This document shows, piece by piece, positions 1 through 41,322 of a stretch of DNA of 41,322 bases. A program made the translations under genes and the position numbers. The stretch spans positions 1-41,322 of the forward strand of contig CAJWRJ010000013.1 of NCBI GenBank assembly GCA_913046215.1, written 5' to 3'. The notes under the pieces are model-generated. The model made no database searches. It had not been told where the DNA came from and saw only the letters and a list, made by a program, of their open reading frames with translations. The stretch is from an uncultured Legionellales bacterium. GTDB taxonomy: Bacteria; Pseudomonadota; Gammaproteobacteria; Eutrophobiales; Eutrophobiaceae. Every line of letters starts with the position of its first letter. Positions within the stretch are counted from its first letter, which is position 1.

Positions 1-55
1 CTTAAAATCCCTCGACTTAACGGTCGTGCCGGTTCGATTCCGGCCCCGGGCACCA
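1..55 (+). tRNA. tRNA-Leu(UAA), 3' part only
   Basis: The window opens inside the anticodon loop. The loop reads CTTAAAA, giving anticodon TAA at positions 3-5. It is followed by the 3' anticodon stem TCCCT, a long type-II variable arm (about 13-27, stem GAC/GTC), a T arm with loop TTCGATT closed by GCCGG/CCGGC (28-44), the 3' acceptor strand, discriminator A52 and an encoded CCA at 53-55. The long variable arm and the anticodon identify leucine. The 5' half lies outside the window. No T-run terminator follows; a coding gene begins 36 bases later. Confidence 0.9.
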
Positions 56-91
56 TTAAAAACAGCAAAAATTACTCTAAACTTATTAATA

Positions 92-940
92 ATGTTAACA
101 ACAACCGAACATTCCCGTGAAAGAGAGGGCTTTAAGTACATATATCCAGTAATTTCTCGTCGTTCGGGAGGTCTTTCTGTTGGAATCAATCTAAATACAA
201 ATAATGCATGTAATTGGCGCTGCATCTATTGCCAAGTACCACAATTAACTCGAGGAAGCGCTCCTCCTGTAAATCTTGAAACACTTCAAAATGAATTAAG
301 ATTTTTTCTAGACTCTGTTTTGCATGGTGATTTTTATGAAACAGAAGAAATACCAAAGAAACTTCAAGAAATCAAAGATATAGCTTTATCTGGTAATGGA
401 GAACCTACGACTGCTGATGAATTTGAACAGGTAGTAGATGTTCTAAAAGATGTGATCAAGGACTTGCCAATACTGAAACAGATAAAATGCGTATTAATAA
501 GCAATGGAAGTCTGGTTAATCGCGATTACGTTCAGAGAGGACTCTCTAAGCTTGCTGAAATAAACGGAGAGGTTTGGTTTAAAATTGATAGCGCAACACC
601 AAAAGGTATGGAAAAAATCAACCAAATAAGCGGAAATGAATTATCAACGACTAAAAGACTGGCAATATCAGCAAAACTCTGCCCAACATACATACAAACC
701 TGCATGTTCATGTTTAATAAAAGTTTACCCAGTCCAACTGAAATTAACGCTTATCTTGAAATGCTCAGTAAAGTAGTAGAAGAGGGCATTTCAATCAAAG
801 GCGTTCTTCTGTATGGCGTAGAGAGACCATCACTACTCCCTGAAGCTGCAGAAAAAATCGCAAAGCTGCCGGAAGACTGGATGTTAGCACTTGGAGAGAA
901 GATTAAGGCAATCGGACTTGACGTAAAGGTAAGTGTCTAG
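92..940 (+). CDS. Radical SAM protein, wyosine-synthase-like family (COG0731 type)
   Basis: The reading frame is open from inside the tRNA, but the tRNA 3' end makes the upstream start at 26 implausible. ATG at 92 gives 282 residues beginning MLTTTEHSRE. Residues 40-47 carry the radical SAM iron-sulfur motif CX3CX2C (C40, C44, C47, in CNWRCIYC). A glycine-rich stretch (LSGNGEPT, near residue 100) fits the SAM-binding GGEP-like motif. Members of this family reductively cleave S-adenosylmethionine. The archaeal relatives modify tRNA-Phe; bacterial members are mostly uncharacterised, so the substrate is unknown. The ribosome-binding site is weak. It stands alone between the tRNA and a convergent gene. 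The radical SAM call is secure; the subfamily is by resemblance. Confidence 0.8.
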   Translation: MLTTTEHSREREGFKYIYPVISRRSGGLSVGINLNTNNACNWRCIYCQVPQLTRGSAPPVNLETLQNELRFFLDSVLHGDFYETEEIPKKLQEIKDIALSGNGEPTTADEFEQVVDVLKDVIKDLPILKQIKCVLISNGSLVNRDYVQRGLSKLAEINGEVWFKIDSATPKGMEKINQISGNELSTTKRLAISAKLCPTYIQTCMFMFNKSLPSPTEINAYLEMLSKVVEEGISIKGVLLYGVERPSLLPEAAEKIAKLPEDWMLALGEKIKAIGLDVKVSV

Positions 941-963
941 ACATCTTAAGATTGAATTTCAAA

Positions 964-1009
964 TAAAAAAAAACTGAAAGAGCGCTCCGTAAAAGAGCGC
1001 CCATTTCAG
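964..1009 (-). terminator. Rho-independent terminator of the DUF1097 gene
   Basis: The inverted repeat has an outer stem CTGAAA (974-979) / TTTCAG (1004-1009) and an inner stem GCGCTC (982-987) / GAGCGC (995-1000) with loop CGTAAAA. Read on the minus strand it is followed at once by TTTTTTTTTATTT (plus 961-973). It lies 31 bases beyond the stop of the minus-strand gene ending at 1041. On the plus strand there is no T run, so it probably acts only in the minus direction. Confidence 0.85.
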
Positions 1010-1040
1010 GTTCTAAACTATATAGTTCAGCTATTTCTTA

Positions 1041-1511
1041 CTAGGAAATAGTCTCGTTTACCTTGTTCGCAACCATTGCAAAAACACAGCCCAGTACGAT
1101 CGATACGATGACCGTAACAAGCGGGTTATCCATTGATTGAGAGGCCACATCACCACCAGTACCGACCACGAGACCAACAGTTGCAGCATAGGTATAAACA
1201 GCTGTTGTTGCGCTTGTGAACATTGGCATTGATGTAAGCCAAACTAATGCAAAAACGGTCAGACCTACTGCGACAGGTAGACACCAGGCTGCAGAGCCTA
1301 GTTTGCCTGCCAGAATAAACATCACCGCAGCTAATACGGCACCCATTACGCCTGACTGTATAGTGTTTTTCATGTCATTATTCAGAGCCAGAAAAGCGCC
1401 CCATGCAATAAAGCCAATCCAAACATTGTAAGTATCCCAAGCACCAGAAACGTAGGTTGCAATAGCACCTACAATACCGACACTTACGGATAGTGACATA
1501 TGTGCTGACAT
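1041..1511 (-). CDS. DUF1097-like small integral membrane protein
   Basis: 156 residues, almost entirely hydrophobic, with five likely membrane segments (about 5-21, 28-44, 52-86 as two, 104-118, 129-147). The polar parts are short, including LNNDMKNTIQ at about 43-52. The tryptophan- and glycine-rich segment GAWDTYNVWIGFIAWG (about 23-38) resembles the DUF1097 inner-membrane family, which includes E. coli YcdZ; its function is unknown. The start ATG has a GGGGG Shine-Dalgarno-like run upstream. It is a single-gene unit with its own strong promoter, an operator-like palindrome and a strong terminator. Its codons look more G+C-rich than most of the window, which may reflect high expression or transfer. 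The membrane-protein call is firm; the family call is by resemblance. Confidence 0.65.
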   Translation of the reverse strand: MSAHMSLSVSVGIVGAIATYVSGAWDTYNVWIGFIAWGAFLALNNDMKNTIQSGVMGAVLAAVMFILAGKLGSAAWCLPVAVGLTVFALVWLTSMPMFTSATTAVYTYAATVGLVVGTGGDVASQSMDNPLVTVIVSIVLGCVFAMVANKVNETIS

Positions 1512-1542
1512 AGTTTCACACCCCCAAAGTTTTTTTATTTGT

Positions 1543-1557
1543 ACTACATATTGTAGT
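1543..1557 (-). promoter_or_regulatory. Operator-like palindrome at the DUF1097 transcription start
   Basis: A perfect inverted repeat ACTACA-TAT-TGTAGT lies 7 bases downstream of the -10 element of the DUF1097 promoter, so it covers the predicted +1 to +15. That position is typical of a repressor site. GntR-family repressors often bind short palindromes of this spacing, but no regulator gene lies nearby and the assignment is an inference. Because it is transcribed it could instead form a small 5' RNA hairpin. Confidence 0.45.
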
Positions 1558-1564
1558 GTCTGGC

Positions 1565-1593
1565 TTTATAGACCACAAAATGTGCAATGTAAA
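1565..1593 (-). promoter_or_regulatory. Sigma-70 promoter of the DUF1097 gene
   Basis: On the minus strand: TTTACA (plus 1588-1593), a 17-base spacer, then TATAAA (plus 1565-1570). Both boxes are one or two changes from consensus and the spacing is ideal. The predicted start near 1558 gives a leader of about 47 bases, with the GGGGG ribosome-binding run close to the ATG. Confidence 0.65.
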
Positions 1594-1709
1594 GCATTTT
1601 CGCACCATTTTTATGCATTTAATTTAAATCAATTATTTTCTGTTTATTTTCAAAAAACACGCAAAAATCTACTTATTTCAATGCTATTATGTGTCTAATT
1701 AATTACTTA

Positions 1710-1738
1710 TTGATTTTAATTAAAGTTCTATCTAATAC
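1710..1738 (+). promoter_or_regulatory. Candidate sigma-70 promoter for the gene at 1769
   Basis: TTGATT (1710-1715), a 17-base spacer and TAATAC (1733-1738), 30 bases before the ATG at 1769. The surrounding sequence is very AT-rich, so chance matches are common. Position and spacing support it moderately. Confidence 0.4.
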
Positions 1739-1768
1739 AAAAATTAATAAACTTTGAGATAAATAAGC

Positions 1769-2215
1769 ATGGTTGCACGAACCAAAAACAAACAGCGAGA
1801 TAAATGTCCGACATGTTCGCTTTTATCAAACGGCGAAAGCGTCCCTAAATTTGACGTTTCTCATCTTGAGCATCACTCGCTTAAGGGATTTATCAAGCAT
1901 CCAGATAACTTTTATCTCAAAAGTCGATATATGTCTTTATTTAGTAGAATACTGCCAGAAACAAACGACACAAATGAACTTCTGGGGTTTTCATTCAGCT
2001 CCAGAAGCTATCGTGTACCTGGATCAATTATCGAAGTCTCCATAAAAACTGTAAATGAAACACATGAGATTCTAGGCAAGGTGATTGTTTCAATGCAAAC
2101 TAAGTCTGGATATGAAATAGGTATGCTTTTGATGAATGGAGAAGACTTACGCAAGATTAGTTATATCGAACAGATATGTTACATAGATCATAAACTTATT
2201 AGCTCATTAGTATAA
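1769..2215 (+). CDS. Hypothetical cytosolic protein, possibly PilZ-like C-terminal half
   Basis: 148 residues; not recognised with confidence. No signal peptide or membrane segment. The N-terminus is basic (MVARTKNKQRDK) and followed by a CPTC pair (residues 13-16), which alone does not make a zinc site. The C-terminal half (about 80-135) reads as short beta strands: a YRVPG turn, then EVSIK, GKVIVSM and GYEIGMLLM, a pattern reminiscent of the PilZ barrel. The canonical RxxxR and DxSxxG ligand motifs are not evident, so c-di-GMP binding cannot be claimed. It has its own candidate promoter and is separated from ppk2 by 121 bases. An overlapping frame from 1773 is a shadow. Confidence 0.55.
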   Translation: MVARTKNKQRDKCPTCSLLSNGESVPKFDVSHLEHHSLKGFIKHPDNFYLKSRYMSLFSRILPETNDTNELLGFSFSSRSYRVPGSIIEVSIKTVNETHEILGKVIVSMQTKSGYEIGMLLMNGEDLRKISYIEQICYIDHKLISSLV

Positions 2216-2263
2216 TTATAACAATAACTTAAATAATAAACTTAAATCTTATTATTAATACTA

Positions 2264-2299
2264 TTAACTTATATATATATGCGCATAATATATATTATG
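2264..2299 (+). promoter_or_regulatory. AT-rich promoter region with a 16-bp palindrome, upstream of ppk2
   Basis: TTAACT (2264-2269), 16-base spacer and TAATAT (2286-2291) form a candidate promoter. Overlapping the -10 is the perfect palindrome CATAATATATATTATG (2284-2299), itself overlapping a second perfect palindrome TATGCGCATA (2278-2287). The start codon of ppk2 follows at 2337. The palindromes may be a regulator site, but in such AT-rich sequence alternating TA runs are palindromic by nature. Confidence 0.3.
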
Positions 2300-2336
2300 T
2301 TAAATAAGATAATAATATCTATAAAGAGAAATCGAA

Positions 2337-3146
2337 ATGACAGAAGGTAGTGCCCCATCCATCAAAAAGAAGTTAGCCAAGAAACACTATGAAGCAGAGC
2401 TTCAAAGGTTGCAGATTGAGCTGGTTAAATTGCAAGAGTGGATTAAACATAAGAAGTTAAAGGTCCTTGTTATCTTTGAAGGAAGGGATGCCGCTGGAAA
2501 AGGTGGTGCTATTAAGCGAATTACTGAACCACTTAGTCCTAGAATCTGCAAGGTCGTTGCCCTGCCCGCGCCAACAGAGCGCGAAAAAACACAGTGGTAT
2601 TTCCAAAGATACATCCAACATTTACCGTCAGGCGGTGAAATGGTGCTTTTTGATCGAAGTTGGTACAACCGCGCAGGTGTAGAGCGAGTGATGGATTTTT
2701 GTACGAAGGCTCAATATAAAGAATTTCTTAAAAGTTGCCCTGTTTTTGAGCGAATGCTAGTACGTTCAAAAACCATGGTAGTTAAATATTGGTTTTCTGT
2801 AAGCGATGAAGAGCAAGAACGTCGATTTCAGGGACGCATTCATCATCCAACTAAGCACTGGAAACTCAGTCCTATGGATCTACAGTCGCGTTCTAAATGG
2901 ATGGAATATTCTAAAGCAAAGGATAAGATGTTTAAGTGTACCGATATCAAGCAGGCACCCTGGTATGTTGTAAATGGTGATGATAAAAAAAGAGCGAGGT
3001 TAAACGTTATTAATCATCTATTAAGTTTAATCAATTATAAAGACTTATCACCCGAACCCGTTGAATTACCTCCAAGACAGGATGATGATGAAAAGTATGT
3101 AAGGAGCCCGCTTGAAGATCAGAATTTTATTCCTGAAATATATTAA
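2337..3146 (+). CDS. ppk2: Polyphosphate kinase 2 (PPK2, class I type)
   Basis: 269 residues, a normal length for single-domain PPK2. The Walker A loop GRDAAGKGG is at 49-57, the Walker B/lid segment LFDRSWYNRAGVERVM at about 104-119, and a lid helix with RRFQGRI follows near 162. PPK2 enzymes transfer phosphate between inorganic polyphosphate and nucleotides, usually using polyP to phosphorylate ADP or GDP; one-domain class I enzymes make NTP from NDP. The direction used in the cell cannot be read from sequence. AGAGAAA lies before the ATG. No ppk1, ppx or phosphate-regulon gene is nearby. The protein should be cytosolic. Confidence 0.93.
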   Translation: MTEGSAPSIKKKLAKKHYEAELQRLQIELVKLQEWIKHKKLKVLVIFEGRDAAGKGGAIKRITEPLSPRICKVVALPAPTEREKTQWYFQRYIQHLPSGGEMVLFDRSWYNRAGVERVMDFCTKAQYKEFLKSCPVFERMLVRSKTMVVKYWFSVSDEEQERRFQGRIHHPTKHWKLSPMDLQSRSKWMEYSKAKDKMFKCTDIKQAPWYVVNGDDKKRARLNVINHLLSLINYKDLSPEPVELPPRQDDDEKYVRSPLEDQNFIPEIY

Positions 3147-3187
3147 TGGTGCCCTCCCCTTACAAACTACCTAAGTAATAACTTGCA

Positions 3188-3610
3188 ATGAAAAGCATTC
3201 TATACTCAATTCTTCTTTTATTATCATTCAATGTTTTCTCTGGTTACCCAGAAGATGATGCGGAACGTGGCGATGCTATCGCTCAATGGGCGCTAGGAAT
3301 GAAATTTGTGCGCGGTGATGGTGTGGCACAAGATTACAAGGCGGCTCTAAAGTGGTTTCAGTTATCTGCTGAGCAGGGATTTTCAGATGCTCAATTTACC
3401 CTAGGAACAATGCATCATAATGGCAATGGTGTTGAGCAAAATATAGTTATTGCGCATATGTGGTTTAATATCGCATCAGCAAATGGGCATGAAAGCGCTA
3501 AAAAAAAGCGAGACTCTCTTGAGAAAAGTAAAATGACAAAAGAACAAATTGCAGAAGCCTGGAAGCTCGCTCGTGAATGTGTTAAAAATAATTATAAAGA
3601 TTGTAGCTAA
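3188..3610 (+). CDS. Secreted Sel1-repeat (SLR) protein
   Basis: 140 residues. An N-terminal signal peptide (MKSILYSILLLLSFNVFSG, cleavage expected near residue 19) is followed by two Sel1-like repeats of about 36 residues: one from about 30 (ALGMKFVRGDGVAQDYKAAL) and one from about 66 (LGTMHHNGNGVEQNIVIAH). The tail is helical and charged (KKKRDSLEKSKMTKEQIAEA) with two late cysteines (about 130 and 139). SLR proteins are alpha-solenoid adaptors and the partner is unknown. Its signal-peptide coding sequence strongly resembles that of the next gene (3614), suggesting duplication or shared origin. It starts 41 bases after ppk2, perhaps on the same transcript. Confidence 0.82.
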   Translation: MKSILYSILLLLSFNVFSGYPEDDAERGDAIAQWALGMKFVRGDGVAQDYKAALKWFQLSAEQGFSDAQFTLGTMHHNGNGVEQNIVIAHMWFNIASANGHESAKKKRDSLEKSKMTKEQIAEAWKLARECVKNNYKDCS

Positions 3611-3613
3611 ACT

Positions 3614-3912
3614 ATGAAAAACATTCTCTACACAATCATTCTCTCTTTCTTGTTTTATCCAATGTGTCTGCTGAATGGAATAGTAAAAATTTAAAAGAGG
3701 TGCATGATGGTTGTACATCAACCGATGAAAGTGATTATGATACATTTGGTGGAAAGAATAAGTTAATTTTATATTGTGATTGCTCTACATATAATCTATC
3801 TCAAGATTTTACAGTTAGTGAAGTAGAAAGACTTATATATTCAGGAGAGATGGAATCAAATGAAAAATTCAATAAGATCGTTGAGTATTGTATTAGATTG
3901 GTTTTGGACTGA
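3614..3912 (+). pseudogene. Small secreted cysteine-containing protein, signal peptide out of frame
   Basis: ATG at 3614 begins a typical signal peptide (MKNILYTIILSFLF), but that frame reaches a stop at 3692. One frame back the sequence continues as VLSNVSA (an ideal signal-peptidase site) and then EWNSKNLKEVHDG and about 75 more residues to a stop at 3912. Joining the frames in the T-rich stretch around 3646-3657 gives a complete precursor of about 99 residues, so one base appears to be missing. The mature part has cysteines in the pattern C...CDC...C and an acidic composition; no family is recognised. If translated as is, it could start at GTG 3664 without a signal peptide. It lies 3 bases after the Sel1-repeat gene and shares its leader sequence. 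A natural frameshift, a sequencing error and programmed slippage all remain possible. Confidence 0.6.
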
Positions 3913-3930
3913 TAGTAGATTTCCTGCTCC

Positions 3931-4794
3931 CTAATTTTTAACTGTATTTATTAAACCCGCACTTAATATCATAACTATCCCAATAAACTGAATAACAGTT
4001 ATGAGTTCATTGGCAAGCATCACAGCTGATACGGCACCCACAATAATTTCAAATAAAAATAAAACCGAGGATAAATAAATCGGTAAATTAGAAACAGCAT
4101 ATTGTGCCGTCCACGTCATGATGATCATTAGCGGAAACCCTAAGACACCTATCAATAAGAGATTGTTTAAAGTAACTATTGGAAAACTATCCTGAGTGAG
4201 TAGAATTCCGCACCCCGCAAGTACTATAACGCCGAACCATGAGGAGCACATTTTAACCGTATGAGTCAGCCCCCCTATTTTTCTGACTAGAATATTAGTA
4301 ATCGCGAAGGCAAGACCAGAAGTGATTGCATAAAAGTCCGCTCGGTCAAAACTCTTCATAAACTCTATTTCAGGGTGCCAGGAGATTAAAAAAACACCCG
4401 CTATAGCAAGCAATAAGGCGAAGATATTTCGTTTTTTGAGTATTTCATTAAGGATAAAAAAGGCGAGAAGTGTTGCCCAAACAGGTGAGAGATAAAAGAG
4501 GATCATCACCCGTACCACCTCCCCTTCTAATAAGGCGAGAACAAAACCAAGATTAGTCCAGCCAGCAAAGAGCGCAAGAAGGATATAAAGCGTCTTTGAG
4601 GCATAAAAATCAGCTCGAAGCGTATAAAATCGAGGAAAAATGAACAAAAAAGACACAAAATAGATTAAAACACTCGCCCAGAGACCAGAAACACCCGATT
4701 TTTCTAAAAAACGGAGCGGAATCCAGTAAAGTCCCCACAAGGTTGCGGCCACCAGACAGGCAAAGACCGCACTGAGATGAGTCGTATTTTTCAA
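3931..4794 (-). CDS. EamA/DMT-superfamily permease
   Basis: 287 residues with ten predicted membrane helices arranged as two five-helix halves, as expected for the drug/metabolite transporter superfamily. The first half begins at LSAVFACLVAATLWGLYWIP, the second near residue 150 (FYAITSGLAFAITNILVRK). Helix ends carry conserved-looking motifs such as LSPVWATLLAFFILNE (about 102-117), typical of EamA domains. Members export amino acids, metabolites or drugs; the substrate cannot be predicted here. It lies at the end of the minus-strand cluster, 42 bases after tatD, convergent with the small secreted-protein locus. Confidence 0.85.
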   Translation of the reverse strand: MKNTTHLSAVFACLVAATLWGLYWIPLRFLEKSGVSGLWASVLIYFVSFLFIFPRFYTLRADFYASKTLYILLALFAGWTNLGFVLALLEGEVVRVMILFYLSPVWATLLAFFILNEILKKRNIFALLLAIAGVFLISWHPEIEFMKSFDRADFYAITSGLAFAITNILVRKIGGLTHTVKMCSSWFGVIVLAGCGILLTQDSFPIVTLNNLLLIGVLGFPLMIIMTWTAQYAVSNLPIYLSSVLFLFEIIVGAVSAVMLANELITVIQFIGIVMILSAGLINTVKN

Positions 4795-4836
4795 AAAATT
4801 TAGCCGTTAAAATTTAGAATAAGATTTAGATAGTTA

Positions 4837-5616
4837 TTATAAAGTATTTATTTTATTGAATTTTTCTTCGTAATTTTTTGTAGTATTCGTCGCTACATCC
4901 TCGAGACTCTCCTCTTTGAGTTCGGCTAAAAACTCGGCCACGTACCTGACATAGGCTGGTTGGTTTATCTTCCCTCGTAGCGGAGTTGGGGCTAAATAGG
5001 GCGAATCTGTTTCAATTAACATGTTTTTGAGGGGTATTTGTCGTGCAACCTCCTGCAACGGCTTGGCATTCTTAAAAGTCACGATCCCCGAGAACGAGAT
5101 TAAAAAATCAAGATCAATTGCTGCCTTTGCTGTCTCTAAATCATCTACAAAACAATGCATTACACCACCTACTTCATCTGCTTTCTCTTCTTTTAAAATC
5201 TGAATCACATCGCTCTTGGCCTCACGAGAGTGAATGATAAGCGGCTTTTTCAATTCCTTCGCCGCATTAATATGTGTTCTGAATTGGTCTCGCTGCCACT
5301 CAAGATCCCCTTCGCTTCTAAAGTAATCAAGACCAGTCTCACCAACTGCAACCACATTGCTATCATTTGCGAGATGGGTGATTTCATCAATAGTTAAGGT
5401 ATTTTCGGGTTTTGTATTGGGGTGCACCCCTACTGAAGCAGAGACCTCATCATGCTCTTTTGCCAGAGCAATAATCTCGGGAGAGCCTTCCAGATCAACA
5501 GCAACGCATAACATATGAATAATATCGTTATTTTTTGCCTCACTCAGGATCGAATCCACCTCCATTTCATCGCTCAGTAGCGGTATATGGCAGTGTGAAT
5601 CAACTAAACCAGGCAT
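4837..5616 (-). CDS. tatD: TatD-family metal-dependent deoxyribonuclease
   Basis: 259 residues, full length for the family. Metal ligands of the TIM barrel are visible: DSHCH (H8, H10), the glutamate in GETGLDYFR (about 97), IHSREA (about 130), MHCF (about 155) and ETDSPYLAP (about 204). TatD/YcfH enzymes act on DNA 3' ends or as D-aminoacyl/nucleic acid hydrolases, and the tmk-holB-pilZ-tatD neighbourhood is typical of the YcfH branch in gammaproteobacteria. It follows pilZ by 21 bases on the same strand. It is cytosolic. The family is certain, the exact substrate is not. Confidence 0.92.
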   Translation of the reverse strand: MPGLVDSHCHIPLLSDEMEVDSILSEAKNNDIIHMLCVAVDLEGSPEIIALAKEHDEVSASVGVHPNTKPENTLTIDEITHLANDSNVVAVGETGLDYFRSEGDLEWQRDQFRTHINAAKELKKPLIIHSREAKSDVIQILKEEKADEVGGVMHCFVDDLETAKAAIDLDFLISFSGIVTFKNAKPLQEVARQIPLKNMLIETDSPYLAPTPLRGKINQPAYVRYVAEFLAELKEESLEDVATNTTKNYEEKFNKINTL

Positions 5617-5637
5617 ATTTGTGATTTCTAGGAATTA

Positions 5638-5991
5638 TTACAGTGTGTGTGAGGGTCGTTCTGATGAGAGCGCTCCTGCTAACATCTTTTCAATTTTTGT
5701 TTTTGTCGCCCCCTTATCTAACTCACTAAATTGGATACCAATACCTTCTGTTTTATTGCCATGCGAACCTTTCGGTGTTATCCAGGCCACCTTCCCTGCT
5801 ATTGGTATTTTATCCTTGCTGCCATCAATGGTAAGTAAAACAAAGATATCGTCGCCTAAGGTATAGTCTTTTGAAATTTTACTTGGGATGAAAATACCTC
5901 CATTTTTAACGAAAGGCATATATGAGACATACAAGGCGCTTTTGCCTTTGATGTTAAGTGATAATATCCCCTTATTATTGTCGTTTGCCAT
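5638..5991 (-). CDS. pilZ: PilZ-domain protein (type IV pilus PilZ type)
   Basis: 117 residues forming one PilZ domain, in the conserved position next to holB where the pilus-assembly PilZ is found in pseudomonads and xanthomonads. Beta-strand segments such as GGIFIPS (about 31-37), GDDIFVLLTI (about 46-55) and GKVAWITPKG (about 66-75) followed by GIGIQF (about 86-91) match. The RxxxR and DxSxxG motifs needed for c-di-GMP binding are absent, as in classical PilZ, which works by protein contact (PilB/FimX) instead. No pilus genes are in the window. Nineteen bases separate it from holB. Confidence 0.85.
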   Translation of the reverse strand: MANDNNKGILSLNIKGKSALYVSYMPFVKNGGIFIPSKISKDYTLGDDIFVLLTIDGSKDKIPIAGKVAWITPKGSHGNKTEGIGIQFSELDKGATKTKIEKMLAGALSSERPSHTL

Positions 5992-6010
5992 GTTCCTAAT
6001 TTACCTTTAT

Positions 6011-7009
6011 TCAAGCCATTGAGTCTTTATAATTTTTCCAGAACAATGCAATCTCTTCTAGAATAGCCAATGAGTTATAATTCATTGGGCCAGTCAATTC
6101 TTTATATTTCAATAATATAAAGTCATAACTTCTAATCAGTTTTAATAAGTCTAATCGATTTGAAATTCCTTGCAAGTCGTCGATGAGGTCTGTGTTTGTA
6201 ATATTTTTTACCTGTGAGCTGAGTTTTAGACGAACAAGATCATTCGTAAGCTGCATCAAGCAATGAATTGAGCTCTTTGCACCCAATTTATTCCAACATG
6301 CAGCTATATTAACAGGATTCGCCTTCTTCTTATTGAGCAGTTCGAGGTCTTTAAGATACTGAGCACGATTTTCCAAATATTCCTCTTCTAAAAGCGCTTC
6401 TACTTTTAGCGGTGCTCCCCCAGCAAGATTTAATAACAAATCAGCTGAAAACTTAGAATTATCGAAGTTTTTTTCTACCCAATCGATGGATTCGTTGCTA
6501 TACGTTGGATAAAAATTTATTTTTTGACATCGACTCCTTATGGTAACTAATAATTCCGAAGGCCGATGAGATAACAAAATAAACATCGATTGTGATGAAG
6601 GCTCTTCAAGCATTTTTAATAACGAGTTAGCGGAAGATCGATTCATTACATCAGCTTCATTAATTATAATAATTTTCATATCATTATTTAAAAAAGCTTT
6701 GAGTGAAGTGTAATTGACTAAATCTCGTGTTGTATCAACATGAAAATTTCCGGTTTTTATATCAGGTTCAATTAACTTGATATCGGGATTTGATTTTCCT
6801 TTAAATAACTCACAACTCTGACAATGTCCGCATGGGTCATTACTGCCTTTTGTTAAGCATAATCTACTTGCAGCAAAAAATAGTGAAAATTCTTTCAATC
6901 CAATCCCATCTGGACCTGAGAATAATAATGCATGAGGAAGACGATCTTGTTTGGACATTTCAAAGATTTGCCTCATTTGTTTTTGTTGCCAAGGAAGTAT
7001 TTCGATCAC
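6011..7009 (-). CDS. holB: DNA polymerase III delta' subunit
   Basis: 332 residues. The delta' subunit is part of the clamp loader that places the beta clamp on DNA. The N-terminal AAA+ domain has the degenerate, ATPase-dead P-loop typical of delta' (GPDGIGLKE, 32-40), a four-cysteine zinc module (C51, C60, C63, C66), and the conserved sensor region ending in RSRCQ (about 157-161), where the SRC motif contacts neighbouring subunits. The C-terminal domain is diverged but helical as expected. The start ATG overlaps the tmk stop by 4 bases, indicating translational coupling; pilZ follows 19 bases downstream. Confidence 0.92.
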   Translation of the reverse strand: MIEILPWQQKQMRQIFEMSKQDRLPHALLFSGPDGIGLKEFSLFFAASRLCLTKGSNDPCGHCQSCELFKGKSNPDIKLIEPDIKTGNFHVDTTRDLVNYTSLKAFLNNDMKIIIINEADVMNRSSANSLLKMLEEPSSQSMFILLSHRPSELLVTIRSRCQKINFYPTYSNESIDWVEKNFDNSKFSADLLLNLAGGAPLKVEALLEEEYLENRAQYLKDLELLNKKKANPVNIAACWNKLGAKSSIHCLMQLTNDLVRLKLSSQVKNITNTDLIDDLQGISNRLDLLKLIRSYDFILLKYKELTGPMNYNSLAILEEIALFWKNYKDSMA

Positions 7010-7626
7010 ACCATATCCTTTAATATATTTTTAATTTGTTCTTGCACATCTTCAAGTGATAATTCCGAATTAATGACTCTGAAACGTTCAGGCTCATTTT
7101 CAGCTCTCTCTAGATAATATTGACGTATTTTTTCAAAAAAATGAATATCTTCACTTTCAAAGCGATCTGCATCACTTCTTTTATTTGTTCTTTCGAATGC
7201 TATTTTCGGATCTAGATCAAGTAGAAAAGTTAAATCTGGTTTTATATCAGGCATTACCCAATTTTCTAGTAAATTTATTTTTGATTGTTCGATCCCTCTA
7301 CCTGCACCTTGATAGGCATAACTAGCATCAATGAAACGATCACATAGAACTATTTTATTGGATGTTAGATTTGGTAATATGATTTCGCTAAGATGTTGCG
7401 CTCTGGCAGCAAAGATTAGTAGTAGTTCAGTATCATCAGTTAATTTATCATTATTTTTATTTAATAAAATCTCTCGAATCTGTTCACCTATAGCTGTCCC
7501 TCCAGGCTCTCTTGTTTTTACAACGTCATATCCTGAACTAGTGATAAAATTTTCAATAAAATCGATTACGGTACTTTTTCCAGCACCTTCTATTCCTTCT
7601 AACGTTATAAATAGATTTTTTTTCAT
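7006..7626 (-). CDS. tmk: Thymidylate kinase
   Basis: 206 residues. Converts dTMP to dTDP with ATP. The P-loop EGIEGAGKST is at about 9-18, the nucleotide-binding DRF motif lies in LCDRFIDASYAYQGAGRG (about 94-111), and a lid segment with arginines (RTNKRSDADRFE, about 145-157) follows. It begins 1 base after the mltG stop and overlaps holB by 4 bases, so mltG, tmk and holB are read as one message. The tmk-holB pairing is widely conserved in bacteria. Confidence 0.95.
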   Translation of the reverse strand: MKKNLFITLEGIEGAGKSTVIDFIENFITSSGYDVVKTREPGGTAIGEQIREILLNKNNDKLTDDTELLLIFAARAQHLSEIILPNLTSNKIVLCDRFIDASYAYQGAGRGIEQSKINLLENWVMPDIKPDLTFLLDLDPKIAFERTNKRSDADRFESEDIHFFEKIRQYYLERAENEPERFRVINSELSLEDVQEQIKNILKDMV

Positions 7627-7627
7627 A

Positions 7628-8635
7628 CTATTTTCCGCTTAACTGATATTTTCGAACAGCTCTATTATGCTCATCCAGTGTTTTTGAAAAGTAATGGGTT
7701 CCGTCCTTTTTTGCAACAAAATAAAATGTATCTCCATCTTCTGGATGTAAAGCAGCGTGAATAGCCTCCCTACCTACCAAGGCAATTGGACTTGGAGGCA
7801 ATCCAAAATAGCGATATGTGTTGTAGGGAGAATCAATGCGAAGATCTTTTTTTCTAATATTGCCATCGTATTCTTCCCCCATTGCATAAATAACCGTAGG
7901 ATCTGTTTGAAGTCTCATTTTATTTTCCAGCCTTCTCACAAATACACCAGCTATCATTGCTCTTTCATGAGGAACCGCGGTCTCTTTTTCAATAATAGAT
8001 GCCATAATGAGTGCTTCGTATTTATTTGCATAGGGTAAATTAGGAGCGCGATCCCGCCACTCATCGTGAAGAATCGCCATCAGGCGTTGATGTGCACGTT
8101 TAAGTAATTCAATATCGGATGTACCCCTCGTAAAGTAGTAAGTATCTGGAAAAAAAAGTCCTTCTGGGTTTACCTCCTCTATACCAAGCTCATTTAATAA
8201 TGACTCTGATCTGTAATTTTTTAGATTTTTTTTAAGAATCTTATTAGATGATAAAGCGTTTAACATTTTTTTTATATTCCAACCTTCAAGTAGCGTAATT
8301 GAATGTTGCGCAACATTACCCGATGTAAAAATATGAATTAGTTCTGCAGGACGAAGTCCTGGATTTATAAGATACTCACCTGCTTGTATTTTTTTTGCAT
8401 AGCCTGTAATGCGTCCATAAAAATTAAAGTAATGAGTATTATTAAGTATGTGGTAGGATTTTAATTTTTTAGAGAGTGTTTCAAAATTATCGCCCTTCTC
8501 AATAGAAAAATAGATCGGGGTTTTTATATTCAATTCCAGATTTAGGAAACTTTTGTATTCTGAATAAAAATATGAAAATATAATGAAAAAAACAAGTGAT
8601 AAGAATGCAAAGGTTTTTATTTTTTTCTGCTGCAT
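7628..8635 (-). CDS. mltG: Endolytic murein transglycosylase MltG (YceG-like)
   Basis: 335 residues. A short cytosolic N-terminus and one membrane helix (about 8-26) anchor a periplasmic part containing a LysM-like region (about 40-95) and the YceG catalytic domain. The catalytic glutamate lies in ASIIEKET (about 212-219), followed by the conserved RLQTDPTVIYAMG (about 241-253) and DSPYNTYRYFGLPPSPI. MltG cuts nascent glycan strands and so sets their length. Its ATG shares one base with the pabC stop (TAATG), a coupling also seen in E. coli-like gene order. Confidence 0.94.
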   Translation of the reverse strand: MQQKKIKTFAFLSLVFFIIFSYFYSEYKSFLNLELNIKTPIYFSIEKGDNFETLSKKLKSYHILNNTHYFNFYGRITGYAKKIQAGEYLINPGLRPAELIHIFTSGNVAQHSITLLEGWNIKKMLNALSSNKILKKNLKNYRSESLLNELGIEEVNPEGLFFPDTYYFTRGTSDIELLKRAHQRLMAILHDEWRDRAPNLPYANKYEALIMASIIEKETAVPHERAMIAGVFVRRLENKMRLQTDPTVIYAMGEEYDGNIRKKDLRIDSPYNTYRYFGLPPSPIALVGREAIHAALHPEDGDTFYFVAKKDGTHYFSKTLDEHNRAVRKYQLSGK

Positions 8636-9465
8636 TATAAAGGTATAATCTCATGCTCTTCTAAAGTTTTAATGATTGTATCGGTTTTTTTATGTGTGTC
8701 GAATTTTTTATCCTCGATTTTTTTTACAGGGCGTACACCCATAATACTATTACACATAAAAACTTCATCCATATCTAATAAAAATTCGAGAGTTATATTT
8801 TTTATTTCGATTTCAAAATTTAATTCTCTAGATAAATCTATTATTTTAGATCTAATTACGCCATCTATTCCGCTATGAGTTAAATCCGGGGTGTATAGTT
8901 TATTTCCTGAAATACAAAATAAATTACTCATTGTCCCTTCAATAACATGTTCATCATGATCTAAAACGAGCCCCTCTGTTATATCTTCCTCATTCCATTC
9001 AGACCTAGCAATGATTTGCTCCAATCTATTTAAATGTTTAATTCCAGCTAATCTTGAGTTTTTAGCATAACGATATTCACAAACTCTAACATTGATGCCT
9101 GTATTAGAATATTTATTTACATGATCTGGCCATGATGAAATGAAAACAATTCTTGCTGGTTTTATGTTTTCGGGAATTTTGTAGCCACGCCCACCAGTAC
9201 CTCGTGTAATGATAATTTTTACTACAGCTTTTTCTTTGTCATCAAGGAGAGAGAGGGCTTCATTTTCTAGAACTTTTTTATCGGGAGTTGGTATATTTAA
9301 TTTTTCACAGCCCTTCACTAATCTTTTTATATGTTCATCCCAACATAACAACTTTTTATTCACGACAGCAATAGTTTCAAACAACCCATCACCGTAGTGC
9401 AATCCCCGGTCCTGAGCAGAAATCTCATTTGAAGATATTCCGTTAACTAAATATTTTTCTGCCAT
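8635..9465 (-). CDS. pabC: Aminodeoxychorismate lyase
   Basis: 276 residues, fold-type IV PLP enzyme that converts 4-amino-4-deoxychorismate to 4-aminobenzoate and pyruvate for folate. The PLP lysine is K143 in AGIKHLNRLEQ, followed by the cofactor phosphate-binding EGTMSNLF (about 182-189). The N-terminal GLHYGDGLFET (21-31) is characteristic. It lies between fabF and mltG as in E. coli and many gammaproteobacteria, separating it from D-amino acid and branched-chain aminotransferases of the same fold. It begins 26 bases after the fabF stop. Confidence 0.92.
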   Translation of the reverse strand: MAEKYLVNGISSNEISAQDRGLHYGDGLFETIAVVNKKLLCWDEHIKRLVKGCEKLNIPTPDKKVLENEALSLLDDKEKAVVKIIITRGTGGRGYKIPENIKPARIVFISSWPDHVNKYSNTGINVRVCEYRYAKNSRLAGIKHLNRLEQIIARSEWNEEDITEGLVLDHDEHVIEGTMSNLFCISGNKLYTPDLTHSGIDGVIRSKIIDLSRELNFEIEIKNITLEFLLDMDEVFMCNSIMGVRPVKKIEDKKFDTHKKTDTIIKTLEEHEIIPL

Positions 9466-9491
9466 TTATTTTTGATGGCCTTTCAAGTAAT

Positions 9492-10733
9492 TTAATCTAA
9501 TGCTTTAAATAAAAGCGATCCGTTAGTTCCGCCAAATCCAAATGAATTTGATAGTGCGGTAGTAATTTTCATCTCTCTTGCGTCATGCGGTATATAATCC
9601 AAATCACATTCTGGATCTTGATTAACTAGATTGATCGTTGGCGGAGCAACTTGATCTCGAATAGATAACACAGAGAATATCGCTTCAACGCCACCCGCTG
9701 CCCCCAGCAGATGACCAATCATCGATTTTGTTGAGCTGATTGCTATTTTTTTTGAGTCATCTTCAAACACACTCTTTATCGCAACAGTTTCTGCAATATC
9801 TCCAGCTGGGGTTGATGTGCCGTGAGCATTAATATAATCAATGTCGGTCCTATTAAGATTGCTATTTTTAAGGGCATTTTTCATACACAATGCCGCACCT
9901 TCGCCATTTTCTGATGGAGCAGTCATATGGAATGCATCTGCACTCATTCCATAGCCAACTAATTCAGCATAGATTTTTGCGCCTCTTTTTCTAGCAGATT
10001 CAAGTTCCTCTAACACCATTACACCAGCACCATCACTCAATACAAAACCATCTCTGTCTATATCCCACGGCCGACTTGCTAATTCGGGCTCATCATTTCT
10101 TGTTGATAAGGCCCGTGCTGAGGCAAACCCCGCTAATCCTGTTTTTGATGTTGCCATCTCTGCTCCGCCAGTAATCATAATATCAGCATCACCGTACTCA
10201 ATAAGCCTTGCGGCATCACCAATATTATGTGTCCCCGTGGTGCATGCAGTTACGATTGAAAAATTTGGGCCTTTCAAACCATACATAATAGACAAATGAC
10301 CAGAAATCATATTAATAATATTGCTTGGGACGTAAAAAGGAGAGATTTTTCTTGGTCCGCCTGATAATAATGATTCCGTTCCTTTTTCAATCCCTGGTAA
10401 TCCGCCTATACCTGAACCAATTGCCACACCAATGCGATTTCTATCAAGCTGATTAATATCTAATTCCGAGTCCTTAATGGCTTGTATCCCCGCGACTAGG
10501 CCATAATGAATAAAAGGATCCATTTTTCTTTGATCTTTTTTTGAAATATATTCATCTAATTCAAGGTTCTTTATTGAGCCTCCGATACGAACACTAAAAT
10601 CAGATGTATCAAAATGCTGGATAGGAGCAATGCCGCTTTTACCATTTAGAATATTTTTCCAGGTATCATCGACCGTATTTCCAACTGGAGTTATCATCCC
10701 CAATCCTGTCACCACAACACGTCTCTTACTCAC
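9492..10733 (-). CDS. fabF: Beta-ketoacyl-ACP synthase II
   Basis: 413 residues. Condenses malonyl-ACP with acyl-ACP in fatty acid elongation. The Cys-His-His catalytic set is at C164 (TACTTG), H304 ([11 protein letters not shown]) and H341 ([12 protein letters not shown]), one residue off the E. coli numbering. The start is GTG (10731-10733), with a GGAGG 12 bases upstream. A terminator between acpP and fabF (10771-10797) means this gene is transcribed by read-through or from its own promoter. The order acpP-fabF-pabC-mltG matches E. coli. Confidence 0.96.
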
Positions 10734-10770
10734 TATTTTTTACAACCTCCAACAATTAAAAATAAAAAAA

Positions 10771-10797
10771 CCGCGTATTGATGATCTCATAACGCGG
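10771..10797 (-). terminator. Intrinsic terminator or attenuator after acpP
   Basis: On the minus strand, CCGCGT (10792-10797) and ACGCGG (10771-10776) form a 6-bp GC stem around a 15-base loop, followed by TTTTTTTATT (plus 10761-10770). It lies 29 bases after the acpP stop and before fabF. The plus strand also shows a short T run after the stem. It fits separate, higher output of the small acpP message relative to fabF. Confidence 0.75.
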
Positions 10798-10825
10798 CCT
10801 TTTTGTTGTTCTATTGATATTATCG

Positions 10826-11062
10826 TTATTTTAAATGGGTATTTATGTACTCAATTGCTTGATTTACAGTGTTTATATTTTCGGCCTCTTCGTCTGGTAT
10901 TTCTGTTTTAAACTCCTCTTCAAGCGCCATGACTAACTCAACGGTATCAAGTGAATCAGCGCCCAGATCATCTACAAATGACGCCTCGCTTGTGACCTCT
11001 TCTTCCTTGACTCCTAACTGTTCTACGACGATTTTTTTTACACGATCTTCAACACTACTCAT
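10826..11062 (-). CDS. acpP: Acyl carrier protein
   Basis: 78 residues. The phosphopantetheine attachment serine is S37 in [19 protein letters not shown], followed by an acidic helix II/III region. The frame extends 25 residues upstream, but the ATG at 11060-11062 has a strong GGAGG 8 bases before it and gives the family's standard length and N-terminus ([10 protein letters not shown]). ACP carries acyl intermediates for FabD/H/G/F, whose genes flank it, and it is probably also used by PlsX. It has its own candidate promoter and terminator. Confidence 0.97.
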
Positions 11063-11148
11063 GTCGGTAATTCCTCCATTACGGCTATTGAGCCAATTAG
11101 CGAATGCTAAGTTTAGAGAAAAGAAATCTTCTTGCAACTTAGATTATT

Positions 11149-11176
11149 TTAATAATAAATTATATATATATTTCAA
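11149..11176 (-). promoter_or_regulatory. Candidate acpP promoter in AT-rich fabG-acpP gap
   Basis: On the minus strand TTGAAA (plus 11171-11176), a 16-base spacer and TATTAA (plus 11149-11154) lie in the 149-base gap between fabG and acpP. The gap also contains a perfect 12-bp palindrome GATTAATTAATC (11188-11199), just upstream of the -35. A separate acpP promoter is common, but the sequence is so AT-rich that the exact boxes are uncertain. Confidence 0.35.
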
Positions 11177-11211
11177 TTATTTATATTGATTAATTAATCT
11201 TAATTATAGAT

Positions 11212-11958
11212 TTAACCCATGTACATCCCACCGTTAACACTGATGGTTTGACCCGTTATATAGTCTGCCCGTGGAGAGGCTAAAAATTCGACAACTGAGG
11301 CTATTTCATCAGGATCTCCGAGTCTTTCTAGGACTATTTGCTTAAGAACTGCCTGATGGATTTCATCACTAAGACCATCAGTCATATCTGTCTTTATAAA
11401 ACCAGGTGCTACTGCATTCACGGTGATTCCCCTTGAGCCGACCTCTTTGGCTAAAGATTGAGTAAAACCAATCATTCCAGCCTTGGTAGCTGCGTAGTTT
11501 GTCTGCCCCGGATTTCCAGTAAGGCCAACCACCGATGTTATGTTTATAATTTTTCCATATTTTGCTTTCATCATTGGACGGAGACACAATCTAGTAATAC
11601 GAAACATTCCTGTTAAATTAGCATTAATAACATCGTCCCATTCATCATCTTTCATTCTCATCAGTAAATTATCCCTTGTAACGCCTGCATTATTAATGAG
11701 AATACTTGGTGCATCCATTTCTTGAATAATTTTAGCGAACGTCTCAACTGATTTTTTTTCAGATATATTTAGCACAAGACCTGTGCCAGAAAGATTTTTA
11801 TCCACAAATTTATCGGTAATCCTCTGTGCAGATTCAGTTGTTGTTCCAGTACCAATTACGTGCGCACCCAACAAGGCAAATTTATTTGCAATTGCCTCTC
11901 CAATTCCACGGCTTGCACCTGTAACTAAAACAACTTTATTCTTATATATGTCGTTCAT
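11212..11958 (-). CDS. fabG: 3-oxoacyl-ACP reductase
   Basis: 248 residues, short-chain dehydrogenase fold, NADPH-dependent reduction of 3-ketoacyl-ACP. The dinucleotide loop TGASRGIG (13-20), structural NNAG (89-92) and catalytic S142, Y155 and K159 (in TNYAATKAG) are all present, and the C-terminal TGQTISVNGGMYM is the usual FabG ending. It lies 5 bases after the fabD stop. Its position between fabD and acpP confirms FabG rather than another SDR. Confidence 0.96.
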   Translation of the reverse strand: MNDIYKNKVVLVTGASRGIGEAIANKFALLGAHVIGTGTTTESAQRITDKFVDKNLSGTGLVLNISEKKSVETFAKIIQEMDAPSILINNAGVTRDNLLMRMKDDEWDDVINANLTGMFRITRLCLRPMMKAKYGKIINITSVVGLTGNPGQTNYAATKAGMIGFTQSLAKEVGSRGITVNAVAPGFIKTDMTDGLSDEIHQAVLKQIVLERLGDPDEIASVVEFLASPRADYITGQTISVNGGMYMG

Positions 11959-11963
11959 GATAA

Positions 11964-12899
11964 TTATATTAGTGTTTTATCGAGAGATGGTTTGTCAGAT
12001 ATAGAAAATAACTCAAAGGATTTTTCAATTCTTTTTATTAGCCCAGATAGCACATTATTCGGACCGCATTCTATAATTTTTGTTACACCAATTCTATGTA
12101 TTTCATTTATTGTATCAACCCATCGAACTGGTTCATATAATTGTTTAATAAGAGCTGTCTTTATATCAGCAGCATTAGTTTTTAGTTTTGCATCTACGTT
12201 TTGTAAAATTGGAATTTGAGCATTATTAAATGTTATTTTATCTAGTAATTTTGAAAATTTATTAGCAGTATCTTTCATTAATGCGCAATGCGAAGGAACG
12301 CTGACGGGTAATAATATTGCTCGCCTTGCGCCAGCATTTTTTGCCAAATTGATCAATCTATTTACTGCATTTTTATGTCCGGATACAACAACCTGTCCTG
12401 GTGAATTATAATTAGCAGCTGAAACAATTTCATCTTCGGCTGCATTACTACAAAGTTGTTCTATTAAACTATCATCCAAACCGAGGATAGCTGCCATTGC
12501 ACCAGTACTATCAGGCACAGATTGCTGCATATATTTTCCTCTTTCCGAAACTATCATTATCGCATCTTCAAAACTGATTATATCTGCACATAATAATGCC
12601 GTATATTCACCTAAACTATGGCCAGCTAAAACACTGGGGATAGTATTAGATTCATGTTTCCATAATAACCATGTTACATATGAAGTTAATAAAATAGCTG
12701 GCTGCGTAACTTCTGTGCTATCAAGTTTTTCTTTTGGGCCATCGGAGATTATTTTCAAAATATCATACCCTAAGACATCTGATGCAATATTAACTATTTC
12801 TCTAGCTTTTTTATCTATAGTAATCAGATTATCCAACATGCCAATGGTCTGGGAACCTTGTCCCGGAAAAACAATAGCTAGCTTTGGGTCTTTATTCAT
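11964..12899 (-). CDS. fabD: Malonyl-CoA:ACP transacylase
   Basis: 311 residues. Transfers malonyl from CoA to ACP. The nucleophile is S95 in GHSLGEYTAL, with H204 in SVPSHCALM as the base and the N-terminal FPGQGSQ (11-17) forming the oxyanion region. The start has an alternative upstream only by a few codons; the chosen ATG gives a standard N-terminus. It lies 9 bases after fabH and 5 before fabG. Confidence 0.96.
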   Translation of the reverse strand: MNKDPKLAIVFPGQGSQTIGMLDNLITIDKKAREIVNIASDVLGYDILKIISDGPKEKLDSTEVTQPAILLTSYVTWLLWKHESNTIPSVLAGHSLGEYTALLCADIISFEDAIMIVSERGKYMQQSVPDSTGAMAAILGLDDSLIEQLCSNAAEDEIVSAANYNSPGQVVVSGHKNAVNRLINLAKNAGARRAILLPVSVPSHCALMKDTANKFSKLLDKITFNNAQIPILQNVDAKLKTNAADIKTALIKQLYEPVRWVDTINEIHRIGVTKIIECGPNNVLSGLIKRIEKSFELFSISDKPSLDKTLI

Positions 12900-12908
12900 A
12901 GAAATTGC

Positions 12909-13877
12909 TTAATATTTTAAGAGTACTGATCCCCAAGTAAAGCCGCCTCCAAATGCAGGAAGGAGTAATGTATCGTTCTCCTTGATTCTTCCATCTTGAA
13001 TTGCAACATCTAGAGCTAAAGGAATCGAAGCTGCCGAAGTATTACCATGTTTGTCAACTGTAACAACAACTCTGTCCATCGGCATATCAAGCTTCTTTGC
13101 CATTGCTGAAATAATTCTAGTATTTGCTTGGTGGGGAACCAGCCAATCAATTTCGTTACTACTCATAGAATTAGATCTTAATGTTTCATCGACTATTGAT
13201 CCCAGAGTATTCACAGCAACCTTAAAGACTTCGTTCCCCTGCATCTTAATGAATGCTTTATCTGATTTAACTAAATTATAGTCTGAAGATATCCCGGCAG
13301 GCACAGATAATAGTTCTTGATAGGCGCCATCGGCATGTATATGTGTTGATAAGATGCCTGGTCTTTTACTTTCTTCAAGAATAACTGCACCAGCACCATC
13401 ACCGAATAAAACACAGGTATTTCTATCTTTCCAATCAACAATACGCGTCATTGTTTCCGATCCAACAATTAGTGCGCACTTTGAATTACCAGTTTTAATA
13501 AATAAATCGGCAACATGTAGCGCATAAACAAACCCTGTACATACTGCCTGAATATCAAATGCGGGACACCCTCGAATACCTAATCTTTGTTGTAAAAGGC
13601 AAGCCGTACTTGGGAAAATTAGATCAGGGGTTGTAGTGGCAACGATAATTAAATCTATATCATCCTTGTTTTTTTTAGCTGCTTCCATTGCTGCCCTGGA
13701 TGCTTTCTCTGCAAGATCGCATGTAGTTTCATCATTTCTTGCTACATGTCTTTTCTCAATGCCTGTTCTTGAACGTATCCAATCATCACTAGTATCAACC
13801 ATTTCTTCAAGATCTGCATTGGTTAATATTTGCTCTGGCAAGTATGAGCCGGTTCCGGTGATTTTCGAATAAATCAA
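12909..13877 (-). CDS. fabH: Beta-ketoacyl-ACP synthase III
   Basis: 322 residues. Starts fatty acid synthesis by condensing acetyl-CoA with malonyl-ACP. The catalytic triad is C113 ([10 protein letters not shown]), H249 (VPHQANTRI) and N279 (HGNTSAAS). The C-terminal [13 protein letters not shown] is the normal FabH ending. It follows plsX by 6 bases, the usual plsX-fabH-fabD-fabG arrangement. Confidence 0.97.
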
Positions 13878-13883
13878 TTATTT

Positions 13884-14903
13884 TTACCTATTAATAATTA
13901 GTTGTTCTAATTTTTTATTTATTTTTTCAGGTATATTGTTTTTAATTTCTATTATCGCTTCATCAATTGCTCTTGCAAATGATATTCTTTTAGCTCCACC
14001 ATGACTTTTGACCACAATTCCACGTAAACCAAGTAATGATGCACCATTATATTGTTTTGGATCAATTTTATATCTCAAAGATTTTAGTACTGGTATTGCA
14101 ATAAGAGCTGCGAATTTTGAATAAAGATTACTCTTAAATTCTTTTTTTACATGATAAAGTAAAAAATCAGCAACACCTTCACTCGCCTTAATTGCTACAT
14201 TGCCGACAAATCCATCGCAAACAATTACATCGACATCACCGGAATATAATTTATCGGCTTCAATATATCCAACATAATTCAAATGACTCTCTTCTAGTAA
14301 TTTAGCGGCCTGCTTAACACGATCATTACCTTTAATTTCCTCTTCTCCAATATTAAGTAATGCGATAGTTGGATTATCCTTATTTTTAACAGCACTTGTT
14401 AATTGTGCACCCATGATTGCAAATTGAAATAATTGCTCAGAACTCGAATCAACATTAGCACCTAGGTCAAGTATATGTGTATCATCTTTTTTTCCTGGCA
14501 AGGTAGTGCAGATTGCAGGTCTATCCATACCAGGCAGCATCTTTAAAATAAATCTAGATGTTGCCATTAGTGCTCCAGTATTGCCTGCACTAACACAAGC
14601 TTTAGCATTACCATCTCTTACTAACTCAATAGCAATTCTCATCGAAGATTCTTTTTTATTACGCAATGCTTGCGAAGGAGATTCATCCATCCCAATTATT
14701 TCAGATGCATGAGAAATATTAATTCTATTGTTATTTTTTATGTTATTTTTTTTTAATTGCTCCAATATAAGATTTTCTTTGCCGACTAAAATAATATTTA
14801 GTTGCTCATGTTTCTCTACTGAATATTTGATGGCTGGTATTATTTCAGAGGGTCCAAAATCACCACCCATTGCATCTACAGCTATTGTTATATCTGATGA
14901 CAT
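13884..14903 (-). CDS. plsX: Phosphate acyltransferase PlsX
   Basis: 339 residues. Makes acyl-phosphate from acyl-ACP, the acyl donor for PlsY in phospholipid synthesis. Recognised by IAVDAMGGDFGP (7-18), SAGNTGALMA (about 105-114), the DLGANVD segment (about 146-152) and VCDGFVGNVAIKASEG (about 228-243). The C-terminus carries a family-typical GASLLGLRGIVVKSHG. It lies between rpmF and fabH, separated from rpmF by 55 bases that include part of a hairpin pair. Confidence 0.96.
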   Translation of the reverse strand: MSSDITIAVDAMGGDFGPSEIIPAIKYSVEKHEQLNIILVGKENLILEQLKKNNIKNNNRINISHASEIIGMDESPSQALRNKKESSMRIAIELVRDGNAKACVSAGNTGALMATSRFILKMLPGMDRPAICTTLPGKKDDTHILDLGANVDSSSEQLFQFAIMGAQLTSAVKNKDNPTIALLNIGEEEIKGNDRVKQAAKLLEESHLNYVGYIEADKLYSGDVDVIVCDGFVGNVAIKASEGVADFLLYHVKKEFKSNLYSKFAALIAIPVLKSLRYKIDPKQYNGASLLGLRGIVVKSHGGAKRISFARAIDEAIIEIKNNIPEKINKKLEQLIINR

Positions 14904-14950
14904 ATAACAGCTCTTAGAATATTAAAACAAAGAATTTCTATTAACGTAAA

Positions 14951-14984
14951 CAGAATACTTATTCTGAATCTTCTTCAGATTCAG
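14951..14984 (-). other. Tandem hairpins across the rpmF stop codon
   Basis: Two perfect inverted repeats overlap by three bases. CTGAATC (14964-14970) pairs with GATTCAG (14978-14984) around a 7-base loop, inside the last rpmF codons; CAGAAT (14951-14956) pairs with ATTCTG (14961-14966) around ACTT, across the TAA stop. No T run follows, so this is not a plain terminator. It may act as an RNA stability or processing element between rpmF and plsX. Part of the repeat comes from the repetitive Glu/Ser codons. Confidence 0.4.
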
Positions 14985-15168
14985 ACTCAGGCTCTGGTTT
15001 AGTTTCGATAATTTTTTTACCCTTATAATAACCATCAGGGCTGATGTTGTGTCTTAAATGCACTTCGCCTGTTGTAGAATCCAATGACAACGAACTTGAT
15101 GACAAGGCGTCATGGGATCTGCGCATACCGCGCCTTGATGGTGTTTTTTTTGATTTTTGAACAGCCAT
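14959..15168 (-). CDS. rpmF: 50S ribosomal protein L32
   Basis: 69 residues. The N-terminus [20 protein letters not shown] and the H-x-R/K-x-H-like part ([19 protein letters not shown]) are characteristic of L32, which binds 23S rRNA in the large subunit. The cysteine pair of zinc-binding L32 forms is absent. The protein is longer than the common 55-60 residues because of an acidic tail, [13 protein letters not shown], at 57-69. It sits between yceD and plsX, as in most proteobacteria. Confidence 0.95.
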
Positions 15169-15221
15169 GATTATCTTACTCCTACAATATTGTATTTTCT
15201 TTAATCAGAAAATTCTTAGTT

Positions 15222-15719
15222 TTAATCAATCTTTAATTTTTCTAAAACCGAAAACGGACTTTCTTTAATATTTTTATTCGCTAAATATAATGAATTTTCA
15301 CATTCATCATCATTATGTAGAGGAGCAATAGGTATTGCCAATAATAATTCGTCTTCGATCAGCATATCTAATGAAACTACCTCTTCATCTAATTGTAATG
15401 GCTCATAATTATCAGCTAATGCCTCAAGTTCATCAGAATTACTAAAAATTCCAAGAATAGAGTTTTTCTCTATATTAATACTTATTGGTTTTAAGCATCT
15501 TTGGCATTTCAATATAACATTTGCAACAATACGCGTCTTAATTACACATATGTCATTTACATCAATTTCAAAGGAAAAGCTATATTGAGCTTGACCTGTG
15601 GTATCCGACAAAATATCTTTAAGTCGGGACAGCGAATCAAGACAAATAGAACCTTCAACGTGCTCTTTATTCTTGGCCAAGAGCAAGGGGCTGATAGTTT
15701 GCAATTGCTCAGATACCAT
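15222..15719 (-). CDS. yceD: YceD / DUF177 family protein (23S rRNA accumulation factor)
   Basis: 165 residues from ATG 15717-15719 (MVSEQLQTIS). The frame stays open upstream to a TTG at 15758, but that TTG is the first half of a near-perfect -35 box, so the extra 13 residues would not be transcribed. DUF177 features are present: hydrophobic beta core, CQRC pair (ILKCQRCLKPI, about 94-104), an acidic region, and the conserved DEEVVSLDMLIEDELLLAIP (about 127-146). YceD proteins affect 23S rRNA accumulation in bacteria and plants. It is the first gene of the lipid-synthesis cluster, with almost no 5' leader. Confidence 0.87.
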   Translation of the reverse strand: MVSEQLQTISPLLLAKNKEHVEGSICLDSLSRLKDILSDTTGQAQYSFSFEIDVNDICVIKTRIVANVILKCQRCLKPISINIEKNSILGIFSNSDELEALADNYEPLQLDEEVVSLDMLIEDELLLAIPIAPLHNDDECENSLYLANKNIKESPFSVLEKLKID

Positions 15720-15729
15720 TAGGCGGCGA

Positions 15730-15758
15730 ATTTTAGCTATACACCCACAAACTGTCAA
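15730..15758 (-). promoter_or_regulatory. Strong sigma-70 promoter of the yceD-rpmF-fab cluster
   Basis: On the minus strand: perfect -35 TTGACA (plus 15753-15758), 17-base spacer, and -10 TAAAAT (plus 15730-15735). The predicted transcription start is near 15723, only about 4 bases before the yceD ATG (15719). This is the best promoter in the window by eye and is placed where the cluster must begin. Confidence 0.75.
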
Positions 15759-15847
15759 AATTTTATAAGATAATTGTGCTTAAATTTATGAATTATATGA
15801 TATTTATTTTAAAATTGAGAAAAATAGACCAATATTGAGGCCTTATT

Positions 15848-16438
15848 ATTAACTCTAGAACACTCAACATAGTGCTTGCATCATCCTCACGCTATAGAAA
15901 AGAGCTGCTGGATAGGCTTAATATCGAGTTCACTGTATCTATTCCTGAAATTAACGAACAACACCTTCAAGGTGAATCTATAGAAGCCTACGTCGAAAGA
16001 CTATCGGAATTAAAAGCTGAATATACAGCGCACAACAAAAAAGATTCTTTAGTAATTGGCTCTGATCAAGCACTAGAATGTGATAAAAAAATCCTTGGAA
16101 AGCCTGCTAATTACGAAAATGCCATAGAACAATTAAGTTTTATGAATAATAAAGTGGCATCTTTTTATACAGGACTTTGTGTAATTAATACTAATACTAA
16201 AAAAGTAGTAAAGAATGTAACTCGTTTTGATGTAACATTTAGAAAACTCACATCTGCTGAAATCGTAAGTTATATATCAAAAGAAAAACCATATGATTGT
16301 GCTGGAAGTTTTAAGTCAGAAAAAATGGGTATTAGCTTATTGAAATCAATGAACGGGGATGACCCAACTTCATTGATCGGACTACCTTTAATTAAGTTAG
16401 CAGAGCTCTTAAGAAATGAGGGTATAGATATTCCATAG
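15848..16438 (+). CDS. yceF: Maf-family nucleotide pyrophosphatase, YceF type
   Basis: About 196 residues. Maf proteins hydrolyse non-canonical nucleoside triphosphates; the YceF branch prefers 7-methyl-GTP. Seen: the N-terminal ASSSRYRKELL loop, catalytic-region GSDQALECDKKILGKP (about 72-87), and the GSFKSEKMGISLLKSMNGDDPTSLIGLP segment. The only conventional start, GTG 15872, would cut off the first beta strand. Homologues have a few residues before LAS, and the open frame upstream supplies NSRTLNIVLAS from ATT at 15845 or 15848, with GAGG at 15837-15840. So initiation is probably at ATT; I give 15848. Divergent from yceD, as in E. coli. Confidence 0.82.
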   Translation: MNSRTLNIVLASSSRYRKELLDRLNIEFTVSIPEINEQHLQGESIEAYVERLSELKAEYTAHNKKDSLVIGSDQALECDKKILGKPANYENAIEQLSFMNNKVASFYTGLCVINTNTKKVVKNVTRFDVTFRKLTSAEIVSYISKEKPYDCAGSFKSEKMGISLLKSMNGDDPTSLIGLPLIKLAELLRNEGIDIP

Positions 16439-16440
16439 AT

Positions 16441-17388
16441 CTATTCACCAATAACTGGCTGATTAATGTACTGAAAAATTGAAGTTCCAACCTGTTTCGC
16501 AAATCTATCAAAGTAGTTTTCACGAGTGGTAAAATTAATAATATATTCCGTACCAATAATATCTCGAGCAATTTCATTGACACTCGCAAGGTCATCAATT
16601 AATCCTAATTCTAATGACCGCTGACCTGACCACACAAGCCCAGAAAAAATTTCTTCATTATCTTCGAGCACATCCCCTCTTCCACTCTTAACAATAGAAA
16701 TGAATTGTTGATGTATTTCATCAAGTAATTCTTGCATATGTGTCTCTTCATAAAAATCAAGTGGGCTAAATGGATCCATTAAAGCTTTATGATCTCCGCT
16801 ATGTAATATGCGTCTTTCTATTCCTAATTTTTCAATTGCATCGACAAAACCAAAGCCAGATATGATTACACCAATCGATCCAATTATACTTGCTTTATTG
16901 GCAAAAATTTTATCTGCGGCTACAGCAATGTAATAACCGCCGGATGCACATAAATCAGTAATAACGGCATACACGGGAATGTCCGGATTAAGTTTCTTTA
17001 AGCGATTAATTTCATCGTTTATATATCCAGCCTGCACTGGACTTCCGCCTGGGCTATTAATTCTAAGAATAATTCCATTCGTATTATTATTTTCAAAAGC
17101 ATTTTTTAAACTAGATATAATAAAATCTGCATTTGCTTCTGTCTCTGTTGAGATTATTCCATCAATCTCAATAAGCGCTGTATGCTTCTGATCTGAAAAA
17201 TGACTCGGGCTTAAGTTCTCATAGCCGTAAAAAACAATAAAAAGTGTTATGTAGGCAAAAAATAGTAGTTTAAAAAATATACCCCACCTTCTACTGCGAC
17301 GTTGCTCTTTTAGAAATTCCTTTGCAATTCCGGTAGCTATACTATCTTCATTTGAGTCAATATTTTGTTTTTTATTAAAAATATTCAT
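16441..17388 (-). CDS. sppA: Signal peptide peptidase SppA, short (36 kDa) form
   Basis: 315 residues. N-terminal cytosolic part, one membrane helix (about 36-54), then a periplasmic S49 peptidase domain. The Ser/Lys dyad is S149 in CASGGYY and K201 in SGDHKALMDPFSP. The half-size form works as an oligomer with the active site contributed between subunits. It degrades cleaved signal peptides and perhaps other membrane fragments. It begins directly at the end of rluC (sharing one base) and is convergent with maf, with 2 bases between their stops. Confidence 0.92.
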   Translation of the reverse strand: MNIFNKKQNIDSNEDSIATGIAKEFLKEQRRSRRWGIFFKLLFFAYITLFIVFYGYENLSPSHFSDQKHTALIEIDGIISTETEANADFIISSLKNAFENNNTNGIILRINSPGGSPVQAGYINDEINRLKKLNPDIPVYAVITDLCASGGYYIAVAADKIFANKASIIGSIGVIISGFGFVDAIEKLGIERRILHSGDHKALMDPFSPLDFYEETHMQELLDEIHQQFISIVKSGRGDVLEDNEEIFSGLVWSGQRSLELGLIDDLASVNEIARDIIGTEYIINFTTRENYFDRFAKQVGTSIFQYINQPVIGE

Positions 17389-18335
17389 TATTTTTTCATT
17401 TGTTTTAAAAAATCTTTTAACTCATCATCTAGCGGTGAATTAACCGTAATTTTTTCTTTCGACAAAGGAGATATAAAACTTACTGATTGAGCATGTAGAA
17501 ACATTCTATTTAAACCACGTTCTTTAAATTGGCGGTTCAAAAGTTTATCTCCGTATTTTCTATCTCCTAAAACAAAGTGTCCAACTGAAGCACCATGAAC
17601 CCTAATCTGATGAGTACGGCCTGTATAAATTTCAACTTCAGCCAACGTTGCATTATCGAATAAATCTTTACGAAAAAAAACAGTTTTTGCTGTTTTTCCA
17701 TTTACATCAACTTTAACAATTCTCTCGCCTGAGGAAATAGTATTTTTTTGAAGTGGACTATCAACAATTAATTGATTTTGATTTAATTTTCCACTTAATA
17801 ATGCTAAATATCTCTTTTTGCTACTTATATCATTAAGTGTTTTTTGTAGTAATCTTAATGCTGGTATATCTTTAGCTAAAATTAAACATCCAGACGTATC
17901 CTTATCTAGTCGATGTACAAGTTCTATTTTTGGATAGATCCCGGTTGCTCTTAATGCTTCTATAACACCATTTAATTGGCCACTCCCACTATGAACAACG
18001 ATTCCCGCAGGTTTATTAATAACAATGGAGAGCTCATCCTCATAGAGGATAGAATTTTGTAGTTTTTTTTGAAGGCTTTTGGCTGGCTTTGGTTTAAATT
18101 TATCGTCTATATAGACAGGCGGGATTCTAACAACATCATCTAAAGCTAGTCTGTAGGTTTGCTTAATTCGCCCACTATTTACTCTAACTTCTCCCTTTCT
18201 TAGCATTTGATATATGCGAGAATTGGGAATACCCCCAAAATAACGAATTAGAAAATTATCAATTCGTTGCCCAACATAATTATCCGATATAACTATCTGT
18301 TTTGTATTAATTTTTTTTTTAATTTGCTCTTTCAT
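17388..18335 (-). CDS. rluC: 23S rRNA pseudouridine synthase RluC
   Basis: 315 residues. N-terminal S4 RNA-binding domain (about 18-75, with GQRIDNFLIRYF and SRIYQMLRKGEVRVN), then the RluA-family catalytic domain with the invariant aspartate D144 in HRLDKDTSG. The KPAGIVVHSGSG (about 108-119) and TGRTHQIRVH (about 241) motifs agree. In E. coli RluC modifies three uridines of 23S rRNA and lies divergently next to rne, exactly as here, which separates it from RluD. It overlaps sppA by one base. Confidence 0.92.
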   Translation of the reverse strand: MKEQIKKKINTKQIVISDNYVGQRIDNFLIRYFGGIPNSRIYQMLRKGEVRVNSGRIKQTYRLALDDVVRIPPVYIDDKFKPKPAKSLQKKLQNSILYEDELSIVINKPAGIVVHSGSGQLNGVIEALRATGIYPKIELVHRLDKDTSGCLILAKDIPALRLLQKTLNDISSKKRYLALLSGKLNQNQLIVDSPLQKNTISSGERIVKVDVNGKTAKTVFFRKDLFDNATLAEVEIYTGRTHQIRVHGASVGHFVLGDRKYGDKLLNRQFKERGLNRMFLHAQSVSFISPLSKEKITVNSPLDDELKDFLKQMKK

Positions 18336-18369
18336 CTCATGCTATCTTTATTGCTGCCTTAACATAACA

Positions 18370-18398
18370 TTGTTATATTAGTCACAGGGGCATATATA
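18370..18398 (+). promoter_or_regulatory. Candidate rne promoter with a palindrome at -35
   Basis: TTGTTA (18370-18375), 17-base spacer, TATATA (18393-18398). The -35 overlaps a perfect inverted repeat ATAACA-T-TGTTAT (18364-18376). The expected start near 18405 gives an rne leader of about 355 bases, close to the long autoregulatory leader of E. coli rne. Other AT-rich matches exist, so the boxes are only moderately supported. Confidence 0.45.
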
Positions 18399-18404
18399 GA
18401 CATT

Positions 18405-18760
18405 ATATATAATGAAACCATCGTAATTATTTGCACCAAAAGAGTGCGGTTTTATCAGGTTCTTACTTGATAAAAAATTATACAAGAATTATAGGCCCAG
18501 TTTAATTAAAAGGACTTTGCTGGTTTTAAGAACAAATAAATTAATTACGAATCACTAAACAATAAGAATTTAAAGAAAATAAACAGAAAGAAACATTTTA
18601 CTTGAATTAGATTAAAAACATTAACTGCTATAGTGATTAAGTCTATAGCAGACATAAATAAAATATAATATTTATGCTCATTTAATGAAGCTGCGTTGAC
18701 TATCTAATAGATAGATTAGCACGCTGAGAGTCTGAGCAAAAATATAAGGATTATAAGACA
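18405..18760 (+). promoter_or_regulatory. Long structured 5' leader of rne
   Basis: The 425-base gap between rluC and rne holds no gene. It contains three clear hairpins: TTTTATCA/TGATAAAA (18450-18457 with 18468-18475), a perfect 9-bp stem CTGCTATAG/CTATAGCAG with a 9-base loop (18625-18651), and CTATCT-AAT-AGATAG (18700-18714). In E. coli, hairpins in a leader of about 360 bases let RNase E control its own mRNA. The same role is an inference here; no sequence similarity to that leader was tested. Confidence 0.45.
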
Positions 18761-20758
18761 ATGAAACGTATGCTGATAAACGCATCTCAGCCGGAAGAGG
18801 TGCGTGTCGCGTTGGTTGATGGACAAAGGCTATATGACCTGGACATCGAATCAACATCACACAAGCAAAAAAAGTCAAACATTTACAAAGCAAGAATAGC
18901 AAGAATTGAACCTAGCTTAGAAGCCGCTTTTTTAGATTATGGTGTAGAACGCCATGGATTCCTGCCTTTTAAAGAAGTTTCTCGTAAATTATTCAAAACA
19001 AATCAACAAAATGATAAGGATAGTCCGCGACTATCCATAAAGGATGTCCTTGAAGAAGGTCAAGAGTTAATAGTACAAGTCGAAAAAGAAGAGCGCGGAA
19101 ATAAAGGCGCCGCACTAACAACTTATATCAGTCTTGCCGGTAGATACCTTGTAGCAATGCCTAATAATCCACGCGTAGGTGGTGTGTCTAGGCAGATAGA
19201 GGGTGATGAGCGTATCGAAGCGCGTGATATTATGAACGAGCTCAAAATACCCGCTAATATGGGGTTAATATTAAGAACCGCTGGTGTTGGTAAATCTCGA
19301 GAAGAAATTCAATGGGATCTCGATTATTTGACTCAACTTTGGGAAGCAATTAAAGAAGCATCAAAAAAACAAAACCCACCCTTCTTAATTTATCAAGAAA
19401 GCGATGTAATCATTAGGGCAATTCGAGATTATCTTAGAAGCGATGTCGAAGAAATATGGATAGATGATCCTGAGGTTCATAAAAGATGTCATGAATTTAT
19501 GAGTCAGGTAATGCCACATAATTTAAATAAACTTCAATTATATAAAGAAAATGATCCTTTATTCACAAGATATCAAATAGAAAATCAAATCGAATCGGCA
19601 TTCTCAAGAGAGGTTCACCTGCCTTCTGGGGGCGCATTAATTATTGATCATACTGAAGCATTAATTTCGATAGATATAAATTCTGCAAAATCTACGAGAG
19701 GAAGCGATATTGAAGATACTGCTCTTAATACTAATCTTGAAGCAGCAGAGGAAATATCAAGACAAATGAGACTCAGAGATATTGGAGGTCTTATCGTAAT
19801 AGATTTCATTGATATGCTTAATTTAAGTAATAAAAGAAAAGTGGAAAATGCAATACGTGAAAATCTACATGCAGATAGAGCTAGAGTACAACTAGGTAAA
19901 ATATCCCGTTTTGGATTATTCGAAATGTCCCGCCAAAGATTAAGGCCTTCTCTTGATGACTCTAATCATTCCACATGCCCTCGTTGCGATGGGCAAGGAA
20001 CTATAAGGAACGTTAAATCATTATCTCTTTCAATATTAAGAATTATTGAAGAAGAAGCTATGAAAGATATGACAAAAAAACTAATTATTCATACTCCGGT
20101 TGATACTACTGCGTTTTTGCTAAATGAAAAGCGATCTATAATCTCAGAAATACAAAAACGACTTGAAGTAGAAATAATAATTGTGCCAGATTCAAAATTA
20201 GTTACACCTCAATATTCAATAGAAAGATTTAAGGAGTCTGATTTAACATCAAGTAACTCTAACAAGGCAAGCTACCAGTTAAAAAGAGAAGAAGAACATC
20301 ATGTAAATAATTTTCAATTCAATAAAAATAGTTCAATTGAAAAACCAGTAGTTAGTCAAATTATACCCGCTAGAAAAGCTCCAAAACCAAAAAATAAAAG
20401 TGGTATATTCAAAGCAATTATTAGTTTTTTTCAAAACTTATTTGAAAGTAACCAAAAAAGTCCAAGAAGGCATAGGCCAAATAGATATCGTGGTAAAAAT
20501 TATAATAAGAATTATAAGGCAAAAAATTCATATAATAAAAATAAATCAAAAAGAAACAATAGAAATAACTCGTACAATAAGAAAAATAAAAATTATTCAA
20601 AAAATAATACGCCAAATAAAAGGTACCCAACTGATAAAAATAATCAATCTTCTACTGAAGTTGAAGTTAAATCAGACCAAAATAAAAGTTCAGCTGAGGC
20701 AGAAAGAAATAATATTAAGAATAAACAGGAACAAATGGATACCAATAATATTAATTAA
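18761..20758 (+). CDS. rne: Ribonuclease E
   Basis: 665 residues. Endoribonuclease that starts mRNA decay and matures rRNA and tRNA. The catalytic half is complete: RNase-H-like start (MKRMLINASQ), S1 domain (about 38-120), 5' sensor and DNase-I-like regions, metal aspartates D305 (ISIDIN) and D348 (VIDFIDML), and the zinc link CPRC (406-409). The C-terminal half is only about 155 residues against about 530 in E. coli. It holds an amphipathic-helix-like segment, GIFKAIISFFQNLF (548-561), resembling the membrane anchor, and then a Lys/Asn-rich low-complexity RNA-binding-like tail (about 567-630). The tail argues for RNase E rather than RNase G. Long leader upstream; convergent with prfC 9 bases downstream. 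Confidence 0.94.
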   Translation: MKRMLINASQPEEVRVALVDGQRLYDLDIESTSHKQKKSNIYKARIARIEPSLEAAFLDYGVERHGFLPFKEVSRKLFKTNQQNDKDSPRLSIKDVLEEGQELIVQVEKEERGNKGAALTTYISLAGRYLVAMPNNPRVGGVSRQIEGDERIEARDIMNELKIPANMGLILRTAGVGKSREEIQWDLDYLTQLWEAIKEASKKQNPPFLIYQESDVIIRAIRDYLRSDVEEIWIDDPEVHKRCHEFMSQVMPHNLNKLQLYKENDPLFTRYQIENQIESAFSREVHLPSGGALIIDHTEALISIDINSAKSTRGSDIEDTALNTNLEAAEEISRQMRLRDIGGLIVIDFIDMLNLSNKRKVENAIRENLHADRARVQLGKISRFGLFEMSRQRLRPSLDDSNHSTCPRCDGQGTIRNVKSLSLSILRIIEEEAMKDMTKKLIIHTPVDTTAFLLNEKRSIISEIQKRLEVEIIIVPDSKLVTPQYSIERFKESDLTSSNSNKASYQLKREEEHHVNNFQFNKNSSIEKPVVSQIIPARKAPKPKNKSGIFKAIISFFQNLFESNQKSPRRHRPNRYRGKNYNKNYKAKNSYNKNKSKRNNRNNSYNKKNKNYSKNNTPNKRYPTDKNNQSSTEVEVKSDQNKSSAEAERNNIKNKQEQMDTNNIN

Positions 20759-20767
20759 TGAAATATT

Positions 20768-22342
20768 TTAATGCTCTCTTGTTTTATTAAACACAATATC
20801 TGGCCACCTTTCGATTGCTAGATTAAGATTAACAACAGATGGTGCCATATAAGCTAAATACTCACCTCCATCCAATGCTAGATTTGTACTATTTTTCTTT
20901 TTGAATTCCTCTAATACTTTCTCATCCTCGCAATTAACCCATCTTACTGTGGATATAGATGTATTCTCATACGTGCAATCAACACCATATTCCTCTTTTA
21001 ACCGCCACGCTACTACATCAAATTGTAAAACCCCAATTGCTCCTAAAATTAAATCATTGCTAATTAGAGGTTTAAAAACTTGAGTGGCCCCCTCCTCTCC
21101 TAATTGTATTAAGCCTTTTTGTAGGGCCTTAAATTTAAGGGGATCCTTAAGCCTTACAATTTTAAAAAGTTCAGGAGCAAAATAAGGTATACCTGAAAAT
21201 GTAAGTTTTTCGCCTTGTGTAAATGTGTCTCCAACCTGTATTGTTCCATGATTATGCAAACCAATTACATCGCCTGCCCATGCCTCATCTGCCTGCTCTC
21301 TATTTCCAGCCATAAATGTTAATGCATTCGATATTTGAAGATCTCTTTGAAGCCTTACATGTCTTATTTTCATACCTTTTGTATATTTACCAGAACATAT
21401 TCTTAAAAAAGCAACTCTATCTCGATGTGCTGGGTCCATATTCGCTTGTATTTTAAATATAAAACCACTTAATGAATTCTCATTGGGTTCAATTTTTCTT
21501 TCTTTGGTAACTCTTGGTTGTGGTGATGGTGCATAATCAGTTAAACAATTTAAAAACTCTAAAATTCCGAAATTATGAAGTGCAGTTCCAAAAAAAACTG
21601 GGGTTTGAGATCCTGCTAAATATTTTTCCTTATTGAATTTTTCATAAACACCTCTGATGAGTTCTATTTCTTCAATAATTGGCACATAATTATCTTTTAA
21701 AAGATTTTTTGCTTCATCACTTGCTATGTCTTTTATGCATTTAGAATGATCTAATTTATCATCCTTGTTATATATTCGAATTGAATTGTCAATTAAATGA
21801 TAAATACCAATAAGTCTTTTTCCCATACCTATAGGCCAAGTAATAGGTACGCACTTAATTTTCAACTCAGTTTCTATTTCATCAAATAAATCTATTGGCT
21901 CTTTACCTTCTCGATCTAATTTATTTATAAAGGTAATTATTGGTGTATTACGTAATCTACATACTTCCATTAATTTTAGGGTTCTTTCTTCAACCCCTTT
22001 AGCAACATCAATAACCATTAATGCAGAATCAACCGCAGTTAGTGTTCGATATGTATCTTCTGAGAAATCTGCATGCCCAGGTGTATCCAATAAATTAATA
22101 AACCTTTCATTATATTCAAATTGCATAACAGAACTTGTAACTGAAATTCCTCTTTCTTTTTCCATTTTCATCCAATCTGATGTTGCATGTCTTGAAGATT
22201 TTCTAGCCTTAACTGTACCAGCCATTTGAATTGCACCGCCAAATAATAATAATTGTTCAGTTACAGTTGTTTTACCTGCATCAGGATGTGAGATAATTGC
22301 AAAAGTTCTTCTATTATCTGTTTGATTAGATATTTTTGGCAT
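20768..22342 (-). CDS. prfC: Peptide chain release factor 3
   Basis: 524 residues, full length. GTPase that recycles RF1/RF2 from the ribosome. GTP-binding motifs: SHPDAGKTT (18-26), the switch region [36 protein letters not shown] (about 87-100) and NKLDRE (about 140). RF3-specific stretches such as [13 protein letters not shown] and the C-terminal [23 protein letters not shown] separate it from EF-G. It lies 40 bases after pdxJ on the same strand and may be the last gene of that operon. Confidence 0.96.
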
Positions 22343-22382
22343 TGGATGCTATTAATTTTTTATATATTAGTGATTGGAAATT

Positions 22383-23105
22383 TTAATTTCTTTGATTGTC
22401 GATTAGTTCCTTCATTTCACTAACAGCAGATGACAATCCAGCTACAACTGCATGAGATATAATACTGTGACCAATATTTAATTCTTTTATTTCTGCTATA
22501 GCTGCAATTTTTCTTACATTATCATAATTTAAACCATGCCCAGCATTTACCTTTAGCCCTAACGATGAAGCAAATTTTGTTGATTTTATTATATTTTCTA
22601 ATTCTTTTTCTTGAGCTTTATCATTATTAGAATCTGCATACTTTCCGGTATGAATTTCTATGTATGGTGCTCCTGTTTCTGATGCTGCTGTAATTTGCTC
22701 TTCATCTGGATCGATAAACAATGAAACTCTTATTTTCATTGCCCTTAGTCTATCGCATGATTCTTTTATTTTGGACTTTTGCGATATTACATCTAACCCT
22801 CCTTCTGTGGTTAATTCCAATCTTTTTTCTGGAACAAAACAACAGAATTTAGGTTTGACTAACTCAGCAAAAGTTATCATTTCATCTGTTATTGCCATTT
22901 CCAAATTTAATGGAATTTTCAGCATTTCCTTCAATCTAAGAACATCACGATCCTGAATATGCCTTCGATCTTCTCTTAAATGTACTGTAATTGAATCAGC
23001 GCCAGCACGTTCGGTTATTAAAGCAGCATTAATTGGATCTGGATACTTTGTACCTCTAGCTTGACGCAGAGTTGCAATATGGTCGATATTTACACCAAGT
23101 AACAT
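22383..23105 (-). CDS. pdxJ: Pyridoxine 5'-phosphate synthase
   Basis: 240 residues, TIM barrel. Joins 1-deoxyxylulose 5-phosphate and 3-amino-1-hydroxyacetone phosphate to make pyridoxine 5'-phosphate. Signature sequences are [20 protein letters not shown] (4-23), [11 protein letters not shown] (about 40-50), LEMA (about 73), SLFIDPD (about 130) and [11 protein letters not shown] (about 192-202), with the catalytic His/Glu residues in place. The recO-pdxJ pairing is widely conserved in proteobacteria. Twelve bases after recO. Confidence 0.96.
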
Positions 23106-23117
23106 ATTTATAATTTC

Positions 23118-23840
23118 TTATTTTGATTGACTTTTGATTTGTGCGTACGATCTATAAAGTTTCTTACTTTCTAGAGGTTTGTTTAAATATTTTTTAAGAA
23201 TCATACTTAATAAATTTTTAGCTTCAATAATATTTTCAATTTCTGAAAGAGACTCATCTTCAAGTTGCAACAATGTTTTACCTGATATTTTCATCCCATC
23301 TCCACTTATAGAAAGATCAGAAGTAGGACCAGAGTCGATTTTATAATAATATTTTTTTTCAGCTAAAATTGAATTTCCTGTTTTAGTATCATAATCTAAT
23401 GCAATACCATAACCAAGTAATTGCAATAAATTCTTTTCAAAATAACGTAAAATTATTTTTTCATTTTGATTGCTGAATAGCTTTTTAAGTGTGTATTCAT
23501 ATAAATCAAATAATTCTAAATGCGGCTCATGCTTATGTAATAGTGTCAAAATCATTTCGTTTATATAAAACCCAATCATAGCCTTTTCTGATGGAACTTT
23601 ATTCACTTTATCGCTATTTTCAATCTCTACTAATATTCCTAATTCAGTTTTACTAATCCATGAAATATTATATTTTTGATAAAGATCAAAATTTGTACTC
23701 TTATATTTCTTGTTTTTTTTAATGCCCTTAGCAATTAAATTGACACGTCCATAATTACGAGATAGAACCTCTAAAATTAAACTAGTTTCACTATAATTTC
23801 TCCGATGTAAGATATAACATGGTGTATGTTCTATTCTCAT
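23118..23840 (-). CDS. recO: DNA repair protein RecO
   Basis: 240 residues. Mediator that helps RecR load RecA on SSB-coated gaps. The N-terminal OB fold is recognised by YILHRRNYSETSLILEVLSR (9-28), then GRVNLIAKGIKK. The helical middle has NEMILTLLHKHEPHLELFDLYE (about 94-115). No four-cysteine zinc module is present, as in many gammaproteobacterial RecO. Strong divergence is normal for this family; position between era and pdxJ supports the call. Two bases after era. Confidence 0.9.
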   Translation of the reverse strand: MRIEHTPCYILHRRNYSETSLILEVLSRNYGRVNLIAKGIKKNKKYKSTNFDLYQKYNISWISKTELGILVEIENSDKVNKVPSEKAMIGFYINEMILTLLHKHEPHLELFDLYEYTLKKLFSNQNEKIILRYFEKNLLQLLGYGIALDYDTKTGNSILAEKKYYYKIDSGPTSDLSISGDGMKISGKTLLQLEDESLSEIENIIEAKNLLSMILKKYLNKPLESKKLYRSYAQIKSQSK

Positions 23841-23842
23841 TT

Positions 23843-24733
23843 TTAAGAATAACCAAATTCTTTAAGTATTGTTTTTGAATCAAACCATTTGCTCTTAATT
23901 TTAACCCATGTTTTAAGATTTACCTTTTTATCATATAAATTTTCTAATTCTTTTCTTGCATTTATTCCAATCTCTTTTAATACCTTTCCATCTTTACCAA
24001 TTACAATATTTTTTTGACCTTGTTTTTCAACCCAAATACAAGCATTGATATGGATAATATTTTTAGAATCCTTAAAGTCATCAATTGTTACTGACAGTTG
24101 ATGCGGAACTTCTTTATTTAGTCTCTCAATTAATTTTTCTCTAACAAATTCTGCAGCAAAAAAACGTTCGTTGCGATCTGTAATCTGTTCTCTAGGATAA
24201 AAAGGTTCTGATGCAGGTAAGTTTTTTCCTACAAGCGATTCCAGTTTTTCAATATTCTTTCTTCTTAGTGCAGATATTGGAATAATTTCTTCGAAACCAA
24301 TTTGATTAGATATATCATTAATATTCCCCAAAAGATCATCCTTGTTTTTTAATTTATCGATTTTATTTATTACTAAGAATATTTTTTTATCTTTGACATT
24401 ATTTAATATTTTTAAAACATTTTCATCGAACTTGTTCCAATTCAGTGCCTCAACCACAAACAAAATTACATCGACATAAACAAGAGAATTAGTTACTTCT
24501 TTATTCATATAACGATTAAGTGAGTACTTTGGATTAAGCTGCAAACCTGGAGTATCTACATATATAATTTGATAGTGAGTGCTATTCTTAATTCCATTTA
24601 TATTAAAACGAGTTGTCTGTGGTTTTCTACTAACAATACTTATCTTTTGATCAATTAACTGATTTAGTAGCGTTGATTTACCTACATTTGGCTTGCCAAT
24701 AATGCTTACATGTCCTGCTCTATATTCGGTCAT
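23843..24733 (-). CDS. era: GTPase Era
   Basis: 296 residues. Essential GTPase binding the 3' end of 16S rRNA in 30S assembly. GTPase motifs: GKPNVGKSTLLNQL (13-26), QTTRFNINGI (about 39-48), DTPGLQLNPK (about 60-69) and NKIDKL (about 123-128). A C-terminal KH domain (about 200-290) includes VIGKDGKVLKEIGINARKEL. It is 2 bases from rnc upstream and recO downstream, the classic lepB-rnc-era-recO string. Confidence 0.96.
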   Translation of the reverse strand: MTEYRAGHVSIIGKPNVGKSTLLNQLIDQKISIVSRKPQTTRFNINGIKNSTHYQIIYVDTPGLQLNPKYSLNRYMNKEVTNSLVYVDVILFVVEALNWNKFDENVLKILNNVKDKKIFLVINKIDKLKNKDDLLGNINDISNQIGFEEIIPISALRRKNIEKLESLVGKNLPASEPFYPREQITDRNERFFAAEFVREKLIERLNKEVPHQLSVTIDDFKDSKNIIHINACIWVEKQGQKNIVIGKDGKVLKEIGINARKELENLYDKKVNLKTWVKIKSKWFDSKTILKEFGYS

Positions 24734-24735
24734 AT

Positions 24736-25404
24736 TTATTCAGCAACATTGAGTAGTTTGAGAATTTTTGCAGCAACCTCCTGTTCTGCCTTTCGCTTGC
24801 TATTTCCGGTTGCAATGACTGGATCATCAAGCAAGTCAATTTTGCAGGAAATAGTAAACTCGGGACTGTGTGATGACCCTTTTTCATTTACTAATTCATA
24901 TACAGGTGTTGGTTTTTTTCTTGATTGTAAAAATTCTTGAAGATGCGATTTTGGGTCTTTTCTTATATTTTTTGGGTCAATGTGTTTTAAATGCTCACTA
25001 TATATAGCACTAATTATTGAACGACACTCATTTATATTAGAATCAAGATAAACTGCGCCAATGATTGATTCCAATGTATTAGCTAATATTGAATCACGTC
25101 GCCAACCGCCACTTTTTAATTCGCCAGTTCCAAGTTTTAATTGTTTTTCAAGAGAAAGTTCTCTTGCAATTTCAGCTAATTTCTCTTTTTTAACAAGCGT
25201 AGCTCTTAGTCTAGTTAATTCACCTTCAGCTGCATCAGGGAAATTCAGATATAAATATTCAGCAATTAAAAAGCCAAGTATTGCATCCCCTAAATACTCA
25301 AGACGCTCATTATTGTCGTTACCAGCACTTCGATGGGTAAGAGCAGTATCTAGTAGACGTTTATTAGAAAAACTGTAAGTAGAGAAAGTAGTTATTTTAT
25401 TCAC
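24736..25404 (-). CDS. rnc: Ribonuclease III
   Basis: 222 residues. Cuts double-stranded RNA, including the 16S/23S precursor. The nuclease signature ERLEYLGDAILGF is at 33-45 (E33, E36, D40), with the second metal cluster in ANTLESIIGAVYLDSN (about 106-121). The C-terminal dsRNA-binding domain starts at DPKSHLQEFLQ (about 149). Its start overlaps the DUF4845 gene by 4 bases (ATGA type), so translation is coupled. Confidence 0.96.
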   Translation of the reverse strand: MNKITTFSTYSFSNKRLLDTALTHRSAGNDNNERLEYLGDAILGFLIAEYLYLNFPDAAEGELTRLRATLVKKEKLAEIARELSLEKQLKLGTGELKSGGWRRDSILANTLESIIGAVYLDSNINECRSIISAIYSEHLKHIDPKNIRKDPKSHLQEFLQSRKKPTPVYELVNEKGSSHSPEFTISCKIDLLDDPVIATGNSKRKAEQEVAAKILKLLNVAE

Positions 25405-25793
25405 TTTCCTGTTAATTCAATTGATTCGTCCACTCGAAGTGTTAAATCTAATTTATCGAATAGATGTTCACTTATTGAATATTTTACTGTCAGGAACCTC
25501 TTTGACCCTTCTTTTTTAACCTTAATTCTCTCTTTTCTAACTTTAGAATCTCCAAAACTATAGACATTGTTTATAAGTAAATTCTTTTCCATTAGACTTC
25601 GTACTTTAATAATACTATTTCTATTTTCATACTTCGCAGCTGCAACGCTACTCATTGCTTGTTTGACTGAGAAATATTCGGTATATAATGGAAATGCTCT
25701 GAGCCCAAACAGAAAAAAAGCTCCCAGCATTATAAAAATAATTAAAATACCTAAAACACCCATACCTTCTTGATTGTTTAATTTACTATTCAT
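25401..25793 (-). CDS. DUF4845 single-pass membrane protein
   Basis: 130 residues from the ATG at 25793 (MNSKLNNQEGMG). A GTG four codons upstream (25805) would overlap the lepB stop as GTGA and is an alternative; the ATG has GAG 7 bases before it. One hydrophobic N-terminal helix (GVLGILIIFIMLGAFFLFGL, about 12-31) preceded by a GMG turn that resembles a prepilin-like N-terminus, then a soluble beta/alpha part facing the periplasm. The family is found between lepB and rnc in Pseudomonas-like gammaproteobacteria, without known function. The conserved neighbourhood is the main support. Confidence 0.8.
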   Translation of the reverse strand: MNSKLNNQEGMGVLGILIIFIMLGAFFLFGLRAFPLYTEYFSVKQAMSSVAAAKYENRNSIIKVRSLMEKNLLINNVYSFGDSKVRKERIKVKKEGSKRFLTVKYSISEHLFDKLDLTLRVDESIELTGK

Positions 25794-25801
25794 AGCTAAT
25801 C

Positions 25802-26578
25802 TCACTTTATAGATTTTCCAATTCTTTTGTAATTAATAATATTTTTACTTTCCCCGTCCCAATTCATCCAAATTATAAAAGCTTTTCCAACCAAATTTTC
25901 TTCTGGGACAAAGCCCCAATAACGACTATCCTTGCTGTTATCTCTATTATCTCCGAGTACAAAATAATGTGAATCAGGAATTTTTGTTACAAATTCAAGT
26001 GAATCACGTTCTGGATCAATTAAAATATTATTCTCTACTTCTCCTAATTTCTCTAAAACCAATATAGAGCCCCTCATTGGCAATCCTGCGCCATAGGCTG
26101 GATATGAGCCAATTGTTACTTGCTCAACCACTTCATCGTTTATATATATGGTTTTATTATAATAAGCAATTTTATCACCTGGCAATCCTATAATCCTCTT
26201 TATATAGGGAATTTTTGGATTTTCAGGGTACCTAAATACAACTATATCCCCTCTTTCAGGTAAATTATTTTTGAAAAATTTCTCATGAGTAACAGGCAAT
26301 CGTAATCCATAGTCGTATTTGTTCACTAGTATGAAATCGCCAATTAGTAGTGTTGGCATCATTGATGCAGATGGAATTCTAAATGGCTCAAAAATAAAAG
26401 AACGTAAAATGAGAACAATAAAAAAAATTGGAAAAAGTGATTTTGACTGATCTATTATTAAACTAATTATTTTACTTTTAATTGTATATTTGAAATTTAA
26501 AATAAAATAACTCGCTAATGCAATTAAGCCAGTAAAAATAGTTAAGAGTACTAATAATAATTCAAAATCAAAACTCAT
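25802..26578 (-). CDS. lepB: Signal peptidase I
   Basis: 258 residues. Removes signal peptides from exported proteins at the inner membrane. Two N-terminal membrane helices (about 7-29 and 47-62), then the periplasmic catalytic domain with the Ser/Lys dyad: S72 in [11 protein letters not shown] and K127 in [11 protein letters not shown]. The [17 protein letters not shown] box (about 207-223) is the third conserved region. It overlaps lepA by 4 bases and the DUF4845 gene lies just downstream. Confidence 0.95.
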
Positions 26579-28380
26579 TTATTCTTCCCTACGTGTAAAA
26601 TTGCCATAAATGCAGCCTGCGGTATTTCCACGGTTCCAAATTGCTTCATTCTTTTCTTTCCTTCTTTCTGTTTTTCTAAAAGTTTTCGTTTTCGTGTTAT
26701 ATCTCCACCATAACATTTAGCAGTAACATTTTTTCTCATCGCCTTCACTGTTTGTCTAGAAAGAATTTTAGAGCCAATAGCTGCTTGTATTGCAACATCA
26801 TACATTTGTCGAGGTATGAATTCCTTAATTTTTTCAGTCAGCTCTCTGCCCTTTGATTGTGAAAAATCTTTATGGACAATAAATGACAAAGCATCTACAT
26901 ATTCATTATTAATTAATATTTCTAATTTAACTAAATCAGCTTCCTGATATTTTAAAAATGTATAATCAAATGATGCAAATCCCCTACTAACAGATTTCAA
27001 TCTATCAAAAAAGTCTAATACAACCTCACTCATTGGCATTTCAAATGTCAGAGAGACCTGGCTTCCTATATAGTGTATTTTTTTTTGTACTCCTCTTTTT
27101 TCTATACATAGAGTTATAACGCTACCAAGATAGGTTTGTGGCACTAGAATGTCAGCAACAATAATTGGTTCTCTAATTTCTGATATCGTATTTGATAAAG
27201 GAAGTTTAGCTGGATTATCTACTGTAATAATTTTTTTACTTGTTGTAAGAACTTCATACACTACAGTTGGAGATGTTATAATCAATTCTAGATTATACTC
27301 TCTTTCTAAACGCTCCTGAATAATTTCCATATGCAGCATGCCTAGAAATCCACAGCGAAATCCAAATCCCAGTGCTTGCGATGTTTCTGGCTCATAATGT
27401 AATGCCGAATCATTAAGTCTTAATTTTGCTAATGCCTCTCTGAAAGACTCATAATCGGCAGAATCAATCGGGAATAGTCCTGAAAATACCCTTGGCTTTA
27501 TTGTTTGAAAACCTGGTAATGATTCATCTGCTGGTGCTTTAGCCAATGTCAATGTATCTCCAACTGGGGCGCCATCAATTTCTTTTATACCAGCAACTAC
27601 ATAACCAACTTCACCAGTTGATAGTATTTTTTTTGGGTTTCGTTTTGGAGTAAAAATACCTAATTGATCAACAATAAAATCTCTTGATGAAGACATCACT
27701 CTTATTTTATCTCCAACTTTTATCTCGCCATCAACAATCCTTACTAAAGAAACAACACCAAGATAATTATCAAACCACGAATCAATAATTAATGCTTTTA
27801 ATGGTGCATCGTTCTCACCTTGAGGAGAGGGAATATCTTGAATTAATTGCTCAAGCAGTTCTTCAACACCTACACCCGATTTTGCACTAACCTCTAATAT
27901 GTTTTCTGCACTAATACCAATAATTTCTTCAATCTCAGATTGAACTCTTTCAGGTTCTGCAGATGGTAAATCTACTTTATTAAGCACTGGTAATACTTTA
28001 AGGTTGTTATCAATTGCAGTGATGGAATTGGCAACACTTTGTGCCTCTACTCCCTGAGACGCATCAACCACGAGTAATGCTCCCTCACATGCAGCTAATG
28101 AGCGCGACACTTCGTAACTAAAATCGACGTGCCCTGGAGTATCAATTATATTTAATTGATATATTTCTTTTGGATTTTTCTCATAATATAGGGTCACACT
28201 TTGAGATTTTATTGTTATACCGCGCTCTTTTTCAATATCCATTGAATCAAGGACTTGTTCTTCCATTTCACGATCGCTTAGAGCTCCACACATTTGAATA
28301 AAACGATCAGCTAAAGTGGATTTACCATGATCAATATGAGCAATAATTGAAAAATTTCTTATATATTTTAGCGATGGCAT
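26575..28380 (-). CDS. lepA: Elongation factor 4 (LepA)
   Basis: 601 residues, full length. Ribosome-bound GTPase linked to back-translocation and to 30S biogenesis. GTP-binding motifs: [13 protein letters not shown] (14-26), the switch I stretch [10 protein letters not shown]-like [28 protein letters not shown] (about 79-93), NKVDLP (about 133-138). The LepA-specific C-terminal domain with [22 protein letters not shown] (split here as [10 protein letters not shown] and [10 protein letters not shown]) is present. First gene of the lepA-lepB-DUF4845-rnc-era-recO-pdxJ operon; ATG at 28380. Confidence 0.97.
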
Positions 28381-28503
28381 TAGATAATTTTACCCATGAT
28401 AGAATTCATCAAATGGCGCGATTCTATACGATATTCGCCTTGCTATAAATGAAATAAAAGTTAAAAAGCAACGAAAGCGATATATTTGGACTTATATAGA
28501 AAA

Positions 28504-28525
28504 AAGTATTTTTTTTAGGATACTT
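28504..28525 (-). terminator. Weak terminator-like hairpin after degQ/mucD
   Basis: On the minus strand AAGTAT (28520-28525) and ATACTT (28504-28509) form a 6-bp stem directly after the degQ stop, followed by TTTTCTATAT. The stem is AT-only apart from one G-C pair, so termination would be weak. It marks the boundary between the sigma-E module and the lepA operon, whose ATG lies 124 bases further on. Confidence 0.35.
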
Positions 28526-28527
28526 AG

Positions 28528-29937
28528 TTATTCTAATTTCATTGCTAGAAAAACCGGGCCATCTCTTCTTTGAATTAACACAGATATTGATCGATCTTTG
28601 GGTAACTCTTTAACTAGCTTATTAAAATGCTCTATATTTTTTACTTTGATATTATCCAAAAGAAGAATAATGTCACCTCTTCGAATACCCGATTTTTGTG
28701 CTGGACCAACAGATATTTGCTCGACTATGATGCCATGATCATATATATCGATATCTTGTTTCTGTTTATCAGTTAAATCCTTCGCAACAATATTTAATGG
28801 ATTTTTCAGTAGTTTAGATTTTTCACCTGAATTTTTTGCAGCCACTTCATTGTCTGTAGGTAATTCAAGTATTTCTACTTCAATTATTTTCGATTTCGAC
28901 CGCCTTATTATGTCAACCCGAACAGTGCTGCCTATGGAGGTACTGCCAACTAATGGTGGAAGATCAGATGAAAATGTAACTTTCTTTCCATTGAATTTGA
29001 CAATTATATCTCCAACTTCAATACCGCCTTGTTCGGCTGGACCATCAGGAATAACTTTTGCAATTAACGCGCCATGTGGGTGATCCATATCAAATGATTC
29101 TGCCAATTCACGTGTTACATCCTGAATCAATACACCTAACCATCCCCTTGAAACACGACCTTTCTCTTTTAATTGTAGATAGACATTCTCAACAACATTA
29201 ACAGGAACCGCAAACGATAGTCCCATGAATCCACCAGTTCTACTATATATTTGTGAATTTACGCCAATAACTTCGCCATCAAGATTAAATAAAGGCCCAC
29301 CTGAATTACCTGGATTAATAGCAACGTCAGTCTGTATAAAAGGAACATAATTTTCATTTGGTAGGCTACGACCAATAGCACTTATAATTCCAGCTGTGAC
29401 AGAATAATCAAAACCAAAAGGAGAACCAATAGCCAATACCCATTCACCAACAGTTACTTTATCAGAGTCTCCAAACTTAAGATGTGGTAAATTTTTTCCA
29501 TCAAGTTTTAGTACAGCAATATCACTTCTGGCATCAGAACCAACTAATTCTGCGACAAATTCACTTCTATCATTGAGTCTTACAATAATTTCATCAGCAT
29601 CTTTTACAACATGATGATTCGTAATAACGTACCCATCTTTAGAAATTATAAATCCAGATCCTAGTGATGAACGCTCTTGAGATGGACCATGACCTGGCGG
29701 TACATCACCAAAATATTTCTTAAAAAACTCATAAAATGGGCTATTCTCAGGAATATCTGGCATATTTAAGCCTGGTGAAATTCCGCCTGATGATTTGATA
29801 GTTGTACTAATGTTAACAACGGCAGCAGAATTTTTTTCAACAAGCGGTTTAAAATTTGGAAGTGCATTCGCAAATAAATTAATTGAGCTAAAACAGAGTG
29901 TGATAATTAAAAAAGAGTTAAATAATTTTTTATGCAT
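28528..29937 (-). CDS. mucD: Periplasmic serine protease, DegQ/MucD type (Do-like)
   Basis: 469 residues. Signal peptide (1-24), then a trypsin-like domain with H109 (TNHHV), D139 (DARSDIAV) and S212 (NPGNSGGP), and two PDZ domains (about 265-350 and 375-465). It degrades or refolds misfolded envelope proteins. The glycine-rich LA-loop region (about 50-95) is short, nearer DegQ/MucD than DegP. Its place as the last gene of rpoE-rseA-rseB-mucD matches the Pseudomonas algU-mucA-mucB-mucD operon, although a mucC-like gene is missing here. The ATG is 19 bases after rseB. Confidence 0.92.
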   Translation of the reverse strand: MHKKLFNSFLIITLCFSSINLFANALPNFKPLVEKNSAAVVNISTTIKSSGGISPGLNMPDIPENSPFYEFFKKYFGDVPPGHGPSQERSSLGSGFIISKDGYVITNHHVVKDADEIIVRLNDRSEFVAELVGSDARSDIAVLKLDGKNLPHLKFGDSDKVTVGEWVLAIGSPFGFDYSVTAGIISAIGRSLPNENYVPFIQTDVAINPGNSGGPLFNLDGEVIGVNSQIYSRTGGFMGLSFAVPVNVVENVYLQLKEKGRVSRGWLGVLIQDVTRELAESFDMDHPHGALIAKVIPDGPAEQGGIEVGDIIVKFNGKKVTFSSDLPPLVGSTSIGSTVRVDIIRRSKSKIIEVEILELPTDNEVAAKNSGEKSKLLKNPLNIVAKDLTDKQKQDIDIYDHGIIVEQISVGPAQKSGIRRGDIILLLDNIKVKNIEHFNKLVKELPKDRSISVLIQRRDGPVFLAMKLE

Positions 29938-29956
29938 TTTTATATTCCTTTGATAG

Positions 29957-30961
29957 CTAAGGTTTCGCTTTAACTGAATTTACTATTAACTTTACGGTTG
30001 TTTTTGGCACTTCTCCCACGGCTGTTATTTGATACCCGTCAGTTTGTTTTGTATATGTATTGATACCACCAAAACTGCTTGTCTTTGGTAGAACTTTACG
30101 TTTATTTTCATTATTTATTTTTTCAACAAATATTGAAATAGTAGCTAGACCATCCGTATATATATAGTGTTCAACTGGAATGGCACTTGATAATAATGGA
30201 TGTTTTGAAAATTTACTCATCAAAAAGCCCATTGGCATCCATGATGTTGTCCATTTTTTCTTTAATTTTGTTTGTTTAGCTGTATTGTCTTTGTCATTAT
30301 AAATCCACTTGAAGTCGGCGCTTAAAATAGATGTTTTTAAAATATTATCCTTTATTTCTGGCATAGTTTTCATTTGCAAGAACATAACATCTTCTAGTAT
30401 TACACCTCGATAATTTCTTAATATAGATCTAAGTAATAATTTTGATTCCTTATCTATCCAGAGTTGATATCCATAACGATATTTGTCCATAGGGTTTATA
30501 TTAACAATCCATGTATCTAAACCAGCAATTCTATTATCACCAGTAATTTCAAAAGTATAAAAATTAGAGATTTTTTCAATCTCCTCAGGAATGTGCGACG
30601 GAACTAACTGCGTCAATTGATTTTTTTCAACTAAAACAACTTTTTTATCAGGAAAAAAATATTTAATTTCATTATTTTTCCTAACTACCTCTCTAGAGTT
30701 ACCAGACAATGAAATTAGACGTTCCGATATATATCCATCATCATTCTTATGAATAATTCTCATAGTATCTAATTTACTGCCATGTCTGTACATAAATACA
30801 CCATCATAATTAAGATTGATCGATGCATCAGACATTTCATTTATTAAATTTATTGGATCCAGATGCACATCTTTTGAATGTGCTACAAATGAATTTACTA
30901 GTGCAAATAAGAAAACTATAGTAATAAACTTAGACTTCAAAAAATTACTCCTCTGTTTCAA
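29957..30961 (-). CDS. rseB: Sigma-E regulatory protein RseB/MucB
   Basis: 334 residues. Signal peptide with a hydrophobic core at about 12-27 (FITIVFLFALVNSFVA), then the large MucB/RseB N-terminal lipoprotein-like domain (INLNYDGVFMYRHGSKLDTMRIIH, given here as NLNYDGVFMYRHG and LDTMRIIH) and a smaller C-terminal domain (VEHYIYTDGLATISIFVE onward). RseB binds the periplasmic part of RseA, protects it from proteolysis, and senses displaced lipopolysaccharide. It starts 16 bases before the rseA stop, so the two are translationally coupled. Confidence 0.9.
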   Translation of the reverse strand: MKQRSNFLKSKFITIVFLFALVNSFVAHSKDVHLDPINLINEMSDASINLNYDGVFMYRHGSKLDTMRIIHKNDDGYISERLISLSGNSREVVRKNNEIKYFFPDKKVVLVEKNQLTQLVPSHIPEEIEKISNFYTFEITGDNRIAGLDTWIVNINPMDKYRYGYQLWIDKESKLLLRSILRNYRGVILEDVMFLQMKTMPEIKDNILKTSILSADFKWIYNDKDNTAKQTKLKKKWTTSWMPMGFLMSKFSKHPLLSSAIPVEHYIYTDGLATISIFVEKINNENKRKVLPKTSSFGGINTYTKQTDGYQITAVGEVPKTTVKLIVNSVKAKP

Positions 30962-31520
30962 TATTCACAATTCTTGCATACGGCAAGATAGAGTTCATTT
31001 TAACGTTGCTTCTGTATTGACTGTGATTAATCAAGTAATTATTTAATCTTTTATTTGATAGGAATTCATGTTCGTTTGACTCGTCTATACTCGCAGAGGA
31101 AATATATTCGTCTGGAAATGAAAATGTATTTAAATGTGGATCGATAATTTCTTCTTGCATATGAACAATGGAATTTGTTGGTTCTATAGATGTCGTATCG
31201 AATTGCTGTATGCCTAGCACAGCAAATATTGCAACTGATGCTGCAATAGCAAAACCAATTAGAGGTTCTTTATCAAATTTTAATGTTTTATGATGAAAAG
31301 GAGTTTTTGGTTCTGCAGTAATTGATTTTTTGATGCTTTCTAGGAAACTATTATTAATTTTCTTTGGTAAATATCCGCGTAAACAGTCGCCGATCATATG
31401 GTATCGTTTCCATTTATCTTTCATGCTTTCATCGATAAGAAGACGATCTAATACTTGTTTATTATTACCATGTTCGCCATCTACTAACGTCGATAATTCC
31501 TCTTGCTTCTCTTTGTTCAT
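30945..31520 (-). CDS. rseA: Anti-sigma-E factor RseA/MucA
   Basis: 191 residues from ATG 31518-31520 (MNKEKQEELS). A longer frame from TTG 31550 exists, but AAGGA lies 8 bases before this ATG and the homologous N-terminus is KEQLSALVDGE-like, matching EELSTLVDGEHG. The N-terminal cytoplasmic domain (about 1-70) binds the sigma factor, with the RYHMIGDCLRG helix (about 39-49) typical. One membrane helix (about 87-105, LIGFAIAASVAIFAVLG) is followed by an 85-residue periplasmic part that RseB should bind and a site-1 protease should cut. Between rpoE and rseB. Confidence 0.9.
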   Translation of the reverse strand: MNKEKQEELSTLVDGEHGNNKQVLDRLLIDESMKDKWKRYHMIGDCLRGYLPKKINNSFLESIKKSITAEPKTPFHHKTLKFDKEPLIGFAIAASVAIFAVLGIQQFDTTSIEPTNSIVHMQEEIIDPHLNTFSFPDEYISSASIDESNEHEFLSNKRLNNYLINHSQYRSNVKMNSILPYARIVNIETEE

Positions 31521-31539
31521 TTGTATTTTCCTTATATCC

Positions 31540-32118
31540 TCATTTTTCAAGTAGTGGTTTAATCTTGCTATCGATTGTCTCTCGAGCCCTAAATATTCTA
31601 GATCTAACAGTGCCGACGGGACACTCCATTACATCGGCAATTTCTTCGTAACTTAAGCCCTCTATCTCTCTTAGCATAATTGCTGATTTTAAATCCTCTG
31701 GCAGATTTTCAATAGTCCTCAATACTGTCTCTTGCAACTCATCCTTCAACAATAAGTTCTCGGGTGTAGTTTGCTCGGTTAGACTCATATTTCCATCGAT
31801 TTGTTCAATTTCAGATACATCATAATCGCTTTTTGTAGGTCTTCTAGATTGAACAGTTAGGTGGTTTTTAGCGGTATTAACAGCAATTCTGTATAACCAT
31901 GTGTAAAAGGCGCTATCCCCACGGAAATTAGGCAGCGCCTTATATGCCTTTATAAAAGTTTCTTGTGAAACATCTAATGCATCACTATGATTTTTAACAA
32001 ATCTAGAGATTAGATTAACCACACGTTGTTGATACTTTAGAACGAGAAGATCATAGGCGTTTTTATCACCTTTCTTAACTCGTTCAATTATTTCATTATC
32101 TGTAATATTTTCGCCCAT
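31540..32118 (-). CDS. rpoE: RNA polymerase sigma factor RpoE (AlgU)
   Basis: 192 residues from ATG 32116-32118 (MGENITDNEIIERVKKGD). An ATG five codons upstream (32133) is less likely: the Shine-Dalgarno AGGAAGG lies between the two, correctly spaced for the second, and the second matches the E. coli RpoE N-terminus. Region 2 (ALDVSQETFIKAYKALPNFRG) and region 4 (LSYEEIADVMECPVGTVRSRIFRARE) are complete, the latter split here as LSYEEIADVMECPVGT and VRSRIFRARE. Directs RNA polymerase to envelope-stress promoters. Divergent from nadB, as in E. coli. Confidence 0.95.
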   Translation of the reverse strand: MGENITDNEIIERVKKGDKNAYDLLVLKYQQRVVNLISRFVKNHSDALDVSQETFIKAYKALPNFRGDSAFYTWLYRIAVNTAKNHLTVQSRRPTKSDYDVSEIEQIDGNMSLTEQTTPENLLLKDELQETVLRTIENLPEDLKSAIMLREIEGLSYEEIADVMECPVGTVRSRIFRARETIDSKIKPLLEK

Positions 32119-32180
32119 CAGGGCCTTCCTCATATGCTAAAATTAAAGTTAAGCATGAAATACAACGTTTATTGTGTATA

Positions 32181-32208
32181 AATATAATTATTAATTCAAT
32201 ATAATCAA
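32181..32208 (-). promoter_or_regulatory. Candidate rpoE promoter
   Basis: On the minus strand TTGATT (plus 32203-32208), 16-base spacer, TATATT (plus 32181-32186), giving a leader of about 56 bases. I looked for the self-activated sigma-E consensus (GGAACTT and TCTAA) in the rpoE-nadB gap and did not see it. AT-rich sequence weakens the evidence. Confidence 0.3.
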
Positions 32209-32247
32209 TAGCTTAAATGGAATATAATATATATTACCTTAACATAT

Positions 32248-33876
32248 ATGCATAACCAACTAGAATTTGACACTTTAATAATTGGCAGTGGTGCAGCGGG
32301 CCTAAGTTTAGCTTTAAAATTAGCAGATCACTCAAAGGTTGCCGTTTTATCGAAGGATGCCCTTATAGAAGGAGCAACTTTCTATGCTCAAGGTGGTGTC
32401 TCAGCCGTACTCGACAAACATGACTCAATTGAGTCACATATGCAAGATACTTTAACAACTGGTGGAGGATTATGCGATCCTGAAATTGTCCAATTTGTAG
32501 TTGAACGAGCACAACAAAGCATTGATTGGCTAATAGATATAGGTGTTGACTTTACACGATCAGATAACAAAAAAAACACAACTTCACAATTTCATTTACA
32601 TAAAGAAGGCGGCCATAGTCATAGACGAATTATTCATGCTGCAGATGCAACAGGTAAAGTCATTGAAACAACCTTAGAATCAAGAGTAAGGCAACATAAA
32701 AATATTAAATTATTTGAACATCATGTTGCAGTTGACTTAATAACAGTTAATAAATTTATTAAAAGTAGTAATCGCTGTGTTGGTGCATACGTTCTTGATG
32801 TTGTGAAAAAAAATGTTCAAGTATTTAAAGCTAAAAATACAGTACTAGCTACAGGCGGGGCTGGTAAGGTTTATCTTTATACAAGCAACCCTGATAGTTG
32901 TACTGGAGATGGTATTGCCATGGCATATCGCGCCGGATGTCGTATAGCAAATATGGAGTTCATTCAATTTCATCCAACGTGCCTCTACCATCCTTCGGCA
33001 AAATCTTTTTTAATATCAGAAGCTTTGAGAGGTGAAGGAGCGAAATTAATTTTAAAAGACGGAAATAGTTTTATGCAGCGTTATGATGAACGAGAAGAAC
33101 TAGCTCCAAGAGATATTGTTGCAAGAGCAATTGATCATGAAATGAAGAGATTAGGACATGATTGCGTTTATTTAGATATTTCACACAAAACAAATAAATT
33201 TATTCAAAAACATTTCCCAAATATAAGTAATTATTGCCTTGATTTAAATATTGATATTTCAAAGATACCAATACCTGTAGTGCCTGCTGCGCATTATACT
33301 TGTGGTGGAGTAATAGTTAATAAAAATGGTGAAACTGATATAACTAATTTATATGCTATTGGTGAAGTAAGCTATTCAGGATTGCATGGCGCTAACAGAA
33401 TGGCTAGTAATTCATTATTAGAATGTTTTGTTTTTGCTAATTCAGCATACAATCATATTAAAAAATCTTCTGAAAAAAGCTATAAATTAGATAATATTAG
33501 AGATTGGGATGAAAGTCGGGTTACTAATTCTGATGAGGAAGTTGTTGTAAGTCATAACTGGGACGAGATTAGAAGATTTATGTGGGACTATGTTGGAATA
33601 GTAAGGACTACTAAAAGGCTTCAAAGAGCTCACCATAGAATAAAATTACTAAAATCAGAAATTAACGAATATTATGGAAATTTTAGAATAACAAAAGATT
33701 TAATTGAATTAAGAAATCTAGCAGTTGTAGCTGAAATCATTATTGAATCAGCATTACTTAGAAAAGAAAGCCGAGGACTACATTATACAACAGACTTTCC
33801 AATTTCGGATGATATGAATGTTCCAAAAAATACGATAATTAAATTAAATATTCAACCTAAAGACTACGCTGCGTAA
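32248..33876 (+). CDS. nadB: L-aspartate oxidase
   Basis: 542 residues. FAD enzyme that oxidises L-aspartate to iminoaspartate, first step of NAD synthesis. FAD-binding [14 protein letters not shown] (13-26), [13 protein letters not shown] (about 44-56), [11 protein letters not shown] (about 237-247), the active-site region [13 protein letters not shown] (about 349-361) and [18 protein letters not shown] (about 379-396) are present. These distinguish it from succinate dehydrogenase subunit A, whose FAD-linking His is absent from the equivalent position. Divergent from rpoE. nadA and nadC are not in the window. Confidence 0.95.
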
Positions 33877-33885
33877 CAAACTATA

Positions 33886-34734
33886 ATGGAAATTAATAAA
33901 GTAATAACTACAGAAAAATTATTGCAGATAATGTGTGTTCTACAAACTACTCTCGATATAAATTTTCTTATCGAGAATTTCAGCAATGAACTACAATCAA
34001 TTATTCCGCATGAGTATTTAAGTTATAAAAATATAGATGATAAAATTAATGTAACTATTGGAAAAGAAGCTAAAAATAAACTAGTTGTAGATATCAATTT
34101 AAATAAAAGAAAATTAGGCAAACTAACATTATCAAGAAAAGATGAATTTGGAGAAAGTGAAAGCGAAAAAATTGAATATTTAACTACTCTACTACAATAT
34201 CCAATCAACAATATATTGAACTATAGAGAGGCAATAGCTAATGCAAACATAGATCCAATTACAAAATTAAATAACCGGATGCTATTTAATAAAATTATAG
34301 AGCAAGAAATTGACTTTGCCCAAAGATACGAACAAAAACTCTTGTTAATGATGATTGATCTAGATAATTTTAAGAAAGTTAATGATGAACATGGCCACTT
34401 AACGGGTGATATATTATTAAAAAGCGTCTCAGATTTTCTTAGAAAATTTATGCGTCGAAGTGATTTAGTTTTTCGTTATGGCGGCGATGAATTTTGTATT
34501 ATTCTAAGAAATACTTCATTAAATGGTGCTAATAAACTCGCAAATAGAATAAGAAGAAGCATTAAACATGAAGAATTTATTTGCAATGATTATCAAATAA
34601 AAATTACTGTATCAATTGGACTTGTAAAAATAAATGAAGGAGATGATACACCTAAATTTATAGGGCGCGCCGATAAACTTCTTTATGAAGCCAAAGAAAT
34701 TGGCCGTAATAGTGTTATAACTGAGACTCCATAA
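33886..34734 (+). CDS. Diguanylate cyclase with diverged GAF-like N-terminus
   Basis: 282 residues. The C-terminal GGDEF domain (about 122-280) has the intact active site RYGGDEF (GGDEF at 199-203), the metal-binding DLDNFKKVND (about 158-167), and an inhibitory I-site RRSD (190-193) exactly five residues before GGDEF. It should make cyclic di-GMP from two GTP and be product-inhibited. The N-terminal 115 residues look like a diverged GAF fold with no recognisable ligand motif; there is no membrane segment. No EAL domain. It begins 9 bases after nadB and is convergent with ligA. Confidence 0.9.
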   Translation: MEINKVITTEKLLQIMCVLQTTLDINFLIENFSNELQSIIPHEYLSYKNIDDKINVTIGKEAKNKLVVDINLNKRKLGKLTLSRKDEFGESESEKIEYLTTLLQYPINNILNYREAIANANIDPITKLNNRMLFNKIIEQEIDFAQRYEQKLLLMMIDLDNFKKVNDEHGHLTGDILLKSVSDFLRKFMRRSDLVFRYGGDEFCIILRNTSLNGANKLANRIRRSIKHEEFICNDYQIKITVSIGLVKINEGDDTPKFIGRADKLLYEAKEIGRNSVITETP

Positions 34735-34741
34735 TAAAAAA

Positions 34742-36760
<2,019 letters not shown>

Positions 36761-36766
36761 CTATTT

Positions 36767-37549
36767 TTATTCTTTTAAAAAATTCTGCATTGCATCTAAT
36801 CTTAATTCATTTTTTATTGATACCAGCATCGAGTCGTCACACAATTTAAAATCTTTTAGTCTAATATCTGTATTCAAATATTTTGATATTTTTTGAAGTT
36901 TTGGAAAAAAGATATTTTCAAAAATTGCATAATTATCGACATAATCCTCTTTATACATAAATGCTACTATACCTTTTGTTTTCATATCTGAAATTTTTTC
37001 AACATCAAAATAACCTGGCTCATACATATTAGCGATGCTAAATACTGGTTTACTAGATTCTTTGATTTTATAATCATTATTTTCTTGATCTTTAAAATAA
37101 TGAAATATTTTCATTTCATCATATTCCATTCCAACTTCATTCATTATCTTATAAAAACTATGTCCATTAATAACTTCACCTTCGCGTGAAGTAATATAGA
37201 ATATGATTAAATTTTCAGAAGGTATCTCATCTTTTTTAGTCAATGAATTATCTGACACCAAATCATTATCAACCTGATTTTTACTAGCATTACTATAATT
37301 AGAATCTAATGAAAATTGAGCATCTTTTAAATTATTCGATAGCTCGCTCAAATCTGTTATTGCTTTTGTATAATCCTCTTCTGTGAAAACTTGATTTGAG
37401 TGAATAGGTGATTCTGGAATTTCATCAACAGCTTTTAGAATATCAGTTTTATTATCATTCTTTTTTTTACGTAAAATTTCCCATATATAAAATCCTAGTA
37501 CTATACAAACACCAATAACTAATAAAATTAAACGTAGGTTATTATCCAT
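36767..37549 (-). CDS. zipA: Cell division protein ZipA
   Basis: 260 residues. N-out membrane helix (about 6-24), short basic segment (RKKKNDNK), a low-complexity acidic linker (about 38-108), and a C-terminal ZipA domain (about 112-258) that binds the FtsZ tail: LIIFYITSREGEVINGHSFY, then GMEYDEMKIFHYF and IANMYEPGYFDVEKI. ZipA anchors the FtsZ ring to the inner membrane. The linker is shorter than in E. coli, without the Pro/Gln-rich repeats. The position between smc and ligA confirms the call. Confidence 0.92.
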   Translation of the reverse strand: MDNNLRLILLVIGVCIVLGFYIWEILRKKKNDNKTDILKAVDEIPESPIHSNQVFTEEDYTKAITDLSELSNNLKDAQFSLDSNYSNASKNQVDNDLVSDNSLTKKDEIPSENLIIFYITSREGEVINGHSFYKIMNEVGMEYDEMKIFHYFKDQENNDYKIKESSKPVFSIANMYEPGYFDVEKISDMKTKGIVAFMYKEDYVDNYAIFENIFFPKLQKISKYLNTDIRLKDFKLCDDSMLVSIKNELRLDAMQNFLKE

Positions 37550-37629
37550 ATTTATATTTCAATTTAGTTTGAAATTTATCTTACACAAAAAGAAAATTAT
37601 CGATATTTAAGATGATATTTTAATATTAA

Positions 37630-40596
37630 TTATGCTGACTCTGCCATTTCAACGGCCTCATCTACATCAACTGAAACGAGACGCGATACACCTGCTTCGT
37701 GCATAGTAACACCTAGAAGTTGATTTGCTATTTCCATTGTTATTTTATTATGAGTAATGAAAATAAATTGAACATCATTAGACATAGATTTTACTAACTC
37801 ACTAAAGCGACCAACATTATTATCATCAAGCGGAGCATCAACCTCATCTAAGATACAAAATGGTGCAGGATTTAATTTAAATATCGCAAAAACAAGAGCA
37901 ACAGCGGCAAGAGCTTTCTCGCCTCCAGATAGTAAATGTATATTTGTGTTTTTCTTGCCAGGTGGTTGCGCCATTATTGAAACGCCCGTGCTTAACAATT
38001 CGTCACCTGTCAATTGTAAGTATGCATGTCCACCACCAAATAATTTTGGGAACATTTCCTTGATGTTTTTATTAAGTTCATCAAATGTTTCTTTAAATCT
38101 AGTCCTCGATTCCTTATCGATTTTTCGTATTGCATTTTCAAGTGTATTTAAAGCATCTGTTAAATCATTGTGCTGATTATCTAAATATAATTTACGCTCT
38201 GAATTTTGATTGTATTCGTCTATAGCAGCTAAATTAATCGGTCCTAGCCTTTGAATTTTTCGATCAATACTCTCAAGGTTGTTTTTCCAGTCATCTTGAT
38301 TTGCTTTTTCTGTAATTGACTTAAGTAGATTTTTTGGATTTTCTTTTTCCTGTTCTAGTTGTTCTTCTACTGTTTGTATTTTTACTTGGCAACTATTAAC
38401 GTCAAGACGTGCATTTTCTAGATTTGCCCTCAAACCTTCTAGTGATTGATCAAATTTATGCCTGCTCTCCTCGGATTCACGAATTTTTACCTGAATCAAT
38501 TCAACATTTGTTCTTGCATCTTTTAACTTATTTTCAGCTTGAATTTTATCTTTTAATAATTTATCAATTTTAGTTTGGATATTCTTAATAGGTGTTTTTG
38601 TATCAAGCAAATTTTGCTCTAAACCAGATATTCTCTCCTTTAAATTATTCAATTGAGTATTATTACGTTCAATTACTTCTTTATATGTTGCGTGTCGAGT
38701 ACTCTTAGAAGCAAGTATTTCTCTAAGAGCAGAAATATTATCTTGCTGTTCTGTAATTGAAGACTGGTGCTCACTTAAGATTGACTCACTATCTTCTAAT
38801 CTCTCTTCATTTTCACTCAAATCCAACTCTAGTGATTTAATAGTGTTGCTTATCTCATTAATTTCTTTGTTTAGGCGTCTAATCTCATCTTCTCTATACA
38901 AAATACTTTCATTTTCATCAGAAATATTATTAACAACAGCCCAGTTTTTTGATAGCCACACACCATTTTTTGTAACAATTGATTGGCTATCATTAATTTT
39001 TGGAAGCATCTTTAGTGCCTCTGGCAATGTTTCAGCAATAAAAACATTTGATAAAAAAACTGGGCAGTGCTCGTCAGATTCTGCTTTATCTAGTAAACGC
39101 GGAAATATATCTTTCTTAGAAGTATCCAAAGATTGATTTATATTAATGAGCCCAAACTTACCAGGTGCCTTATCAAGTTTAGTCAAGTATTTACTCATAT
39201 TGTCTATACAAAAATGATGAAGACGGGAATTTAAAACAGTCTCTAGCGCATATCTCCATTCGGGTTTAATTTTTATAAGCTGAGAGAGGCGATTTTCTTT
39301 ATTAAGTTTATTTTCTTTTAGCCATAATGCTAGATCATGATCTTCATCTATTACTGAATCTCTAATGGTTTCTAAAGAGACTAGTTGTCCGCGTAGCTTT
39401 TGATAATCTTGGCGTACTAAATCAAGCTCAGAAAGTACATCCTTAACCTTATCCCTATATTTTTTAACATCATTCTGTTTTGTAACAAAAATCTCATGAG
39501 CTTTTTTACTGTCGTTTCTATGATCATTTAATTCAGGTTCTAATTGCGTTAATTCATTTTGCAGATTCACATATTCTGTCTGATCTGATTTCTGCTGCTC
39601 CAAGATATCCTTGTGTGTTCCTCGAGCTTTAACTAATTCAACTTCTGACGTTGATATTTTTTCATGCTCATATTTTAGATTTTGTTCATATTCAGTTATA
39701 TCACTACCAACTTTATAGAAATTAGACTGCATATTATTAAAATGCTCATTTGAATCACTCAAATTACTACGTAATGTTTCAATTTCAGCTTCGATAGCTC
39801 TGACATTTGCTACTGCAGATTCAACTGAATTTTCTTTTTTTGCCGCATTTTTATTAAGATCATCAATATCTTTATTTAAATCACGCCAGTTTATTGCCAA
39901 TAACTCTAAACCAATCTTACGATGTTCTTTCTTCAGTGTTTTATATTTTTCTGCACCTTTTGCTTGGCGATTCAAATGATTTAATTGTTTTTCAAGTTCT
40001 TCTCGTAAATCATTTAGGCGATCTAAATTTTCTTTTGTATGCTTAATTCTATTTTCAGTCTCGCGTCTTCTTTCGCGATATTTTGAGATACCTGCAGCTT
40101 CCTCAATAAAAACTCTTAATTCTTCTGGCTTTGCCTCAATTAATCTTGAAATCATGCCTTGCTCAATAATTGCATAACTTCTAGGTCCGAGACCTGTGCC
40201 AAGAAATATTGCAGTTATATCTCGCCTTCGACAACGTGTTCCATTTAAGTAATAAGTCGATACTGCATCTCGATTAATTTGTCTTTTTATTGATATTTCA
40301 TTGTAACTAGCATACTGCCCACCTAATTTTTTTTCCGTATTATCAAAAACTAATTCAACAGAGGCTTGCCCTACAGGTTGACGTGTATTTGAGCCGCTAA
40401 AAATAACATCGGTGAGTGATTCTCCGCGCAAATGCTTTGCGGAACTCTCGCCCATAACCCACGTTACTGCATCAATGATATTCGATTTACCGCATCCATT
40501 GGGTCCGACGACTCCGACGAGGCTGCTTGGAATAATTAGGTTGGTAGGGTCTACAAATGATTTAAAACCGGATAGTTTTATGTTGCATAGACGCAT
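37630..40596 (-). CDS. smc: Chromosome partition protein SMC (short form)
   Basis: 988 residues, against about 1150-1190 for most bacterial SMC. N-terminal head with Walker A GPNGCGKSN (31-39) and Q-loop area; coiled coil from about 170 to 415; hinge about 430-555 (LSQLIKIKPEWRYALETVLN near its start); coiled coil to about 830; C-terminal head with signature LLSGGEKALAAVALVFA and Walker B FCILDEVDAPLDD. All ATPase motifs are intact, so the gene is not broken; the arms are short. SMC organises the chromosome with ScpAB, whose genes are not here. Eighty bases upstream of zipA on the same strand. Confidence 0.95.
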   Translation of the reverse strand: MRLCNIKLSGFKSFVDPTNLIIPSSLVGVVGPNGCGKSNIIDAVTWVMGESSAKHLRGESLTDVIFSGSNTRQPVGQASVELVFDNTEKKLGGQYASYNEISIKRQINRDAVSTYYLNGTRCRRRDITAIFLGTGLGPRSYAIIEQGMISRLIEAKPEELRVFIEEAAGISKYRERRRETENRIKHTKENLDRLNDLREELEKQLNHLNRQAKGAEKYKTLKKEHRKIGLELLAINWRDLNKDIDDLNKNAAKKENSVESAVANVRAIEAEIETLRSNLSDSNEHFNNMQSNFYKVGSDITEYEQNLKYEHEKISTSEVELVKARGTHKDILEQQKSDQTEYVNLQNELTQLEPELNDHRNDSKKAHEIFVTKQNDVKKYRDKVKDVLSELDLVRQDYQKLRGQLVSLETIRDSVIDEDHDLALWLKENKLNKENRLSQLIKIKPEWRYALETVLNSRLHHFCIDNMSKYLTKLDKAPGKFGLININQSLDTSKKDIFPRLLDKAESDEHCPVFLSNVFIAETLPEALKMLPKINDSQSIVTKNGVWLSKNWAVVNNISDENESILYREDEIRRLNKEINEISNTIKSLELDLSENEERLEDSESILSEHQSSITEQQDNISALREILASKSTRHATYKEVIERNNTQLNNLKERISGLEQNLLDTKTPIKNIQTKIDKLLKDKIQAENKLKDARTNVELIQVKIRESEESRHKFDQSLEGLRANLENARLDVNSCQVKIQTVEEQLEQEKENPKNLLKSITEKANQDDWKNNLESIDRKIQRLGPINLAAIDEYNQNSERKLYLDNQHNDLTDALNTLENAIRKIDKESRTRFKETFDELNKNIKEMFPKLFGGGHAYLQLTGDELLSTGVSIMAQPPGKKNTNIHLLSGGEKALAAVALVFAIFKLNPAPFCILDEVDAPLDDNNVGRFSELVKSMSNDVQFIFITHNKITMEIANQLLGVTMHEAGVSRLVSVDVDEAVEMAESA

Positions 40597-40609
40597 GAGG
40601 CAATACGAT

Positions 40610-40687
40610 ACTAGAGTTCTAGTCTCCTGTCCAAACGAAAAAACTATTAATGTAGTTTATTAAAAAGAATATATATCCTATTGTAAA
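40610..40687 (-). promoter_or_regulatory. Candidate smc promoter and leader palindrome
   Basis: On the minus strand TTTACA (plus 40682-40687), 17-base spacer, TTTAAT (plus 40659-40664). Downstream in the leader is an inverted repeat ACTAGA-GT-TCTAGT (plus 40610-40623), 13 bases before the smc ATG, with GGACAGGAG just upstream of it. The palindrome could hide or tune the translation start, or be an operator. Support is moderate. Confidence 0.4.
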
Positions 40688-40792
40688 AGAAGATTTTTAT
40701 ATTCTACTGTTAAAAAAAATTCATGTGATATTTAACATTATATTTTCTATATAATACAAACTGACTAATCTAAAAGGAAGAGAATAACTAAA

Positions 40793-41164
40793 ATGACTGA
40801 TAGCACATTTGATATTTTAGACACATTTCCAAACCCAAAAATCAAAAGAGATTTTACGATAAATATTGAAATACCTGAATTCAGTTGCTTGTGCCCTAAA
40901 ACAGGACAACCTGACTTTGCAGTATTAGAGATCGATTACATTCCTGATGAGCTATGCATAGAGCTAAAATCTTTAAAGCTATACATATGGTCCTATCGTG
41001 ATCAGGGAGCTTTTCATGAGGCTGTAACAAACAAAATCCTGGATGATTTAGTCGCTAAAATATCTCCACGTTTTATGTCTATAGAAGCAAAATTCAATGT
41101 ACGGGGCGGAATCTACACAAATGTAACTGCAGAATATATAAAGGAAGGATGGTCTCCTAGCTAA
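40793..41164 (+). CDS. queF: 7-cyano-7-deazaguanine (preQ0) reductase, unimodular type
   Basis: 123 residues. NADPH-dependent reduction of preQ0 to preQ1 in queuosine synthesis, T-fold. The nucleophilic cysteine is C34 in [12 protein letters not shown], with D41; the family signature [20 protein letters not shown] (57-76) binds NADPH and substrate. The single-domain length marks the short, unimodular QueF, not the long two-domain E. coli form. AAGGAAGAG lies before the ATG and a TATAAT at 40750-40755. No preQ1-riboswitch-like pseudoknot was seen upstream. Divergent from smc. Confidence 0.94.
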
Positions 41165-41194
41165 AAAGCTAAAAAAATATTAGTTAATTCATAA

Positions 41195-41223
41195 TTGCCC
41201 ATTTTAATTCTTTCTGGTATACA
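41195..41223 (+). promoter_or_regulatory. Sigma-70 promoter of the lysine-rich protein gene
   Basis: TTGCCC (41195-41200), 17-base spacer, TATACA (41218-41223), the latter preceded by an extended -10 TGG. The predicted leader is about 28 bases, with GGAG 8 bases before the ATG at 41258. Good match and ideal spacing in the 93-base gap after queF. Confidence 0.55.
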
Positions 41224-41257
41224 GTCACGCTGATTTTTGTTTACTGGAGCACAGTGA

Positions 41258-41322
41258 ATGGCTGCAAAGAAAAAGGTCGCCAAAAAGAAGGTGACTAAGA
41301 AAAAAGCTGCAAAGAAAAAGGT
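41258..41322 (+). CDS. Histone H1-like lysine-repeat protein, 5' end only
   Basis: The first 21 complete codons give MAAKKKVAKKKVTKKKAAKKK, a run of KKK blocks spaced by Ala/Val/Thr. The gene continues off the window. Such Lys/Ala-rich sequences are seen in histone H1-like and AlgP-like bacterial nucleoid proteins, which bind DNA through charge. Many AAG codons, which differ from the AAA-rich neighbours, may reflect high expression. GGAG lies 8 bases before ATG and a good promoter upstream. The function is inferred from composition only; a lysine-rich extension of another protein cannot be excluded. Confidence 0.7.
   Translation, partial: MAAKKKVAKKKVTKKKAAKKK

Follow-up and report, generated by a model that had tools for sequence, protein, structure and literature searches.

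The region at positions 3614 to 3912 of the window, i.e. of the whole 41,322-nucleotide stretch of DNA analysed here, is best explained as a whole as a young pseudogene: an orphan gene for a secreted protein which was recently broken by a frameshift. We put the probability of this reading at about two in three; it is based on one assembled genome. The two halves of the signal peptide lie in different reading frames, the downstream frame has the character of coding DNA, and the signal-peptide DNA has a continuous paralogue in the same genome with which it aligns across a single one-base gap.

Results

Locus and reading frames

The window is the whole contig C13 of genome G000, an assembly of 1.40 Mb in 52 contigs that is 98.8 % complete. 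The features of the locus and the related gene starts in other genomes of the genus are collected in Table 1.

Table 1 Features of the broken gene, its surroundings and the orphan gene starts (window coordinates unless a genome and contig are given)
Feature	Position	Strand	Evidence or remark
Polyphosphate kinase 2 (PPK2), conserved left neighbour	2337..3146	+	Pfam PPK2, E 2.2e-107
Sel1-repeat protein, upstream, with its own signal peptide (MKSILYSILLLLSFNVFS)	3188..3610	+	Pfam Sel1, E 2.5e-17
Signal-peptide DNA module, gene-start segment recurring in the genome and the genus	3609..3675	+	Sequence matches
26-codon frame MKNILYTIILSFLF..., which encodes the signal peptide's first half and continues out of frame until the stop	3614..3694	+	
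Frame-change site, gap of one base against the continuous C2 signal peptide, T4 run	3653..3660	+	Pairwise alignments
82-codon ORF from GTG, signal-peptide end VSA and 79-residue acidic four-cysteine mature part	3664..3912	+	
Mature part of the 82-codon ORF	3673..3909	+	
Conserved convergent right neighbour	3931..4794	-	4 of 6 genus genomes
Orphan starts ATGAAAAACATTCTCTACACAAT (or 2 mismatches), no gene body	G005:C49:4280; G005:C35:347 and 294 (minus)		12-25-residue peptides beginning MKNILYTI
Orphan starts of the same series	G002:C205:20578 (minus); G003:C26:13619		MKNILYTI peptides

The PPK2 neighbour is present in five of the six genus genomes. The Sel1 gene, which has an orthologue in G004, ends with its stop 3 bases 5' of ATG 3614, and the right neighbour is presumably a transporter of the DMT/EamA type. 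Rfam gave no match within 2300-5000. The interval after PPK2 (3147-3930 in the window, compared in G001, G003, G004 and G005) is variable and holds no, one or two genes depending on the species; G003 lacks the convergent neighbour as well.

Translation from ATG 3614 gives MKNILYTIILSFLFYPMCLLNGIVKI, with the stop at 3692-3694. Shifted back by one base, the reading frame stays open from 3613 until a stop codon at 3910-3912, and its translation includes LFLVLSNVSA-EW. This confirmed two statements of the first-pass annotation, that a signal peptide starting at ATG 3614 ends after 26 codons and that VLSNVSA follows in the neighbouring frame. The elements of a Sec signal peptide, i.e. a positive start, a hydrophobic core and an AxA-type cleavage site, were all recognised by eye, split over the two frames. 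The residues after VSA have a pI of 4.45, with 16 D+E against 8 K+R, and include cysteines at positions 14, 35, 37 and 73 (C...CxC...C). The mature part had been described as an acidic protein of 75 residues with a C...CDC...C pattern; the acidity and the four cysteines stand, and the length is corrected to 79 residues.

As expected of a recent break, the downstream frame is unbroken and coding-like, and its openness is not due to chance. Among 5000 first-order Markov shuffles, a stop-free run of this length arose once. The codon usage, with the window's own long ORFs as the reference, scored 0.14 bits per codon; of 625 wrong-frame pieces of the window, about 1.1 % (7) scored this high or higher, and of 125 true-gene pieces 23 % (29) scored at or below it. 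The downstream ORF offers only GTG 3664 as an ATG, GTG or TTG start. In its own frame, the very short signal-peptide piece 3614-3652 (13 codons) scored poorly (-0.49), and the case for this piece rests on its paralogue and not on codon usage.

A continuous paralogue of the signal peptide

Positions 3609-3675 of the window are 90 % identical to positions 61199-61265 of contig C2 in the same genome, where the segment is the start of a different, intact 373-aa ORF (MKNILYTIILSFSFSFSVFAEES...). The only gap in the alignment is one base long and lies near 3657, where the T-rich run pointed out in the first-pass annotation ends on its right side; 41 of 44 bases are identical to the left of it and 15 of 18 to the right. 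The local alignment score was 47.5, compared with at most 15.0 in 100 shuffles. The match stops one codon beyond the apparent cleavage site. Beyond the signal peptide, the broken gene and the C2 ORF encode unrelated mature parts (best pairwise E 2.3), and what they share is therefore not the resemblance of two genes homologous over their whole length. Since both halves of the signal peptide match C2 with one gap, the two frames were probably once one gene, and the break would be an indel inside a formerly continuous signal peptide rather than a chance pairing of frames. The earlier suggestion that one base is missing from an otherwise continuous secreted-protein gene is supported by this paralogue. 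Former continuity of the frame is thereby indicated for the signal-peptide segment; for the mature part, no convincing relative turned up in the genomes searched.

In the C2 locus (60748-62324), the 373-aa ORF comes after a 152-aa ORF which is found in one of the six genus genomes, and G000 may therefore have acquired the two ORFs recently.

The same spot in sister species

The same gene start is partly lost in sister species. In G004, of which the PPK2 gene is 91 % identical in DNA to that of the window, the Sel1 gene is followed only by ATGAAAAACATCCTCTAC, and the sequence then jumps to the end of the convergent neighbour, so that just the first 18 bases of the broken gene are retained. The Sel1 gene is also absent in G001, where ATGAAAAACAT is kept at the corresponding junction. 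Given these remnants in G004 and G001, gene loss at this spot has precedents. G005 has neither the Sel1 gene nor such a remnant at the spot, and G003 has a different gene after PPK2.

Search for relatives of the mature part

No convincing match to the mature part was obtained in 96 relatives at E ≤ 0.1, where three matched, namely the window itself, G023 (0.02) and G073 (0.09), or in 53 family genomes at E ≤ 0.05, where the window and G023 matched; at the level of the order, the search covered these same 53 genomes. At E ≤ 0.02 in 369 genomes, the two matches were the window and G192 (0.0185, in a frame with three stops). Two of these candidates were rejected as homologues: the G023 match has no CxC pattern and lies in a long frame, which we take to be that of an asparagine synthetase, and the translation of the G073 match has a CxxCH motif, presumably of the haem type. 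A peptide-pattern search of genome contigs matched 55 stretches, none of which was a relative, and a search of plasmids gave one match (E 3). From Pfam, DUF4832 alone appeared, at E 0.099 and below its cut-off; NCBIfam, PHROGs and the PDB sequences contained no match for the mature part, and no Sel1 repeats (PF08238) were found in the 82-codon ORF. Structure prediction for the 82-aa ORF alone gave a mean pLDDT of 44.

The gene-start segment across the genus

With up to three mismatches, the gene-start 23-mer at 3614 occurs at nine places in five of the six genus genomes and in none of the 47 other family genomes, while the reversed 23-mer, used as a control, occurs in none of all 53. In its degenerate form, the 23-mer was found in four contigs among 84,980 species genomes, a set that may leave out the window's own or near records; judged by length or position, the four correspond to contigs of G002, G003 and G005. 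Viral contigs contained none. At three of the nine places the segment heads an ORF (the Sel1 gene at 3188, the 373-aa ORF and, in G004:C6, another Sel1 gene); a fourth place is the broken gene, and the remaining five are orphan starts, whose frames run for 12-25 residues. The five exact copies of the 23-mer comprise the broken gene together with four orphan starts, and none of them has an intact gene body.

Positions 3593-3656 of the window are 86 % identical to G005:C49:4259-4322, and the first 39 bases of this copy are identical to the window. The PPK2 genes of G000 and G005 are 76 % identical and share no identical 36-mers (0 of 745) or 23-mers (0 of 758). Compared between G000 and the more closely related G004, orthologous signal-peptide starts have only 49 of 66, 46 of 60, 47 of 66 and 58 of 66 bases in common.

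In front of two of the orphan copies, the sequence reads by eye like the tail end of a Sel1-type gene, with DCG and then a stop codon that is followed by the ATG after 3 bases; the window shows the same arrangement with DCS. The module therefore probably derives from Sel1 clusters that have decayed. In the first 24 bases, all four differences in copies without an intact gene are synonymous third-position changes (two in C35, one in C26 and one in the G004:C5 remnant, within its 18 bases); for the intact genes the corresponding counts are 1 of 1 in C2, 2 of 4 in the gene at 3188 and 2 of 4 in G004:C6. These counts, which are small, hint that the starts were translated until recently. The copies were found by their 5' end, and its retention is therefore partly a selection effect. 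With a profile built from eight signal peptides, the six genomes gave 12 matches at E < 1e-4, the eight source peptides included; among the further matches, those in G002:C230 and G005:C3 head one orthologous gene, in which the signal peptide is merely similar.

The bases before the orphan starts G005:C35:347 and G003:C26:13619 are alike by eye (CACACAGCG...GGGGTA.AATTTG.GG), and the shared segment may therefore include a short upstream region. G000:C33:2038-4790 and G004:C6:616-2354 each hold a cluster of Sel1-type genes with a 118-121-aa gene, with related signal peptides. Between the two species, the first 66 bases of these cluster genes diverge to an extent similar to that of the remainder, or marginally greater.

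Discussion

We propose that the locus was formerly a two-gene unit, in which the Sel1-repeat gene was followed by a small, lineage-specific gene. The small gene would have encoded an acidic 79-residue protein of the C...CxC...C type, exported by the Sec pathway, and its signal peptide would have been a copy of the gene-start segment which in this genus heads Sel1 and unrelated genes. An indel of one base within the signal peptide, around position 3657, would then have ended the continuity of the reading frame in the assembled sequence. As assembled, translation from ATG 3614 is predicted to stop at a hydrophobic peptide of 26 residues, and export of the mature part would fail. We infer that the gene was once intact, that the indel is real and recent, and that the mature part would have been exported by Sec, with its cysteines used in disulphides. 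A frameshift of an orphan secreted-protein gene is in itself an ordinary event.

Four causes for the split frames had been put forward in the first-pass annotation, and among them the young pseudogene is the best supported, by the C2 paralogue and by the intact downstream frame. Programmed -1 slippage, or switching by repeat slippage (phase variation), would leave the gene functional, and both halves are indeed intact, with the downstream frame being the -1 frame. However, no in-frame slippery heptamer (X XXY YYZ) occurs in 3614-3694, the longest homopolymer at the frame-change site is T4 (A5 being the longest in 3614-3694), and the CT-rich stretch is equally long in the C2 copy. Nor is the RNA directly downstream any more stable than shuffled sequences (-12.0 compared with a mononucleotide-shuffle mean of -12.9, sd 2.8). 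The lack of a heptamer and of a long homopolymer speaks against both mechanisms, which lose the support they had as explanations, and we regard a functional gene of this kind as extremely improbable. Together with the unexceptional RNA stability, these results leave a real frameshift or a consensus error. An error in the assembly or consensus is rather unlikely; the cells would then carry an unbroken gene for a secreted protein, and the gap would be confined to the metagenome-assembled contig. The genus records are metagenome-assembled genomes, the frame outside the gap is intact and resembles coding DNA, and an intact mature frame of 79 codons could mean a working gene; but the run at the site is no longer than T4, no other gene on the 41-kb contig is obviously split (43 ORFs, judged by eye), and the relatives show gene loss at the same spot.

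The downstream ORF could also be read as a separate cytoplasmic protein starting at GTG 3664, with the upstream signal-peptide segment as an unrelated leftover. The GTG is a legal in-frame start, and similar orphan starts without a gene body are found elsewhere. Nevertheless, positions 3658-3675, read in the downstream frame, share homology with the last part of the signal peptide in C2 (15 of 18 bases), and GTG 3664 therefore lies inside a relic of the signal peptide; in addition, no ribosome-binding site was apparent by eye before it. We have little confidence in a cytoplasmic protein, and the young pseudogene remains our preferred reading.

Beyond the first-pass annotation, the signal-peptide DNA itself proved to be a genus-specific, repeated gene start, and its position before unrelated secreted proteins, together with the exact orphan starts in several species, is the part that deserves a second look. 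A tentative and rather improbable extension is that a genus-specific start module of about 40-67 bp from the ATG spreads as DNA, by copying or exchange between loci and between species, and founds genes for secreted proteins by fusion to unrelated ORFs, and that its bare copies may still be expressed. The fusion partner at the present locus would be the orphan four-cysteine protein, and the bare copies may give membrane micropeptides of 12-26 residues beginning MKNILYTI. If true, this would be a bacterial case of signal peptides passed from gene to gene, by which orphan ORFs could quickly become exported. Among the literature matches listed, which give partial coverage, there was no bacterial report of a signal-peptide DNA segment common to unrelated genes.

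A gene family with a common promoter and signal sequence is described for Schistosoma japonicum (PMC3434034). As in that family, a signal-sequence segment is dispersed before several genes and has no relatives outside the lineage. The S. japonicum family belongs to a eukaryote and was dispersed by means of a repeat element (PMC3434034), whereas here the host is a bacterium, the copies are few and no repeat element was identified.

The secreted Sel1-repeat (SLR) genes and their tandem clusters, i.e. the neighbour at 3188-3610 and those in G000:C33 and G004:C6, share the signal-peptide type with the broken gene, but the mature part of the latter has no Sel1 repeat and no similarity to those genes. 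In young bacterial pseudogenes with a single frameshift, an otherwise intact ORF is likewise split by one indel. The present case differs from the usual ones in that the broken segment is a signal peptide encoded by a repeated gene-start module and the mature part an orphan.
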